Source: Candidatus Kryptoniota bacterium (GTDB lineage Bacteria; Bacteroidota; Ignavibacteria; Kryptoniales; JAKASW01). From it: a stretch of DNA of 64,000 nucleotides. The notes under the pieces were generated by a model. That model was not told the DNA's origin. It searched no databases and worked only from the letters and a program-made list of their open reading frames with translations. Shown piece by piece: positions 1-64,000 of the stretch (positions within the stretch are counted from its first letter, which is position 1; the number at the start of each line of letters is the position of its first letter). The position numbers and the translations under genes are program-made. The stretch covers positions 1 to 64,000 of the forward strand of contig JAHECO010000015.1 in the NCBI GenBank assembly GCA_024641705.1, written 5' to 3'.

Positions 1-775
1 GGCTCAGAGCCACCTGCAGCCGACTGATCCGCTCTCCGGCATTCTTGCCCTGGAGCGAGTGCTCATTCCCGCTGTACATATGGCCTCCTTTCTTCCTTTG
101 GCAGCCGAGGCAACCGTGCCATGCGCGTTGCTCCCGGATTGCCGCCGCCTGGAACTAAAGCACTATCCTCAACCGGTAGGCACAACAAGTTCATTGGAGA
201 TTGACTGTATCGTCGTGATGAGTGGGGTAACTCTGACGGCACTGATAGAACGGATGAAATAATAGGGCGTGTTAGCCGATCAGCCGTCCTCCCGTGACTC
301 CCCACCGCATGAAAGCTGATCCGCGAAGATGTGCTGTTGCTCGATCTATCTAACGCAGCTGCAACCGTCATGGTCTTACGGTCCTCTGCATTCGTTCAAA
401 CAGTTAGTAACAGCGGATCACTGAATCTCGAGAGAATCTTCGTTCACCTGGCGCGGCGCCTGGGCGAACGAGAACAGGTAAGTGGCGGGTGCTTCGAGAA
501 AACCGGGTGAGCAGGCCCTTCTTCAGAACCCGAGTTGCTTCATCAGGAAGTTATCTCCGGCGGAAGCCAAAGTCAAGCAGCGCAGACCGTAAACGGTCCA
601 ATTTTCAAGCAATATGTTTGATGAAGGGCGCCGAATTATCTGAAGAACCTAAGAATTTCGTCCCTTATGCGGAATAACTGAGTCGTTTCTCGTAACAAAG
701 TCCGGCAAAGGATTCAGTGTGAGATCCGCCATCACGAGTAGTTTGAAGACACAGGTAATGAGTGGCAAGCGGCCA
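1..775. other. gene-free stretch, nothing recognised
   Basis: No open frame here resembles a known protein, and the short frames on both strands lack a convincing ribosome-binding site or protein-like composition. I looked for tRNA, tmRNA and RNase P RNA landmarks and saw none. A short perfect hairpin (AGTGGC, 5-nt loop, GCCACT at 761-777) overlaps the end of obgE, but no T-run follows it on the minus strand. The stretch may hold a decayed gene or a regulatory or small-RNA region; the sequence does not decide. Confidence 0.5.
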
Positions 776-1765
<990 letters not shown>

Positions 1766-1776
1766 TTAACCGATCC

Positions 1777-3015
1777 TCAGGCCTTCTCCCCGGAGCCGCG
1801 GGTCGAGCGAAACTTCGCACTCACGACATCCGTGAACGCCACAGCATACTTTGAAAACGGGTCTACATCGTTGTCAATGAAGATGCCCTCCACAACCTTA
1901 GAGGCGGACTGCCAATCAGAACTCTCGTCGAGCCTGTAAACGGCTATCTGGTACCCCGACCTGCTTCCGCGGAAAATCTTCTTCAATATCTTTTCTTCAA
2001 GCTTTGCGGACATGAATGTGCGAATGGACTGCGCGGACCGCTTCCCTTCGGCCGCGGGGCCGGGATGCCCCTGCGCAGACGAAGGCGTTGGTGTTGTATG
2101 TTCGGGTGGCGCTTGCCCTCCCGGAGTTTCCCGCATTACGTCCGGCACCGCGCGGGGGACCGCTTCCTCCGGGCGGAGCGGATGACTAACCTTCTGTCTC
2201 TCGAATGTCCGAAATTCCTTCGGCGGTTCTTCGCTCGACGGCAGCACAGCAACGTTCTGGCTTACGTCTTTAGATGCAGCTTCCAGAATCATTGCGAGCG
2301 TCATGACGTCGAGAGAAGGTATGTTCTTCACGTCCCTCGCGAATTCGATCCTGTCGACGATGTCGGCCGCAGACTTGTCCCGGAAGAAGAGAGCCATGGC
2401 GTCCGACGGCACCTTCTCGTTCCCCGACGCGAACTCAAACAGGCCGAAGAGAGAGGCCGTAAGACTGCTCAATTTTGCCGGCAGGGTGCTCAGCAAATGT
2501 TCGTCTATCTTCGCGTGGAGTTTCCTCCAGGTTTCGATATCCAGTGAACTCTTGCCGTGGAAGTCAAGATACTCCGTAATTCCCCTCGGATAGTACGAGT
2601 AGCAGCTCAGGAACCTCGACGCCCTGTTGATCGAGGCCCGGTCGATCTCCTGCTCGCCTTTGAACATGAATTTTTCGAGCGTCCAGTGCGGCCTTATGAC
2701 GTAGTTGAAGACAAACTTGGACGCTTTGTCGGCCAGCTCGAGGAATTCCTCCCTTGAAAACTCATAGGAGTTCTTGAGAATGTGGCGGATCTCCCTGACC
2801 AGTGATTGGATTTCCGGGCCCGACATGTCAAGTCTGCCGCTTTTGCTCGCGCCGACCCCCTCCCGGTCGATTAGTTCATCAACCTCTGCTTCCGCAAATC
2901 TCTTGAAGTCGTCGGGTAGCTCCGCGTCTGATAAGAGTGAACTCAGCTTGATACGGTCGCCCGTGTATCGCTTGCTGATGTTGAATGCGTAGCCGGATAT
3001 CTCTTTTTCGAACAT
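1777..3015 (-). CDS. conserved-looking protein of unknown function (412 aa)
   Basis: I do not recognise this protein. It starts MFEKEISGYAFNISKRY, has no signal peptide or membrane segment, and is probably cytoplasmic. Residues about 1-270 are helical and charged. Residues about 270-330 form a Pro/Ser/Ala/Gly-rich linker. The last 80 residues look like a separate small alpha/beta domain (ILKKIFRGSRSGYQIAVYRL onward). The ATG overlaps the stop of the upstream TPR gene (TAATG), and obgE follows after 14 nt, so translation of the three genes is probably coupled. Function cannot be assigned; the context only suggests a tie to envelope or ribosome housekeeping. Confidence 0.8.
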   Translation of the reverse strand: MFEKEISGYAFNISKRYTGDRIKLSSLLSDAELPDDFKRFAEAEVDELIDREGVGASKSGRLDMSGPEIQSLVREIRHILKNSYEFSREEFLELADKASKFVFNYVIRPHWTLEKFMFKGEQEIDRASINRASRFLSCYSYYPRGITEYLDFHGKSSLDIETWRKLHAKIDEHLLSTLPAKLSSLTASLFGLFEFASGNEKVPSDAMALFFRDKSAADIVDRIEFARDVKNIPSLDVMTLAMILEAASKDVSQNVAVLPSSEEPPKEFRTFERQKVSHPLRPEEAVPRAVPDVMRETPGGQAPPEHTTPTPSSAQGHPGPAAEGKRSAQSIRTFMSAKLEEKILKKIFRGSRSGYQIAVYRLDESSDWQSASKVVEGIFIDNDVDPFSKYAVAFTDVVSAKFRSTRGSGEKA

Positions 3016-6000
3016 TATTTTAGAAGCGCCTTTACTCTGTTGATTTCTCTTTGCGCACCCGCTATGAATGTCGGGTCGGTATTCGGTTTATCCACAATTT
3101 TCTGGTACATCGCGATCGCTTCGTTCGGCTTGTTCAACTGTTCGTAACACTTGCCCGCCATATAGTAAGCCTGGGCCGCCCAGTCTACGACTGCGCTGGG
3201 GGTGACCAGGTAAGGAACTTTCAGGAATTCGAGTATCGCGTTTGCGTAATCGCCTTTGTCGTTATAAATCGCACCGATATAATAATGAAGTTCGGCCTGA
3301 TAATCACGACTGGCCTCTTTCACCAACCCCTGGAACGTTACCAGAGCCTGGTCGAAGTACCTCAGCTCTTCATAGAGAATTCCGACCTTTATCCTCTTGT
3401 CCATGATCGACTTATCATCGGGGAACATTCTGATGAACTTCCGGGTGACATCCAGTGCCCCGTCATACATGCCCAGCGACTCGTAGCAACTGATCAGGCG
3501 GCTCATCGCATCGCGAACAAGGCCTCGGTCCGCCGTCGAGTCGAGATAGACAAACCTGAAATGGTCCGAAGCATCCTGGTACTTCTCCTGTGCGTAATAA
3601 ATGTTCCCAAGTTCAAGATGAGCCTCCGGCGCGACGCCGGCGTCAGGAAATCCGGCCAGGAGTTCCTTCAGTTTCTCCTCCGCCTTCGCGAGGTCGTTCT
3701 GTTCGACAAAGATCCTCGCCTGGTCGAGAACTGACCTAGGGTACGCGGGAGTCTTGCGGTAATCGCTCCTCACATCGTCGAGAAGTTTCTGCGCTTCTTT
3801 GTATTTCTTGGTGCGTATGAAATACTCGGCCTTCGCAACGAGGAACCTGGCAAAGTAGAGGTCCCCGGCGTCGCGGTAGGTTTTCTTGAACTTTTCCGCG
3901 TTCAGGTCCCCGGCTTTAAGCTTGTCCGTCATATAATCGATCTCGACGAGACGCGCTGCAGAATACGCACGAAGCGTGTCGACCGCAGTCGTGCCGAGTA
4001 TATTCTTGTAGACCCTCTGGGCGTCGTCGTAGTCTTCGATCCTGAAGTAGGTGTCCGCAGCTTCCGCCAGGGCGCCGGGGGTCGATGCGCCCCCTCTCTC
4101 GAAGAACGATGCGCTCATGCGAGCGTCGCCGAGGGAAGCGTATATCTTACCGAGCTGATAGTAGGAATCGAGGACAACCGACGAATCGGCTGCGTTCGTC
4201 GCCACCTCCCGGAAGAGCTCTTTTGCATTGTTCAGGTCGCCGGCTTTGAGTTTGCAGTAGGCCATTTTGTAGACGACCCAAGGAGGCGTGCGGTACCAGG
4301 GCTCATCTTGCCCCACCGTCTTGTAGACCGAATATGCGCTGTCATACCTCCCCGACACATACAGGTAATCTGCCAGACGCGTCGCGACCTGCCTCTTGTA
4401 CGCTGAAGGGACGAGTCCATCAAGAACTCTCATGTAGAAACCGCTTGCGTCGAGGTTCAGTTTCTGCAGGAGGCCGGCATACAACATTTGCGCTTCCAGT
4501 AAGAACTTCTTCGGCGGATGTGAACCGAGAAATGATTCGAGGGTGGCTTTAGCGTCCTGGAGAGAGTCGATAGCGATCTCAGACCTGGCCATGACGAGGC
4601 GTGCCTCCGGAATAGGCCCGGCGAAATTTGCCTGGGCGATAGCCTCGTGATACGCGCCGCTGCCGTACAGAGAAGCCGCGATGATTGCATACGCGCGGGG
4701 CGCGAAGCGCGATTCGGGAAAGCGCTTTATAAGCTGAAGAGCGGAGTTCTCCGCGGCCAGAGAATCGCCGGTGGAGGCCTCCTCAACAGCGACCTTGAAT
4801 AGTGAAAGTTCGGCTATCGAATCCGTCTCAGTCCCCGAGCTCAGTTTCTGATATACCGCGAAAGCTTCCGGGTTTCTGCCGGACTGTTCCCCCGCCACCT
4901 TTTCGAGTACGCCTGCGTATAAATATTCTGCCGTTCTTTGAGTGTCGCCGACAGCAATAGCAGCCAGTTGCTTATAAACTCTGGCGGCCTTCCCGTAATC
5001 CTTCAATTCATTCCGATAAAGATTGCCAAGCTGAAACAGTGCGCTGGTTCTGTCTGAGGAACCCTGCTCGAGCAAGATGTCTGCCATGCTGACAACCGCA
5101 TCGCGGTAGTTTACTTCCCTGAAGTCCCTGTCATATCCTGCCAGGCTGTCCGCCGCGCGGGCAAAATCTGATTCCGGGTATTGGGAAGTTATCTCCGAGT
5201 AGTCGTCGATGGCCGCGGTGTAGTTTCCCGCTCCTTCTTCCGATCTCGCCCTGTAAAAGGAATAGGCATCGGGTCTTGCCTTTATGACATTCTCGTACCT
5301 GTAAAACGTCTCTCTGACTTTGCCCTGATCTTTCAGGTAACGATCCTCAATCTCTAGAAGCTTCAGTACGAGTGCGACATCGGGATCGTGGGTCCGGGCA
5401 AGCGCATCCGTAAGAAGCGAATCCGAAAGCCTGATTCTTCCCGCCCTGAAAGCAACTTCCGCATGCAGGCTGAGATCGGACGATGTCGCCTCGCCGGCCG
5501 GAAGGTTTCGAAGAATCGAAAGCGCGCCAGCATACTCTCCCCTGCTGTTGAGAAGAGACGCCAGCCTGATCCTATACCTGGTCGGCAACGAGGTCAAAGC
5601 AGAAGTCCCGCGCGGTGTATTCCCGACCGCGATGCCGGCGTAGGCCTTTTCGTATTTGAGTCTCCCTTTCTGCACCGAATCCAGCCTGGCAGTATCCAGC
5701 TGGTTTGCGTCCTGAAGGGCGGCGGGATAATTTCCCGCCTCCAGGTCGATCTCGATGCTCTCGAGCGTAGCGTCCACGCTTTCGGGAGCGATGTTCAGGA
5801 CGGCGGCATCTTTCAGATATCTCTCCGCCTGAAGCGGCATGCCTCTCATCCGGTTGAGTCTTCCGAGCGCCAGAAGGCCCATGACCCGCACCGAGTCGTC
5901 GTCAGAAGTAAGGAGTGCCCTGTACTGGTTCTCCGCCTTCAGAAGCTGCCCGGATCCGAAATAGAGGTTCCCGAGCTGGAGGGTCGCGTCGAAGTAGCTG

Positions 6001-6512
6001 GAGGTAGCGGAGTAATCCTGCACGACGGTCAAGAGCGAGACCTCGGCACGGGCAGTGTCTCCTGCGAGTTCGAAGTAATCGGCGGCGTTCAGAAGCGCGC
6101 CGGCTGCATGGATGTCTTTTGGATAGAAGACGCGAAGTCTCTCGTATGACAGACCTGCATTCGCGTAGTCTTTAACTTTCGCATAAGACTCGCCGGCGCT
6201 CAGCCATGCCTTCGGGGCGAGGGGATCGTTCGGGTATTGCACCGCAAACGCCTGAAAGTTTGTGGCTGCATCCGCGAACTTGTTCTGGTCGTATTGGGCC
6301 ATCGCAAGATAGTATCTCGCCTGACCTGCCGAAGTAGAAGTCGGATACTGTTGAAGGAACTTGCTGAACTGCTCCTCCGCAAGATCGTACATTTTATTCT
6401 GAAAGAGTTCTTTCCCGAATTTCAGGTCGGAATCCGCCTGGCTCTCCTGCGCATAAGTGGCAGAAATCAGGAGCAGAAGAACACCCAGCATCAAAGTGAT
6501 ACGTTTTAACAT
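3015..6512 (-). CDS. secreted giant tetratricopeptide-repeat protein (1165 aa)
   Basis: It begins with a clear signal peptide (MLKRITLMLGVLLLLISATYAQ), so it is exported to the periplasm or cell surface. Most of the rest is tandem TPR units, for example FGKELFQNKMYDLAEEQFSK with YPTSTSAGQARYYLAMAQYD, LEAQMLYAGLLQKL, and repeated A-x-x-x-Y-F-x-x-x-x-Y patterns to the C-terminus, giving perhaps twenty or more units. The N-terminal part resembles the BamD/YbgF type of TPR. TPR superhelices bind partner proteins, so a scaffold in envelope assembly is a reasonable guess, but no function can be read from sequence. It is first in a probable operon with the unknown gene and obgE. A promoter is proposed at 6518-6546, so close that the mRNA may be leaderless. 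Confidence 0.88.
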   Translation of the reverse strand: MLKRITLMLGVLLLLISATYAQESQADSDLKFGKELFQNKMYDLAEEQFSKFLQQYPTSTSAGQARYYLAMAQYDQNKFADAATNFQAFAVQYPNDPLAPKAWLSAGESYAKVKDYANAGLSYERLRVFYPKDIHAAGALLNAADYFELAGDTARAEVSLLTVVQDYSATSSYFDATLQLGNLYFGSGQLLKAENQYRALLTSDDDSVRVMGLLALGRLNRMRGMPLQAERYLKDAAVLNIAPESVDATLESIEIDLEAGNYPAALQDANQLDTARLDSVQKGRLKYEKAYAGIAVGNTPRGTSALTSLPTRYRIRLASLLNSRGEYAGALSILRNLPAGEATSSDLSLHAEVAFRAGRIRLSDSLLTDALARTHDPDVALVLKLLEIEDRYLKDQGKVRETFYRYENVIKARPDAYSFYRARSEEGAGNYTAAIDDYSEITSQYPESDFARAADSLAGYDRDFREVNYRDAVVSMADILLEQGSSDRTSALFQLGNLYRNELKDYGKAARVYKQLAAIAVGDTQRTAEYLYAGVLEKVAGEQSGRNPEAFAVYQKLSSGTETDSIAELSLFKVAVEEASTGDSLAAENSALQLIKRFPESRFAPRAYAIIAASLYGSGAYHEAIAQANFAGPIPEARLVMARSEIAIDSLQDAKATLESFLGSHPPKKFLLEAQMLYAGLLQKLNLDASGFYMRVLDGLVPSAYKRQVATRLADYLYVSGRYDSAYSVYKTVGQDEPWYRTPPWVVYKMAYCKLKAGDLNNAKELFREVATNAADSSVVLDSYYQLGKIYASLGDARMSASFFERGGASTPGALAEAADTYFRIEDYDDAQRVYKNILGTTAVDTLRAYSAARLVEIDYMTDKLKAGDLNAEKFKKTYRDAGDLYFARFLVAKAEYFIRTKKYKEAQKLLDDVRSDYRKTPAYPRSVLDQARIFVEQNDLAKAEEKLKELLAGFPDAGVAPEAHLELGNIYYAQEKYQDASDHFRFVYLDSTADRGLVRDAMSRLISCYESLGMYDGALDVTRKFIRMFPDDKSIMDKRIKVGILYEELRYFDQALVTFQGLVKEASRDYQAELHYYIGAIYNDKGDYANAILEFLKVPYLVTPSAVVDWAAQAYYMAGKCYEQLNKPNEAIAMYQKIVDKPNTDPTFIAGAQREINRVKALLK

Positions 6513-6517
6513 GCCCT

Positions 6518-6546
6518 AATATAAAGTCTTAGCGAAGATTGCGAAA
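6518..6546 (-). promoter_or_regulatory. putative promoter of the TPR-obgE operon
   Basis: On the minus strand, TTTCGC (-35) and TATATT (-10) are separated by 17 nt. The -10 ends only 5 nt before the ATG at 6512, so transcription would begin at or within the start codon. The -35 is weak, but the spacing matches other promoters in this window. Confidence 0.45.
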
Positions 6547-6676
6547 GGAGGAAAAACTTGCATTCTGTCGAAGACAATCCGGCAAGCGCAGATTCCGGGA
6601 GATTTCGATTTGCCTGTAGTTTCAATCTGACGGCATCCGCAACATTCGAGTAATCCGTGTTCCAATCTACGCCGCA

Positions 6677-6705
6677 AGAAAAATGGCGGGCATCTGCCCG
6701 CCATT
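6677..6705 (-). terminator. Rho-independent terminator of the sdh operon
   Basis: A perfect 10-bp inverted repeat (ATGGCGGGCA, 2 nt, TGCCCGCCAT) is followed on the minus strand by TTTTCTT. It sits 30 nt past the sdhB stop. Confidence 0.85.
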
Positions 6706-6734
6706 CAACTTTCCACCGATGACCGGAGGGATTA

Positions 6735-7442
6735 TTACATCTCCCTCTCGGTTAGACGTTTCTTCAACTGAGAGATGTGCCATGTCAGGTTGATTTCCTT
6801 CGGGCACGCTTCCACGCAATTGAAGATCGTATGGCATCTCCAGATTCCGTCCGGGGTATCTACCGCGTCGAGCCGCTCGTCTGCAGCCTCGTCGCGCGTG
6901 TCGAATACGAACCGGTAAGCCTTCAGCAGGGCTGCCGGCCCGATGTAGTTGTCGTCCGACCACGAGGAGGGGCACGAAGTCGTGCAGCAGGCACAGAGTA
7001 TGCACTTCGCAGACTCGAAGAGTTTCTCCGCGTCGTCGTTGCTCTGGTAGCGCTCGTGCTCCGGCGGCGGCGAGTTGTTGACCATATACGGCTTCACCGC
7101 CTCGTATTTCCTGTAGAAGTCGGACATGTCGACGATGAGGTCTTTAATTATCGGTATCGAAGGGAGGGGTTCGATCACGATAGGTTTCCGGTAGTTGACG
7201 TCCCTCAGCAGAGTAGAACATGCGAGACGGTTCCTCCCGTTAATTCGTATTCCGTCGGAGCCGCAGACGCCGTGAGCGCAGGACCGCCGGAACGTAAGGG
7301 TGCCGTCGAATTTCCACTTCACCTGGTGAAGGAGATCGAGTATCCGCTCCTTCTCGTCTCCGGCCTCGACTATGAATTCCTGGTAGTAAGGTTCCGAGTC
7401 TCTTTCCGGGTTGTACCTTTGTATACGTAGAGTGACTTTCAT
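6735..7442 (-). CDS. sdhB: succinate dehydrogenase iron-sulfur subunit
   Basis: Iron-sulfur subunit of complex II; it passes electrons from the flavoprotein to quinone. The [2Fe-2S] ligands are C55, C60, D63 and C75, the same pattern, including the Asp, as in E. coli SdhB. Further on, CILCACCTTSCP and CHTIFNCVEACP supply the [4Fe-4S] and [3Fe-4S] clusters. I chose the internal ATG at 7442 (MKVTLRIQRYNPE) because the frame upstream runs into sdhA and has no homology, and because GGAAGA lies just before it. The protein is 235 aa, normal for the family. It is last in sdhCDAB, 16 nt after sdhA, and is followed by a strong terminator. Confidence 0.97.
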   Translation of the reverse strand: MKVTLRIQRYNPERDSEPYYQEFIVEAGDEKERILDLLHQVKWKFDGTLTFRRSCAHGVCGSDGIRINGRNRLACSTLLRDVNYRKPIVIEPLPSIPIIKDLIVDMSDFYRKYEAVKPYMVNNSPPPEHERYQSNDDAEKLFESAKCILCACCTTSCPSSWSDDNYIGPAALLKAYRFVFDTRDEAADERLDAVDTPDGIWRCHTIFNCVEACPKEINLTWHISQLKKRLTEREM

Positions 7443-7458
7443 TTCTTCCGCCGTCCTT

Positions 7459-9216
7459 TCAGTACTTTCTTTCTTTAGGCTGGAAACGAGTGATGGAAAC
7501 CGGTTTATAATCGACTTTCGGCTTTCCATCAGTCTTGTAGACAAGAGTGTGCTTGAGCCATTTTTTGTCGTCGCGTTTCGGGAAATCTTCACGCGAATGC
7601 GCGCCCCGGGATTCTTCCCTGACCAGCGCGCCGTAAATTATCGGCTCGGCCGTGTCGATCAGGTTACCCAGCTCTATGGCCTCGACAAGGTCGGTATTGA
7701 AGATTTTCCCTTTGTCGTCGATCGAGACTTCGCGATATCGCTCTCGCAGGCTCTTAATCTCGGAAGTCATCTCTGTAAGGTCTTTCTTGTTTCTGAACAC
7801 ACCGACTTTCTCCATCATTCTTTCCTGGAGCTCGGTGCGAAGGGGTCCCACTTTTTCCTTCCCCTTCGAATTCATCAAATGGTCGATTCTCTCGAGTGTT
7901 CTGTCGGCCGCGTCTTCCGGAAGCAGGGCAAATTCCGCACCCTTGATGAATTTCGCGATCGCCTTGCCTCCGCGTCTTCCGAAAACGATGAGGTCGAGGA
8001 GCGAGTTAGTGCCGAGACGATTCGCTCCATGGACTGAAACGCAGGCCGCTTCACCCGCGGCATACAGGCCGGGGACCTTGGTGTTCTTCTTGTCCCGCGT
8101 GACTTCAGCGTCCACGGTGGTCGGTATGCCGCCCATGGCGTAGTGGGCTGTGGGCTGGACAGGGATCGGTTCTCTCGTCGGTTCGACACCGAGGTAAGTC
8201 CTCGCGAACCCTGTGATTTCAGGGAGCTTGTCGTTCAGAACTTCCTTCGGGAGGTGTGACACGTCGAGGTGGACGTAGAACGTCCCGTCGCTCCCCTTGA
8301 ACCCTCTTCCTTCGCGTATCTCAGTTATGATTGCGCGGGAGACCATGTCTCTCGGGGCAAGGTCCTTGACAGTGGGAGCGTAGCGTTCCATGAAGCGTTC
8401 GCCCTTGTTGTTGAGAAGTATCCCCCCCTCTCCTCTTGCCGCCTCGGATATGAGAATTCCGAGCTTCCAGAGACCGGTCGGGTGGAATTGGACGAACTCC
8501 ATATCCTGAAGCGGAAGACCGTTATTGTAAACGAACGAGAAGCCGTCCCCGGTACCGACATGCGCGTTGGAGGTAATCCTGAACACCCTTCCATAACCGC
8601 CTGTGGCGAGCATTACTGCTTTCGCGTGGAAGACGTGCACTTCGCTGGTCGCGACGTCCATCGCCACCACGCCGGCGCAGCTCTTCCCCGACATTATCAG
8701 GTCGGTAACGAAAAACTCCGAGAAGAAATGGACTTTTTGTTTAATGCAGTTTTCATAGAGGGTATGGAGCATTACGTGCCCCGTCCTGTCGGCGGAATAG
8801 CAGGAACGTCTTACCGCGACCCTCTTCGAATCGGGATCGTCGGGCTTCTCAGGCCTTGTGTGCCCGCCGAACCTTCTCTGGGCGATCTTCCCTTCAGGGG
8901 TGCGCGAAAACGGCATCCCCATATGCTCAAGTTCGATAATAGCCCTGATAGCATCCTTGGCCATGATTTCGGTGGCTTCCTGGTCGCCGAGATAGTCGCT
9001 TCCCTTGACCGTATCGAACATGTGCCATTCCCAGCTGTCCTCTTCTTCGTTTCCGAGCGCGGCGCCTATTCCCCCTTGTGCGGCCCCGGTATGAGAACGG
9101 GTCGGAAAAACTTTGGACAACACGGCGCAGCTGAACCCTTCCGGGATTTCGAGCGCCGCCCGGAGCCCCGCTCCCCCCGCGCCGATTATTACTACATCAT
9201 ACTGATGCTTGATCAT
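7459..9216 (-). CDS. sdhA: succinate dehydrogenase flavoprotein subunit
   Basis: Catalytic subunit of complex II; it oxidises succinate to fumarate with covalently bound FAD. The dinucleotide fold GAGGAG is at 12-17. The SHTGAAQGGIGAALG segment carries the likely FAD-linking His at 42, and HGANRLGTNSLLD is the conserved capping/active-site region. ATG at 9216 is preferred over the adjacent GTG because AAGGA lies 7 nt upstream. About 585 aa, the normal length. The E. coli-like cluster ligands in SdhB and the two separate small anchor genes fit succinate dehydrogenase in a respiratory chain, though fumarate reductase activity cannot be excluded. Confidence 0.97.
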   Translation of the reverse strand: MIKHQYDVVIIGAGGAGLRAALEIPEGFSCAVLSKVFPTRSHTGAAQGGIGAALGNEEEDSWEWHMFDTVKGSDYLGDQEATEIMAKDAIRAIIELEHMGMPFSRTPEGKIAQRRFGGHTRPEKPDDPDSKRVAVRRSCYSADRTGHVMLHTLYENCIKQKVHFFSEFFVTDLIMSGKSCAGVVAMDVATSEVHVFHAKAVMLATGGYGRVFRITSNAHVGTGDGFSFVYNNGLPLQDMEFVQFHPTGLWKLGILISEAARGEGGILLNNKGERFMERYAPTVKDLAPRDMVSRAIITEIREGRGFKGSDGTFYVHLDVSHLPKEVLNDKLPEITGFARTYLGVEPTREPIPVQPTAHYAMGGIPTTVDAEVTRDKKNTKVPGLYAAGEAACVSVHGANRLGTNSLLDLIVFGRRGGKAIAKFIKGAEFALLPEDAADRTLERIDHLMNSKGKEKVGPLRTELQERMMEKVGVFRNKKDLTEMTSEIKSLRERYREVSIDDKGKIFNTDLVEAIELGNLIDTAEPIIYGALVREESRGAHSREDFPKRDDKKWLKHTLVYKTDGKPKVDYKPVSITRFQPKERKY

Positions 9217-9263
9217 CACAAATTCCTTTTCAATTTCGATCCCGACGTGATGTCAGGACAAGT

Positions 9264-9614
9264 TTAGAAAGAAAGAATGGTGTTGACGCCGAGAACCCAG
9301 AATGCTATTCCCGACAGAATTATTACTCCGTAGATCGTCAGGCTTACTGCGGGCTTCATCTTATAGTCGCGGAAGATCCCCCACGTCCCGTTAAGACCGT
9401 GCCACAGACCGACGGTGATGAAAGTAAGGTCGAACATTTTCCAGAGCGGGTGATGCATTCTTTCCAGGACTGCGGCATATGTGTGACCGCTTGCCGGATC
9501 CGCATGCATTACAAAATAATGTCCGATTACGACGATAACGAGCAGAAGCCCCGTGATCCTCTGAAGAACCCAACCCGGCGCGCCGCTCCCTCTTGAACCA
9601 GTATGCTTATACAT
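9264..9614 (-). CDS. sdhD: succinate dehydrogenase membrane anchor subunit
   Basis: Small hydrophobic anchor of complex II (116 aa) with three membrane helices, about 15-35, 57-78 and 88-110. The first contains the conserved RITGLLLVIVVIGHYFVMH, with a potential heme-ligand His. The ATG has GAGGTGAG a few bases upstream. It lies 8 nt after sdhC. Together with SdhC it forms the quinone site and the heme b binding region. Which small subunit is called C and which D rests on gene order and length. Confidence 0.88.
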   Translation of the reverse strand: MYKHTGSRGSGAPGWVLQRITGLLLVIVVIGHYFVMHADPASGHTYAAVLERMHHPLWKMFDLTFITVGLWHGLNGTWGIFRDYKMKPAVSLTIYGVIILSGIAFWVLGVNTILSF

Positions 9615-9622
9615 TTCTCACC

Positions 9623-10039
9623 TCACTTTAAAGAAGCAAACATGTTTGCGATAGGCTCTCTGAACATCAGGATTCCCATCCCGATGAAGAGAACGACTCC
9701 GAGTCCATAGACGACGGTGAGAATCTTTTTATGATACTTCGCGCCGTTCGCCCAATCGACGAGGACGATCCTTACGCCGTTGAACGCGTGATAGAGCACG
9801 AGCGAAAACAACAACCACTCCAGCACCTTGAATACTGGCGTGGAGAAAAGTTTCATCTCGTCGTCGAACGCTTTCGGTCCCTGTGTGAGAGTAGTGAGGG
9901 CGTAGATATGGACGAAGATGTAAGCGGTCAGTCCAAGACCGGTGATCCGGTGCAGGATCCACGCCCAGCTTCCGGGGTGCTTGTAATACCTTAGATTAGT
10001 TTTCAGCCATCCGTCGGGTGGTTTAGGTTGGTATGCCAT
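9623..10039 (-). CDS. sdhC: succinate dehydrogenase cytochrome b subunit
   Basis: First gene of the sdhCDAB operon: a 138-aa membrane subunit with three helices and the SdhC signature WAWILHRITGLGLTAYIFVHIY. Later His residues (LYHAFNGVR) are typical heme b/quinone-site neighbours. I place the start at the ATG encoding MAYQPKPPDGW, because AAGGAG stands 6 nt before it. Starts further upstream overlap the proposed promoter. Confidence 0.92.
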   Translation of the reverse strand: MAYQPKPPDGWLKTNLRYYKHPGSWAWILHRITGLGLTAYIFVHIYALTTLTQGPKAFDDEMKLFSTPVFKVLEWLLFSLVLYHAFNGVRIVLVDWANGAKYHKKILTVVYGLGVVLFIGMGILMFREPIANMFASLK

Positions 10040-10068
10040 CATTATCTCCTTCGAAGATTTTAGCTCGG

Positions 10069-10099
10069 AAAAGTTAACCAAACCCCTCTTTTTATGCAA
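10069..10099 (-). promoter_or_regulatory. putative promoter of sdhCDAB
   Basis: TTGCAT, 17-nt spacer, then TAACTTTT on the minus strand, about 30 nt upstream of the sdhC start. It fits the TTGnnn-17-TAnnTTT pattern seen repeatedly here. Confidence 0.55.
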
Positions 10100-10306
10100 C
10101 GAACGTGATTTCCCGAGTGTGCCGCCCGTCAGATGAAAAAATCATGATTATTTGTTATACTTATCGCGGACGAAAGCGAAAGATAATTTCATTCAGGCGG
10201 TAAACGAACGGCCATTGTGGCCCTTGCTGCATCCTCTTTCATGCAATTGAGCACGTTGTGGTTCGTGCTGTCGGATGGAATAAAATATAAAAATTGACGA
10301 AACCAA

Positions 10307-13135
10307 ATGGACATATTCAGGGAGTTCTACGGACCCAATGCCGGTTACGTCCTGGAACTTTACGATAGATTTCTCAAAGACCCCTCATCAGTGGATCCGG
10401 AAACGAGGGAGATTTTCCGGAAGTGGAAACCAGATCAGCAACAGCCTTCGCGGTCCGGCACACAACCGGAACACGTATCCGGTGATAACTGGGAGGCGAT
10501 CCTTTCCGTTGCCAGACTGGCACAGGACATCAGACAGTTCGGTCATCTTGCCGCGAGAATAGATCCTCTCGGCCTTCTCCCCGTCGGCGATCCCGTTCTC
10601 AGCAAGGACTCGCACGGCCTGACGGACGACATTCTGCGCAGGCTCCCCGCCGATCTTATAGGCGGTCCCATCGCTTCGCGGACTGCGAATGCGCAAGAGG
10701 CCATCGAGGCGCTGACCGGGATTTATACTTCCACAATCGGATTCGATTTCGAGCACGTGCATGTTGCGGAAGAAAGACTATGGCTGCGCGACTCAATCGA
10801 GGGAAAGGAATTCGCCCCGCCCGCGATGCCGGTCGACGAAAAGGGATTACTCGAAAAACTGACAGAGGCAGAGGTCTTCGAGCAGTTTCTCCAGCGTTCC
10901 TTCCCCGGAAAATTTCGGTTCTCTATCGAAGGTGTCGACATGCTTGTGCCTATGCTGAGCGAACTCGTATCCCTCGCGACGCACGACAAGATGAGGGCGA
11001 TCGTAATCGGCATGGCACACCGGGGACGACTGAACGTTCTCGCGCAGATCCTCCAACTCCCCTACGCGGCGATACTCGCCGAATTCAAGGATCCGACCCG
11101 TCAAAAGCATTCCCGTGCCGATCTTGACTGGACGGGAGATGTAAAATATCACCGGGGTGCTCTGAAAATACACAAAAATGGCTCGGCAGAGAGTGCCTCG
11201 ATTTTCCTCGCGCCGAATCCCAGCCACCTGGAGGCCATCGACCCGGTCATCGAGGGAATGGCACGTGCCGCCGGATCAAATACCCGATTGCCCGGCAAAC
11301 CCGGATTCGACCCGGGCATAACGCTCCCCATACTTATCCACGGGGACGCTTCGTTCCCGGGACAGGGTATTGTCGCTGAGACTTTCAATTTCTCGAGGCT
11401 CGACGGGTACACCACCGGTGGGACGATACATATCATAACAAACAACCAGCTCGGCTATACAGCCGTACCCGGCGAAACGAGGAGCACGAAATACGCGAGC
11501 GACCTGGCGAAGGGTTTCGAGGTACCGATAATTCATGTCAACGCCGACGACCCGATTGCCTGTATCGAATCGGTTCGCATCGCCTCGGCGTACAGGGAGA
11601 AGTTTCACAAAGATTTCCTCATCGACCTCGTGGGCTACCGGCGCCACGGACACAATGAAAGCGATGAACCGACATTCACCCAGCCGTTGATGTACGAAAC
11701 GATAAAGGAACTTCCTACTGTTAGACAAAAATGGGCGTCTGCAATGACAGAGCGGAATGTCGTGACGGCCGGCGAGGCCGAAGAGATGGTGAGGTCACAG
11801 TTTGAGAAATTGCAGGCAGCCCTTTCCACTCTGGAACCCGACAAAGCGCTCATCGAGTCAAAGCCTGCCGCGCCCCCTTCGGGCGCCGCGCGGCGCGTCA
11901 AAACGCAGGTGGCTAAGGACCGCCTCAATTCTCTGAACGAAAAACTGGCATCCTTGCCGGACGGCTTTTCGGTGCACCCCAAGCTTCAACGCACGCTCGA
12001 AAAGCGGAAACACATGTTCGATGACCCTGAAAGCCTGATCGTCGATTGGGCCACGGCAGAGATGCTCGCTTTCTCATCGATACTCGAAGAAGGCATACCC
12101 ATCCGTTTCACCGGACAGGACACCGAAAGAGGTACTTTCAGTCACCGGCACCTGACGCTCCACGACATCAGGAACGGCAGTGTGTTCACTCCACTCGAAT
12201 CTCTCGACGTTGCCAAGGCATCGTTCGAAGCTTACAACAGTCCTCTCACGGAAAACGCCGCGATAGGATTCGAGTACGGATACAATGTCCAGGAACCCGG
12301 CCGCCTCGTCCTCTGGGAAGCGCAGTACGGCGATTTCATCAACAATGCCCAGATGATGGTCGACGAGTTCATCACTTCCGCCAGGGCAAAATGGGGACAG
12401 ACGCCGTCCTTGGTTCTACTCCTTCCCCACGCCTACGAGGGACAGGGGCCGGATCACTCCAGCGGACGGCTCGAACGTTTTCTGGAGCTCGCCGCGGAGA
12501 CTAACATAAGGATTGCCAACTGCACTACGTCGGCGCAGTACTTCCATCTCCTGAGGAGACAGGCACTTCTCCTGAAGACCGATCCGCTTCCCCTCGTCGT
12601 CATGACACCAAAGGGCCTGCTCCGCCACCCTCGGACTGCATCCAAGCCCAGAGAACTTTACGAGGGGAAATGGGAGCCGGTTCTCGACGATCCCAACGCC
12701 GCCCACCTCAGGGACACCGCCGAAAGACTTCTGCTTTGCAGCGGAAAGATATTCGTCGATCTCGTTGAGAGCCATTTCAGGGAGCCGAACGAAGAGACCG
12801 CCATAATCAGGATCGAACAGCTCTACCCGTTCCCTGCCGATGAAGTAAGGGCCGTGCTGAAGAATTACAGGAAAGTGGAAGAGATCATGTGGGTACAGGA
12901 AGAACCGCAGAACATGGGCGCGTGGAATTACGTGCGCCCTCTTCTTGCGGACCTGCTCGGATCAAGATACCCCGTGAGGTATATAGGCAGAATGGCCAAT
13001 GCCAGCCCGTCAGAAGGATCGACGGCCCTCCACGCGGCGCACCACGCCGAAATAATCGAGAGCGCTTTCAAAAGCGGTCTCTCAAAAGAGGGTTCGGCCC
13101 AGGTCAAGGCCGCCAATAGTCTGTTGAATTCATAA
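10307..13135 (+). CDS. sucA: 2-oxoglutarate dehydrogenase E1 component
   Basis: Thiamine-diphosphate E1 subunit of the 2-oxoglutarate dehydrogenase complex; it decarboxylates 2-oxoglutarate and succinylates the lipoyl arm of E2. The N-terminus (MDIFREFYGPNAGYVLELYDRF) is the short E2-binding segment. The ThDP/Mg region HGDASFPGQGIVAETFNFS with ITNNQLGYT is intact, as is the C-terminal transketolase-like domain (FEYGYNVQEP, VDEFITSARAKWGQ). At 942 aa it is full length. The A-rich leader before the ATG has no obvious Shine-Dalgarno sequence. It pairs with sucB 13 nt downstream and is divergent from sdh. No E3 (lpd) gene is in the window. Confidence 0.97.
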   Translation: MDIFREFYGPNAGYVLELYDRFLKDPSSVDPETREIFRKWKPDQQQPSRSGTQPEHVSGDNWEAILSVARLAQDIRQFGHLAARIDPLGLLPVGDPVLSKDSHGLTDDILRRLPADLIGGPIASRTANAQEAIEALTGIYTSTIGFDFEHVHVAEERLWLRDSIEGKEFAPPAMPVDEKGLLEKLTEAEVFEQFLQRSFPGKFRFSIEGVDMLVPMLSELVSLATHDKMRAIVIGMAHRGRLNVLAQILQLPYAAILAEFKDPTRQKHSRADLDWTGDVKYHRGALKIHKNGSAESASIFLAPNPSHLEAIDPVIEGMARAAGSNTRLPGKPGFDPGITLPILIHGDASFPGQGIVAETFNFSRLDGYTTGGTIHIITNNQLGYTAVPGETRSTKYASDLAKGFEVPIIHVNADDPIACIESVRIASAYREKFHKDFLIDLVGYRRHGHNESDEPTFTQPLMYETIKELPTVRQKWASAMTERNVVTAGEAEEMVRSQFEKLQAALSTLEPDKALIESKPAAPPSGAARRVKTQVAKDRLNSLNEKLASLPDGFSVHPKLQRTLEKRKHMFDDPESLIVDWATAEMLAFSSILEEGIPIRFTGQDTERGTFSHRHLTLHDIRNGSVFTPLESLDVAKASFEAYNSPLTENAAIGFEYGYNVQEPGRLVLWEAQYGDFINNAQMMVDEFITSARAKWGQTPSLVLLLPHAYEGQGPDHSSGRLERFLELAAETNIRIANCTTSAQYFHLLRRQALLLKTDPLPLVVMTPKGLLRHPRTASKPRELYEGKWEPVLDDPNAAHLRDTAERLLLCSGKIFVDLVESHFREPNEETAIIRIEQLYPFPADEVRAVLKNYRKVEEIMWVQEEPQNMGAWNYVRPLLADLLGSRYPVRYIGRMANASPSEGSTALHAAHHAEIIESAFKSGLSKEGSAQVKAANSLLNS

Positions 13136-13148
13136 AGGCAAGATAGAG

Positions 13149-14396
13149 ATGAAGAATACGATTGTCGTTCCGGCACTAGGCGAATCGGTTGTAGAGGCAC
13201 GAATCGCCCGCTGGCTGAAAAAGGAAGGTGAAAAAGTCGAGATCGGGGATATACTCGTCGAGCTCGAAACCGAGAAAGTGAACGTCGAAGTCGCGGCACA
13301 GAACTCAGGTGTACTGACAAAAATTATCGTACCGGAGGAAACAACGGTACACATCGGCGATGTGATCGCCGATGTGGATTCCTCCGCGCAACCGGTTCAG
13401 CGAACCGCTGAGAAGGGCCAGAATCCCGCCCAGGAGGCGGACACGAAACCGGTCCCGGCAGAGACCGTGGAAACCGCAGGACAACCCATGGCCAACAAGG
13501 AGAAGGTTACACCGGTTGCGAAACGGGTGGCGGAAGAAAGCGGCCTGAGAGTGTCGCAGGTGTCGGGATCGGGATTCGGCGGAAGGGTTACGAAACACGA
13601 CGTCGAGGAATTTCTCGCACACAGCACGCTTCCGGCTTCTACAATGGTTCGAGGGCCCGAGAACGGCAAGCAGCAGAAAGCTGTGGACACCGGGCACAAG
13701 GGACGCGAGGAGCGCGTAAGGATGTCGATGCGCCGAAAGACAATAGCGCGGCGGATGGTGGAGGCACAGCAGGCAGCTGCGATGCTGACCACTTTCAACG
13801 AAGTCGACATGAGCCGCGTGATGGAACTCAGGAAGAAATACAAAGACCATTTCAAGCAGAAGTACGGAATCAGTCTCGGCATTGTCTCATTCTTCGTCAA
13901 AGCAGTGATAACCGCGCTTAAGGAATTCCCCCGCCTCAATGCTGAGATCGACGGCGAAGATATCGTTTACAAGTACTACTATGACATCGGCGTCGCGATC
14001 GGTGCGGAAGAAGGGCTTGTGGTTCCCGTGCTCAGGAACGCCGACGGGCTTTCATTTGCCCAGATCGATATCGCGATAAAAGACTTTGCCGAGAAGTCGG
14101 CTGCGAGCACGCTGACTCTCGATGACCTCCGCGGCGGGACATTCACCATCACGAACGGAGGAGTCTTCGGATCGATGATGAGCACGCCGATATTGAATCC
14201 TCCCCAGGTGGGCATCTTCGGGCTGCACAAGATTGCGGATAGACCGGCGGTTGAAAACGGCCAGGTCGTAGTGAAGCCGATGATGTACGTGGCGTTGACC
14301 TACGATCACAGGATCGTGGACGGCCGCGAATCGGTGCAGTTCCTGGCAAAGGTGAAAGAATTCATCGAAGATCCCGCCGCGATGCTACTGGAATAG
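13149..14396 (+). CDS. sucB: dihydrolipoyllysine-residue succinyltransferase (E2)
   Basis: E2 core of the 2-oxoglutarate dehydrogenase complex; it transfers succinyl from lipoyl to CoA. One lipoyl domain covers about 1-75, with the lipoylated Lys43 in ETEKVNVEV. An Ala/Pro/Glu-rich linker follows. The E1/E3-binding domain is at about 118-155 (VTPVAKRVAEESGLRVSQV). The C-terminal acyltransferase domain carries the active-site DHRIVDGRE. 415 aa, typical. The 3' end overlaps convergent galT by 12 nt. The succinyl rather than acetyl specificity is inferred from adjacency to sucA and the single lipoyl domain. Confidence 0.95.
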   Translation: MKNTIVVPALGESVVEARIARWLKKEGEKVEIGDILVELETEKVNVEVAAQNSGVLTKIIVPEETTVHIGDVIADVDSSAQPVQRTAEKGQNPAQEADTKPVPAETVETAGQPMANKEKVTPVAKRVAEESGLRVSQVSGSGFGGRVTKHDVEEFLAHSTLPASTMVRGPENGKQQKAVDTGHKGREERVRMSMRRKTIARRMVEAQQAAAMLTTFNEVDMSRVMELRKKYKDHFKQKYGISLGIVSFFVKAVITALKEFPRLNAEIDGEDIVYKYYYDIGVAIGAEEGLVVPVLRNADGLSFAQIDIAIKDFAEKSAASTLTLDDLRGGTFTITNGGVFGSMMSTPILNPPQVGIFGLHKIADRPAVENGQVVVKPMMYVALTYDHRIVDGRESVQFLAKVKEFIEDPAAMLLE

Positions 14397-15419
14397 CGGG
14401 ATCACCGACCCCCTTTTAGGATCCGGCACATCCACTTTTCTCAGAAACTCCGCGCTCTCCTCGGGGAGCGCCGTATTCACGTACATGCCACTCCCTATCT
14501 CGAACCCGGCAGTCCTCGACACCCTCGGGACAATCGTGAGATACCAGTGGAAATATTCGGCGTGGAGATCCCGCGTCGGGACGGAGCGGATTGAATAGTT
14601 GAAGTCAGGGTTGTTCAGCCCGTGATATAGCTTGGCAAGTACGATCCTGAGGCACTTGGCAAGGTCCTTTATCTCGGTGTCACTGATTTCGTCAAATGAA
14701 GAAGCGTGCCTGAAGGGGAATATCCAAATATGGAACGGGGAGAGTGCGGCGTACGGAATAAACGCAACGAAGTTCTTGCTCTGGACAATGATCCGCTCCT
14801 TGGCGTTGACCTCGTCCTGCATGGTCCTGCAGCAGACGCATTCCCCGGTATCGTCGAAGTACCTTATCGCTTCATCCATCCTGTGCCTGATCTGATTCGG
14901 TACGATCGGAGTGGCAACGAGCTGCGAATGCGGATGTACGATCGATGTCCCCGCGGCCTCACCGTGATTTTTGAAGATGATGATCGCTTCGACCCGGCTG
15001 TCCTTCCGGATCACCCTGTACCGTTGGCGATAAACCTTCAGGATATCGGCGACTTCTTCCTCCATCATCAGCGCGGTCGTCATGTTGTGGAGCCGGTGTT
15101 CCACTATGACCTCGTGGAAGCCGACGGCCGACATCGAACGATAGATACCGTCGACCTTCCGAACGCGCTCACCCCTGTCGGTCAGCGCGGGGAACTTGTT
15201 CGCGATGACCCTGACGCGCCAATTCTCCTTGTCCGCTATCCTGAACGACTCGTCCAGGGTGAGGTGCTCGTTGCCAACACAGAAAGGACAATCGGGCATA
15301 GACATAGGGAGCGGAGGTTCCTGAGGTTTTTCCCTGACGAATTGATCGGGCCGCTTCGCGCGTTCCGGCGTTATTATTACCCATTCGCGCGTGACTACAT
15401 TCTGTCTCAGCTCTGCCAT
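14385..15419 (-). CDS. galT: galactose-1-phosphate uridylyltransferase
   Basis: HIT-superfamily nucleotidyltransferase of the Leloir pathway, exchanging UMP between UDP-glucose and galactose-1-phosphate. The active site is seen as HPHSQ (the uridylylated His is the second one; many homologues have HPHGQ). CPFCVGNE and CVCC are the likely zinc ligands, and HAEYFHWYLTIVPR is the C-terminal His-rich motif. 344 aa, normal length. The ATG follows GGAGG. No other galactose gene is nearby, so a relative such as an ADP-glucose phosphorylase-type enzyme cannot be ruled out. Confidence 0.85.
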   Translation of the reverse strand: MAELRQNVVTREWVIITPERAKRPDQFVREKPQEPPLPMSMPDCPFCVGNEHLTLDESFRIADKENWRVRVIANKFPALTDRGERVRKVDGIYRSMSAVGFHEVIVEHRLHNMTTALMMEEEVADILKVYRQRYRVIRKDSRVEAIIIFKNHGEAAGTSIVHPHSQLVATPIVPNQIRHRMDEAIRYFDDTGECVCCRTMQDEVNAKERIIVQSKNFVAFIPYAALSPFHIWIFPFRHASSFDEISDTEIKDLAKCLRIVLAKLYHGLNNPDFNYSIRSVPTRDLHAEYFHWYLTIVPRVSRTAGFEIGSGMYVNTALPEESAEFLRKVDVPDPKRGSVIPLFQ

Positions 15420-15561
15420 ACAGCCTCCTGAAAGTAGAGACTCGCTGTTTCAATTGATGGAAGGAATGCCGCAATTCCACATTGCCGCCTCCCCGACACA
15501 CTTCTACGAAGGAATATACTCATATTACGGAAGAACCCACCGTCTTCTCCTGTGAGCCCCC

Positions 15562-16260
15562 TCACCGGCCGCTCCGCAACCTCCGGGCCACTCCCTGTCC
15601 GGTCAATTCCCGAAGCGCATCTGACGCGACCCATTTTGCCGATTTCGAATCCTTCTTCTGGATTCCCTTTGCGGTCTCGACGGCCGCTTTGTTGAGCTTG
15701 AGATTTCTCTTCCCTATCTGGCGCAGCGCCCAGTTGACCGCTTTCTTAACAAAGTTCCTCTCATCCATCGACTCTCGCTTTATGATGGGGAGAAAAGAAA
15801 GGAAGAGCCCGTCGTTCGCGGCTTTGTCATGCACCGCCAGGGCGGCCATCAGGACAAACCCCGCCCTCTTCACGAACTCCTCTTCCCTCCTGCTCCATTC
15901 CTTCGCCTTGCTTGCCGCAAATTCACTCCTGTCGAAAAGGTTGCTGCAGACCTGGTCACAGATGTCCCACGAATCGAATTCAGCCGCCCAACTCTCCATC
16001 TGTCTTTGCGTGACCGCGGCGGGATCTCCTATAAGTCCCGCGAGTATCCTGGCTTCATGAATCCCTGTGCGCCACAATTTCAATGAGAGATCCTGGCGCA
16101 TACCGATTTCGCGTGCCAGCCGCCTCAACTCCGGCACAGGTACCCCAAGCATGTCCTTGGAGCTGATCCCGAAGCGGGCCATCCCGGCGACGTTGACAGG
16201 GTCGGATAGTCTCCTTAGATGCGCCACTATTCGTCCAACTTCCGGTTCCAAGGCTAGCAT
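15562..16260 (-). CDS. AlkD-like DNA alkylation repair protein
   Basis: HEAT-like-repeat DNA glycosylase family (DNA alkylation repair enzyme), which removes bulky or positively charged alkyl-purines without flipping the base. The core is recognisable in FDSWDICDQVC, FVKRAGFVLMAALAVHDK and FVKKAVNWALRQIGKRN, which contain the conserved Trp, Asp, Arg and Trp used by AlkD for substrate contact and catalysis. 232 aa, the family's normal size. The start has GGGAGG 8 nt upstream, and a promoter is proposed at 16333-16361. Monocistronic and divergent from carB. Confidence 0.88.
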   Translation of the reverse strand: MLALEPEVGRIVAHLRRLSDPVNVAGMARFGISSKDMLGVPVPELRRLAREIGMRQDLSLKLWRTGIHEARILAGLIGDPAAVTQRQMESWAAEFDSWDICDQVCSNLFDRSEFAASKAKEWSRREEEFVKRAGFVLMAALAVHDKAANDGLFLSFLPIIKRESMDERNFVKKAVNWALRQIGKRNLKLNKAAVETAKGIQKKDSKSAKWVASDALRELTGQGVARRLRSGR

Positions 16261-16332
16261 GTTTCAGGCCTCCCTTTTCAGATGCATGTTTGCAGAACAA
16301 GGTCTTCCCACACCAACACGGGTGCCTGAGAG

Positions 16333-16361
16333 AAGATAGTCAGACGGCGCTCCAATGCCAA
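16333..16361 (-). promoter_or_regulatory. putative promoter of the AlkD-like gene
   Basis: TTGGCA, 17-nt spacer, TATCTTCT on the minus strand, about 73 nt before the start codon. Confidence 0.5.
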
Positions 16362-16409
16362 TCACTTCCGGTACACGTTAAACGTTCCGTCGAAACATCG
16401 CAAACATCC

Positions 16410-16440
16410 TTGATTCAACACCCTACGATGGTTAACTTTT
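16410..16440 (+). promoter_or_regulatory. putative promoter of the split carB genes
   Basis: TTGATT, 17-nt spacer, TAACTTTT, giving a leader of roughly 80 nt before the TTG start at 16527. Confidence 0.55.
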
Positions 16441-16526
16441 ATGCCGACAATTCACGAGCAGTCATGTGTCCTTCTTAACAGATATGAAAGCCACATGGCG
16501 AGCTGCAAACAAAACCAGGATTCCTT

Positions 16527-18008
16527 TTGCCTAAACGCGAAGATATAAATTCAATCCTCATAATCGGCAGCGGTCCAATCGTAATCGGGCAAGCCTGCGA
16601 GTTCGACTACTCGGGTACGCAGGCGTGCAAAGTCCTGCGCAAGCTCGGCTACAAGGTGATACTCGTAAACAGCAACCCGGCCACGATAATGACGGACCCG
16701 GAACTTGCGGACGTGACATACATCGAGCCGCTCACTCCTGAATTCGTCGCGAAGATAATCGAGGCCGAGAAGCCCGACGCCATTCTCCCTACGATGGGAG
16801 GACAGACGGCCCTCAACATCGCCGTCAACCTTGCAGAGTCCGGCGTTCTCGAAAGGCACGGCGTGGAGATGATCGGGGCGAACCTTAAAGCCATCCAGAA
16901 AGCCGAAGACCGCGAGCTCTTCAAAGAGACGGTGACGTCCGTCGGCCTGGACGTGCCCAAGGGAGGCTTCGTCAGGACGATGGAACAGGCGATGGATATC
17001 ATCGGCGGGGTAGGCTTCCCCGCGATAATTCGTCCTTCCTTCACGCTGGGCGGCATGGGCGGCGGCGTCGCTTACAACATAGAAGAGTTTAGTGAGATTG
17101 CCAGGCGCGGTCTCTCCGCAAGCCCTATAAGCGAGATACTTATCGAGGAATCGGTCCTGGGCTGGAAAGAGTTCGAGCTCGAGGTCATGCGCGACAAAAG
17201 AGACAATGTCGTGATCGTATGTTCCATCGAGAATGTCGATGCGATGGGCGTCCATACCGGCGACTCGGTCACGGTCGCTCCTTCGCAGACTCTCACCGAC
17301 CGCGAGTATCAGAAGATGAGAGATTGGGCGAAGAAAGTCATTCGTGCCGTCGGCGTGGAAACGGGTGGATCGAACATCCAGTTCGCGGTCGATCCTAAGG
17401 ACGGTCGGATGGTGGTAATCGAGATGAATCCGCGCGTCTCGAGGTCCAGCGCACTCGCCTCCAAAGCCACAGGGTTCCCCATAGCGAAGATTGCCGCTAT
17501 GCTCGCGGTGGGCTTTACGCTGGACGAAATTCCGAACGACATCACCAAGAAGACACCTGCCTCCTTTGAGCCGTCGATAGATTATGTGGTGGTAAAGATA
17601 CCGCGCTGGGACTTCGAGAAATTTAAGGGCGCCGACGACACGCTCAGTGTCCAGATGAAGTCCGTGGGCGAAGCCATGGCCATGGGAAGCACGTTCAAGG
17701 AAGCGCTGCAGAAAGCCCTCAGATCGCTGGAGCAGGGGCGGTTCGGACTGGGGAGCGACGGCAAGGACATCTATGATTCGGTTAAACTGAAGAACCCGCA
17801 TTCACCCGAGGCAAGAAAGGCAATCGCAAACAGACTGAAACAGCCTAAACCGGACAATATATTCTACCTCAGGTATGCCCTTCAGGCCGGGCTCTCCGTG
17901 GAAGAGATCTACGAACTGACAAAAATCGATCCCTGGTTCCTCAAGAACATAAAAGAGATCGTCGACTTTGAAACCTCCCTTCGTGAGAATTTCTTCATCG
18001 AAGCATGA
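16527..18008 (+). CDS. carB: carbamoyl-phosphate synthase large subunit, N-terminal half
   Basis: First half of CarB: the carboxyphosphate-forming ATP-grasp module plus the oligomerisation domain. It starts [22 protein letters not shown] from a TTG codon with AGGA 6 nt before. The ATP-grasp motifs ([36 protein letters not shown]) are intact. It ends in the linker after [16 protein letters not shown], about where one-piece CarB would continue into the second half. The partner gene at 18054 is in the same frame, separated by 45 nt with two in-frame TGA codons (18006 and 18027). Ammonia would come from CarA, not encoded here. Confidence 0.95.
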
Positions 18009-18053
18009 AAGAAGCAAATTAGAGCATGACACTACGATTCGAGCTGCGATAGA

Positions 18054-19847
18054 ATGAAGAAGAAACCGATAGACGCAGAGACACTTTTGAGGGCGAAGAA
18101 GCTCGGCTATTCCGACAGGCAGATCGCCGAGATGCTCGGAACGACCGAGAGTCAGGTAAGAGATTTGAGGAAGAAGCTGAACGTCGTCCCGGTTTTCAAG
18201 ACCGTGGACACATGCGCCGCGGAGTTCGAAGCGGAGACGCCGTACCATTTCTCGACCTATGAAGATGAAAACGAAGCGGTGCGGAGCGGCAAGAAGAAGG
18301 TGGTCATTCTGGGCAGCGGGCCCAACAGGATCGGACAGGGAATCGAATTCGATTACTGCTGCGTCCACGGCGTCATGGCGGCGCGTGAAGAGGGCTATGA
18401 AGCGATCATGGTAAACTGCAACCCGGAGACCGTCTCAACCGACTACGACACCGCAGACAAACTCTACTTCGAGCCGCTGACCTTCGAAGACGTGATGAAC
18501 GTTATCGAGGTCGAGAAGCCTGTAGGCGTGATCGTGAGTTTCGGCGGCCAAACCCCGCTAAAACTGGCGAAACCGCTCGAAGAAGCGGGGGTGAAGCTGC
18601 TGGGCACCAGCTCCGAGGGAATCGACATAGCGGAAGACCGGAAACGTTTCGGCGAACTATTGAGGCGGCTGAAAATACCGCACCCCGAATTCGGGACTGC
18701 GTACTCAGTGACCGAAGCTGTGGACGTCGCCTCTCTCATCGGATACCCCGTGTTAGTCAGGCCTTCCTACGTGCTCGGCGGGCGAGCAATGGAGATTTGC
18801 TACAACGAGGGGTCGCTCAGACACTACATGCAGACCGCGGCCGACATCTCCCCCGACAAGCCGGTACTGATCGACAGGTTCCTCGAGGATGCCTTCGAGT
18901 TCGACGTCGACGCCGTCGCCGACGGAGAAGACGTGGTGATCGGCGCCATCATGGAGCACATCGAAGAAGCCGGGATACACTCCGGCGACAGTGCAGCCGT
19001 GATCCCGCCGTACATGATAACCGAAAAATGCCTGCAGGAACTGAAAGATTATACCACGATGCTTGCCAGGTCGCTGAAGGTTATCGGTCTCATAAACATA
19101 CAGTTTGCGATGAAGGACGACGTGGTGTACGTGATCGAGGTGAATCCGCGTGCAAGCCGCACAGTGCCCTTCGTCAGCAAGAGCATCGGGCTGCCGCTTG
19201 CGAAGATCGCGGCAAAAGTTATGCTCGGAAAGAAGCTCAAGGACCTCGACGTTTCACCCGTCAACGGAAATTTCAAGCACATAGCCATTAAGGAAGCGGT
19301 GTTCCCGTTCAACCGATTCACGCGCGTCAAGGTTTTCCTCGGACCGGAGATGAGGTCGACCGGAGAGGTGATGGGAATCGACTCGAATTTCGGAGCCGCT
19401 TACGCTAAGTCTCAGGCGGCGGCCGGCAATCCCCTGCCGACAGCGGGTACTGTCCTTTTCAGCGTCAATGACAATGATAAGAACAAGTCGACAGTGGATA
19501 TCGCGCGAGACTTCATCGGTCTCGGATTCAAGGTCATCGCTACGGAAGGTACCTCAAAGTTCTTCGATGCGAACGGCATAGCCAACGAGAGAGTATTTAA
19601 GGTCAGCGAGGGTAGGCCTAACATCGTGGACTTTATCAAGAACGGAAACATCCAGTTCATCGTGAACACCCCCTTCGGCGAGGAGGCGAGGTACGACGAG
19701 TTTGCCATAGGATGGGCCGCGATCGAACACAAGGTCTCATTCGCCACCACGCTGTCCGCAGCGTCCGCAGCCGTCAAGGCGATAAGGTCGCTTCAGGCCG
19801 GCCAACTCAGCGTGAGACCCATCCAGGGATTTCACAAATCCGTCTGA
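18054..19847 (+). CDS. carB: carbamoyl-phosphate synthase large subunit, C-terminal half
   Basis: Second half of CarB. It starts with the small helical segment (TLLRAKKLGYSDRQIAEMLG) that in one-piece CarB follows the linker. The carbamoyl-phosphate-forming ATP-grasp module comes next (VDTCAAEFEAETPYHFSTYE, VRPSYVLGGRAMEI, EVNPRASRTVPFVSKSIGLP), then a C-terminal MGS-type allosteric domain from about residue 465 (SVNDNDKNKSTVDIARDF onward). 597 aa. The ATG at 18054 has no clear Shine-Dalgarno sequence, so translation may depend on reinitiation after the first half. With the N-half it should give a two-chain synthetase, as known in some archaea and Aquifex. Confidence 0.95.
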   Translation: MKKKPIDAETLLRAKKLGYSDRQIAEMLGTTESQVRDLRKKLNVVPVFKTVDTCAAEFEAETPYHFSTYEDENEAVRSGKKKVVILGSGPNRIGQGIEFDYCCVHGVMAAREEGYEAIMVNCNPETVSTDYDTADKLYFEPLTFEDVMNVIEVEKPVGVIVSFGGQTPLKLAKPLEEAGVKLLGTSSEGIDIAEDRKRFGELLRRLKIPHPEFGTAYSVTEAVDVASLIGYPVLVRPSYVLGGRAMEICYNEGSLRHYMQTAADISPDKPVLIDRFLEDAFEFDVDAVADGEDVVIGAIMEHIEEAGIHSGDSAAVIPPYMITEKCLQELKDYTTMLARSLKVIGLINIQFAMKDDVVYVIEVNPRASRTVPFVSKSIGLPLAKIAAKVMLGKKLKDLDVSPVNGNFKHIAIKEAVFPFNRFTRVKVFLGPEMRSTGEVMGIDSNFGAAYAKSQAAAGNPLPTAGTVLFSVNDNDKNKSTVDIARDFIGLGFKVIATEGTSKFFDANGIANERVFKVSEGRPNIVDFIKNGNIQFIVNTPFGEEARYDEFAIGWAAIEHKVSFATTLSAASAAVKAIRSLQAGQLSVRPIQGFHKSV

Positions 19848-19930
19848 GGCTGCGATCGGACCCATGAAACGGAAGCACCGGCAAGTTTCCCCTGTTTCTT
19901 GTCGCCGCCTCTCCTTATTTTCAAATCAGG

Positions 19931-21691
19931 ATGAAGTTTCTTCGAATAGGTGTTTTCTTATGCTCCATTCTCTCTTTCGTCGCGGTTTCGCAGGCCCAGC
20001 CGAAGATAGGTTCCGTGAAGTTCATCGAAACGTCGGTGTTTAGCGAAGTCACGCTGGCGGAGGACTTCCAGCCTCTCGGATTCGCCGCGACTGACACATC
20101 ACGCATAAAAGCTGCAATCGCGCAGATGAGCGCACGGTACTATTCCGACGGATACATACTCTTCAAGCTGGACTCCTTCCGTGTGTCTTTCGGCGAAGAC
20201 CCATCGCAATCGGTACTTCAGATTTTCGCCACCGAAGGGCCGCGCATACTGGTCGGACGTATTCAGCTGCACGGCAATAAGTCGATGAGCTATGACAAAA
20301 TCACCGAAAAGATGAACACCAGACCCGGGAGGCCTTTCGACCAGGCGGTGCTCGAAGAGGATCTCGGCTACATCCTCAAAGATTACAATACCGTCGGCTT
20401 TCCTCTGGCGAAGATATCGATAGACAGCATTTACATATACAGAGATAGCGGAAACGATTCGTTGTGCGTTTCCATAGGTATCGTGGAAGGAAAGAGGATT
20501 CGCATCGATGCGGTTCGCATTGAAGGCAATACTCAAACGAAGGACTACGTTATCCTCCGCGCGCTCAGGATTCCGCCGGGTTCATACTACGATGAGGATG
20601 AACTCGAGCTCGCCAAACAGCGCGTCCAGAAGCTAGGCTTTTTCCAGAGTGTCAGTGATCCGCAGATTTTTGAAAGCGGAGACACCACAGGGCTTCTCCT
20701 GAAAGTCGTGGAAGGCAATACAAACACCTTCGACGGAGTCATCGGGTACGTTCCCGCACAACAGGGACAGTCGGGCTACTTCACCGGCCTGATAGACATT
20801 TCAATGCTCAACCTCTTCGGCACTGGACGAAAATTCCGGGCAAGATGGCATCAGGAAACCAAACTCACGCAGGAGCTGGAAATCGGATACGCGGAGCCAT
20901 ACATATTCGGATCTCCCATAAACGCCGAATTCGATTTTTCTCAACGGCAGCAGGACACCACCTCTGTAACTCGAAACCTCGGCGCCAACGGCGTCTTTAT
21001 GTTCAGCGATTATCTCAACGGGAGTCTCTCCGTCAGCGATCTTTCGACGACCCCACTTCTCAATGTCGGGAACAATTACTTCGTATACGAGAGCAGCGTC
21101 CTCAATTTCGGACTCGGAGTTACGTTCGACACCCGTGACGATATTTACAGCCCCACGCACGGGCTACTCTACGACACACAGATTCAGTTCGGGCGTAAGA
21201 GGATCTACGGCCCGGCACAGCTCATCCAGCCCGGCACGAGGCTGATAAACTACGTGCAGCACCTCGGCGTCGACCTCTCCGTATTCCACGAGTTCCTGCC
21301 GAGACAGATACTCGCGCTGGGAGTCCACGGCGAGCAGGTAACCGGAACCGAGCTGGACCAGAGCGACATGTACCGGCTTGGGGGTACAAACACGATACGC
21401 GGGTATATCGAGAACCAATTCCTCGCGACAAAAGCCGCATGGACAAATATCGAATACCGATTCGCCACGGGGCGGGAGTCGTTCTTCTTCGGGTTCGTTG
21501 ACGCCGGCTACATCTACAAGCAAAGCGATCCCGTGGCCAAATCCCCTTCGACCTCGATGTCAGTGTACGGCTACGGCGTCGGCGCACAGGTCGAGACGGG
21601 GCTGGGAATACTAAAAGCGAGTTACGCGCTCGGCAAAGGGAACTCCTTCGTCGAGGGTAAGATCCATTTCGGCATCGTAAACCAGTTCTGA
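19931..21691 (+). CDS. Omp85-family outer membrane protein (BamA/TamA-like)
   Basis: A signal peptide (MKFLRIGVFLCSILSFVAVSQAQ) precedes an N-terminal region and at least two POTRA-like domains (RIQLHGNKSMSYDKITEKMN; VRIEGNTQTKDYVILRALRI). A C-terminal 16-strand-type beta-barrel of about 300 residues follows. It carries the Omp85 lid motif GGTNTIRGY and ends in Phe, the outer-membrane insertion signal. At 586 aa it is nearer TamA or other small Omp85 proteins than full BamA. Role: insertion of outer-membrane proteins or export across the outer membrane; which substrate is unknown. It starts 83 nt after carB and 18 nt before the prenyltransferase, so it probably heads an envelope operon. Confidence 0.9.
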   Translation: MKFLRIGVFLCSILSFVAVSQAQPKIGSVKFIETSVFSEVTLAEDFQPLGFAATDTSRIKAAIAQMSARYYSDGYILFKLDSFRVSFGEDPSQSVLQIFATEGPRILVGRIQLHGNKSMSYDKITEKMNTRPGRPFDQAVLEEDLGYILKDYNTVGFPLAKISIDSIYIYRDSGNDSLCVSIGIVEGKRIRIDAVRIEGNTQTKDYVILRALRIPPGSYYDEDELELAKQRVQKLGFFQSVSDPQIFESGDTTGLLLKVVEGNTNTFDGVIGYVPAQQGQSGYFTGLIDISMLNLFGTGRKFRARWHQETKLTQELEIGYAEPYIFGSPINAEFDFSQRQQDTTSVTRNLGANGVFMFSDYLNGSLSVSDLSTTPLLNVGNNYFVYESSVLNFGLGVTFDTRDDIYSPTHGLLYDTQIQFGRKRIYGPAQLIQPGTRLINYVQHLGVDLSVFHEFLPRQILALGVHGEQVTGTELDQSDMYRLGGTNTIRGYIENQFLATKAAWTNIEYRFATGRESFFFGFVDAGYIYKQSDPVAKSPSTSMSVYGYGVGAQVETGLGILKASYALGKGNSFVEGKIHFGIVNQF

Positions 21692-21709
21692 GGTGATGAC
21701 AACGGAAAA

Positions 21710-22531
21710 ATGATCGATTATCTCAAGCTTGCCCGGATCGGAAACGTCGTCATCGCCTTCCTCAGCGTCGAGTGCGCGGGAATTCTGTGCGGGCTGAACG
21801 TTGCGCATAGCTGGGAGGTATTTGCCGCCGCCGTCGCGGCTTCCCTCGTAACGGCAGGAGGAAATGCCATCAACGATCTTTTCGATGTCGACATCGACAG
21901 GATAAACCGTCCCTCACGTCCGGTTGCATCGGGAAATCTCTCAGGAATACAGGTCAGGAACTTCTACATCACAGTGACACTCTCCGGCCTCATAGTAAGT
22001 GCCGTCATTAACATCATTACCCTGGTTATCGCGCTCGGAGCAGCCGCGCTTGTCTTCCTCTACAGCTACAAGTTGAAACGGACCGTGTTCTTCGGCAACC
22101 TCGTGGTCGCCCTCGTCACGGGTCTCGCTTTCATTTTCGGCGGAGCCGCGGTCGGCGATTTCAGGGATGTCTACCCTGCCGCCATATTCGCTTTTCTTAC
22201 CAACCTCGTCCGCGAGATAATAAAGGACGCAGAGGACGTCAGAGGCGACGGGGAGGTAGGCATCAGGACAATAGCGACCAGATACGGCACCGGTGTGTCT
22301 GCATGGATATCCATCGCCCTGACCGCCATGCTCCTGTTCGTTGCATGGGGAGCTTACAGACTGGACATTCTCCCCGTTCAGTTCCTCGCGGTCTGCGGCC
22401 TGACCATCTTCCCTATCGGGATCTACATAACGTACCTTCTCTTGACGAGAAGGAGCTTTTCGGAAGCAAGCTTCGGATACAAACTCATGATGATATTCGG
22501 TCTTATAGCCCTCATAGTAGGAAAAGTTTAG
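21710..22531 (+). CDS. UbiA-family prenyltransferase, geranylgeranylglyceryl-phosphate type
   Basis: Integral membrane prenyltransferase with eight or so helices. The first Asp-rich motif is NDLFDVDIDRINRPSRP and the second is REIIKDAEDVRGDGEVGIRT, both needed for Mg-diphosphate binding. The overall pattern (AGGNAINDLFDVDIDRINRP, SGNLS) matches the digeranylgeranylglyceryl-phosphate synthase branch, better known from archaeal lipid synthesis but present in FCB-group bacteria. Other UbiA products (quinone or heme prenylation) are possible, since specificity cannot be read safely. 273 aa. It lies between an Omp85 gene and an M1 peptidase gene. Confidence 0.82.
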   Translation: MIDYLKLARIGNVVIAFLSVECAGILCGLNVAHSWEVFAAAVAASLVTAGGNAINDLFDVDIDRINRPSRPVASGNLSGIQVRNFYITVTLSGLIVSAVINIITLVIALGAAALVFLYSYKLKRTVFFGNLVVALVTGLAFIFGGAAVGDFRDVYPAAIFAFLTNLVREIIKDAEDVRGDGEVGIRTIATRYGTGVSAWISIALTAMLLFVAWGAYRLDILPVQFLAVCGLTIFPIGIYITYLLLTRRSFSEASFGYKLMMIFGLIALIVGKV

Positions 22532-22592
22532 TCTAACTACCTTGCGTTAAACTGCCTCTGGTACTCGCACAAACGAAAGAAGAAGGAGAGCG

Positions 22593-25013
22593 ATGAAGAA
22601 GTACCTTTTTTCAATTCTATTTGTCATCTCGTTGTCGGCCGCCGGGGCCCAGACACTGCCGCCGGTTCATCATGCCCCCGACAGAGAGTTTCACATGTCA
22701 AATATAGTTCTCAGGTTCAAGTTCGACCTCGCGACAAAGACGCTTTACGGAAAGGTCTCCGAGACAATTACGCCGTTCCGCACCGCGCTGGATTCGATTC
22801 ACCTGAATGCCGTGGACATGCAAATAGCCGGTGTCTCGATGCAGGGAAGGCAGCTGAGTTACAGATATGACGGCAAGATCCTGACTATTGCGTTCCCGAA
22901 GCCGTACGGCCTGAACGATAAACTTACATATACCGTCACTTACTCGACCCAGCCTTCGCGCGGCATATTTTTCATCACGCCGGATAAAGGCTACCCGCAC
23001 AGGAACCCCGAGGTGTGGAGCATGAGTGAAACGGAGGACGCGAGGTACTGGTTTCCCTGCCATGATTACCCCGACGATTTCACCGCAAGCGAGATGATCG
23101 CAACCGTTCCCTCGAACTGGACCGTAATCTCCAACGGTGTGTTGAAGCAGGTCACTCCTGCCGATGGGGGAAAGGAAAAGACTTTCGACTGGGTCGAGCC
23201 GCGCCCGCATGTCGTTTATCTCATCTCAATCATAGCGGGGGTTTTCAGGGAATTCAAAGACAGCCTCGGGAAGCTGCCCATCGACTTTTATTCGGATCCG
23301 AAATACGGCGACCTGATCAAGTCAAATTTTTCCAGCGAACCGGACATAGTGAAATTCTATTCCCAGATAACCGGGCAACCTTACCCATGGGAAAAGCTCG
23401 CTCTCACAACGATAACAGATTTCACCTGGGGCGGCGAGGAAAACGTCTCGGCGATCACGCTGACCGACGGCACACTTCACGACAGGGATGCTGAGCCGGA
23501 AGTATCCAGCGTCGGGCTCATAGCCCACGAAACGGCCCACCAGTGGTTCGGCGATCTCTTGACCACAAGGTCATGGGCAAATTCATGGCTGAACGAAGGC
23601 TTCGCGACGTACTTCGAGGCTCTCTATCGCGAACACGCCTTCGGCAATGATGAATTCACTTACGAAATGTCCAGAGACCACAAGGGGGTGATCGCTGCGG
23701 ATCACGTGGAGCGCAGGCCGACGGTCTACAATCGCTATCACCATTCAATCGACCTCTTCGGTACATATATATATCCACGCGGCGCTTCGATGCTGCACAT
23801 GCTCAGGTTCTTCCTGGGCGACACCCTCTTCGACAGAGCGATCCAATATTACGTTCATGAATTCAAGCATAAGAACGTTGACACGCACGACTTTGCGAAC
23901 GCAATAAGCGAAGCTACAGGGTACAATGTCAATTGGTTCTTCAACGAGTGGCTATACAAGGGAGGTCACCCGATTTTTGACGTCAGCTACAATTACGAAC
24001 CCGGAAGCCGGACGGCAGTATTGCACGTGGATCAGATCCAGCAGGTCGATAGCCTCACGCCCGTTTACAGGACCCCTGTGAACGTCCAGATCGTAACTCC
24101 GACCGCAACTACCACGAGGAGGATCTGGATCGATTCTCTCTCGAACACGTTTGACTTCAAAGTAGACGGCGAGCCGCTTATGGTAAATTTCGACCAGGGG
24201 CACTGGCTGCTGGATGAGGTCTGCTTCCAGAAGTCCGCCGCCGAGCTTTCATACCAGCTCGGCCACGACGGGGACGTAGTCGGACGGATCTGGGCAGCGG
24301 GCCAGCTGGTTCAGAACCACCTTGACAGTGCAGAAATTCCGCTCATCGCCGCGATGACAAACGACAAATTCTGGGCTGTCCGGCGGGAATGCGCGACCCT
24401 GCTCGATCATTTCAATGACGAAACGGCGCGTGAAGCTCTTATGGCCGCGACGGACGATAAAGACGCTCGAGTGCAGGAAGCCGCCGTCAATTCGCTCGGC
24501 GTATTCAAACACAGCCAGAAGATAGAGACGCTGCTGAGGAGAATCTTCTACGACAGGGCCAACTACTTCGTGAGGGCCGCCGCAATCACCGCACTGGCGG
24601 AGGTCGATTCCGAGAAGGCCCTTCATGTCATATACACCGCTCTCGATCGAGACTCGTTCCACGAAATACTCCGCACCACGGCGCTGAGGGCCCTGACCAA
24701 AGCAAGACCGGAAATGGCACACGAGATCGCCGTTAACTACGCGAAGTACGGAGAACCCGAAAACCTGAGGACTGCGGGCATCTCCGTCCTCACCTCACTG
24801 AACATGGACCATGACAACACGATCGCCCTCCTTTCGAAGTACGTGTCCGACCCCTACATCTGGGTCCGTGCCACAGCGCTTAACGGCCTGGAACAACTCG
24901 GCGACAAGTCGGTGATACCTCTGCTCGAAGAAAGGATAAAGCAGGAACCAGACGCCAGACTCGTCAGCACGGCAAGGGCAGCCATCAAGTCGATAGAGAG
25001 CCGGGAGAAATAG
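22593..25013 (+). CDS. secreted M1-family aminopeptidase with C-terminal HEAT repeats
   Basis: Exported zinc aminopeptidase (signal peptide MKKYLFSILFVISLSAAGAQ). The gluzincin signature HETAH begins at His312 and is followed 18 residues later by the Glu ligand in NEGFA. The exopeptidase motif usually written GAMEN reads GGEEN here (280-284), so the Met position is Glu. Residues from about 545 to the end are HEAT-type repeats (ALMAATDDKDARVQEAAVNSLG, VRATALNGLEQLGDKSVIPLL). 806 aa. The start has AAGGAG. It probably trims peptides in the periplasm or outside the cell. The altered motif could change N-terminal recognition. Confidence 0.92.
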   Translation: MKKYLFSILFVISLSAAGAQTLPPVHHAPDREFHMSNIVLRFKFDLATKTLYGKVSETITPFRTALDSIHLNAVDMQIAGVSMQGRQLSYRYDGKILTIAFPKPYGLNDKLTYTVTYSTQPSRGIFFITPDKGYPHRNPEVWSMSETEDARYWFPCHDYPDDFTASEMIATVPSNWTVISNGVLKQVTPADGGKEKTFDWVEPRPHVVYLISIIAGVFREFKDSLGKLPIDFYSDPKYGDLIKSNFSSEPDIVKFYSQITGQPYPWEKLALTTITDFTWGGEENVSAITLTDGTLHDRDAEPEVSSVGLIAHETAHQWFGDLLTTRSWANSWLNEGFATYFEALYREHAFGNDEFTYEMSRDHKGVIAADHVERRPTVYNRYHHSIDLFGTYIYPRGASMLHMLRFFLGDTLFDRAIQYYVHEFKHKNVDTHDFANAISEATGYNVNWFFNEWLYKGGHPIFDVSYNYEPGSRTAVLHVDQIQQVDSLTPVYRTPVNVQIVTPTATTTRRIWIDSLSNTFDFKVDGEPLMVNFDQGHWLLDEVCFQKSAAELSYQLGHDGDVVGRIWAAGQLVQNHLDSAEIPLIAAMTNDKFWAVRRECATLLDHFNDETAREALMAATDDKDARVQEAAVNSLGVFKHSQKIETLLRRIFYDRANYFVRAAAITALAEVDSEKALHVIYTALDRDSFHEILRTTALRALTKARPEMAHEIAVNYAKYGEPENLRTAGISVLTSLNMDHDNTIALLSKYVSDPYIWVRATALNGLEQLGDKSVIPLLEERIKQEPDARLVSTARAAIKSIESREK

Positions 25014-25163
25014 TCCTCGAAGTTCATGGGGAGCGGCCGACCGGACGCTCCCCTTCATCGTGATCATCACGCAGGGGGCGCGAGCATGGTCTCTCAAGTA
25101 TCTCGAGAGCGGAAGTGTAACACATCCGACAACCTCTCGTATTCTCACAAAAAGGATTTTGAA

Positions 25164-27428
25164 TTGAGAAGCACATTCCTGCTCTTCGCAGCACTCCTCC
25201 TTACGTTTTCAAACTCACCGGCACAGACGACCGCCGACACCAGCAACCAATTCAGGTTCGTATTGAACGCCGTCCGCATCAACGGGGACATAGATCTGAC
25301 CGGCAAGCTCACCGATCCCTGCTGGAAGCTTGCGCCCAGGGGTCATCTCGACTATGAGATTTCGCCGGGAGACAATACCCCGACTCCACAGAAGACGACC
25401 GTTATGGTGCTCTACAATTCCGAGTACCTGTACATCGGTTTCAATTGCCACGACACGAATCCTTCTGCGATCAGGGCTCATGTAAGCGATCGTGACAACG
25501 CTTTCGAAGACGATTTCGTCGGAATTATCCTCGACACGTACGGCGATCATCAGCGTGCGTACGAGGCTTTTGAGAATCCCTTCGGAGTCCAGATGGACGG
25601 CATGAGGGACGGAAACAACGAAGACATGAGCTTCGACATGGTCTGGTATTCCAAGGCTTCGATAAACGACAGCGGCTACACCGCGGAAATGGCTATTCCG
25701 TTCAAAAGCCTGCGGTTCCCCACAAAAGACACTCAGAATTGGGGAATCGAGTTTTTCCGCAATCTCCCCAGGGACAGCCGTTTTCAGATCTCATGGGTTA
25801 AAGTGAACCAGAACAATCCCTGCATCTTGTGTCAGTTGGGAACTCTGAAAGGACTCAAAGGACTTCAGTCGACCGGGGCTATCGAGTTCCTTCCCTACGC
25901 GATGGCACTCGAAAGCGGTAACATCAACGACGGCTCCGACCCAAACTCGGGATTCTCCAACGGGCCGGTCAAGGGAAGAGTGGGCCTGGGTCTGAAGTAT
26001 ACCCCCAACCCGAGTCTCTCGCTCGAGGCGGTAGTGAATCCCGACTTCAGCCAGGTGGAATCCGATGCCGCGCAGATAAGCGTCAACAACACCTTCGCGC
26101 TGTTCTATCCTGAGAAACGACCGTTCTTCATGGACGGAAGCGATATTTTCAGCACTCTCATACAGACATATTATTCGCGGACGATAAACAATCCGATCGG
26201 CGCGGCGAAAGTGGTGGAGAAAGCCGGGCCGTGGTCGATCGCGTATCTCGGCGCGGAAGACAGGAACTCTCCATTCATAGTCGCCGGGGAGGAAGGAAGT
26301 GTGGCAGACAACAATGGCGACAATACTTTCTCGACGGCTTACAAGTCCTTCTCCAACATACTCCGGGCCAGGTATAACTTCGGCCAGCAATCTTTCGTCG
26401 GGGGAATCGCGACGGCTAGAAACTTCACCGACGCACACAACTATGTCGGCGGTTTCGACTGGCAACTCTTCTTCGGCGGCAGTTACACTTTTGACGGTCA
26501 GTTCCTCCTGTCGAATACGCGTGAATTGAACGACACAAACATGGTATCGGATCCGACCTTTTTCGGCAACACCCGCTTCACGAAGGCCTTCGACGGTCAG
26601 GAATATGACGGAACCGGGTTCCAGACGGATTTCAAAAGGAATGCGAGAGAATATAGTTTCAGGTTGACATACAAAGACTTCTCGCCGACTTTTCAGGCTG
26701 AAGACGGCTACGTCTTCTCAAACGACCTTCGCACGGTCGACATGGAACACTCACTGCAATTCTATCCCAACACATCATTAGTTGATTACTGGGGAGTCGA
26801 TTTGGAATCGGGTCTTCATTTCGACTATCAGGGCACACGCAAAGAACGTTGGGTGGTCCCGGACATCTTCATCAGCCTGAAGAGCCAGACTCAGTTGTAC
26901 GCAAATTATCTCCTCGTCAACGATGAGATGTTCCATTCGGTGAATTTCGTACGCGTCAACAGGTGGCAGTTTGGACTCTACTCCAACCCGGTCAGCTTCC
27001 TGTCGCTTAGCCTGGACGCCCAGGTCGGACGCTTCATCTATAGAGCGGACCAGCCGGCCCTGGGACGCGGGCACAACATAAGTGCGGAGCTGACTCTGAA
27101 ACCTACCGACAGGCTTTCATTGACGCTCGACTATTCCAGATCGCGGCTTTCAAACGTCGTCGGAGGCGAGCTCTTCTTCGACGGATACATCGCACGTATG
27201 TCCGGCATATACCAGTTCAGCAACAGGATATTCGTGAGATTGATCGGGCAGTACGATGAGTTCCAGAAGCAGATAGAGATAGACCCACTCTTCAGTTACA
27301 AACTCAACGCATTCACAATATTCTACGCAGGCTCGACTCACGACATGCAGGACTTCGGCCAACCCTACGGGCTTGTTCAAACCGAACGGCAGTTCTTCGT
27401 GAAGCTGCAGTATCTTTGGCGAGACTGA
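25164..27428 (+). CDS. DUF5916-type outer membrane protein with CBM9-like domain
   Basis: I place the start at a TTG codon at 25164, because AAAGGA lies 7 nt before it and it gives a clean signal peptide (LRSTFLLFAALLLTFSNSPAQ). Upstream in-frame codons give no such peptide. Residues about 30-200 form a carbohydrate-binding-family-9-like domain (VLNAVRINGDIDLTGKLTDP, DNAFEDDFVGIILDTYGD). The remainder is a long beta-barrel with alternating aromatic residues that ends YLWRD, as in DUF5916 proteins of Bacteroidota. The family's function is unknown; glycan or protein degradation support at the outer membrane has been guessed. It probably follows the M1 peptidase gene in one transcript. Confidence 0.83.
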   Translation: MRSTFLLFAALLLTFSNSPAQTTADTSNQFRFVLNAVRINGDIDLTGKLTDPCWKLAPRGHLDYEISPGDNTPTPQKTTVMVLYNSEYLYIGFNCHDTNPSAIRAHVSDRDNAFEDDFVGIILDTYGDHQRAYEAFENPFGVQMDGMRDGNNEDMSFDMVWYSKASINDSGYTAEMAIPFKSLRFPTKDTQNWGIEFFRNLPRDSRFQISWVKVNQNNPCILCQLGTLKGLKGLQSTGAIEFLPYAMALESGNINDGSDPNSGFSNGPVKGRVGLGLKYTPNPSLSLEAVVNPDFSQVESDAAQISVNNTFALFYPEKRPFFMDGSDIFSTLIQTYYSRTINNPIGAAKVVEKAGPWSIAYLGAEDRNSPFIVAGEEGSVADNNGDNTFSTAYKSFSNILRARYNFGQQSFVGGIATARNFTDAHNYVGGFDWQLFFGGSYTFDGQFLLSNTRELNDTNMVSDPTFFGNTRFTKAFDGQEYDGTGFQTDFKRNAREYSFRLTYKDFSPTFQAEDGYVFSNDLRTVDMEHSLQFYPNTSLVDYWGVDLESGLHFDYQGTRKERWVVPDIFISLKSQTQLYANYLLVNDEMFHSVNFVRVNRWQFGLYSNPVSFLSLSLDAQVGRFIYRADQPALGRGHNISAELTLKPTDRLSLTLDYSRSRLSNVVGGELFFDGYIARMSGIYQFSNRIFVRLIGQYDEFQKQIEIDPLFSYKLNAFTIFYAGSTHDMQDFGQPYGLVQTERQFFVKLQYLWRD

Positions 27429-27453
27429 CTGTCTACCACGCGGGACGACGCAG

Positions 27454-27948
27454 TTACAGCTTCTGCCCGTTCGATTGGACGGTAGTAGTAAGGCGGATCA
27501 GCACCCCGAGCAGAGCCGACAATCTTTCAGGTACGGGTGCACCCGCTTCAATCGATACGGTCCTGGAGATTGAGTTGGCATTCAACGTCACCTTCATGTT
27601 GAAGCCATCCATAATCCGTGGAGACGTACTGTAAGAGTCCTCAAGAGACGCGAAGTCCGCCGCAACAAACGCGTTCTTTAGGGTGTCGAACTCGCCGCTC
27701 CCCATCCTGTAGATGTACGTAGTGATGGTGTGATCGCTTCCCTGCTCCTCCGTGTATTGCACAAAGCCTGTCGAGTCGATCACTGTGTGCTCCCGCGAAC
27801 CCGCAAAGCCGCCGGTGACCCAGTACTCATAAGTTGTAGATACCGGCGCAGGTGGCTGATTGGATTGTGGATTAATGATATTACAGCCGGCAAGTGCGGC
27901 CAGTGTGACCGCGAGGACGCCGAAAATGCCCTTTGAAGCCCGTTGCAT
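27454..27948 (-). CDS. lipoprotein of unknown function (164 aa)
   Basis: Signal peptide with a lipobox (LAALAGC), so the mature protein is anchored by a lipidated Cys in the inner or outer membrane. The mature part (YEYWVTGGFAGSREHTVIDS, GFNMKVTLNANSISRTVSIE) looks like one small beta-rich domain. I do not recognise the family. The ATG at 27948 is supported by GGAGGT just upstream, and the promoter at 27971-28001 leaves a short leader. It stands alone between convergent DUF5916 and the PspC gene. Confidence 0.78.
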   Translation of the reverse strand: MQRASKGIFGVLAVTLAALAGCNIINPQSNQPPAPVSTTYEYWVTGGFAGSREHTVIDSTGFVQYTEEQGSDHTITTYIYRMGSGEFDTLKNAFVAADFASLEDSYSTSPRIMDGFNMKVTLNANSISRTVSIEAGAPVPERLSALLGVLIRLTTTVQSNGQKL

Positions 27949-27970
27949 ACCTACCTCCATTTACTTGCGG

Positions 27971-28001
27971 AAAACGTATCCTGGAGAGTTCGAAAAGTCA
28001 A
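27971..28001 (-). promoter_or_regulatory. putative promoter of the lipoprotein gene
   Basis: TTGACT, 17-nt spacer, TACGTTTT on the minus strand, about 23 nt before the start codon. Confidence 0.6.
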
Positions 28002-28074
28002 TACCCGCATTTGCGACCCAACCGGAATGAGTATTAACTCAGCCGTGAAGCGCCTGCGTCTCCAGATCCCCCCG

Positions 28075-28269
28075 TTATACAACCGGCCGATACGGTACGA
28101 TCCACCAGGCGAACAGATATGTTATCACTACGGGTACTACCCCAGTGATAAAACAAGTGAATATGACCCCCAGTCTCACCACCGTCGGGTCCACGTCCAG
28201 CATCTCGGCGAGTCCGCCGCACAGCCCGGCTATTTTCTTTTCCCTTCTCGACCTGTAGAATTTTGTCAT
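28075..28269 (-). CDS. PspC-domain membrane protein
   Basis: A 64-aa protein that is almost entirely a PspC domain: MTKFYRSRREKKIAGLCGGL, then DPTVVRLGVIFTCFITGVVP and a final hydrophobic segment. The family is named for phage-shock protein C, a membrane stress sensor; such stand-alone copies are common and mostly uncharacterised. The ATG at 28269 is chosen because GGAG lies 8 nt upstream and the conserved domain begins at once. One hydrophobic hairpin or membrane segment is visible. Confidence 0.87.
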   Translation of the reverse strand: MTKFYRSRREKKIAGLCGGLAEMLDVDPTVVRLGVIFTCFITGVVPVVITYLFAWWIVPYRPVV

Positions 28270-28384
28270 TGTCTGATCTCCGTTCATAATCTGAGATTCA
28301 GGTACAAGTAGTTGAACGTAGACAGAACCGGATTGTTCCATTTATCTTGACTCTCCTGATCGCCCAGTCACTGGCTGTAAGGAA

Positions 28385-28440
28385 CGGGAAAAAGAAAAAG
28401 CCACGGCGGCTTCCGGATAAGGGGAGAACCGCCGCGGCTT
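28385..28440 (-). terminator. Rho-independent terminator of the redox operon
   Basis: A 12-bp stem with one G-T type mismatch (AAGCCACGGCGG with CCGCCGCGGCTT, 19-nt loop) is followed on the minus strand by CTTTTTCTTTTTC. It lies about 30 nt after the diheme cytochrome gene. Confidence 0.8.
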
Positions 28441-28467
28441 GCAATCTCTGCGGGATGAAATTCCCGA

Positions 28468-29262
28468 TTACTTCATGTCGCTCAATTGCTTGCCGTCGTA
28501 ATACCTGCTGGTGTGAGATAACGAGTATACGTAGTTAGCCAGATCCCATCTCTGCTTGTCCGTCAGGATCTGCGTGTAAGACGGCATGGGTGTCCCATTG
28601 AGGCCCGTGCTGAAGATGAGATAGACTTTCTCCGGGGTCCTTCCGACCTTGATATCCCAGAAGTGGGTCAGGTTGGTCGGCTGGATATGGTTCCCCTGGT
28701 CGTCCGTTACCGTCGGCGCGGAGGGACCGTTTCCTTCCGCGGTGATTCCATGGCAACTCCAGCAATGCATATTAAGGTAGACCTCTCTTCCCCGCTCTAT
28801 GCTGTCATAGGTGTAGGGAACCGGCGTGGAAATTTTCACCGTGTCCAGCGGGTATTGGGTCGAATCGCTGAATGCAGGCGAGAGTGTCTTGATGTATTCG
28901 ACCACCGAGTACTGGTCGGCGATACTCATCTGTGCAAACGACGGCATAGCGGTGTGGTAAATCCCGGAGTTTATTATCCTGAGCAAGTCATAGTCAGTCG
29001 GAAGCTCTCCGGAAGCCGTGCTCCTGAACTTGAACACGCCGAGATTGAAATCTCTCGGCTTTGTCGTAAGCGAAACGGACACCGGCCCGCTGCCGTCGCC
29101 GTTGTCGCCGTGGCAGGGAGCGCACGCCTCGTGGTAGACCGCCTGTCCGCGAGCGACACTGACCTCGTCGGACCCGTTGTAGCTGGTCGCGCACGAGTAG
29201 AGGCCGACAGTCAGGAAGATGATCATTGTTACCAGGGTTGTTTTCTGAATATTTGTCGTCAT
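28468..29262 (-). CDS. lipoprotein diheme c-type cytochrome
   Basis: Two tandem cytochrome c domains in one chain, each with a CxxCH heme site (CAPCH 47-51, CWSCH 167-171) and a candidate distal Met (TAMPSF at 106; GTPMPSY near the end). The N-terminus is a lipoprotein signal ending LYSC (Cys24), so the mature cytochrome is membrane-tethered and faces the periplasm or surface. Start M at 29262 is preferred because AGGAG lies 6 nt before. It is last in the cupredoxin/cytochrome-porin operon, so it could pass electrons between the outer-membrane cytochrome and periplasmic carriers. The partner is inferred, not shown. Confidence 0.93.
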   Translation of the reverse strand: MTTNIQKTTLVTMIIFLTVGLYSCATSYNGSDEVSVARGQAVYHEACAPCHGDNGDGSGPVSVSLTTKPRDFNLGVFKFRSTASGELPTDYDLLRIINSGIYHTAMPSFAQMSIADQYSVVEYIKTLSPAFSDSTQYPLDTVKISTPVPYTYDSIERGREVYLNMHCWSCHGITAEGNGPSAPTVTDDQGNHIQPTNLTHFWDIKVGRTPEKVYLIFSTGLNGTPMPSYTQILTDKQRWDLANYVYSLSHTSRYYDGKQLSDMK

Positions 29263-29277
29263 TTTCATCTCCTTTTC

Positions 29278-30489
29278 TCAGAATCCTACCATCACGCCGA
29301 GCGTGGAGAGTGTCGTCTTGGTATCCGTGAGCGCCGCGGGGGCATTATCGTCCAGGAAACTCAGTTCCGCATACGCGCCGACGTTCGGGGCGAAATGATA
29401 GCGTACCCCTCCCGTCCACTGATTCTGCTTCTCCGAGGTTTCCGTCACCTTTGTGAAATCATACCTTCCGTAAACGAATAGCTTCTCGGGAACGATCAGG
29501 ACATTGAGCCCCAGGAAACCACCGTTCATCGTCTGTTTGACGCCGCCGATATTGTCGTCCGTCGCGTTCATGTACTGGAATGAGAGATCAAACCGCTTCG
29601 TCCAGGGATCGTTAGCCTCGACGGCGAATCCCATTCTGGCGAGGTTATCTGATGTGTTGACGCCTACCATCTGTTTTCCGCCGTAGTAGTACACACCCAG
29701 ACGGAACGGGGCATTGTCTATGTACTCAGTCTGTTCCAGCATAAGGAAGGTGGCTGAATTGTCCTTCAATGACGCCCCGCCGTCGGTTCCGTCGCTCAGT
29801 GCTAACTCATAGCGGAGACCGTCCATCACTTGAGGAAGAAACCCGTAGACCGACGCGGCCCATTGCGGCTCGGCAATCAGAAGGGAGCCCTGAGCGGGGT
29901 CGTAGTCATAAATGAGGTAGTCCGCCGATTCGACCAGGGACGTGTTGTCGGGGAAAGTGTTCCAGAGGCGGTAGCGGCCGAATCTGAAATTCAGATTACT
30001 CTGCCCGTCCGGACCGAGGAGATTGTTGAACATGATGCTCATAGTCTCGATCGACGGTGAAAACTGGCCCGGCCCGTCGATGCCGATCGGCGCGGCCAGG
30101 AAATAGCTCAGGTGTTTCGCTATCGTTCCCGCCGTAAAAAGGTCGAGCCCGCTCGGCTCGAAACTGAGCTCGTCGTTAGTCTGCGTGACACCCCCGGTCG
30201 TCGTGACGGTGTGGGCCGACACGAACGAAGGATAGAACACAAAAGACAGCGACAACGGCTCCTGAGCCCATATCGGTTCAGATTCGTCCGTGCCGGGAAG
30301 CTGGTACCCGTTGATCTGAAATCTCCTGCCGAAGTCGTTCAGGACAGGTGGAACAGTGTGGCATCTGAAACAGCTGACATGATACTTTCTGGCAAATAAG
30401 GGGATGGCTTCCGATTGGTTGGCGAAGATCCCGACAAACAGTATCGCGAGCCCTGCCATGAAAAGGGCTCGATACGGAGTAGCCTTCAT
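29278..30489 (-). CDS. Cyc2-like fused monoheme cytochrome and outer-membrane porin
   Basis: A signal peptide (cleavage likely after SEA, residue 28) is followed at once by a single heme site, CFRCH at 40-44, in the context LFARKYHVSCFRCHTVPP, then NDFGRRFQINGYQL. This resembles the N-terminus of Cyc2 outer-membrane cytochromes. The remaining 340 residues alternate in beta-barrel fashion (YELALSDGTDGG, FVYGRYDFTKV) and end in Phe (LGVMVGF). Cyc2 proteins oxidise Fe(II) at the surface of iron-oxidising bacteria; related cytochrome-porins occur in bacteria with no known iron oxidation, so the substrate is open. The ATG has GGAGGAATT. It is the middle gene of a three-gene operon. Confidence 0.85.
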   Translation of the reverse strand: MKATPYRALFMAGLAILFVGIFANQSEAIPLFARKYHVSCFRCHTVPPVLNDFGRRFQINGYQLPGTDESEPIWAQEPLSLSFVFYPSFVSAHTVTTTGGVTQTNDELSFEPSGLDLFTAGTIAKHLSYFLAAPIGIDGPGQFSPSIETMSIMFNNLLGPDGQSNLNFRFGRYRLWNTFPDNTSLVESADYLIYDYDPAQGSLLIAEPQWAASVYGFLPQVMDGLRYELALSDGTDGGASLKDNSATFLMLEQTEYIDNAPFRLGVYYYGGKQMVGVNTSDNLARMGFAVEANDPWTKRFDLSFQYMNATDDNIGGVKQTMNGGFLGLNVLIVPEKLFVYGRYDFTKVTETSEKQNQWTGGVRYHFAPNVGAYAELSFLDDNAPAALTDTKTTLSTLGVMVGF

Positions 30490-30561
30490 AATTCCTCCGA
30501 TAGATTTGTGCTTAGATAGATCTGAGAAATGTGATTTTTCTTACGTAGCGCCTCGGGAAAT

Positions 30562-31296
30562 TCACTTGATCGTGAAATCAGCCGTGGTTGTCTTTCCGGC
30601 TACGACGGTGATTTCCTGAGTTTCCTCTATTGACTTGGAGAATTCCGGTTTCCCGCCAACGTCTTTTGTGTCCCAGCCCTCATGCCACATCACGAGCTTG
30701 TATTTGCCGGCCGGTACGTCCTTGAGGGTGAATTCGCCTTCCTTGTTGGTGGCATCTGCATAACCGTCGCCGGCCACATACACATACGCGTTCATCCACG
30801 GATGGACATCGCATCTCATAAGGTACATGCCGGGTTTCCTGACGCGCTGTACAAACTTCATCCCTTTCACCGGCTCCGCAATGTTGAAGGCGGTCTCGCC
30901 GTTCGAGGCAAAGTATCCGTGTACGTTGTGGAATAGCGGATCATTGTTGGCTACCGTGAACGACTCTCCGTGGTCCACTACCAGCACATGCGGGTTGTAC
31001 GAGCAGTCCTTCTGGTCGATGACATACTTCGAAGCGGCAACGTGCTCCGGTTTGCTCTTGAGTCCTTCGATGTAGACTACTGCGTACTCGACACCGCCGT
31101 CCTTCGAGACGACCAGCCTGTCGAGAGACGCTTCGCTCCCGCAAACGTTATTGTTATAGGTTACCTTATACGGTGTCATCGCGGGCACCGTCCCCGAGAA
31201 CTTCACCGTTCCCTGGACTGCGCCCGTCTGCCCGTAAACCAAACCCGAACTCAATGCAAAAGCTAACAGAGCCGTGACGGCTTTGATCGTCTTCAT
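30562..31296 (-). CDS. secreted cupredoxin with carboxypeptidase-regulatory-like domain
   Basis: A signal peptide (MKTIKAVTALLAFALSSGLVYG) is followed by a cupredoxin fold whose likely type-1 copper ligands are His123 (or 126), Cys162, His165 and Met168 (FHNVH; CDVHPWM). A C-terminal CnaB/carboxypeptidase-regulatory-like beta domain follows (EGEFTLKDVPAGKYKLVMW). I use the ATG at 31296; the long in-frame upstream extension has no protein character and would swallow the leader. AAGGAG lies upstream. It is first in the redox operon and probably acts as a periplasmic copper electron carrier for the cytochromes after it. Copper binding is inferred from the ligand set. Confidence 0.88.
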   Translation of the reverse strand: MKTIKAVTALLAFALSSGLVYGQTGAVQGTVKFSGTVPAMTPYKVTYNNNVCGSEASLDRLVVSKDGGVEYAVVYIEGLKSKPEHVAASKYVIDQKDCSYNPHVLVVDHGESFTVANNDPLFHNVHGYFASNGETAFNIAEPVKGMKFVQRVRKPGMYLMRCDVHPWMNAYVYVAGDGYADATNKEGEFTLKDVPAGKYKLVMWHEGWDTKDVGGKPEFSKSIEETQEITVVAGKTTTADFTIK

Positions 31297-31741
31297 TCCT
31301 GATTTTCTCCTTGTTGTTTGTTCGTAAGCAACGGAGAGGCCGGTGCCTTCATAAAAAGAAAGGGGGGCATTAAGCGCTGAGAAGCACGAGAGTATTTCCC
31401 CGGCCGTTGAGGTTCTGCGGCACCGTGCTCGTCGAGATCCGGCTTCATGCTGAAACGAATTCTCACGGTGTGATATGTCGACCATACATAGTACTTCGTA
31501 GGACAAGTCAGCATCTCTTCGTTTCATGCTATAATGAATTTGCCCGTCTATTAGTTCCTTATCCGGTGAGGCTGGAGAAGAAATTCTAAGTGTAAGGACC
31601 AGCGGAAAGAGCGATCAGAATGACCGCATGAAACGGGGAATCATACCGGTGGGTGGTGGAGAAATGGAGCGGCGGAGATTCAGCAGGTATCTACCGGGGC
31701 GAAACTCATTCCGGCCCGGCGCGGGACACTATCCCGGGTGA
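31297..31741. other. intergenic region upstream of the redox operon
   Basis: 445 nt with no gene. I see no TTGnnn-17-TAnnTT promoter on the minus strand for the redox operon, unlike most genes here. A weak sigma-54-like GG-N10-GC pair lies at 31327-31342. A TATAAT at 31530 points away from any gene and has no -35. The rest has no visible structure. Confidence 0.5.
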
Positions 31742-33799
31742 TCAGTCGTTCTCTCTGAGGGACCTGTACTTCTTAAGCTTCCCTTCAACCACTGCAGCAA
31801 GCATATCCGGATCGACCGGCTTCGTCAGGTAGTCGTCGACGCCAAGCTGGATGCCCGTCCGCACGAAGAAGCTCTCATGCATGCCGCTCATCAGGATGAA
31901 CGGGACTCTCTTGAGGTGTGGGATCTTCTGGACTCTCTCGAAAAACGAGAATCCGTCTCCCTCAGTACCGGAGAACATCACATCCGAGATAATCATGTCG
32001 ACGTTTGTCGTATCGAGAAGTTTTAGAGCATCGGTGGGGCTCTGTTTCGTGAGGACGCTGTAGCCGTATCCCTCGAGGACGGCCTTGACGGTGTCAAGAA
32101 AACTCTGCTCGTCATCGACGACGAGGATAACAGCCTTCATGACGGCACGTTGGAACGCCGCAAGTATGTGCGGTTCAAGCTTTGTCGACTCTTCGGCAGT
32201 AATCTGATATTTCTGTTTGAGCTCGTTCAGTATCCGCTCGTCATTGGCCTTTATTCTTCCCTTTTTAATCTCTTTTTCGACTTCGGTCACGTAGACCTGG
32301 AGCCTTATCTCACCTTCGCATTCGATATGGTCTTCGAAGGACAATTCCAGAACATCGCGCAACTGCATGAGCTCGCGCGCTACTTCGGGCGTCAGAGGAG
32401 GAGTTGCCCACGCCTCCCTCAGGCGCGTCATATATATCCGGAGCTTCTCTTCCCTCGTATCGGGGAGCCTGACACCGAGCAACTTCAGCTTCTCAGTGTA
32501 ACTGGCTTCGACCGACATCCGGGCGTCCGCGATCCTTCTTTCGATTTCCCTTTCCATCTCAGATCTCATGGACGACCTGGCGTCGTTCAGCTTCCGCTGC
32601 TCTTCCTCCACGACTTTCTTCCGGTCGACTTCCAGTCTGGACTGGCGGTTCTTTATCTCACTTTCGATGTGTTTTTCCAGCCTCTCGCGCTCGGCAGCCA
32701 GCTCATTTGCGAGCATTTGCTGGTATTCGGACTCGAGCTGTCTGCGCATTTCGGCATTCTTCCGCTCGAACTCAACCTGTTCGTTGCGCTTCAGCTCTTC
32801 AAGGCGCTTCTGGAGTTCGCCCTGGGTTTCAGCTTCAAGCTTCTTGTAGCGTGCTTCGTAACTCTTCTCGACGTCGGACTGCTGGGACCCGATCTGCTCT
32901 TCAATCCTCTTCTTTTCCGCCTCGAGCTTCTCTTCAAACTCTTTCTGAAGCCTCTGCCTGGTCATCTCGGCAAGCTTTTCGCGTTCTTTGTCCTGCTCTT
33001 CCCTGGATGAGGCTTTCACCTTGGACAGCTCGGAGGAAAGCTGCTTCTGGAACTCCACTTCCATCTGTTTCCTGCTGTCTTCTATCGCCTTCCGCTCTTT
33101 GTCCAGGAGGGCTCGTTTTTCCCTTACCGCGGCCTCCTTGAGTTCCAGCATGGACTTCTCATAGAGCGCGCTCATTTCGGAGCGGGTGTCTTCTTCTGCC
33201 TTCTTCCTCTCGGCGGCGAGCTGCTGGCGGTAGGTGGCCTCCATCTTGCTGATTTCCACTTCGAGCTTCTGCTTGGACTGCTTTTCCAGCTCCTGTTTGA
33301 ATTTCTCTTTTTCTTTTTCGAGGTTGGAAATCAGCGAGGCTCTTTCCGCTTCCTGCCACTCTCGCTCTTTCTTCAGGGCCTCCGCGATTCTCTGTTCGGC
33401 CTTACGTATCTCATCCGTGAATTTTTTATCATACTCGGCTTTGAGCCGTTCTTCGATCTCGTTTCTTATGGCGGTCTCGTCAACCTGGGCGGCCGGGGCT
33501 TCCGCTGCTTCAGCCTTCTTTTCCTGGGGCTGCTCTTCTCCTTCCGGCTGGGCCGCCGGCTCCTGGGCAGCCTTGGCCGCGGCAGCTTCCATCGCCTGCC
33601 GCCGCTCTTCAAGAGCTAAGGCGTAAACATTGTTGGGTTCGGTTCCCCTGACAGCGTCGAGTTCTTCCTTCGCTTCCGCGAATTTACTTTCCCTGATATA
33701 CTTGTCGGCAAGCCGCAGATGAGCAGCTATCTCTTGCCGCGTGTTGTCCTGTGGCTGAGGCGAGGTGGTTCGGGGACCTTGACTTTTCTTAAAAAGCAT
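31742..33799 (-). CDS. response regulator with long coiled-coil N-terminus
   Basis: Unusual fusion. Residues about 20-75 are one TPR-like hairpin pair (LRLADKYIRESKFAEAKEEL), then an Ala/Glu/Pro-rich linker. About 300 residues of charged coiled coil follow (KEKFKQELEKQSKQ and many similar stretches), then a short helical domain. The receiver domain is at about 560-680 with the acidic pocket VVDDEQ, the phosphoacceptor Asp in IISDVMF and the Lys in TKP. There is no DNA-binding or enzymatic output domain, so output may run through the coiled coil, perhaps as a polymer or scaffold. The ATG at 33799 has GGAG 5 nt upstream. No cognate kinase is next to it. Confidence 0.85.
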   Translation of the reverse strand: MLFKKSQGPRTTSPQPQDNTRQEIAAHLRLADKYIRESKFAEAKEELDAVRGTEPNNVYALALEERRQAMEAAAAKAAQEPAAQPEGEEQPQEKKAEAAEAPAAQVDETAIRNEIEERLKAEYDKKFTDEIRKAEQRIAEALKKEREWQEAERASLISNLEKEKEKFKQELEKQSKQKLEVEISKMEATYRQQLAAERKKAEEDTRSEMSALYEKSMLELKEAAVREKRALLDKERKAIEDSRKQMEVEFQKQLSSELSKVKASSREEQDKEREKLAEMTRQRLQKEFEEKLEAEKKRIEEQIGSQQSDVEKSYEARYKKLEAETQGELQKRLEELKRNEQVEFERKNAEMRRQLESEYQQMLANELAAERERLEKHIESEIKNRQSRLEVDRKKVVEEEQRKLNDARSSMRSEMEREIERRIADARMSVEASYTEKLKLLGVRLPDTREEKLRIYMTRLREAWATPPLTPEVARELMQLRDVLELSFEDHIECEGEIRLQVYVTEVEKEIKKGRIKANDERILNELKQKYQITAEESTKLEPHILAAFQRAVMKAVILVVDDEQSFLDTVKAVLEGYGYSVLTKQSPTDALKLLDTTNVDMIISDVMFSGTEGDGFSFFERVQKIPHLKRVPFILMSGMHESFFVRTGIQLGVDDYLTKPVDPDMLAAVVEGKLKKYRSLREND

Positions 33800-33823
33800 T
33801 ATAACTCCGCACAATCCTAGAAT

Positions 33824-33852
33824 AAGTTATGAAAGCCTGCATTGATTAGCAA
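33824..33852 (-). promoter_or_regulatory. putative promoter of the coiled-coil response regulator
   Basis: TTGCTA, 17-nt spacer, TAACTT on the minus strand, about 25 nt before the ATG. Confidence 0.5.
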
Positions 33853-33899
33853 TAAACAGGGATGCGTAGACAAAGATTATTTCCGCCCGTCATATCCCC

Positions 33900-33927
33900 A
33901 AAAAATGCCGGTTTTGGTAACACCGGC
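33900..33927 (-). terminator. Rho-independent terminator after phoU
   Basis: A 6-bp GC-rich stem (GCCGGT with ACCGGC, 9-nt loop) is followed on the minus strand by ATTTTTT, 8 nt past the phoU stop. Confidence 0.75.
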
Positions 33928-33934
33928 TGATCAT

Positions 33935-34600
33935 TCAGTTCTTGTCCGCGGCGTGGTGCTTGATAACCTTGGCGTCCACTAGGAAAACGACGTCTTCAGC
34001 TATGTTCGTTGCATGGTCCGCGATTCGCTCGATATGTTTCAGAGCGACTATCAGATGAGCCCCGGGCTCGACGAATTCAGGGTTCTTTTTCATCTCGCCG
34101 ATGACGAACCTGAATTTCTGCCGGTTCATCTCGTCGACTATGTCGTCTTCCCTGCAGATGCGCTGCGCGAGCTCAGCGTCCGCATGAATGAACGCATCGA
34201 GGCTGTCATGGACCATCCTCCTCGCTACGTCGCCCATCTCTAGTATCGCCGTGCTTCTGACAAGCTCGTGGTAATTCTTGAGCGGTTCGACCCGCTGCGC
34301 TATGTTCACGGCGACGTCGCCGATCCTTTCCATCTCATGGTTCATTTTTATGGCCGATAGAACAAGACGCAGGTCGGCAGCGACCGGCTGCTCAAGAGCC
34401 ATTATCTCATCAACCTGCTGATCGAGAAGGTTGTCGAAATCGTTGACCTTCTTCTCGGCTTCGAACACTTTCTGCGTGGACTGAACGTCTCCGTCGTGCA
34501 AGGCCCGAAATGCCGTTTCAAGCTGTTCATCCACCAGGCTCCCCATCTTTATCAGGTTGGCCCTTAGCTTCTCAAGCAGATCCTCGAAATGTCTGTGCAT
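33935..34600 (-). CDS. phoU: phosphate-specific transport system regulator PhoU
   Basis: A 221-aa all-helical protein with two PhoU three-helix bundles, visible as the repeated acidic metal-binding motifs MNHEMERIGDVAVNIA and LKHIERIADHATNIAED. PhoU links the PstSCAB transporter to the PhoR kinase and silences the Pho response when phosphate is plentiful. I use the ATG giving MHRHFEDLLEKLR, preceded by AAAGGAG; codons upstream run into the phoR gap. It is third in phoB-phoR-phoU and is followed by a terminator. The pst transporter genes are not in the window. Confidence 0.96.
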   Translation of the reverse strand: MHRHFEDLLEKLRANLIKMGSLVDEQLETAFRALHDGDVQSTQKVFEAEKKVNDFDNLLDQQVDEIMALEQPVAADLRLVLSAIKMNHEMERIGDVAVNIAQRVEPLKNYHELVRSTAILEMGDVARRMVHDSLDAFIHADAELAQRICREDDIVDEMNRQKFRFVIGEMKKNPEFVEPGAHLIVALKHIERIADHATNIAEDVVFLVDAKVIKHHAADKN

Positions 34601-34655
34601 TAACGTATCTCCTTTGCAACGTAGGAACATAATTCCCGCGCGCGAATATTCCATC

Positions 34656-35708
34656 CTATTTTTTCAAAAGGAAGCTGAATTCCGAACCTTTTCCCGGTTC
34701 GCTTTTAACCTCTATTTTGCTGTTGTGAGCTTCGATTATGTGTTTAACAATCGCCAACCCGAGTCCGGTTCCGCCCACACTCCTGCTCCGGTTCTTGTCC
34801 ACCCGGTAGAACCTCTCGAAAATTCTTTCGAGATGCTCCTTCCCTATCCCGCTTCCGTTGTCCCGCACGTAGACCCTCACCGAATGCTGGAGCTCCTCGA
34901 ATCCTACCTCGACAGTTCCTCCTTCGTCAGTGTATTTTATGGAGTTGTCTATCAGGTTGGAAAGCACCTGCCTCAGTCTCTCCCTGTCACCGAGCACGAG
35001 CACCTCGTCACCTGACAACTTCGTCAGGACCTGCAGCGACTTCTTCTCGGCCTTCGGCCTCATCTCCTCTGCAACGTTCTTGATGAAATCCGAGATATTG
35101 AAATACCGGAAACTCATCCTCATCTCGCCGCTCTCAATCCTGGAAATCTCGATCAGGTCGTTCAGGAGCGTGTTGAGTCGTTCCGAGTGCTCGTAGGCCT
35201 TCTGAAGAAACTCCCTGTTCACCTGGGGATCGTCGATAGCACCGTCTATCAGTGTTTCTATGAATCCCTGGATGCTGAAGATCGGCGTGCGCAGTTCGTG
35301 CGAGACGTTCGCGAGGAACTCGCTTCGCACTCTTTCGAGCTTCTCGAGTTTTGAGATGTCATCCTTAAGGTTGCCGACGATCTGGTTCGTGAGCCTGCTG
35401 ACCTGACGTAGTTCCACCGCCCCCGTCTCGGGAAGCTGGACGGAAAGGTCGCCGGCACTGATGCGCTGCAACGCATCGATTATCATGCTTAGGAGTTTCG
35501 CCTGGCGCATCCGGAATGCCACCAGCACTTCTTCAAATATGAAGAAGAGGACGGCGCTTACTGCGGCGGAGGTCAGAAGGTGGTTCGCAACAAGGGACGC
35601 CTCGATCTGAAATACCTTTTCCATCGAAAAAAGAAGAAGATAGATCAGCAATCCGATCAGAAGGGCCAGCGCGATCCTGGTCTTGTATGAGTAGAAGAAC
35701 CCTTTCAT
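34656..35708 (-). CDS. phoR: phosphate regulon sensor histidine kinase PhoR
   Basis: Membrane histidine kinase. Two membrane segments lie near residues 10-30 and 37-60, then a HAMP-like stretch (RISAGDLSVQLPETG). The dimerisation/phosphoacceptor domain has His in FLANVSHELRTPIFSIQGF. The catalytic ATPase domain carries the N, G1 (DNGSGIG), F and G2 (GGTGLGLAIVKHI) boxes. 350 aa. There is almost no periplasmic loop and no PAS domain, so the signal likely reaches it through PhoU. It overlaps phoB by 4 nt (ATGA), which ties kinase to regulator. Confidence 0.92.
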   Translation of the reverse strand: MKGFFYSYKTRIALALLIGLLIYLLLFSMEKVFQIEASLVANHLLTSAAVSAVLFFIFEEVLVAFRMRQAKLLSMIIDALQRISAGDLSVQLPETGAVELRQVSRLTNQIVGNLKDDISKLEKLERVRSEFLANVSHELRTPIFSIQGFIETLIDGAIDDPQVNREFLQKAYEHSERLNTLLNDLIEISRIESGEMRMSFRYFNISDFIKNVAEEMRPKAEKKSLQVLTKLSGDEVLVLGDRERLRQVLSNLIDNSIKYTDEGGTVEVGFEELQHSVRVYVRDNGSGIGKEHLERIFERFYRVDKNRSRSVGGTGLGLAIVKHIIEAHNSKIEVKSEPGKGSEFSFLLKK

Positions 35709-36388
35709 TCGACTTTGAACTTGTAACCCACGCCTTTGATGGTCTCGATCATCTCAGAATGTCGCCCGAGCTTCTCGCGGATCTTCCGGATATGAACGTC
35801 GACTGTCCTGTCGCCCACGTACACATCTGCTCCCCACACACGGCTCAGCAGGGTTTCGCGCGAGACCACTTTCCCTTCGTGCGATGCGAGGTAATAGAGG
35901 ATCTCAAATTCTTTGCGGGGGAAGAACACCTGTTCACCCCCGATCTTCACCGTGTAACTTTCCCTGTCGATAACCAGCGTCCCGAAGTCTATATTCTTGC
36001 CCTCTTCCGACTTAACGCCCTCGTACCTCCTGAGGACTGCCCTTATCCGCGAGATAAGCTTGCGCGGGCTTATCGGTTTTACTACATAGTCGTCGGCTCC
36101 GAGCTCGAGCCCGAGCACCTCGTCGAACTCAGCGCTCTTGGCAGTCAGAAAGATTACCGGTATCCCCGCCGTCTTCTCACCCTGGTTCAGCGACTTCATC
36201 ACTTCGTAACCGTCCTTGCCGGGCAGCATTATATCCAGGAGTATGAGATCCGGCCTGACCTCGCCGGCTTTCTTTACGGCCTCGTTCCCGTCCTGAGCAG
36301 ATTCGACCCTGAACCCCTCGCGCTCGAGATTGTAGCGTATAAGTTGAATGATGTCCTTCTCATCGTCTACCACCAAAATGGTTTTCAT
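35705..36388 (-). CDS. phoB: DNA-binding response regulator PhoB/PhoP type
   Basis: OmpR/PhoB-family regulator of 227 aa. The receiver domain covers 1-120 with DDE at 8-10, the phosphoacceptor Asp in LILLDIMLPG and Lys in VVKPIS. The C-terminal winged-helix domain (FFPRKEFEILYYLASHEGKV, VGDRTVDVHIRKIREKLG, VGYKFKVE) binds DNA. AGGAG lies 6 nt before the ATG. It is the first gene of the phoB-phoR-phoU operon and should activate phosphate-starvation genes. I saw no convincing Pho box in front of it, and the operon may be read from the tRNA promoters upstream. Confidence 0.94.
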   Translation of the reverse strand: MKTILVVDDEKDIIQLIRYNLEREGFRVESAQDGNEAVKKAGEVRPDLILLDIMLPGKDGYEVMKSLNQGEKTAGIPVIFLTAKSAEFDEVLGLELGADDYVVKPISPRKLISRIRAVLRRYEGVKSEEGKNIDFGTLVIDRESYTVKIGGEQVFFPRKEFEILYYLASHEGKVVSRETLLSRVWGADVYVGDRTVDVHIRKIREKLGRHSEMIETIKGVGYKFKVE

Positions 36389-36484
36389 CAGAGACTCCTA
36401 TTGTTGAGAGGGGGCAAGAGGATGGGGGCTTCACTGCATGTGAACTCACTGTCGTGTTCCGCCGTTCTGCTGCAGCGTTACTTG

Positions 36485-36556
36485 AGGCGACGGGCGGATT
36501 CGAACCGCCGCATAAAGGTTTTGCAGACCTCTCCCTTACCACTTGGGTACGTCGCC
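36485..36556 (-). tRNA. tRNA-Cys (GCA)
   Basis: Cloverleaf on the minus strand: acceptor stem GGCGACG paired with CGTCGCC and discriminator T. The anticodon loop has GCA, and the T-arm has GGTTCGAATCC. 72 nt, CCA not encoded. It shares an orientation with tRNA-Gly upstream and probably its transcript. Confidence 0.95.
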
Positions 36557-36650
36557 ACTTTACAGCCAAAAGCTCACAGTTGATAGCATTAACTCCTAAC
36601 CCAAAATGCATTTCATGAGCTGCGAACCATCAGCTATGAGCTATTCTCTG

Positions 36651-36723
<73 letters not shown>

Positions 36724-36797
36724 ACTACTCCGCCGCCGCATTCTCACCCCTGCAGTGTTCTGCCTAACAGGTGTTTGCAAAGGCACATTGCGCCAAA

Positions 36798-36826
36798 AAT
36801 ATAGCCGTACAGCGAAAGAAAGTCAA
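36798..36826 (-). promoter_or_regulatory. strong putative promoter of tRNA-Gly/tRNA-Cys
   Basis: TTGACT, 17-nt spacer, TATATT (followed by TTTG) on the minus strand: almost perfect -35 and -10 elements directed at tRNA-Gly. Confidence 0.75.
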
Positions 36827-36910
36827 GAACAACCACACGGCGCGGATATGCCGATGTCCGACAAGTTAGCTTATAGCAGAAGATAAAGTAAACTGCAGGA
36901 GTGAAAAGTG

Positions 36911-36985
36911 TCGGGGTGAGAGGATTCGAACCTCCGACCCCCTGCGCCCAAGGCAGGTGCTCTAACCGGACTGAGCCACACCCCG
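36911..36985 (-). tRNA. tRNA-Pro (TGG)
   Basis: Cloverleaf on the minus strand: acceptor CGGGGTG paired with CACCCCG and discriminator A. The anticodon loop CTTGGGC gives TGG, and the T-arm is AGGTTCGAATCCT. 75 nt, CCA not encoded. It is the furthest upstream of the three tRNA genes. Confidence 0.96.
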
Positions 36986-36997
36986 AATAAACCACGA

Positions 36998-37027
36998 TGC
37001 ATAAAGAACTAAGCCACAACACTTCAA
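36998..37027 (-). promoter_or_regulatory. putative promoter of tRNA-Pro
   Basis: TTGAAG, 18-nt spacer, TATGCA on the minus strand; transcription would start about 5 nt before the mature tRNA. Confidence 0.4.
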
Positions 37028-37169
37028 CGCAAGGCCGGGGCGATTTCTGATCTACAACACTCATTTCACGGGCGGCATGAGCCGGCCGGATTCAGTTACG
37101 CCCTGAAGACACAGATAATATAGCCCATCGCCGCCTCAATGGAAAGCTCTTCCCCGCATCGACCTCAAA

Positions 37170-37200
37170 TTGCAATTCACGCGCCGAAATAATAACTTTG
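37170..37200 (+). promoter_or_regulatory. putative promoter of tilS-hpt-ftsH
   Basis: TTGCAA, 17-nt spacer, TAACTTTG, an exact TAnnTTTG box. Its -35 coincides with the only earlier in-frame start (TTG at 37170) of tilS, which argues for the later ATG as the true start. Confidence 0.65.
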
Positions 37201-37244
37201 TAAAAAATATTTCCCGCTCTGCGGGACATTTTTTTCAATGGAGC

Positions 37245-38621
37245 ATGCTACGCGACTTTTTTAATAGATTCGAGGCCTTCACCCGTAAACATCAGCTGAT
37301 CTCTGAGAACGACAAGATCATCGTCGGCGTCTCGGGCGGCATAGATTCCGCGGTCCTGCTCGACCTGCTAATCGAGCTCAGGGGACGCACCCACCTGGAA
37401 GTCGCCGTGGCGCATGTAAACCACAGACTCAGGGACGAGGAATCGGACGAAGACGAGAAGTTCGTCAGGAAACTGGCGGAAGAGTACGGGATAGAGTGTT
37501 TCGTGCACGCTGCCGACACGAGAGCGTTCATGGTTGAACACAAGACTTCCCTGCAGGTAGGCGCCCGCGAAATCCGCTATAAGTTTTTCGAGACGGTAAA
37601 GATCCTCAAGAATTTCACGAAAATCGCCACCGCGCACAATGCCAACGACAACGCGGAGACAGTGCTGTTCAATCTTCTGCGCGGTTCCGGTGCCAACGGC
37701 CTTGGCGGGATACCGGTCAAACGTGGCGGCATCATAAGGCCGCTGCTCTTCGCTGAACGGGCGGAGATCGAGCAGTATGCAAAACTCAAGAGCCTGAAGT
37801 TCAGGGAGGATTCTTCCAATCTAAAGAACTATTACACCCGCAATTATATCCGGCATTCAATCCTCCCTGAAATACGCGAGAAAGTAAATCCCGGTATCGT
37901 AGGCACTCTTAACCGCACCGGCGAGATTTTCCAGGAACTCGGATATTTCATCAATAATGAAGTGAGAGTACTGTACCATAGCATAGCGAAAAACTTCGAC
38001 GGTATGAAGCTGGTTCTGGACATTTTCAAACTTAAGAATTCCCTCCTGTTCATACAGGAAAACATAATAATGGTGGCCCTGAAAGATTTTGTTCAGGGCG
38101 AAGTCGACTATGCAAAGGTCCATGCGATTATGGACCTTGTCAATTCTGAGACTGGAAGTTCAATCGAGATCGGCAAGAACGTGGTCGTGTACAGGGACAG
38201 GTACAATCTGGTTTTCATCAGAAACCCCAGGGAGCAGGCCGAGTTCGTGGCGGAGATCATTCCGGGCAAGAAGTACGAATTTGAGGAGTTCTATTTCAAC
38301 AGTGATGTAGTCGACCGGAAGGAAGTGCACTTTTCTCTCTCCCCGGTCGTTGAGTTTGTTGACGCGGATTTGGCGGGTGAGGCGCTCACTCTGCGTAACT
38401 GGCACCAGGGAGACTGGTTTATGCCTCTCGGAATGAAAGGCCGGAAAAAGGTCAGCGATTTTCTGATAGATTCGAAGATCCCTGTTTACCAGAAGAACAA
38501 CGTCCTTGTCCTGAGCAACAAGGACGGAATAATCTGGGTGTGCGGTCTGCGGGTCGACGACAGGTTCAAACTCAAAGAAGAGACAAGGAGAATATTGAAA
38601 CTTGAATTCGGCTATAAATGA
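37245..38621 (+). CDS. tilS: tRNA(Ile)-lysidine synthase
   Basis: TilS ATP-dependently attaches lysine to C34 of tRNA-Ile(CAU), changing its decoding from AUG to AUA; it is essential in most bacteria. The PP-loop motif VSGGIDSAVLLDLL is near residue 27. Other N-domain landmarks are AHVNHRLRDEESDEDE and ATAHNANDNAETVLFNLLRGSG. The C-terminal TilS domain (LRNWHQGDWFMPLGMKGRKKVSDFLID) is present. About 458 aa from the ATG at 37245, which I favour over a TTG that falls in the promoter. It overlaps hpt by 20 nt. The tilS-hpt-ftsH order is a long-conserved bacterial cluster. Confidence 0.95.
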   Translation: MLRDFFNRFEAFTRKHQLISENDKIIVGVSGGIDSAVLLDLLIELRGRTHLEVAVAHVNHRLRDEESDEDEKFVRKLAEEYGIECFVHAADTRAFMVEHKTSLQVGAREIRYKFFETVKILKNFTKIATAHNANDNAETVLFNLLRGSGANGLGGIPVKRGGIIRPLLFAERAEIEQYAKLKSLKFREDSSNLKNYYTRNYIRHSILPEIREKVNPGIVGTLNRTGEIFQELGYFINNEVRVLYHSIAKNFDGMKLVLDIFKLKNSLLFIQENIIMVALKDFVQGEVDYAKVHAIMDLVNSETGSSIEIGKNVVVYRDRYNLVFIRNPREQAEFVAEIIPGKKYEFEEFYFNSDVVDRKEVHFSLSPVVEFVDADLAGEALTLRNWHQGDWFMPLGMKGRKKVSDFLIDSKIPVYQKNNVLVLSNKDGIIWVCGLRVDDRFKLKEETRRILKLEFGYK

Positions 38622-39165
38622 ACCCGATCAGTTCGTATATGTCAACAACGAGAGATTCCGCATGTTTCTGCCGGAGGGGGACATCCAGAAGCGGGTCCAG
38701 GAACTGGCCTCCGTCATAAACCGCGATTACGCGGGGCGGACCCCCATATTCATAGGGGTGTTGAACGGCTCGTTCATCTTCTTTTCGGACCTGATCCGCA
38801 GAATCGAGATCGATTGCGAGATAGATTTTTTCAAGCTCTCGAGCTACGGCGATGCGAAAATTTCTTCCGGGAATGTGAAACTTTTGAAGGACTTGAATTG
38901 TCAAGTAACTGACAGGGATATCATTATCGTGGAGGATATAATCGATTCCGGCTTGTCGATCGACTTCATAAAGAGGTTGATTGCGAAGCAGAATCCGCGT
39001 TCGTTCGCGGTCGTCACCCTGCTCTACAAGAGCGATTGCGTTAAGATCGATTTTAAGGTAGATTATATAGGATTTCCGATTCCCAACCACTTCGTAATCG
39101 GTTACGGATTGGATTACGGTCAGAAGGCAAGGAACTTGAGATCGATATACATATTGGACAAATAG
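38602..39165 (+). CDS. hpt: hypoxanthine phosphoribosyltransferase
   Basis: Type I phosphoribosyltransferase of purine salvage; it converts hypoxanthine (and usually guanine) plus PRPP to IMP or GMP. The PRPP-binding loop is DIIIVEDIIDSG, the flexible-loop region is KLSSYG, and IPNHFVIGYGLDY is the purine-binding C-terminal segment. 187 aa. The start is a TTG at 38602, inside the end of tilS, with AAGGAG 11 nt before it; the first ATG would remove conserved residues. Middle gene of tilS-hpt-ftsH. Confidence 0.93.
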   Translation: MNSAINEPDQFVYVNNERFRMFLPEGDIQKRVQELASVINRDYAGRTPIFIGVLNGSFIFFSDLIRRIEIDCEIDFFKLSSYGDAKISSGNVKLLKDLNCQVTDRDIIIVEDIIDSGLSIDFIKRLIAKQNPRSFAVVTLLYKSDCVKIDFKVDYIGFPIPNHFVIGYGLDYGQKARNLRSIYILDK

Positions 39166-39205
39166 TTCGCAGGTCAGTGACCTGTCGTAGACAGGAGTTT
39201 TGTTG

Positions 39206-41245
39206 ATGCCTAATTCACAGAACGATAGAAATAAAAACGGCCCCCCCAAGCGAAAAGGACCACCGCCGAGTCTGAAGAGGAAGCCGAACCAGCCGCCGGA
39301 AGACGACTTCAACTGGCGTACCGGCAGGATTATAATCGGCTGGGCTGCCATTATCCTGGCGGTCTTCCTGGTGATGACGCTCTTCCGAGGCAACGACAAT
39401 CAGGAGACTGAGATCACATACACACAGTATCAGACACTTCTCGATTCCGGCCTCGTCAAAGAAGCAGTCGTAAAGAAATCCGATGTAAACAATTACGATT
39501 TCCACGGAACATTGAAGGAGCCGACCGAGATCACAACGGAGAGCGGCAGAAGACTCAAAATCACCAAGTTCGTTGTATTCCTGCCGCAGGCAGCAGATCC
39601 AAATGTAATCGCACAGTGGCAGAAGGCGGGGGTGAAATTTAATTTCGTCAAAGAGAGCGACCAGTGGGTGAACGGTCTCATAAACTTTCTCCCATGGGTT
39701 CTCATCCTCGGCATCTGGCTCGTCTTCATGCGCAGGATGCAGGGAAACAACACCAAAGGTATTTTCAGTTTTGGAAAGAGCCGGGCCAAGCTGATGACTG
39801 AGAGCCAGGTAAAGGTGACTTTCCATGATGTAGCCGGTGCTGACGAGGCGAAAGAAGAACTGGGAGAGATAATCGAGTTCTTGAAAGAGCCTGCAAAGTT
39901 CCAGAGGCTGGGCGGCAAGATCCCGCGCGGGGTCCTTCTCCTCGGACCTCCGGGAACAGGCAAGACTCTCCTCGCACGCGCGGTTGCCGGCGAGGCGGGA
40001 GTCCCGTTCTTCTCCATCAGCGGTGCCGACTTCGTCGAAATGTTCGTCGGTGTCGGAGCAAGCCGTGTCCGCGATCTGTTCGACACTGCAAAGAAGAACG
40101 CCCCGTGCATAGTTTTCATAGATGAGATAGACGCTGTCGGAAGGCATCGCGGTGCCGGTTTGGGCGGCGGACACGATGAGCGCGAACAGACGCTCAACCA
40201 GCTCTTGGTGGAGATGGATGGTTTCGAACAGAACAGCGGAACCATCATCATCGCTGCAACCAACCGCCCGGATGTTCTCGACCCTGCCCTTCTGCGGCCG
40301 GGACGGTTCGACAGGCAGATTGTCGTAGACAGGCCTGACGTCAAAGGGAGGGAAGGGATTCTCAAGGTCCACACCAGGAACATACCGCTGTCGGCTGACG
40401 TCGACCTGGGCATCATCGCGAAAGAGACACCTGGATTTGCAGGAGCGGAGCTCGCCAACCTGGTCAATGAAGCTGCCCTGCTGGCGGCAAGGAAGAACAA
40501 TGCCACCGTCAGCATGCCCGACATGGAAGAGGCGAAAGACAAGGTCATGATGGGGCCCGAAAGGAAGAGCACCATCATCTCCGATGAGGAGAAGCGCGTC
40601 ACGGCATTCCACGAATCCGGTCATGTCCTCGTGGCAAAGATGGTTCCCGAGGCCGACCCGGTACACAAAGTAACGATCATCCCTCGCGGACGCGCGCTCG
40701 GGGTCACCACTTATCTCCCGATAGACGAGAAGCATACCTACTCACGCGAGTATCTGCTCGCGATGATAACGTACGCGCTCGGCGGACGGGCGGCGGAGAA
40801 GATCATCTTCAACAAATTTACGACCGGTGCCGGTAACGATATCGAGAAGGCGACAAACATCGCCCGCAAGATGGTCTGCGAGTGGGGCATGAGCGACAAG
40901 CTCGGTCCGCTGACATGGGGAGAGAACGAACAGGAAATCTTCCTAGGCCGCGAAATTACGAAGCACAGAAACTACAGCGAGAAGACCGCGATAGACATCG
41001 ACGGAGAGATCAGGTCGATCGTCCTGTCGTGCATGTCTCGTGCGGAGAAGATAATAAACGAGCACCCCGATGCACTGGACAGGCTGGCAAACGCTCTTCT
41101 GGAGCGCGAGATACTCGATGCCGATGAAATCGACAAAGCCATCCGCGGCGAAGAGCTGCCCCCGTTCGTAAAGCCAAACGGCAACGGCAAGCCCCAGGCG
41201 GACAGCACACAGGGACAAATCACGTCTACGACGATCAAGAGCTAA
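39206..41245 (+). CDS. ftsH: ATP-dependent zinc metalloprotease FtsH
   Basis: Inner-membrane AAA protease that degrades misassembled membrane proteins and regulators. A basic, Pro-rich N-terminus is followed by a membrane segment at about 41-60, a periplasmic domain, and a second membrane segment at about 154-175. The AAA module has Walker A GPPGTGKT at 247-254, Walker B IVFIDEID and second-region-of-homology residues RPGRFDRQ. The zinc protease domain has HESGH at 468-472. 679 aa. The ATG at 39206 has AGGAG 8 nt upstream; TTG codons just before it lack that spacing. Confidence 0.97.
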
Positions 41246-41317
41246 GGACCAACCGGATTTGCAGAACCCGCAGGGAGCAGAGCATTTTGACGGGCACACG
41301 GCACCGGGATTGATCTA

Positions 41318-41995
41318 ATGGATCAGACCGTGGTTCAGGATACCGTAGACTTCAAGGCGGAGCTCGTCAGGAAGGGGATACACCTTGTTTCCCTCGTCAT
41401 CCCTCTGCTATACTACTTCATCCCAAAATCGGTCGCGCTGTGGATACTCATCCCCCTCACCGCGGCTTTCATCGTAGTGGACCTGGCGCGGTACGACGTA
41501 GACCTGATCTCCAGGCTCTTCTATCGGTTCTTCGGTTTTCTTTTGCGCACGCACGAGGTCGACAGAGAAAAGCACGCGCTTAACGGCGCCACCTACATGC
41601 TTATCTCTGCCGTGATCTGCGTGTTGATCTTTCCGAAGTTCATCATGATAAGCAGTTTCACCGTCCTCATCCTCGGTGACGCGTCGTCGGCGGTATTCGG
41701 AAAGAGGTTCGGGAGGCACAAGATATTTCCGGGCCGGGGCACGCCTAAGAGTTACGAAGGAAGCCTCGCCTTTGTCGTGGCGGCGACTGTCGCCGTGATT
41801 CTGAGTCCGAAGATCGACTACCTCGTTGCCGAGTATGCCATCGGGGCAGCGGCAGGCGTGTTCGCGGCCGCGGCCGAGGTACTCTCCTACAAAATCGTCG
41901 ACGACAACATCGCAGTCCCGATTACCTTCGGGCTCTCCATGTGGGCAATGTATATCTTATTCCTTCCCCACCTGAACGTTTTCTTTCTCGGGTAG
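41318..41995 (+). CDS. SEC59/DGK1/VTE5-family membrane lipid kinase-like protein
   Basis: A 225-aa protein with about six membrane helices. Residues ELVRKGIHLVSLVIPLLYYF and LILGDASSAVFGKRFGRHKI fit the family of dolichol kinase (SEC59), CTP-dependent diacylglycerol kinase (DGK1) and phytol kinase (VTE5); bacterial members are often labelled phosphatidate cytidylyltransferase. The GDASSAVFGKRFG segment is the likely nucleotide/Mg motif. It follows ftsH after 72 nt and may be the last gene of that transcript. The real substrate (polyprenol, phytol or diacylglycerol) is unknown. Confidence 0.8.
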   Translation: MDQTVVQDTVDFKAELVRKGIHLVSLVIPLLYYFIPKSVALWILIPLTAAFIVVDLARYDVDLISRLFYRFFGFLLRTHEVDREKHALNGATYMLISAVICVLIFPKFIMISSFTVLILGDASSAVFGKRFGRHKIFPGRGTPKSYEGSLAFVVAATVAVILSPKIDYLVAEYAIGAAAGVFAAAAEVLSYKIVDDNIAVPITFGLSMWAMYILFLPHLNVFFLG

Positions 41996-42097
41996 AGCCC
42001 GGGCCACCGGACACAATCTCCACGCACTGAACAGCCCGCAGAAACGCCCGCAAGCTCCGGAAGAATACATACTCCCGGACGATTCCGTTGCAGGCGG

Positions 42098-42688
42098 CTA
42101 ACGTCTGCTCACGAATTCATTCCCTTTCAGGAAGAATCTCCATTTCGACTCGGTACCGTTTCGGATACCGATGCGCGTCGAGCTTTCGATGTCGGCACCC
42201 CTAACCTTATAGCCGTCGTCCGCGATGAAGAGTCCCTTTCCGTCCAGCCTCACCCCGTTCAGAGCGCGGTCTATTCCCATTGCCTGACACAACTTCGCAG
42301 GGCCGTTGGTCAAGTTATGGAGTAGCTCGGTCTTTCTACGCCGGCACATTTCGTCTATGCCTGCCACCGGTTCGAGAGCCCGGACCAGGAGCGCGGCCGG
42401 GAATCCCTTCCTCTCCGTGACGATGTTGAAGCAAAAATGCATGCCGTAAGTGAAATATACGTACGATAGCCCGCCGTCCTCAAACATAACCTTGTTTCTC
42501 TCGGTCATGCCGTTGGCGGCATGACTGGCAGGATCGTTGCCTACGTAGGCTTCGACCTCGACAATCCGTCCTGCGACAATCCTTCCTTTGATATTCCGGA
42601 CAAGAACCTTCCCAATAATTTCCGGGACGAGGCTGAAGGTATCGCGGCGGTAGAAGCCGAGGGGGAGTGGATTGTAGTGACGTTTCAT
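42098..42688 (-). CDS. 3-methyladenine DNA glycosylase (AAG/MPG family)
   Basis: Single-domain alkyladenine DNA glycosylase that flips out and excises alkylated or deaminated purines. Conserved AAG segments are VEVEAYVGNDPASHA (with the catalytic Glu), GLSYVYFTYGMHFCFNIVTE (Tyr intercalation region), RALEPVAG and LTNGPAKLCQAMGI. 196 aa, the usual bacterial length. It is monocistronic. It is a second alkylation-repair enzyme, unrelated in fold to the AlkD-like one at 15562. Confidence 0.95.
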   Translation of the reverse strand: MKRHYNPLPLGFYRRDTFSLVPEIIGKVLVRNIKGRIVAGRIVEVEAYVGNDPASHAANGMTERNKVMFEDGGLSYVYFTYGMHFCFNIVTERKGFPAALLVRALEPVAGIDEMCRRRKTELLHNLTNGPAKLCQAMGIDRALNGVRLDGKGLFIADDGYKVRGADIESSTRIGIRNGTESKWRFFLKGNEFVSRR

Positions 42689-43193
42689 TTCAAGTCAACT
42701 TGGAGACGCGTTGGACTCCGATAACCGAGCCAGTCGTATTTTAAAGAATTTCCGTGGCAACAAATGCAGGTACCCTTCGTTGGACAATGAGAGTCGCTCA
42801 GGAAAACGCTTCAACTTCAACAATCACCCTCACCTTAATGAGGTTGTCCCAAAACAAGGAAAATGTCATTCTGAAGGAGCGGAGCGACTGAAGAATCCAC
42901 TTATTCGTTCTGAAAAATGGATGCTTCACTTCGTTCAGCATGACAGACAAGACTTTCTGGACAGCCTCACCGAAGGAGCGCGATGCAGCGTGGAGATACT
43001 CGATGCAGCGGAGACCTTCGAATAAACCCGAGGCAACGTTTATAAGAATAGGTCAAGGATCAATTGTGGCGAAAGACTTTGCGCCTCCGCGTCTCCCGTT
43101 CATTGTTATAAGAATAAGACATACGGGATGCCGCTCAAAAAGTCAGATAGACTCTTCACGGTCTGTCGAGAAAGCGGCATTCACGGTGAACAC
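42689..43193. other. repeat-bearing intergenic region between the AAG gene and ruvB
   Basis: 505 nt without a gene. It holds copy 1 of the 129-bp repeat (42840-42968). Just after it comes a small tandem-like pair sharing CGATGCAGCG (42981-43015 area), and then two short echoes of ATAAGAATA. No open frame looks coding. No convincing terminator for ruvB is present, only a 4-bp stem before a T-run near 43140-43155. Confidence 0.6.
42840..42968 (+). repeat. 129-bp interspersed repeat, copy 1
   Basis: It matches 53730-53858 at 127 of 129 positions in the same orientation. Inside, 42864-42898 (TGTCATTCTGAAGGAG...) and 42919-42945 (...TTCAGCATGACA) form an imperfect inverted repeat with TGTCAT / ATGACA ends. 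It encodes no transposase, so it is a small non-autonomous or REP-like element. Short frames within it translate to peptides of the kind often mis-annotated as proteins. Confidence 0.95.
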
Positions 43194-44282
43194 CTACGCG
43201 TCCGGTTTCTTTCCCGTCTCTTCGAAGGAGAGGCTGGTCTGGGCCGACGAAGGCCGCTTCTTTTTCCCCAGAAATTCGTAGGCCTTCTCTGTCGCTTCCC
43301 GCCCCCGGAGCGTCCTTCTGAGGTAACCCTTCTGCAGTAGAAAGGGCTCGTATACTTCTTCTATTGTTCCTGCTTCCTCGCTCACCACCGCTGCGATTGA
43401 ATTGACGCCGACAGGTCCTCCCTTGTAGTAGTCGACGATGGTCGCAAGGATTTTCCTGTCCATCTCGTCGAGCCCGGTCTTGTCCACCTCCAGCTGATCG
43501 AGCGCATGCCTGGCGACGTCAAGGTCGATCTTGCTTTTCCCTTTCACATCGGCGTAGTCGCGTGTGCGTCTTAACAGTCTGTTCGCTATACGAGGTGTTC
43601 CCCTGCTTCGCCGGGCAATCTCGAACGCGGCCTCCTTTTCGATTCCGACCTTCAGTATGGAGGCAGATCTCAAAACGATCTTCTCCAGGAAATCGTCGTC
43701 GTAATATTCGAGCCTTTCGATTATTCCAAACCTCGATCTGAACGGGTTGCTCAGGAGACCCGCCCGCGTCGTCGCGGCCACTAGGGTGAACGGGTTCACG
43801 TTAAGCTGCACGTTGCGAGCTCCCGGGCCGCGGTCTACCACTATGGACAGCCTGTAGTCCTCCATCGCCCCGTACAGTATTTCTTCCACGGCAGCCGGCA
43901 TCCTGTGCACTTCGTCGATGAAGACGACAACACCCTTTGAAATCGAGGTTAGAATGCCCGCAAGGTCGCCAGCCTTCTCCAGCGATGGGCCGGTCGTGGA
44001 AATGATCTCACAACCCATTTCGTTGGCTATAATATTGGCGAGCGTTGTCTTGCCGAGTCCAGGAGGGCCCATCAGCAGGACATGGTCAAGAGCTTCCTTG
44101 CGTTTCTTAGCCGCCTGTATGAAAACGCTGAGCTTGTCGACTATCTTCTTCTGCCCGACAAAGTCCTTCAGCAGTTTCGGGCGCAGCGCCCTGTCAAACT
44201 TGATATCTTCGCCGGTCTTGTCCGGCGAGATCGCGCGGTCGGACTCGGAGACTTTCCGTCGACCCGATTTTTCTTTGCTCAT
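43194..44282 (-). CDS. ruvB: Holliday junction branch-migration ATPase RuvB
   Basis: Hexameric AAA motor that drives branch migration with RuvA. Walker A is GPPGLGKTT, Walker B VVFIDEVHRM, sensor 1 VAATTRAGLLSNPFRSRFG and arginine finger SRGTPRIANRLLRR. The C-terminal winged-helix DNA-binding domain is GPVGVNSIAAVVSEEAGTIE to LQKGYLRRTLRGR. 362 aa, slightly long at the N-terminus. A promoter at 44289-44317 ends 6 nt before the ATG, so the mRNA may be leaderless. ruvA and ruvC are not adjacent. Confidence 0.96.
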   Translation of the reverse strand: MSKEKSGRRKVSESDRAISPDKTGEDIKFDRALRPKLLKDFVGQKKIVDKLSVFIQAAKKRKEALDHVLLMGPPGLGKTTLANIIANEMGCEIISTTGPSLEKAGDLAGILTSISKGVVVFIDEVHRMPAAVEEILYGAMEDYRLSIVVDRGPGARNVQLNVNPFTLVAATTRAGLLSNPFRSRFGIIERLEYYDDDFLEKIVLRSASILKVGIEKEAAFEIARRSRGTPRIANRLLRRTRDYADVKGKSKIDLDVARHALDQLEVDKTGLDEMDRKILATIVDYYKGGPVGVNSIAAVVSEEAGTIEEVYEPFLLQKGYLRRTLRGREATEKAYEFLGKKKRPSSAQTSLSFEETGKKPDA

Positions 44283-44288
44283 TGAGTC

Positions 44289-44317
44289 AATTTAAACCCG
44301 TGGGGAGTGAAACGCAA
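44289..44317 (-). promoter_or_regulatory. putative promoter of ruvB, leaderless
   Basis: TTGCGT, 17-nt spacer, TAAATT (then GA) on the minus strand. The -10 ends 6 nt before the ATG at 44282, so the start site would be at the first codon. Confidence 0.55.
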
Positions 44318-44354
44318 TTTACCGCCGCGTTCGCGCATACCGTACGTAGGGACA

Positions 44355-46556
44355 CTACTTCGTCTGCATTACGAACACGCCGTTCCAATCCGCCGGCGGC
44401 GGCTCCAGCTCGTAAAGCCTGCTCCTTTCGAGGTACATCTCCGAAGGATAGTCGGATGAATCGATGGAGAGCGCCTTCTCGAACAGCTCCGATGCAACAC
44501 CCCACTCTCTGCTTCGGTACTTGGCAAGCCCCGCACAATACACTTCGACCAGCTCCTTTTGGTCGGTGCCGATCCCGTCGGCCATATCGCCGACCAGTTC
44601 GTAGACCTTGACCGGCCTGGTCCTTCCTTTCACGATTATCAGGTCAAGCTCACGCGCGAATATCCTCTCCTTGACGAGCCCATAGGTATACTCGCTGAGG
44701 AGAATTCGGGTCCTGTACATCTTGTTGGCTCCCTCGAGGCGCGAGGCGAGGTTTACGTTGTCTCCGATGACGGTGTAATCGAAGCGTTCCTTCCCGCCGA
44801 CGTTCCCGACGACCATCTCCCCGGAATTTATCCCTATCCTGAAACTTAGAATCGGTTTCCCCTCCTCGGTCCATTTCGAGTGGAGTCCGTCGAGTTTCTT
44901 CGTCATCTCTATCGCCGTCCTGCATGCTTTGTAGGCGTGGTCTCGCAGTTCGAGCGGGGCGCCCCAGAATGCGATTATTGCATCCCCTATGTATTTGTCC
45001 AATGTCCCGGAATTTTCAAAGACGACCTCGGTCATCGCCGTCAGGTACTCATTCAGGTGTGCAACGAGGTCCTCAGGCGCCAGCTTCTCGCTCACTCCCG
45101 TGAAATTGGCTATGTCCGAGAAGAGGACGGTTATGGTCTTCCGTTCTCCGCCGAGCCTGACAAGATCAGGATTTCCGACGAGCTGGTTCACCACAGAGGG
45201 ATCCACGTAACGGCTGAACAGCGACTTAATGGCCGCCTTCGCCCTTCGTTCAGAGACGAACTGGTACACGACCACCGATACGTAGGTAAACGAGTATGCC
45301 AGAATGGGGTATATGATCTTGAGTACCAGGTTATCCCTGACGAACAGGAAAAAAGCGGCCTCATAAGAAGCATAGACCATGGCCGCTGTTACCACGAAAG
45401 GCACGAATATCACGAGTATCATTCTCGAGTGCTTCGCGGACTTGAACAGGAACGAGGTCATGGCAATCAGCAGGGCTCCCACGAACATCTCCACGAAATC
45501 GACAAGCGGCGTCGAGGGTCTATAGAAATCCCCGTCAAGCAGAGTTTCTATCGCGCTGGCGTGAATCTCGACCCCATAGGCCAGGTTGCTGTGTGCTTCC
45601 GCCTTGTGCTTTAGAAATGGGATGGGCTTCAGGTCTCCGGACTCCGGATACTCCGCACCGATCAGGACAATTTTGTCCTTGAATATATTGCTGGCGCGAA
45701 GTGAGTCGAAGAGGTTCAGTTGTTGTCCGAAATCCGCCTCGTCCCGCGTCGTGAAGGTTGAATCATCCAGGACCTCCCAGATGTCACGGGTCGGGAAGCT
45801 TCCTGTCGGCCCGGAGTAGTTAATGAGCATAGAGCCTTCATCGTACTTCGGAATTCTGATGTGGCCGAGCTGAAAGTACGTCGAGCTGTCGGCGGCGAGC
45901 GAATTGCCAAGGCCGAGGAACCTGGAAACCGCCTCAAACGCGAACGACGGGACCATCCTGTACTGGTCCGGACCCGTAGGAAACCGGACCATCGGAACGT
46001 ATCTGCGGTAGACGCCGTCGGCATCGTTTCTCACATACACTGCGCCCATCGAGCTGTCTGCCCTGAGGAAGATATTGTGGAAATAGTTGCCGCTCTTAAG
46101 GATCGTATAGCGTCCGCTGACTGAGATGGTATTGCGTACAGCCAGCACCGTGGACGGATATCTCGTCAGCGTCGCCGCAAATGTGCTGTCGTCCCCGGGC
46201 AGAGGAGAACCGCCGTCAAAAGTCACATCCAAGCCGACGACCTTCGCCCCGGCACTATAAAGATTCCTGATGGCCCGCGCGTAATACTTTCTCGGAAAGA
46301 AAACGGTATTGGGAAGTGCCGGAAAAGACTGATCGGTTATCGCCACGATCACGACCTTAGAAGTGTCGCCGATTTCCGTGCCTCCGCGATACTCGAAACG
46401 CTGGTCGATTGTCCGCAGTTGGGCCGTCTTCAGGAAAGGAACTTCGAATGGGATGTCTCTGGAAAGGAGAAACGCCACCGTCGCGGAAAGAGCCGCCATT
46501 ATGAGCGGCAGTACAAGTTTCCTGGTTGTCGATAGTGTGCCGCTGACGATTTGCAT
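44355..46556 (-). CDS. CHASE2-domain adenylate cyclase
   Basis: Membrane class III cyclase. One N-terminal membrane helix at about 14-32 leads into a periplasmic CHASE2 sensor domain at about 35-345. Three membrane helices follow (352-371, 378-397, 410-433), then the cyclase domain at about 465-650. Metal ligands are Asp481 (LFSDIANFT) and Asp525 (DKYIGDA). Lys521 and Thr595 occupy the adenine-selecting positions, and Asn602 and Arg606 the transition-state positions. All catalytic residues are present, so ATP to cAMP is expected. The C-terminal 70 residues are TPR-like. It is the last gene of a four-gene operon with FecR and a beta-barrel. Confidence 0.93.
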   Translation of the reverse strand: MQIVSGTLSTTRKLVLPLIMAALSATVAFLLSRDIPFEVPFLKTAQLRTIDQRFEYRGGTEIGDTSKVVIVAITDQSFPALPNTVFFPRKYYARAIRNLYSAGAKVVGLDVTFDGGSPLPGDDSTFAATLTRYPSTVLAVRNTISVSGRYTILKSGNYFHNIFLRADSSMGAVYVRNDADGVYRRYVPMVRFPTGPDQYRMVPSFAFEAVSRFLGLGNSLAADSSTYFQLGHIRIPKYDEGSMLINYSGPTGSFPTRDIWEVLDDSTFTTRDEADFGQQLNLFDSLRASNIFKDKIVLIGAEYPESGDLKPIPFLKHKAEAHSNLAYGVEIHASAIETLLDGDFYRPSTPLVDFVEMFVGALLIAMTSFLFKSAKHSRMILVIFVPFVVTAAMVYASYEAAFFLFVRDNLVLKIIYPILAYSFTYVSVVVYQFVSERRAKAAIKSLFSRYVDPSVVNQLVGNPDLVRLGGERKTITVLFSDIANFTGVSEKLAPEDLVAHLNEYLTAMTEVVFENSGTLDKYIGDAIIAFWGAPLELRDHAYKACRTAIEMTKKLDGLHSKWTEEGKPILSFRIGINSGEMVVGNVGGKERFDYTVIGDNVNLASRLEGANKMYRTRILLSEYTYGLVKERIFARELDLIIVKGRTRPVKVYELVGDMADGIGTDQKELVEVYCAGLAKYRSREWGVASELFEKALSIDSSDYPSEMYLERSRLYELEPPPADWNGVFVMQTK

Positions 46557-46581
46557 TTACTGAATGTTACGCCGCGAGACG

Positions 46582-49014
46582 CTAAAAATCCACCGCGTAA
46601 ATCAGCGAGCCAATAAAATCGTCCGAACCGGTTACAGAAAAGTAGTTAATGTTGAGGTTGAGCGATTGGGTCCTCGCAACCTTATAGCTTGCTGTCAGCC
46701 CGAAACTGTTCCTGACGAAATCGCCGAACGCCGGCGTGTAGTTGGCGCCGACGCTCAACTTATCGTTCAGCAACGAATAAGTGGCGCCGAGTGTGAGAAA
46801 AGTGTAATTGAACGTCTGAATCTGTTCCATAAGCACGGCCGCCGTCGTATCCCGCATGGTCGTCTTGTTCCCATTTATGTTGAAACCCACGGTGGTCCTG
46901 AGCGGTATCGCATCGAAATTCGAATTGAGCATGAACGACACGTTGAAATTATTCAGGTCCGTTCCCAGGAGGACGCGGTCTTTCCTGTCGCTGATCCCGA
47001 AACTGACCGCTACTGAATGACGCACGATGTACCTGAAGGCATAACTGGATTCGATGTAGTAGCGGATCGTCGTGTTATCCACGGCGAACGCCGAATCGGT
47101 GGCCAGCGAATTTGAATTGTAATAAGAGGAAAACCCGATCGTCACGCTCGGCAGGGTTGTCATCGGAAAGTATGAAACCGCAAAATTCGTATTTATATAG
47201 TTTGCCGTCGCAAACTTGTTCTCCTGCAGGTTGTCGAAGAGATTCTCATACAAGATGGAAAGGAGAATCTGGTTGCTGAACAGTCTGGGTCTGAGGAAAA
47301 AATTCAGGCCGCGGATATCGGTACGGATGAAAGGCTGCCCGAAAGTGTTATAGTCAGGTCCGCGGTAGACATAGCCTACCTTCGCGAAGGTATTGAAGTA
47401 GTCCAGGCTTAGACTTACATCCCATGCAAGCGAAGAAAGCTTGCTCGGATCCAGCGGGACGAGAAATTCGTTGATGGTTATAAGCTGCGATAGAGTGGAA
47501 ATCGGGACGATGTTGTTGATCTGGGTCCCGGCGTCGGAATTCGAGATCGAGTCGATGTAAGAGGCGGAGCGGTTTCCTACGGCAGTGTTCTGGTTTAGCA
47601 TGCTGACCGCGCCTTCCGCCAGGAAGTTTATCCTCCGGCTGTCGAAGTTCATCGCAAAGTCGCTTCCCAGTACGAGATTCTGGTTAGGAGCACTGCCAAG
47701 GTCGATGGAACTGATCGCGTCCGAAGACTTGAGGTAAGTGAACCCGAGGCGCGCGTGGTCTCCCAGGTTGAACGACGGGCGAACCGCGAAGAGATCCCTG
47801 GAATACGTTCCGTAATTCACATTGACAAAAGTCGAGTCGTTCAGCTTGATATAGTTGCCGCCGGTAAGCAATCCGCTTGAGCCGGGGGCAATGACCACGG
47901 TATCAAGGTATTGTCCACCGATTCCCCTGACGGTCTCACCGTAGGCCGCCTCCAGATTGAAAAAGCCCACGGACAGTCTTCCCGAAATGCCTCGCACCCG
48001 CAGACCGTTCATGATGAGCGGGCTGAATGCCGGATAACTGTCGCCCAGCTTAAGGCTCAGCCAGGACGTGCCGATGGAAAGGCCGTACCTGTCCTGCGGC
48101 TGCCGGTAAGATTTCTCCTCCGAAGTCAGGTGCAGGTTAGCCCCCAGATTTACCCCATAGGCGTTTGCCCCCAATGACAGGTCCCCCCGGTTGTACCATG
48201 TTGAGCTACCGCTAATAGTTTCGTTTCTGAGCTCGATTTGTCCCCTTCCCTGGTAGGTGAATCGGCTGGCTTCCTCCGCCTCTGCCGGCGTCACGATGAA
48301 GAAACTCCATTCGAGGCTCCTGTATATGCTGCCGTCCGAACTGTAAAGGACGACCTTCGCCGCATGGATACCGCGCCCTATTTCCATTGGGAACTTTGAG
48401 GGCGAATACACTATGATATCACCGCTCACGACCGCATCGGCGGTTACGTCGAGTCCGTCGAAGTACAACCTTGTCTTCTTCCTGTCCACCGACTCCGGTG
48501 CGTAGAGCATCGAAGCCGCAATCATCAGGTTGTCCAGCGTGAGCCTCTGGTTCCGCTCGGGACTTATTATGAGGATATCCTGCTCCGCTTCGGCCGACGT
48601 TACGCTGATCCTCACGGGATTCTCGGTCGGGCTTTCGACCGGGTATGTTTCGGTCGAGCCGTCTCTCATGATCAACCTGATGTAGACTTCGATGTACGGG
48701 CTGAGTACGTAGGCTGCAGGGACGGATCCTCTCAGGGTCATGGACGACTCGTCGAAGCTCATGTCCGTCTGCTGGAAGTCTGTCGACAGGTCGTTCCGGT
48801 AGAAGAGGAGCGCCTGCGATATGTTCACCAGGCTTCTGACCTCGGCTTTGACGGATACGGGACTGTTCTCGACAGCCTGAGATGTAGCGGTGAGATTAAT
48901 GATTTGTCCCTGCTGTGCGTTTGCAGCCGCCGGGACAAAAAAACAAAAGATGGAGACAAATAAGACAACGGACGCGACAATCCGTCGCGCACCATTCTCC
49001 CTGGATTTCCTCAC
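46582..49014 (-). CDS. outer-membrane beta-barrel protein of unknown family
   Basis: An exported protein of about 810 aa with signal peptide (VASVVLFVSIFCFFVPAAANAQ). The N-terminal 270 residues are beta-sandwich-like, perhaps two Ig-type domains (INLTATSQAVENSPVSVKAEVRSL; GIHAAKVVLYSSDGSIYRSLEW). The rest is a long barrel with alternating aromatic strands (FLRPRLFSNQILLSILYENL) ending SLIYAVDF, with terminal Phe. No TonB box or plug domain is evident, so it is not a classical siderophore receptor. I prefer the GTG at 49014, with GGAGG 4 nt before, over a GTG at 49032. It sits between the FecR gene and the cyclase gene. Confidence 0.85.
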   Translation of the reverse strand: MRKSRENGARRIVASVVLFVSIFCFFVPAAANAQQGQIINLTATSQAVENSPVSVKAEVRSLVNISQALLFYRNDLSTDFQQTDMSFDESSMTLRGSVPAAYVLSPYIEVYIRLIMRDGSTETYPVESPTENPVRISVTSAEAEQDILIISPERNQRLTLDNLMIAASMLYAPESVDRKKTRLYFDGLDVTADAVVSGDIIVYSPSKFPMEIGRGIHAAKVVLYSSDGSIYRSLEWSFFIVTPAEAEEASRFTYQGRGQIELRNETISGSSTWYNRGDLSLGANAYGVNLGANLHLTSEEKSYRQPQDRYGLSIGTSWLSLKLGDSYPAFSPLIMNGLRVRGISGRLSVGFFNLEAAYGETVRGIGGQYLDTVVIAPGSSGLLTGGNYIKLNDSTFVNVNYGTYSRDLFAVRPSFNLGDHARLGFTYLKSSDAISSIDLGSAPNQNLVLGSDFAMNFDSRRINFLAEGAVSMLNQNTAVGNRSASYIDSISNSDAGTQINNIVPISTLSQLITINEFLVPLDPSKLSSLAWDVSLSLDYFNTFAKVGYVYRGPDYNTFGQPFIRTDIRGLNFFLRPRLFSNQILLSILYENLFDNLQENKFATANYINTNFAVSYFPMTTLPSVTIGFSSYYNSNSLATDSAFAVDNTTIRYYIESSYAFRYIVRHSVAVSFGISDRKDRVLLGTDLNNFNVSFMLNSNFDAIPLRTTVGFNINGNKTTMRDTTAAVLMEQIQTFNYTFLTLGATYSLLNDKLSVGANYTPAFGDFVRNSFGLTASYKVARTQSLNLNINYFSVTGSDDFIGSLIYAVDF

Positions 49015-49058
49015 GATCCCTCCGACCAACACTGCTCTAGATAAATAAGCCTACGCTG

Positions 49059-49745
49059 CTATTGCTGAGTTTCTATAATAAGCTCGTGAATTTGTCCGTC
49101 ATTGCCGCGGAACTGTAATCTCAGTTCATGCTTCTGGCCGAACGCATTGTTCAGCTGGGTAAGCCTGTTAAGGTCGCCCTGCGTCGACTGGTGAACGGTC
49201 AGGTTCCCGTTCGAATCCGACTCTCCTGTCTGGCCGGCTCCGACATCCACTGTGTCGTGCGAGATCTTGTTCACGAAGCGGACCAGCCCCTCGACTATCG
49301 TAAGGAAGTCGGTACCGTTGATCTGGACAGCCAGGAGGCCCTGCGTCCCGCGTATCGAAGCGACACTGGTCGGCGTGGTAAACTCAAACGCGCCGTTCTT
49401 TCTCTTCGTCATGGTAAAACCAACATCTCCGCTGCTGATGTTAGTGCTCGACGGGTTGTTCTCCCCGTACACCTGGACTTCGGAGTTTGGCCCGAGGCGA
49501 AGCGTGCTCGCATCGTTGAATTTTATGAGCGCGAAAGACTTCTTCTGTGTCCTCACGACGTCATTGTTGAATATCAGCTCGCCCTTCTTAGCGCCTTTCC
49601 AATTCTGATCGCCCTGCTTCTTTTCCACACTGTTCTTGATTATCCAGAAAAGCGCCACGTTGTGCGTGTCGGCTGTCGCCTTGAATGCAAGGGAGGCGGC
49701 AAACACGAACAAAGCGAACAGCAATATGATGTTTCGTTTCTTCAT
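49059..49745 (-). CDS. secreted FecR-domain protein
   Basis: A signal peptide (MKKRNIILLFALFVFAASLAFKATA) is followed by a FecR-type beta domain: GELIFNNDVVRTQKKSFALIKF, STLRLGPNSEVQV, GDVGFTM, FEFTTPTSVASIRGTQ. The C-terminal 60 residues are polar and may be a contact region. Unlike FecR of siderophore systems there is no cytoplasmic anti-sigma helix, so the protein is wholly periplasmic or surface-exposed. About 228 aa. The ATG at 49745 has GAGGAG 6 nt upstream. It is 10 nt after the preceding secreted protein and 44 nt before the barrel gene. The FecR label is secure; the task is not known. Confidence 0.9.
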   Translation of the reverse strand: MKKRNIILLFALFVFAASLAFKATADTHNVALFWIIKNSVEKKQGDQNWKGAKKGELIFNNDVVRTQKKSFALIKFNDASTLRLGPNSEVQVYGENNPSSTNISSGDVGFTMTKRKNGAFEFTTPTSVASIRGTQGLLAVQINGTDFLTIVEGLVRFVNKISHDTVDVGAGQTGESDSNGNLTVHQSTQGDLNRLTQLNNAFGQKHELRLQFRGNDGQIHELIIETQQ

Positions 49746-49755
49746 GGTTGTCTCC

Positions 49756-50847
49756 TCACTGGATGGTGACATTACTTATCTTTGATTTGTTCAAGCCCTT
49801 CAGAATATCGATGATCTCCTGAACGCTGATCTGGCTGCCGTCATAAGTTCCCTGCCCCGTCAGCGTTCCGATCTGCGACAGAAGGCTCTCGAACCCGGTC
49901 CCCGCCAGGAAATTCTTCAATTCGGACGTCGCCTGTTCGTTGACGTTCCCGGCGGTCATACTCGTGTCCATCCCTCCGATCGTGAAGCTCCAGATATCAC
50001 TTCTTATCCCGCTTCCTCTGGTGGCGGAAGAGGGAATCATCACGTACCAGTAGTAAGTCTTGCCCTGCTGTAAAGGCCGTACACCGGCGCCGGACGGCGG
50101 GTAGTTGAACGACCCTGGAAAAGGCGAAGAGGAATTCGGCACTGTAACCTGGAGGAACGGGACGCCTGACACCACGTCTTCGGCGCTCATCTGGCTCGGC
50201 AACTTCTCGTAAACCGACAGCTGGACTGTGTCGGCGTTGGACGTCCACTGGAAATGAGGGAAGAGAGTCGTTATGCTCTCCTGATCCAGCGGAAGGGCCA
50301 GTTCCACCTGGCTCGGGTTGGTCACGACAATGGTGCCGCGGACGGTTTGAGAAACCGGATTGCCGTTGACGTCGGTGCACTGAAGGATGAACTCGTAAAT
50401 TCCGGCCGGCGCCTTCCCCGTAGCGAGCGCGACGTTCTTCAATTCTCCGACCTGGTCGGAATTGTAGTGCGAACTTTCCACGCTGAGAGGAGGATTCTCG
50501 CCGGACAAGTCCAGATTGGTAATAACTTTCATTTGCCCCGCCTCGAGTGTGAACGGCTTCGTTGTCGCATCGGCGATATCCTGATAGGCATTGCCATTAG
50601 CCAGCGTGACGTTTATCGTCAGCTTGAGTTTGACCTGCTGAGGGGACGAGGATAGAGATTGAAGTCCGGCCGAGAACAGGACTCCCGTGCTCTGCACATG
50701 CTGAATATCAAGATCCGCAACATAGATCTGATTGTATTGTGGAACCGTCAGCGTAAGATTGACAAGGTTTGCCGAGCCCTGCGCTCTCGCGGACAATGAG
50801 AACAGCAACACGCAAAGTGCCGCCGACACCGTGAGATAACGACGCAT
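49756..50847 (-). CDS. secreted beta-domain protein of unknown function (363 aa)
   Basis: The signal peptide is MRRYLTVSAALCVLLFSLSARAQ. The mature protein has a first beta-rich domain (NLTLTVPQYNQIYVADLDIQ, IYEFILQCTDVNGNPVSQTV). The second is fibronectin-III-like, about 195-315, with LFPHFQWTSNADTVQLSVYE and YYWYVMI...IWSFTIGG. The C-terminal tail is helical (LKNFLAGTGFESLLSQIGTL). I do not recognise a named family. It is first in the FecR/barrel/cyclase operon, and GGGAGG precedes the ATG at 50847. It may be a surface partner or ligand of the barrel. Confidence 0.82.
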   Translation of the reverse strand: MRRYLTVSAALCVLLFSLSARAQGSANLVNLTLTVPQYNQIYVADLDIQHVQSTGVLFSAGLQSLSSSPQQVKLKLTINVTLANGNAYQDIADATTKPFTLEAGQMKVITNLDLSGENPPLSVESSHYNSDQVGELKNVALATGKAPAGIYEFILQCTDVNGNPVSQTVRGTIVVTNPSQVELALPLDQESITTLFPHFQWTSNADTVQLSVYEKLPSQMSAEDVVSGVPFLQVTVPNSSSPFPGSFNYPPSGAGVRPLQQGKTYYWYVMIPSSATRGSGIRSDIWSFTIGGMDTSMTAGNVNEQATSELKNFLAGTGFESLLSQIGTLTGQGTYDGSQISVQEIIDILKGLNKSKISNVTIQ

Positions 50848-51032
50848 AATTTCCTCCCTTTTCTCGACTAATTTACACTTCAAGCCGGAACACGAATGTT
50901 GACCGTTATCACGTCTCAGCACTCTCTCGTCCCGATACCCCGGACGGCTAACCGCCCGCAGGAGGTCAAATTCGAATTCCGGCCCTTAACACTCCGTAAG
51001 GAGAAGGAGCCGTAAAGCCGTCGTGCTACTTT

Positions 51033-52334
51033 TCAGAAGTGAACAATATCGTTGTATATGACGAACGCCATGAAGAGGAGGAGGATGGCAAAGCCCACTT
51101 GCTGGGCAAACAGCTTTACCTTCGCCGGGACTTCCCTCCTGAATACCGACTCGTATATCAGAAAAGCAAGATGCCCGCCGTCAAGCGCGGGGAAAGGAAG
51201 TATGTTCAGAACCGCCAGCCATAAGCTCAACAGCGCCATGAACCCGAGGAAACTTACGAATCCCATCTCCGCGCTTTGCGTCGCCAGCTGTGCGATCTTA
51301 ATCGGCCCGCCGATCGATTTCGTGAAGGACACTTGCCCGGTAATCATAGCGTCTATGGACTTCAGCAGAAGAGCGGTCGCACCCACTGTCTGGTCGAAGC
51401 CTGCGGGGATAGCCGATATGACGTTGTAGCTGTATCGCTGGACCGGGCCCGTGTACAGAGTGGTTATACCTACCCCGATCCTGCCGTCCGGGCCAGGGGT
51501 GACCGAGAGCTGTTTATCCATCCCGCCACGCGCGACGACCAGCTGAAGTTCTCTTCCCTTCCTTTCCTTCACAAGGTTGATGAGTTGTACACCCGTCCCA
51601 ATTTTCTGCCCGTCCACCGAGACCACCTCATCGCCCACCCCGATCCCGGCTTTCTCGGCAGGACTTCCTGCACTAACCGAGTTGATGATCGTGCGGGCGT
51701 GATCGGGATAAATGCCGAATTGCTCGTCCGGCTTTACGGCCCCTTTGGGAATGGTCATGGTCGATACCTGACCGCCGCGATCCACCTGGACCGACAATGA
51801 CGTGGATACATCCTCCAGGTAGAGGTCCGTCTGGATCTCTTCCCAGTTCCTGAGAGACTTGCCGTTTACAGAGAGGAGTTTGTCGCCATTTTGAAAACCG
51901 ACTTTCTCGGCAGGTGAATTCGGGTCGACGTAACCTACCGTTGTCGTATCGCGAAACATCTTCCCGTTGGCCAGGTTGATGCCGTAGAATATCAGGAAGG
52001 TGAGCAGAAAATTCATTATTACCCCGGCCGAAATCACGATCATCCTCTGGTACATCGGTTTCGACCGAAACTCTCTGGGTTCCGGCGGCTTGTTGATGAA
52101 ATCGGTGTCGAAGCTTTCGTCGATCATTCCGGCGATCTTCACGTAACCGCCGATCGGTATCCACGAGACACAGTAGTCCGTCTCTCCTATCTTCTTCCCG
52201 AAAGCCCGGGGAGGAAAGCCGACGGAGAACGTATCCACCTTCATCCCCGACAGTTTAGCCGCTATGAAGTGCCCGAATTCGTGGACGAGTACGAGGACAC
52301 CGATTGTGATTATGAAATAAAAGATATATGTCAT
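51033..52334 (-). CDS. rseP: site-2 intramembrane metalloprotease RseP
   Basis: Zinc protease that cleaves substrates within the membrane, classically anti-sigma factors and leftover signal peptides. The HExxH motif is in VHEFGHFIAAKLSG at the first helix; two PDZ domains follow (SPAEKVGFQNGDKLLSVNGK; SPAEKAGIGVGDEVVSVDGQ). The third-helix motif is NILPFPALDGGHLAFL, which supplies the Asp ligand. About 433 aa from the ATG at 52334. It lies 90 nt downstream of dxr, a pairing common in bacteria. No envelope sigma factor is in the window. Confidence 0.95.
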   Translation of the reverse strand: MTYIFYFIITIGVLVLVHEFGHFIAAKLSGMKVDTFSVGFPPRAFGKKIGETDYCVSWIPIGGYVKIAGMIDESFDTDFINKPPEPREFRSKPMYQRMIVISAGVIMNFLLTFLIFYGINLANGKMFRDTTTVGYVDPNSPAEKVGFQNGDKLLSVNGKSLRNWEEIQTDLYLEDVSTSLSVQVDRGGQVSTMTIPKGAVKPDEQFGIYPDHARTIINSVSAGSPAEKAGIGVGDEVVSVDGQKIGTGVQLINLVKERKGRELQLVVARGGMDKQLSVTPGPDGRIGVGITTLYTGPVQRYSYNVISAIPAGFDQTVGATALLLKSIDAMITGQVSFTKSIGGPIKIAQLATQSAEMGFVSFLGFMALLSLWLAVLNILPFPALDGGHLAFLIYESVFRREVPAKVKLFAQQVGFAILLLFMAFVIYNDIVHF

Positions 52335-52424
52335 CAGCAATTCTCAGTCATAAATTCTACATTCACAGTTGGAAATTCCATTCGCACCACGAAAGGTTCA
52401 AGACTCATATTTGGATTCACAGAT

Positions 52425-53597
52425 CTAAATGCGCTCGGTTTCGGCGTTGACATACCGTCTGGCGGCGCGATCCGCCTCAAATATGTCCTCGATATCCGGC
52501 GAACTCTTCGAAGGAATCGAGTCCAGGGCCCCCTGAACAAATTCCGGTATCTGCATGAACTTTATTTTACGGTGAAGAAACAGGTCAACAGCGGCTTCGT
52601 TAGCGGCGTTCAGAATCGCGGTTGCAGTTCCCCCCTGCCTGAGAGCGTCATACGCGGACCTGACCAGACTGAACTTCTCAGTATCGGGTTTCATGAACGT
52701 CAGCTGCCCGACCTTATTGAAATCGATCCGCTGGTACTTCGACATCACCCGTTCCGGATAAGTGAGGGCATACTGGATCGGGATCTTCATGTCGGGCACA
52801 CCGAGCTGCGCCTTGATTGAGCCGTCCACGAACTCCACCATCGAATGAATGATGGACTGCGGATGGATTACTATGTCGATCCTGTCCGCAGGCAAATCGA
52901 AAAGATAGCGCGCCTCTATGACCTCAAGCCCCTTGTTCATCAGGGTAGCCGAATCGATGGTGATCTTGTTCCCCATCTTCCAGTTCGGATGGTTCAGCGC
53001 TTCTTCGACGGTTACGTTTTCCAGTTCGGCTTTTGTCCGGTTTAGAAACGGGCCGCCCGAGGCTGTCAGAATGAGTCTTGCTACCGACTCCCTGTCCTCT
53101 CCGGCGAAGCACTGAAGGATCGCGCTGTGCTCACTGTCCACCGGCAGGATCCTGGCATTGTGCTTCCTCGCGGTCTCCCTCACTATTTCACCCGCAACAA
53201 CCATCGTCTCCTTATTGGCAAGCGCGACCGTCTTCCCCGCTTCAAGCGCTTTCAGCGTGGGGCGAAGCCCGGCGAAGCCGACGAGTGAACTGATTAGAAC
53301 ATCGAACTCTCCCCCGGACATTACCTCCATGAGCCCCTGCTTGCCGGAGTATACCTTCAGCTTATCGCCGTTTAGGTATGACCTGAATTGACTCGCGCGC
53401 TCCTCGTCAACTATGACGACACCTATGGGATTGAATTTCTTTACCTGCTGGTAAAGGAGATCTACGTTCTTGTTCGTGACAAGATAAGTGACATAATAGT
53501 CCTCACCATGCTCGTTCATGCTGGTAATGACGTCGAGGCTGCTCTTCCCGATGGAGCCGGTGGAGCCCAGTATAGCGATCCCTGTCTTTTTCCTCAT
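52425..53597 (-). CDS. dxr: 1-deoxy-D-xylulose 5-phosphate reductoisomerase
   Basis: Second step of the MEP isoprenoid pathway: NADPH-dependent rearrangement of DXP to MEP. The NADPH fold is IAILGSTGSIGKSSLDVI near 8-25. Metal and substrate motifs are LPVDSEHSAILQC, TASGGPFLN and NPHPNW-like NHPNWKMGNKITIDSATLMNKGLEVIEA. 390 aa, normal. A promoter at 53615-53643 leaves a short leader without an obvious ribosome-binding site. rseP follows. Confidence 0.97.
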   Translation of the reverse strand: MRKKTGIAILGSTGSIGKSSLDVITSMNEHGEDYYVTYLVTNKNVDLLYQQVKKFNPIGVVIVDEERASQFRSYLNGDKLKVYSGKQGLMEVMSGGEFDVLISSLVGFAGLRPTLKALEAGKTVALANKETMVVAGEIVRETARKHNARILPVDSEHSAILQCFAGEDRESVARLILTASGGPFLNRTKAELENVTVEEALNHPNWKMGNKITIDSATLMNKGLEVIEARYLFDLPADRIDIVIHPQSIIHSMVEFVDGSIKAQLGVPDMKIPIQYALTYPERVMSKYQRIDFNKVGQLTFMKPDTEKFSLVRSAYDALRQGGTATAILNAANEAAVDLFLHRKIKFMQIPEFVQGALDSIPSKSSPDIEDIFEADRAARRYVNAETERI

Positions 53598-53614
53598 CTG
53601 TTTTGCCGTTTTTC

Positions 53615-53643
53615 AATTTAACCAAGCGGTTTTCGCAAAGCAA
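53615..53643 (-). promoter_or_regulatory. putative promoter of dxr
   Basis: TTGCTT, 17-nt spacer, TAAATT on the minus strand; the start site would be about 10 nt before the ATG. Confidence 0.5.
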
Positions 53644-53729
53644 GAAACGCGAAGTTCTGGCAGTGTCCTAATCTGAAAGCAGTCTATTCCAACGTCTTGT
53701 TTACATACCTGATAAACGACGGAATTGTC

Positions 53730-53858
53730 GAGGTTGTCCCAAAACAAGGAAAATGTCATTCTGAAGGAGCGGAGCGACTGAAGAATCCGCTTATTTGTTC
53801 TGAAAAATGGATGCTTCACTTCGTTCAGCATGACAGACAAGACTTTCTGGACAGCCTC
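53730..53858 (+). repeat. 129-bp interspersed repeat, copy 2
   Basis: Same orientation as copy 1 at 42840-42968 and identical except for two transitions, including C to T within TTATT(C/T)G. Flanks on both sides are unrelated to those of copy 1, so this is a dispersed element and not a segmental duplication. No target-site duplication is evident. Confidence 0.95.
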
Positions 53859-53878
53859 CCAGTCTTTCGCGAGTCTGG

Positions 53879-53898
53879 ATTCCCGCGTGCGCGGGAAT
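53879..53898. repeat. 20-bp palindrome ATTCCC-N8-GGGAAT
   Basis: Perfect form of the ATTCCC-N8-GGGAAT pattern known as dRS3 in Neisseria. Its inner 8 bases, GCGTGCGC, are also nearly self-complementary. It directly follows repeat copy 2. Confidence 0.8.
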
Positions 53899-54247
53899 GA
53901 CAGTCGAGAACTCTCATCGCATCATGGCGTGAAACTAGGACAGTACCGAAGTTCCAGCGGTGACTCGGTCTCCCGAGTGAATTCGACGGTTTCATGAATT
54001 AGGCACACGGGGGCATAGAGCACATAGAAACCGTTCTTTGCGTGTCCTCTATGGTTCAGCGCTTGCCGGGATGCCGCTGGATTTCCGCAATTTGACTGCT
54101 GCAGATGCTGGCGCTCTCAACCGAGGCCGCAATCATGCATATTAAGCCTCTGCCGATTGCGTCCCATGGCCCCTCTCGAGTCGACGACAACTTTCTGCAC
54201 TGCGATAACAACATTGAAACAGTCCGTTCGGTTTCGGAAATTCGAGC

Positions 54248-54961
54248 ATGAGAAAACTGATCCCCTTGACGGTATATGCTGTGGCAATGGGTTATCTCGA
54301 ATCTGCGCTCGTTATCTACATACGAGAGATGATTTTCGGAAACCCAATCCAGGTTTTTCCACTCAGGCTTCTCGAACCGAGATTTGCGGTGCTTGAGGTC
54401 ATCCGCGAGGTCGCTACGATCGTAATGTTGGGGACGGCAAGCTACCTTGCCGGGAAGGATAGGCTGGAGAGGTGGATGATGTTCATCTATTCATTCGCCC
54501 TCTGGGACATTGTTTACTACGTCGTTCTGGAAATCGCGGTCGGCTGGCCTGCTTCGCTTCTCACTATGGATGTGTTGTTCCTTATTCCCGTCGTCTGGAT
54601 AGGACCCGTGCTCGCTCCTATCCTGATCTCAATTCTCTTAATGATCACATCTGTGTGTATCCTTTCAATGAGAAGGAAGCTCCCGGGTTTGAGGATTAGA
54701 AATCGCGATATCTGGCTCTTTGTTGCCGGCTGCGTAGTGGTTCTGTACTCGTTTACGGCGCAGATTTTTCATATCTTGTTATCAAGAGGCCCAAAAGGCC
54801 TCGAGAACTACGCGCCAGGGACTTTTGACTGGGTGCCGTTCCTTGTCGGATTCCTTATTATGTGCGCTGCGGTTACAAAAACCATAATGGATACTTTTCA
54901 CAAAATGAGATCCAATATTCCCGGTGAGACGGGATCAGAACCAGATGAGGTAATTCGATGA
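54248..54961 (+). CDS. polytopic membrane protein of unknown function (237 aa)
   Basis: Six or seven membrane helices are visible (near 5-25, 47-66, 75-99, 103-140 as two, 152-177, 190-212), with conserved-looking polar spots such as [11 protein letters not shown] and [12 protein letters not shown] within them. I do not recognise the family. The stop overlaps the start of the methylmalonyl-CoA mutase gene (ATGA), so the two are translationally coupled. A link to propionate or B12 metabolism, such as transport, is possible but unproven. The start codon has only a weak GGA upstream. Confidence 0.75.
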
Positions 54962-56619
54962 AACACTCAACCGACGAGTTCAAGAGATTGAAGAAGGAGT
55001 GGCAGGATAAAACCTCAGGCGGCAGATTGCGGCCGGTGAAATTCACGACCGTGAGCGGCGAGCCGGTCGAAATGCTCTACACGCCGGACGACATCGCTGA
55101 GATAGATTTTGAGAACGATATAGGTTTTCCGGGCGAATTCCCATATACCCGCGGCATCCACGCGACAATGTATCGGGAAAGACTCTGGACCATGAGGCAA
55201 TTCGCCGGTTTCGGCACTCCCGAGGATTCCAACAGAAGGTACCACTATCTTCTCGAGAACGGACAGACTGGACTTAGCGTAGCATTTGACCTCCCTACGC
55301 TTATGGGTCGGGATCCCGATGACTCACTTTCCGATGGTGAGGTTGGGGTCTGCGGAGTATCGGTAAGTTCCCTGGCCGATATGGAGGTCCTCTTCAAAGG
55401 AATACCTCTCGACAAGGTCTCCACTTCAATGACGATAAATGCTCCTGCGGCAATGCTCCTGGCGTTCTACATCGTCGTGGCGGAGAAACAGGGGGTTAAG
55501 CCGGACAAGCTTCGCGGAACAATCCAGAACGACATCCTGAAGGAATACATCGCCCAGAAGGAATGGATCTACCCTCCCGAGCCCTCGATGCGCATAATCA
55601 CCGATATGTTTGGCTACACGGTCAGGGAAATGCCCAAATGGAACCCGATCTCGATTAGCGGGTACCACATACGGGAGGCGGGTTCCACGGCAGCACAAGA
55701 ACTTGCATTTACACTTGCCGACGGCTTCGCCTATGTCGAAGCCGGAATGGCTGCAGGACTTAAGGTAGATGAGTTTGTCCCCCAGTTGTCGTTCTTCTTC
55801 AATTCCCACGTTGACTTCTTCGAGGAGATCGCGAAATTCCGCGCCACTCGACGCATCTGGGCAAGGAGGATGCGGGACAAGTACGGCGCCAAGAATCCGC
55901 GTACGCTGGCGCTCAGATTCCATACACAGACTGCGGGTTGCTCACTCACGGCTCAGCAACCGGAAAACAACATAGTCAGAACAGCCTACCAGGCCCTTGC
56001 AGCGGTTCTGGGTGGGACCCAGTCGCTCCACACGAACTCGATGGACGAGACACTTGCCCTGCCGAGCGAGAAGGCTGTAACTATCGCCCTGCGGACACAG
56101 CAGATCCTCGCGTTCGAGACGGGAGTGGCTAACACCATCGATCCGCTTGCGGGGAGTTTTTTCATCGAGAGCCTGACAAACAGGATGGAGGCAATGGCCG
56201 AGGAGTACTTCGAGAAGATCGATGCCCTCGGCGGCGTAATCCCCGCAATCGGGCAGGGCTTCTTCCAGCGCGAAATCGCAGATGCGGCTTACCGCTATCA
56301 GCAGGAACTTGACAACAAGGAAAAGATCATAGTCGGGGTCAACGACTTCGTTCAGGAAGATGAACAGATCTCCATCCCCATATTGGAAATCCCGAAAGAA
56401 GTTGAGACTAAGCAGCGGCAGAGGATCGCAGAAGTGAGGTCAAGCCGGAATGAAGCTGAAGTGAGGGCTGCTCTGGAAAGCCTCCAGGCCGCTACCCGGA
56501 ACGGGAGCAACCTCATGCCTGAGCTGATCAAGGCGACGCGCGCCTATGCTACGCTCGGAGAAATGTGCGAGACCCTCAAGGAAGTCTTCGGAGTCTACGA
56601 AGAGCCGGTTGTGTTCTAA
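54958..56619 (+). CDS. methylmalonyl-CoA mutase catalytic subunit, lacking the B12 domain
   Basis: Catalytic TIM-barrel chain of an acyl-CoA mutase. Tyr in GIHATMY and Arg in EPSMRIITD match the methylmalonyl-CoA-type pocket (isobutyryl-CoA mutases have other residues there). Other conserved segments are [31 protein letters not shown] and [13 protein letters not shown]. At 553 aa it ends before the cobalamin-binding domain, so a separate small B12-binding subunit must act with it, as in archaeal and many Bacteroidota enzymes; none is in the window. It interconverts methylmalonyl-CoA and succinyl-CoA. Confidence 0.92.
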
Positions 56620-56715
56620 GCCACTCCAGTATTCCCTGAAAAATCCGATATTTACCTTGTAGCAAAGGTAAGTCTTAGTAGTATCGTCAGTTTCGGCGAA
56701 CAGTTAAACTTCTTC

Positions 56716-56746
56716 TTGACAAAGCCGCCCATCAGGCATATATTTG
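56716..56746 (+). promoter_or_regulatory. strong putative promoter of the LysM transglycosylase gene
   Basis: TTGACA, 17-nt spacer, TATATTTG. The -35 is perfect, and the -10 satisfies both TATAAT-like and TAnnTTTG forms. It lies 19 nt before the ATG. Confidence 0.8.
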
Positions 56747-56764
56747 TGAGTATTTTTCAATTCA

Positions 56765-58906
56765 ATGAGGCAAATGCTTAGGAATCGCATAGTTTTACTG
56801 GTTCTGGGGGGCTTGTTAGTTTCGGTCTCTTTCTCGTGTTCATCCAACAGAGAACTTGAGAAGCCATCCCAGAATGAGGCAAGGAACCAGCTCGACACGA
56901 TGAGTCTCAAGACATCCATCGAATTGAGCCGCCGTGCCATCGTGCAACAGACCAAGCTCACGTCGCTTTATCGGTATGGTATAGACTCCATCGTAACAGA
57001 CGACGATGCGGTCGACCGGCTGATGGGGATAGCAAACCAACATTACCAGGACGCGCTCAGAATGCAGGGCCTTGGGTCGCAGGACTCATCCGCTATAGAA
57101 TTTGAAAATGCAATCGACGTACTGAACGACCTCAGCTACTACCCGGGAATAGAGGACAATAAAGACTTCGTAGATTTGAGCCAGAAAATTATCGGCGATT
57201 ACGAGAAGTATATTTCCACCATCCAGAACCTTGGCCCCGGAACTTCGGTATTTGCCCTTCAGGAGAAACTCTCACAGATAGTGGATTCAATAAACGTGAC
57301 CGGCACGAAGTTCCCCGAGCCGGAGCAGGTCACGACCACGATCCCCCTCGTGATGAACCGGTACGTCGAGCAGAACATCGAGTTCTTCACCACCCGGGGA
57401 AGGTGGCACATGCAGGATTGGATATACCGGTCTGGAAGATACATCCCCATGATGAAGAAGATTTTCATGGAGGATTCTCTCCCTCCCGAAATTGCGTACC
57501 TCTCGATGCCGGAGAGCGGACTGAACCCGGGCGCCCGTTCATGGGCGAGGGCCGTCGGGCTCTGGCAATTCATACGATCGACCGGCAACCTGTACGGCCT
57601 GCATTCGAACTGGTGGTATGATGAAAGGCGCAATCCCATCAAGGCAACTGAGGCCGCGGCGGAGCACCTGAAGGATCTTTATTCCGATTATGGAGATTGG
57701 TACCTGGCAATCGCGGCGTATAACTGCGGTACACGCTCGGTGGACAGGGCTATCAGGCGCAGCCGGGGACACAGGGATTTCTGGAAGATAAAGCGTTTCC
57801 TGCCGCGCGAAACCAGGAACTACGTTCCGCAATACATAGCAGTCACGCTTATTGCAATGAACCCGGAGGAATACGGCTTTGTCGACAGCGTCGCGGCTCC
57901 CCTTCCCCCGTGCGATACGGTTAAGATACCGGACAGCGTCGACCTTAAGGTTCTGGCGGACGCGACCGGTATGAGCTACGAGTCTCTCAGGGCACTGAAT
58001 CCGGAGCTAGTCCACGGCGTGACCCCGCCGAACTTCGACGGCGACGGCTACCCGCTCCTCGTCCCCAAAGGGATGGGGCCCGTATTTGCCGCCGACTACC
58101 AGAAGCTTCCGGAATCGGCCAGGTTGACGTGGACCTTCCACACGGTAAGAGGCGGCGAGACTTTGTGGGGCATTGCCCGAAGGTACAGGGTCAGTCTCGC
58201 CTCGCTCAGACTTGCCAACGATCTCTCCTGGAGAACACACCGCGTCCGCCCGGGAAGCCTCCTCATCATTCCGGTAAGAAGCTCCTACTATGCAAGGGAA
58301 GGAAAATCCGCCGGTGACAGGATCGCCTCCGCGCGCGAGATTCCCGGCGAGCGCAACGCAACGATCCACGTCGTAGGGCGCGGTGAGACACTCAGCGGAA
58401 TTGCACAGGCTTACGGCACGACGGTCGCCGCCATCAAGAGACTCAACCATCTCCGCAGCTCTTTCATCAGGCCGAAAATGCGGCTTCTCGTCACCGCGCC
58501 TGTAAGAAGCCGTTCGGCTGTAAAGAGCAGGCAGGTCGTTGCGGCAGCGCAGCAGCCTTCACAGTCATCGAGCAGCTTCCACAGGGTGAGAAGGGGCGAG
58601 AACCTCACCACGATTGCATCCAGCTACGGAGTAACCGTGGCCGATTTGAAGGATTGGAACAACCTCGCCGGCAGCAGGATCAAAGCCGGTCAGCGACTGC
58701 GCGTCGCAGGACCGTCCGCGACAGATCCCAAGGGCGGAAACATGATCGCAGAGTCGTCGGATTCGAAGACGATTTACAGGGTCAGGAGAGGCGATTCGCT
58801 CTGGAGCATCGCGAGGAAATTCGGCGTCAGCCTCGACAAGCTCAAGGAATGGAACGACACCGATCCCGATATCCGTCCCGGTCAGAGGCTCGTAATCTAT
58901 AATTAG
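56765..58906 (+). CDS. mltD: membrane-bound lytic murein transglycosylase D-like lipoprotein with four LysM domains
   Basis: The N-terminal signal ends VSFSC, a lipobox-like site, so the enzyme is probably lipid-anchored. A helical region leads to the SLT catalytic domain at about 205-340 with the catalytic Glu in MPESGLNPGARSWARAVGLWQF and IAAYNCGTRSVDRAI. Four LysM peptidoglycan-binding modules follow (FHTVRGGETLWGIARRY; IHVVGRGETLSGIAQAYG; FHRVRRGENLTTIASSYG; YRVRRGDSLWSIARKFG). 713 aa. It cleaves glycan strands with 1,6-anhydro ring formation. Four LysM copies are more than E. coli MltD carries. The LOG gene follows after 5 nt. Confidence 0.94.
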   Translation: MRQMLRNRIVLLVLGGLLVSVSFSCSSNRELEKPSQNEARNQLDTMSLKTSIELSRRAIVQQTKLTSLYRYGIDSIVTDDDAVDRLMGIANQHYQDALRMQGLGSQDSSAIEFENAIDVLNDLSYYPGIEDNKDFVDLSQKIIGDYEKYISTIQNLGPGTSVFALQEKLSQIVDSINVTGTKFPEPEQVTTTIPLVMNRYVEQNIEFFTTRGRWHMQDWIYRSGRYIPMMKKIFMEDSLPPEIAYLSMPESGLNPGARSWARAVGLWQFIRSTGNLYGLHSNWWYDERRNPIKATEAAAEHLKDLYSDYGDWYLAIAAYNCGTRSVDRAIRRSRGHRDFWKIKRFLPRETRNYVPQYIAVTLIAMNPEEYGFVDSVAAPLPPCDTVKIPDSVDLKVLADATGMSYESLRALNPELVHGVTPPNFDGDGYPLLVPKGMGPVFAADYQKLPESARLTWTFHTVRGGETLWGIARRYRVSLASLRLANDLSWRTHRVRPGSLLIIPVRSSYYAREGKSAGDRIASAREIPGERNATIHVVGRGETLSGIAQAYGTTVAAIKRLNHLRSSFIRPKMRLLVTAPVRSRSAVKSRQVVAAAQQPSQSSSSFHRVRRGENLTTIASSYGVTVADLKDWNNLAGSRIKAGQRLRVAGPSATDPKGGNMIAESSDSKTIYRVRRGDSLWSIARKFGVSLDKLKEWNDTDPDIRPGQRLVIYN

Positions 58907-58911
58907 GTCTA

Positions 58912-59484
58912 GTGTCTGAAATCGGATTTTCCGAATCAGTTATACCCGGAAAGATCGTAACGATCTTCGGGAGCAGCAAGCCGGTAGAGGGTTCCCCAGA
59001 GTATGAAGATGCTTTGCTGGTTGGTGAACGTCTGGCTTCGGCCGGCATATCGGTGTGTACGGGCGGTTACGGGGGGACAATGGAAGCCGTGTCGAAGGGG
59101 GCCTCAAAATTTGATGTCAAAATCATTGGTGTAACTTCCGCCGTATTCTCCCCCAACCCGAATGAACATGTGAACGTGCAGATCCACACGCGGACACTTT
59201 ACGAGCGCCTTGAGAAGCTCGTGGAGCTGGGCGACGGCTACATGATACTGAAAGGTGGAACAGGAACTCTCGTCGAGTTCGCGATGGTATGGGAACTGAT
59301 GAACAAGAAGATGATCACAGGGAAACCGATCATTGCGGTGACCGGATTCTGGAAACCTGTGGTGGACCTTCTTGGCCAGGAACTCGAGGCAGAGAGACTC
59401 GGGTCGTGCGCCCAGTACGTAAGTATAGCCGGTGATGCGTCGAAAGCGGCGGAAATGATGATAAAATCGCTTACCGCTGAGTAG
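58912..59484 (+). CDS. LOG/TIGR00725-type Rossmann protein
   Basis: A 190-aa Rossmann-fold protein related to the so-called lysine-decarboxylase-like (LOG) family, whose best-known members release free cytokinin bases or split nucleotide monophosphates. Motifs: FGSSKPVEGSPEYEDALLVG, GGYGGTMEAVSKGA and ILKGGTGTLVEFAMVWEL. The diagnostic PGGxGTxxE reads KGGTGTLVE, lacking the Pro. It begins with GTG 5 nt after the transglycosylase stop. Its activity here is unknown. Confidence 0.82.
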   Translation: MSEIGFSESVIPGKIVTIFGSSKPVEGSPEYEDALLVGERLASAGISVCTGGYGGTMEAVSKGASKFDVKIIGVTSAVFSPNPNEHVNVQIHTRTLYERLEKLVELGDGYMILKGGTGTLVEFAMVWELMNKKMITGKPIIAVTGFWKPVVDLLGQELEAERLGSCAQYVSIAGDASKAAEMMIKSLTAE

Positions 59485-59499
59485 CACGCCCCACAACGT

Positions 59500-60447
59500 C
59501 TACGAACCCGCAAAAACTCCGGCGATCTTCTCGGCCACATCTCCGGCTGTTTTCCCATCCGCATTCACCCAGATTATCCGTGTATCCTTCCTGAACCATG
59601 TCATCTGCCGTTTGGCATATCGTCTCGTGTTCGTCTTGATGAGATCGACCATATCCTCAAACCTTATCTCCCCCCGTACGTAGGCGATCGCCTCTTTGTA
59701 GCCGACAGTTTGAAGAGCATTCAGTCCGGGATCGAAACCTCTCCGCAGAAGTTCCTTTACCTCTTCGATGAGGCCGGCGGCAATCATGTCATCGACACGT
59801 CTCTCAATTCGCCCGTAGAGTTCTTTCCTTTCCAGCAGTATACCGAACTGAAGCGTCTCGAATGAGGGTGCCTGTGTCAGCTCGGCCCTGAGCACGGAGA
59901 TCGGCTTGCCCGTGGAGTGGTACACCTCGAGCGCGCGCAAAATACGTTTGTAATTCTGCGGGATCAGTCCCTTCGCGGCTGCCGGGTCAACCTTCTTCAA
60001 CTCTTCCAGAAGTCTTGCCGCCCCTTCAGTTTTCAACCTGGACCGCAGCTCCAGTCTCACCTCCGGCTCGATCTCGGGCGCATCAAAGAGACCGTCTATC
60101 GCCGCGCGAAGGTAGAGTCCCGACCCTCCCACAAGAATCGGCGCATGTTTTCTCGCCAGTATCCCGGCGACCGCATCACGCGCGAGCTTGCCAAATCTTC
60201 CGGCGCTGACTTCTTCGTCGAGGGGAACCAGATCAACGAGGTGGTGCGGTACTTCGCGCAGCTCACGGGCCGTGGGCTTGGCGGTACCGATGTTTATCAG
60301 CCTGTATATCTGTCTCGAATCGGCAGAGACTATCTCTCCGCCAACGAGCTTAGCGAGCTCGATGCCGATCCGGGTTTTGCCGCTGCATGTCGGACCGACG
60401 ACGGCAATGACAATATCCCGTCTCGCGGCGACGCGGCCGTCAGCCAT
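59500..60447 (-). CDS. miaA: tRNA dimethylallyltransferase
   Basis: MiaA isopentenylates N6 of A37 in tRNAs that read codons starting with U. P-loop GPTCSGKTRIGIELA near 14; substrate motifs SADSRQIYRLINIGTAKPT, PHHLVDLV, GGSGLYLRAAIDGLF; C-terminal tRNA-binding part TRRYAKRQMTWFRKD. 315 aa. It overlaps pcm by 8 nt and closes the folP-cdaA-GT2-pcm-miaA chain. Its 3' end faces the LOG gene with only 15 nt between stops. Confidence 0.97.
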   Translation of the reverse strand: MADGRVAARRDIVIAVVGPTCSGKTRIGIELAKLVGGEIVSADSRQIYRLINIGTAKPTARELREVPHHLVDLVPLDEEVSAGRFGKLARDAVAGILARKHAPILVGGSGLYLRAAIDGLFDAPEIEPEVRLELRSRLKTEGAARLLEELKKVDPAAAKGLIPQNYKRILRALEVYHSTGKPISVLRAELTQAPSFETLQFGILLERKELYGRIERRVDDMIAAGLIEEVKELLRRGFDPGLNALQTVGYKEAIAYVRGEIRFEDMVDLIKTNTRRYAKRQMTWFRKDTRIIWVNADGKTAGDVAEKIAGVFAGS

Positions 60448-61111
60448 CGGTTTCGGGCCAGCCGTCCCTGCCGATCAACGGAACAAATTTGAAATCAGAT
60501 TTGTCTTCTACCGTGTAATCGTTGCTTTCGCTCTTCTTGGTGACCACCTTGAGCTGCTGAAAATCATGAGATCCCACCGGCACGATAAGCCTCCCTCCGA
60601 CCTTGAGCTGCTCCACCAGTGTTTTCGGTATCTCCGGCCCGCCGGCTGTTACCACGATGCCGTCGAACGGAGCGAACTCCTTCCAACCGATCGTGCCGTC
60701 GCTGGACTTGGAGACGTACCTGACGTTCATGCCGTCAAGAGCCTGGCGCGCAGTTTTCAACAGTGAAGGGATCCGTTCGATGGTGAATACTCTCGCGCCC
60801 AATACAGCAAGGACCGCAGCCTGGTACCCGCTTCCGGTGCCTATCTCAAGTATTTTGTCATCATCTTTGACGCGCAGCGCTTCGGTCATGATGGCCACGG
60901 TGAACGGCTGCGATATCGTCTGCCCCTCTCCGATCGGGAGGGCGGCGTCGTCGTAGGCGTGGCTGCGGAGCGGTATCGGAACAAACAAATGTCTCTCCAC
61001 TTTCAGCATAGCTGAAAGGACGCGCTCGTCGGAGATCCCGCGGTCGCCGAGTAGGCGCACCATGTCCTCGCGGGCCTCCCGGTACTTGTCAAGAAGTCCG
61101 GATTTTACCAT
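60440..61111 (-). CDS. pcm: protein-L-isoaspartate O-methyltransferase
   Basis: SAM-dependent repair enzyme that methylates isoaspartyl residues so they revert to aspartate. The SAM-binding motif ILEIGTGSGYQAAVLA, the preceding LPIGEGQTISQPFTVAIMTE and the later FDGIVVTAGGPEIP with VGGRLIVPVG are all conserved. 223 aa. It overlaps both neighbours (GT2 by 23 nt, miaA by 8 nt). Confidence 0.96.
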   Translation of the reverse strand: MVKSGLLDKYREAREDMVRLLGDRGISDERVLSAMLKVERHLFVPIPLRSHAYDDAALPIGEGQTISQPFTVAIMTEALRVKDDDKILEIGTGSGYQAAVLAVLGARVFTIERIPSLLKTARQALDGMNVRYVSKSSDGTIGWKEFAPFDGIVVTAGGPEIPKTLVEQLKVGGRLIVPVGSHDFQQLKVVTKKSESNDYTVEDKSDFKFVPLIGRDGWPETDG

Positions 61112-61775
61112 TCATTATCGGGAAAGATTTCAGGTAGACTTTTATGAAACGAAGAATATCTATTACTCGCATGCTGCTCTTGGAACCGTTGTATATCGTC
61201 CTAATCGGCACGAACCCGACCCGGTAGCCTTCAATCGCCGCCTTGAGGAGCATGTCCGACTCGTAATCGAAATGGCGGCAGCGTGAGTCGATGGCTCTTA
61301 GAACCCTCGCCCTGTAAAGACGATAGCCGCATTGACTGTCTTCGATGGTGGCCCCGGTACGCGACGCAATGATCCTGGAAGTCAGTGTATTCGAGATGAC
61401 TCTGTGAACGGGCATGGTCTCTTTGGAAATATTGCGCTTGCCGATGACGATATCGAGCCCGGATGCCGCCGCTATGAACTTAGGTATCTCGGCCGGGTCA
61501 TGCTGTAAATCGGAATCTATGGTGAGAATGAGTTCGTAGTTCAGCCCGAGTGCCTTCATCACGCCGTCCCTTAGCGCGGTGCCCTTCCCCCTCCTCACTA
61601 CATGCCGCAACACCCAAACCCCGAGATCACGTGCGATGAATTCTGTCTGATCGCTCGAACCGTCGTCCACAACGAAGATGTTCTCGGCCGTAACGTATTT
61701 TGAAACCTCCGCCACTAGTTCACCGATTGTGGCCGCGGCATTGTAAGCTGGTATGACGACAGCAACCTTACGCAT
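61089..61775 (-). CDS. family 2 glycosyltransferase (DPM1/Ppm1-like)
   Basis: Inverting GT-A glycosyltransferase of 228 aa. N-terminal VVIPAYNAAATIGELVAEV, VVDDGSSDQT, and the metal-binding DxD in LTIDSDLQHDPAEI, as in dolichol- or polyprenyl-phosphate mannosyltransferases. It has no membrane anchor, so it is a soluble or peripheral enzyme. The sugar and acceptor are unknown; a polyprenyl-phosphate acceptor is inferred from the family. It overlaps cdaA by 8 nt and pcm by 23 nt. Confidence 0.9.
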   Translation of the reverse strand: MRKVAVVIPAYNAAATIGELVAEVSKYVTAENIFVVDDGSSDQTEFIARDLGVWVLRHVVRRGKGTALRDGVMKALGLNYELILTIDSDLQHDPAEIPKFIAAASGLDIVIGKRNISKETMPVHRVISNTLTSRIIASRTGATIEDSQCGYRLYRARVLRAIDSRCRHFDYESDMLLKAAIEGYRVGFVPIRTIYNGSKSSMRVIDILRFIKVYLKSFPIMNGKIRTS

Positions 61776-62583
61776 CTTCCGTCGCGTGTTTGAGAATCGA
61801 TTTAGCTCCCTTATCCGACGGCCGCGGGAGAGTCTCTTTCAGTCTGCGGCGCAATCCTTCCGGAGACAGACCCCGTGTCAGGGTACCGTCTTCAGCGACA
61901 GAGATTGTGCCTGTTTCCTCAGAGACTATGACGACCAGCGAATCCGACTGTTCCGAAAGTCCCAGCCCTGCCCGGTGGCGCATCCCGAGCACGTAGCCGC
62001 TAATCTTCGTCGTGGAGCTCAGTGGAAGAGTGCACCGCGCAGCCTCGATAGTATCTCCCCTCACCACGACGGCGCCGTCATGAAGCGGTGCTTTGGGGTT
62101 GAAGACCGACACGAGCAGCCCCTTGGAGACCTTGGCACGGAGTTCCTCCCCCGTCTCTATGATTGTTCGCAGTGCGCTTCCTCTTGCTATCACGATGAGT
62201 GCACCGTGTTGCCTGTTGCTCAGTTCTGCAGCGGCGTCGGCTATCTCGTCGACGGTCTCGCTAATGTCTATGTGTATGAAGAACCGGACGAAACTGTTCT
62301 TGCCGAAATATAGGAACAGCCTGCGCAGTTCAGGCTGGAACAGGACGATGAACGCGATGACCCAGATATTTGTCAACGTGCCGAGCAGCCAACCAAGGGC
62401 GCGCATCCCCAGAGCCTGGGCCGCAAACGACAGCGCGAGTATCATGAGCAGGCCGATGAATATCTGCGCCGCTACAGTTCCGCGCATGACTTGGTAGAGC
62501 TTGTAGAAGATGAAGGACACTATCGCCATATCGACGATGTCTATCAGCGAAACCGTTATAAACCCTATGTGGAAAAGATCCAT
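61768..62583 (-). CDS. cdaA: diadenylate cyclase CdaA
   Basis: Membrane diadenylate cyclase making c-di-AMP from two ATP. Three N-terminal membrane helices (about 10-28, 36-53, 60-82) are followed by a DisA_N catalytic domain with the active-site motifs DGAVVVRGD and GMRHRAGLGLSE. 271 aa. In Firmicutes CdaA is linked to glmM and controls potassium and turgor; here it sits after folP and before a glycosyltransferase gene. No c-di-AMP phosphodiesterase is in the window. Confidence 0.95.
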   Translation of the reverse strand: MDLFHIGFITVSLIDIVDMAIVSFIFYKLYQVMRGTVAAQIFIGLLMILALSFAAQALGMRALGWLLGTLTNIWVIAFIVLFQPELRRLFLYFGKNSFVRFFIHIDISETVDEIADAAAELSNRQHGALIVIARGSALRTIIETGEELRAKVSKGLLVSVFNPKAPLHDGAVVVRGDTIEAARCTLPLSSTTKISGYVLGMRHRAGLGLSEQSDSLVVIVSEETGTISVAEDGTLTRGLSPEGLRRRLKETLPRPSDKGAKSILKHATEDA

Positions 62584-62665
62584 CTGCCCAGTCCTCTTTA
62601 TGATTGGACACCGTTATCGCCCGAAACCGGAGCGAATGGAAGTACGTGGGGTTCTAGAACCGACA

Positions 62666-63523
62666 TCAGATCCTCTGCCTCCTTATGGCATCTGCGACGA
62701 GAGCTACCCGCCGCATCTCGCGCACGTCGTGGACCCGTACGACATCGGCCCCGTGGAGGATGCTTGCCGTGACCGCCGCTGCCGTGCCTTCGAGCCTTGC
62801 CTCAACCGGAGTCTCCAGTATCCTGCCGATAAACGACTTCCTCGAAACACCGATCAATATCGGCACACCGATACTCCTGAACTCTTCTAGACGGTTTATC
62901 AGCTCGAGATTGTGATCAGCAGTCTTCCCGAACCCGATGCCCGGGTCGATCATGACCTGATTTATCCCAGCGGACCTGGCCTTCTCCACAGCTTTTGCAA
63001 GGTAGTCATATATCTCAACTATGAGATCGTCGTAGTGAGGGTCGGCCTGCATGTTTTTCGGCGTGCCCTTGATATGCATGATCACGACGGACGCACCGGC
63101 CTCTGCGATGATATCGGTCATCTTCGGATCGCCGTGAAGACCGGTAATATCGTTGACGATATTCGCGCCAGCCTTGAGGGCTTCCCTCGCAACCTCCGAC
63201 TTGTAGGTATCAATAGACAACGGGAGTTTTGTCTTCTGCCTTACCTTGGTTATCACAGGAACGACTCTCCGTGTCTCCTCCGCGGCGGGTATCTGGTCCG
63301 CGCCCGGCCGGGTCGATTCTCCGCCGATATCGATTATGTCCACTCCATCCTTGATCATTTGGAACGCATGAAGGACGGCGTCGGTCTGGTCGAAGAATCT
63401 TCCTCCATCTGAGAATGAATCCGGTGTTACATTCAGTATTCCCATCAGGTAGGTCCGTGTGGCGAACTCAAATCTTGTTTCACCCAGCTGATATGCGAGA
63501 ATCGGCGAAGTTTTTTCCATCAT
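62666..63523 (-). CDS. folP: dihydropteroate synthase
   Basis: Condenses p-aminobenzoate with the pterin diphosphate in folate synthesis; the target of sulfonamides. Motifs: MGILNVTPDSFSDGG, DIGGESTRPGA, LSIDTYKSEVAREALKAGANIVNDITG and IDPGIGFGKTADHNLEL. 285 aa. The first ATG (63523) or the one 3 nt later may be used; AAGGT lies directly before. First gene of the chain that continues into cdaA 82 nt later. Confidence 0.97.
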   Translation of the reverse strand: MMEKTSPILAYQLGETRFEFATRTYLMGILNVTPDSFSDGGRFFDQTDAVLHAFQMIKDGVDIIDIGGESTRPGADQIPAAEETRRVVPVITKVRQKTKLPLSIDTYKSEVAREALKAGANIVNDITGLHGDPKMTDIIAEAGASVVIMHIKGTPKNMQADPHYDDLIVEIYDYLAKAVEKARSAGINQVMIDPGIGFGKTADHNLELINRLEEFRSIGVPILIGVSRKSFIGRILETPVEARLEGTAAAVTASILHGADVVRVHDVREMRRVALVADAIRRQRI

Positions 63524-63720
63524 ACCTTAATAAATATAATCAGAAGATGTTGGAATTTCATTGATTCGTATCAGAGTCGTTAAGATTCCCTCAGAGACCA
63601 CGAAAACCGATCCCAGGGCTTACAGAAGAGATGGTCAATATCCCTGTTGTAACGGAGAACTGCATTTTTGCGGCGTACTTGGCAGGGCGATCGACCTGTT
63701 CCGGAAGCGGTCATGGCGAC

Positions 63721-63752
63721 TTGTTTTTACGTCCCCGGAAAGCTATCTTTTG
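63721..63752 (+). promoter_or_regulatory. putative promoter of rpsU
   Basis: TTGTTT, 17-nt spacer, TATCTTTTG, about 35 nt before the TTG start of rpsU. The rest of 63524-63720 shows nothing else. Confidence 0.55.
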
Positions 63753-63788
63753 CCAGTAGTTCATTAAAAACAAAGGAAGGTGATTTGA

Positions 63789-63983
63789 TTGGTCGGCGTC
63801 ATTGTCCAGGAAAATGAGCCGATCGACAGAGCACTGAGGCGTTTCAAGAAGAAATATGAGCGCTCCGGAATTCTTAAAGAGTTCAAGAAACGGACGTACT
63901 TCACGAAACCTTCAGTCCGCAAGCGAATGAAGCGCGTAAAAGCTATACGTCGCTCTCAGAAACTTGCATCGGAACTCGGTTGA
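63789..63983 (+). CDS. rpsU: 30S ribosomal protein S21
   Basis: Small basic 64-aa protein of the 30S subunit near the mRNA exit, helping initiation. The sequence VIVQENEPIDRALRRFKKKY, then KRTYFTKPSVRKRMKR, is typical S21. The start is TTG (63789), with AAGGAAGGTG spaced 6-7 nt upstream; no ATG is available before the conserved region. Its usual partners dnaG and rpoD may lie beyond the window. Confidence 0.95.
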   Translation: MVGVIVQENEPIDRALRRFKKKYERSGILKEFKKRTYFTKPSVRKRMKRVKAIRRSQKLASELG

Positions 63984-64000
63984 TACGGAATTCGTCCCGG

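Follow-up and report, generated by a model that had tools for sequence, protein, structure and literature searches.

We identified a three-gene operon whose products probably form a Cyc2-type conduit for electron uptake through the outer membrane; it would take electrons most likely from Fe(II) and feed them, by way of a pool in the periplasm, to a terminal reductase. The operon is located in the window, by which we mean the whole stretch of 64,000 nucleotides that was analysed, from a relative of the Kryptonia in the phylum Bacteroidota. It consists of three closely packed minus-strand genes, which code for a cupredoxin, a cytochrome-porin of 403 amino acids and a diheme cytochrome c and are closed by a strong hairpin terminator. 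This is the gene set, at the same positions, that was claimed in a preliminary description of this DNA. Its features are as follows:

30562..31296, minus strand: gene 1, exported cupredoxin-like protein with a C-terminal carboxypeptidase-regulatory-like domain (244 aa)
29278..30489, minus strand: gene 2, Cyc2-like fused monoheme cytochrome-porin (403 aa), with an IPLFARKY-x3-CFRCH-x3-PVL plug and a predicted barrel
28468..29268, minus strand: gene 3, diheme c-type cytochrome (266 aa; likelier start at 29262)
28385..28440, minus strand: rho-independent terminator, with a GC-rich stem of 14 bp and, after it, a T-rich tract
31305..31312, minus strand: ribosome-binding site of gene 1, AAGGAGAA, read directly from the sequence
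30494..30498, minus strand: ribosome-binding site of gene 2, GGAGG, read directly from the sequence
29269..29276, minus strand: ribosome-binding site of gene 3, AAAAGGAG, read directly from the sequence

Organisation of the operon and its flanking genes

The intergenic gaps measure 72 bp between genes 1 and 2 and 9 bp between genes 2 and 3. The strong ribosome-binding sites and the terminator mentioned in the preliminary description were both recovered, the terminator stretch folding at -39.3 kcal/mol as compared to a mean of -23.5 kcal/mol for shuffled sequences (z -4.8). Since the Shine-Dalgarno sequence of gene 3 directly abuts the ATG at 29268, while it precedes the ATG at 29262 by 6 nt, the latter is the likelier start of this gene as judged from the sequence. 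Orthologues of the operon were found in the same order in five congeners, with 72–87% identity, and the pair of genes for the cytochrome-porin and the diheme cytochrome was kept in all 25 loci across the class, the two genes usually being less than 40 bp apart or overlapping. The operon is therefore not a product of chance, and its conserved core consists of these two genes.

The product of gene 1 starts with an N-terminal signal sequence and, as had been claimed, carries the H/C/H/M ligands of a copper protein, namely H123 (in FHNVH) and C162, H165 and M168 (in CDVHPWM), which by sequence make up the amicyanin pattern. The His/Cys/His/Met pattern was found in gene 1 and nearly all of its homologues, and some orthologues carry C-x3-H-x2-M. 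The top PDB and NCBIfam matches of gene 1 were amicyanins, the scores remaining below the cut-offs of the NCBIfam amicyanin model and of Pfam Copper-bind (19.3 bits versus 21.2), and Pfam CarboxypepD_reg was matched above its cut-off. Altogether, the cupredoxin was present in 16 of the 25 loci, including those of genomes G028 and G085, where it was detected by tblastn after ORF calling had missed it, and it was missing in the other nine, among them all five Kryptonia loci. The cupredoxin is outside the conserved core of the operon.

Gene 3 encodes a protein with two CXXCH motifs, in which Met108 and Met228 were invariant in 17 orthologues, and which gave no match to a c4 model. The claim that this protein is a diheme c-type lipoprotein was borne out with respect to the two heme motifs, but only in part with respect to the lipid anchor. 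The lipobox Cys is present in the window's genus, where the product is a probable lipoprotein; as this residue is absent from the Kryptonia and Kapaibacterium orthologues, the lipoprotein status is specific to the lineage. A match of gene 3 to a cytochrome-579 model, considered as a hint of iron oxidation, was rejected because it was far under the cut-off of the model and because generic cytochrome models scored equally. This hint was weakened further by the fact that the same model matched a cytochrome of the oxidase cluster.

Relation of the cytochrome-porin to Cyc2

The protein encoded by gene 2 carries SEAIPLFARKYHVSCFRCHTVPPVLNDFGRRFQINGYQLPG, with one CFRCH at residues 40–44. Here AIPLFARKY is followed by HVS and then CFRCH, which fits the AXPXFAR[Q/K][T/Y] motif defined upstream of the Cyc2 heme site (PMC8406198) and confirms the Cyc2-type context that had been noticed for CFRCH. 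The lone CXXCH is, in turn, followed shortly downstream by PXL (CFRCH-TVP-PVL). The CXXCH was intact in all 25 gene 2 orthologues, as were Y36, both Cys residues and the Lys/Gln position; the Arg of the motif was conserved in 22 of them (His in three), and PXL was found in every orthologue listed. With 403 amino acids, the protein compares with a Cyc2 minimum of 365, and it passes the cut-off of Pfam Porin_4 (34.2 bits versus 27). At its N-terminus is a hydrophobic helix, a candidate signal sequence, at residues 5–21, ending with NQSEA before IPLF.

An AlphaFold2 model built from an alignment of 28 rows (pLDDT 77.8, pTM 0.74; an earlier model from 17 rows had given pLDDT 63.5) predicted a porin barrel of 16–17 strands, and the C-terminal residue is Phe, in agreement with the barrel ending in Phe that had been proposed. 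The VIA-align Z of the model was 25–26 to 16-strand porins (PorB, Omp32) and to OprO and OprP. The Cyc2 protein of Mariprofundus ferrooxydans PV-1, whose heme has a reported potential of +208 mV, is reported to have the same porin type (PMC8406198). The heme plug (residues 21–50) was modelled at low confidence, with a pLDDT of 40–47. Two His residues, H126 (kept in 22 of 25 orthologues) and H365 (24 of 25), are positioned by the model in or close to tight turns where strands end, and they are candidate distal ligands of the heme. A sequence search of the PDB gave no match even at E 10, and gene 2 therefore has no sequence relative of solved structure. Judged by its sequence and its model, gene 2 shows the published sequence features of Cyc2 that were compared here, with IPLFARKY, a single CXXCH, PXL, more than 365 amino acids and a predicted barrel.

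When the gene 2 family was compared by hhalign with 19 proteobacterial homologues, a probability of 98.9% (E 3.7e-17) was obtained over 152 columns that cover the heme plug and the first strands, which places the protein with proteobacterial Cyc2-like homologues and not in an unrelated porin family. In a tree for which the comparison set was composed of homologues from genomes and plasmids, not of biochemically tested Cyc2 proteins, the gene 2 clade of the class was separate (25 rows, SH-aLRT 100), with a long branch between it and the proteobacterial homologues of the FARQTG type, with which it shares 15–22% identity. The designation as Cyc2-like thus holds for the published motif but does not extend to membership of the FARQTG-type group, into which a paralogue from the window genome falls instead. 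Genome contigs scanned for homologues yielded Bacteroidota MAGs and two gammaproteobacterial MAGs only, and the plasmid scan yielded homologues of Burkholderiales and Methylocystis. Within the class of one of the gammaproteobacterial MAGs, homologues were present in 53 of the 369 genomes scanned, and no recognisable rus operon was seen in the 20 homologue neighbourhoods read from this class.

Most of what is known about iron oxidation by Cyc2 comes from Proteobacteria, Chlorobium and Leptospirillum; beyond the well-studied iron oxidisers, the function of Cyc2 is regarded as uncertain. The authors who described Cluster 3, the published cluster of greatest diversity, call its function uncertain (PMC8406198). 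The preliminary description regarded the present lineage as one not widely known for such electron transfer, a statement that needs to be softened: Cyc2 genes were previously called by FeGenie in Ignavibacteriales (PMC8478452), and Kryptonia have been predicted to perform iron redox (PMC4737851).

Conceivably, the donor of the conduit is not Fe(II) but, for instance, Mn(II), sulfide, reduced humics or phenolics, an electrode or another cell. We consider this unlikely, even though organisms that are not known as iron oxidisers also carry Cyc2-like genes, for which the describers allow other functions (PMC8406198), and even though the relatives come from sources as varied as groundwater, palsa and, in the case of Kryptonia, hot springs (PMC4737851). 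The Cyc2 proteins that have been verified oxidise Fe(II), and none of the features observed here indicates a particular other donor.

Linked terminal enzymes and the direction of electron flow

In Kryptonia, the genes for COX2, COX1, SCO, the Cyc2-like protein and the diheme cytochrome form a single string, and it is only in these relatives that COX2-COX1 is located directly upstream of the pair. The pair adjoins aa3-type oxidase genes in the congener G008, cbb3 oxidase genes in G064 and G085, and the gene for the copper nitrite reductase NirK in G055 and G028, in the former together with NosZ. COX1-type genes were located at most 10 kb from 7 of the 25 loci, while two COX1 genes per 4.6 Mb would give an expectation of about 0.9% per locus; this statistic ignores the kinship among the loci. 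Within 10 kb of the window locus, as in most congeners, there was no terminal oxidase, NirK, bc complex or COX gene. Where G008 has the operon, at a site flanked by oxidase and transporter genes, G003 has another Cyc2-like gene with genes for a monoheme cytochrome and Rieske/cytochrome b; in the window genome, neither the operon nor the G003-type gene set was found at this site.

Because relatives have terminal oxidase or NirK genes linked to the pair, an inward flow of electrons is favoured. The earlier proposal, in which the operon would carry electrons between the periplasm and a donor or acceptor outside the cell, is a reasonable inference. Its description as a complete three-step relay is unsupported, since the cupredoxin is absent from nine of the 25 loci and no respiratory enzyme is encoded within 10 kb of the window locus. 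The unlinked window locus and the incomplete distribution of the cupredoxin, together with the long branch of the clade and the low-confidence plug, also speak against the uptake reading.

Were the direction reversed, the diheme cytochrome would feed the porin heme, and respiratory electrons would be exported to Fe(III) or another extracellular acceptor. Kryptonia were indeed predicted to respire ferric iron by a non-Mtr-like system (PMC4737851), and the window genome, which has no MtrB/PioB homologue (no PF11854 match), yet contains another cytochrome-porin paired with a penta-heme cytochrome, so that outward flow through such proteins is conceivable in this group. Export by the present operon is nevertheless quite unlikely in our view, since in several relatives it lies beside genes for enzymes that reduce O2 or nitrite and use up electrons on the inner side, and since the multiheme cytochromes that are usual for export chains accompany the C41-type paralogue and not the operon of genes 1–3.

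The same linkages could reflect copper handling, with the operon serving the copper supply and maturation of heme-copper oxidases, NirK and NosZ, and the porin acting as a regulated copper entry channel. Every linked terminal enzyme contains copper, genes for SCO and a CcoI-type copper ATPase are present in the same clusters, the ligands of gene 1 are those of a copper protein, and in Sinorhizobium meliloti a homologue of gene 1 adjoins SCO and is close to a cbb3 oxidase gene, in the absence of a cytochrome-porin. However, it is the two cytochromes that are constant, with their CXXCH motifs and both Met residues of the diheme protein invariant, whereas the copper protein is optional (16/25), and SCO and CcoI belong to the usual assembly genes of these oxidases. 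This makes a role in copper handling improbable.

For electron uptake, we infer that the gene 2 product resides in the outer membrane with a heme attached at CFRCH. Its monoheme N-terminal segment, in or at the mouth of the porin barrel, would accept electrons from the extracellular donor, most likely dissolved Fe(II), and the heme would pass them to the diheme cytochrome c of gene 3. In the window's genus and most Kapaibacterium-type genomes, the type-1 copper protein would join this periplasmic relay. In the window genome and Kryptonia, a heme-copper oxidase would pass electrons from the pool to O2; where NirK shares the cluster, they would probably also reach nitrite. As the window genome has no RuBisCO, lithoautotrophy by the Calvin cycle is unlikely.

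A broader and more doubtful possibility is that the Cyc2-like clade with its fixed diheme partner represents a plug-in module for electron input, which lineages within this Bacteroidota class joined separately to different terminal reductases (several oxidase types, NirK with NosZ) and which may give heterotrophic Kryptonia- and Kapaibacterium-type bacteria O2- and nitrite-dependent oxidation of extracellular Fe(II). An operon-conserved Bacteroidota clade with varied O2- and nitrite-reducing couplings provides a concrete test of whether Cyc2-like genes beyond the known iron oxidisers mean iron oxidation. If they do, surveys relying on the known Cyc2 clusters may undercount iron oxidation, including the nitrite-linked type. 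For the iron chemistry that has been predicted in Kryptonia, the operon provides an explanation other than ferric respiration.

Comparison with known systems

Gene 1 shares the H...C-x2-H-x2-M ligand pattern of amicyanin among the amicyanin- and plastocyanin-type cupredoxins, but it scores below the curated cut-offs and adds a C-terminal CarboxypepD_reg domain. Outer-membrane electron transfer would be common to the operon and the MtrAB/PioAB conduits; unlike these, which combine a separate MtrB/PioB barrel with a multiheme cytochrome, gene 2 encodes a single polypeptide with one heme motif and a small barrel of the general-porin type. With the fused cytochrome-porins Cyc2 of Acidithiobacillus, Cyc2PV-1 of Mariprofundus and Cyt572 of Leptospirillum, gene 2 shares a putative leader, AXPXFAR[QK][TY], the single CXXCH, PXL, a porin-type barrel of about 16 predicted strands and a length of more than 365 amino acids. 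It differs in having FARKY where known Cyc2 has FARQT. The rus operon of Acidithiobacillus, cyc2-cyc1-cup-coxBACD-rus (PMC10654088), contains coxBACD, whereas the window locus has no cox genes within 10 kb; moreover, the copper protein of the window is a cupredoxin with a carboxypeptidase-regulatory domain, and Kryptonia have no cupredoxin. Like the rus operon, however, the window operon contains a cytochrome-porin gene followed by that of a diheme cytochrome c, as well as a copper protein gene, and COX2-COX1 adjoins the pair in Kryptonia.

Anatomy of the operon and assignment of gene 2

The three genes form a single run on the minus strand of the window, with gaps of 72 bp (genes 1 and 2) and 9 bp (genes 2 and 3). 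Each gene has a clear ribosome-binding site and a terminator ends the run, as the preliminary description had it. For gene 3, the ribosome-binding site favors 29262 over 29268 as the start.

Features of the operon
31296-30562, minus strand: gene 1, cupredoxin-like; exported, 244 aa, with a C-terminal carboxypeptidase-regulatory-like domain
30489-29278, minus strand: gene 2, predicted Cyc2-like cytochrome-porin of 403 aa; hydrophobic leader followed by AIPLFARKYHVSCFRCHTVPPVLNDFGRRFQINGYQLPG and a barrel with Phe as last residue
29268-28468, minus strand: gene 3, diheme cytochrome c
28440-28385, minus strand: GC-rich terminator hairpin with a T-rich tract, closing the operon (z -4.8)

The ligand pattern of gene 1 (H123, C162, H165 and M168) is that of a type-1 copper protein. 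Cyc2 proteins have been defined by the motif AXPXFAR[Q/K][T/Y] closely upstream of one CXXCH, PXL closely downstream, a minimum length of 365 aa and a porin barrel (PMC8406198), and gene 2 displays all of these features, the barrel being predicted. The heme motif noticed earlier is conserved, since the CXXCH residues, like Y36, are unvarying in 25 of 25 orthologues, while P30, F32 and A33 are invariant in alignments of 17 and 28 sequences. The suspected barrel was likewise borne out by structure prediction: a porin-like model from 28 sequences (pLDDT 77.8, pTM 0.74), of which the heme plug is the low-confidence part, matched PorB, Omp32, OprO and OprP with Z 25-26 across ∼290-305 residues. For Cyc2PV-1, the reported structural match was also to OprO-type porins (PMC8406198). 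Furthermore, profile comparison of the gene 2 family with 19 proteobacterial homologues gave a probability of 98.9%, covering the plug and first strands. Having passed every available sequence test, gene 2 is, at the level of sequence, a Cyc2-like cytochrome-porin; the operon is real, well conserved and well founded as a predicted Cyc2-like conduit.

A conserved pair and an optional cupredoxin

The cytochrome-porin and diheme cytochrome genes were adjacent and co-directional in all 25 operon-type loci, mostly overlapping or spaced by ≤40 bp (a contig end cuts one locus). A cupredoxin gene preceded the pair at 16 loci, namely 6/6 in the window's genus and 10/11 in the Kapaibacterium-type family, as opposed to 0/5 in Kryptonia and 0/3 elsewhere. 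The conserved unit is thus the pair. The 'complete three-step relay' proposed earlier would be a lineage feature, because the cupredoxin is missing from nine of the 25 loci.

At the three loci outside these lineages (L065 gene 12, L067 gene 10 and L068 gene 9), a 113-135-aa cysteine-containing protein without obvious leader is encoded directly before the cytochrome-porin, in place of the cupredoxin. On Sinorhizobium meliloti pSymA (L188), SCO and hemA adjoin a gene for a full-length homologue of the gene 1 cupredoxin-carboxypeptidase-regulatory protein; cbb3 oxidase and sox genes are close by, and there is no cytochrome-porin. The protein family is not confined to Cyc2 systems. In Kapaibacterium-type genomes, a ∼460-aa gene that by its sequence resembles tryptophanase/beta-eliminating lyases recurs beside the operon (L046 gene 11, L049 and L062 gene 2, L069 genes 0 and 6, L104 gene 12); a relative is present elsewhere in the window genome.

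Respiratory neighbors and the proposed electron path

In relatives, the neighbors of the operon point to terminal respiration. Four of five Kryptonia loci carry the string COX2-COX1-SCO-cytochrome porin-diheme cytochrome (by Pfam; one ends at a contig end before COX2). In the congener G008, COX1-COX3-COX2 genes and a cytochrome precede the operon; the related COX1 in the window genome falls narrowly short of the CtaD/CoxA model cut-off. The operon adjoins ccoI, fused ccoNO and ccoG in genomes G064 and G085, and Rieske, cytochrome b-c and copper nitrite reductase genes in G055 and G028, the G055 locus also having a Sec-dependent NosZ; at two more loci, cytochrome b or Rieske/cytochrome b are the sole respiratory neighbors. 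A COX1-type gene lies within 10 kb of the operon at 7/25 loci, where ∼0.9% per locus would be expected from two COX1 genes per 4.6 Mb and the loci are mutually related; allowing for this relatedness, at least three oxidase linkages count as separate, in addition to the one with NirK.

The window operon itself has no oxidase, nitrite reductase or bc-type neighbor within 10 kb. It is flanked by a response-regulator gene, itself beside phoU-phoR-phoB, and an outer-membrane-protein gene. Since the Kryptonia operon adjoins phoU and pst-like genes, the position near pho genes is probably old.

In G008 (contig C30), the operon lies between oxidase-cluster and nucleoside-phosphorylase/transporter-like genes. 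The corresponding interval of the congener G003 (C29) is occupied by a distinct Cyc2-like gene together with a monoheme cytochrome and Rieske/cytochrome b, and in the window genome (C10) the two flanks abut directly, with no cytochrome-porin module there. One oxidase has thus received two clearly different modules, as would be expected of modules that both deliver electrons to it.

Whereas the anatomy and linkage were observed, the electron path that follows, with its heme attachment, donor, direction and carrier order, is an inference. An extracellular donor, probably Fe(II), would most likely reduce the gene 2 heme, and gene 3, plus gene 1 where present, would ferry electrons across the periplasm to a terminal reductase. 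The terminal acceptor would be O2 in the window genome, whose COX1-family genes lie on contigs C10 and C35, and O2 or nitrite in relatives. RuBisCO was not found in the window genome, which makes a heterotrophic host with an additional source of energy likelier than a Calvin-cycle lithoautotroph.

Paralogues, distribution and known systems

A tree of 65 Cyc2-motif proteins placed the 25 operon-type sequences in one group (SH-aLRT 100), parted by a long branch from proteobacterial FARQTG-type homologues, with which a gene on contig C69 of the window genome falls; the deep branches are long and their order is untrustworthy. By sequence, the operon-type cytochrome-porins are a clade of their own.

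The window genome has three cytochrome-porins, each of a different type. On C69 (7212-15999, L035), genes downstream of the FARQTG-type homologue encode a monoheme cytochrome, Qrc/ACIII-like proteins (QrcA, QrcB, QrcC and DsrP-like), a four-heme cytochrome and a cupredoxin-like protein. Within this genome, the FARQTG-type homologue may be the stronger candidate for iron oxidation. The C41 type (G000:C41:11119-12177, L034 genes 6-7), a second family with an IPAFARKY motif, has a 4-5-heme cytochrome c as its partner in all of the neighborhoods L034, L121, L122, L124, L126 and L130, and may represent a separate extracellular electron-transfer system.

Gene 2 matched 132 of 391 sampled class genomes at E 1e-15, about two dozen being operon-type (bits above 300); to judge from a sample that was read, most of the others (roughly 100 genomes) seem to be the C41-type paralogue. 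Named records matching gene 2 comprise Bacteroidetes MAGs matching the window's congeners, Candidatus Kryptonium, Chrysopegis and Thermokryptus, Candidatus Kapaibacterium, and Ignavibacteria MAGs.

FeGenie had already called Cyc2 in Ignavibacteriales (PMC8478452), and iron redox was predicted earlier for Kryptonia (PMC4737851). The lineage, first regarded as not widely known for such chemistry, is therefore not a complete surprise. In the searchable literature, largely outside subscription journals, no earlier account of the operon, its pairing or its respiratory linkages was found. By analogy, the operon would work like Cyc2 with its periplasmic relay, and it resembles the rus operon (PMC10654088), the Kryptonia version most closely.
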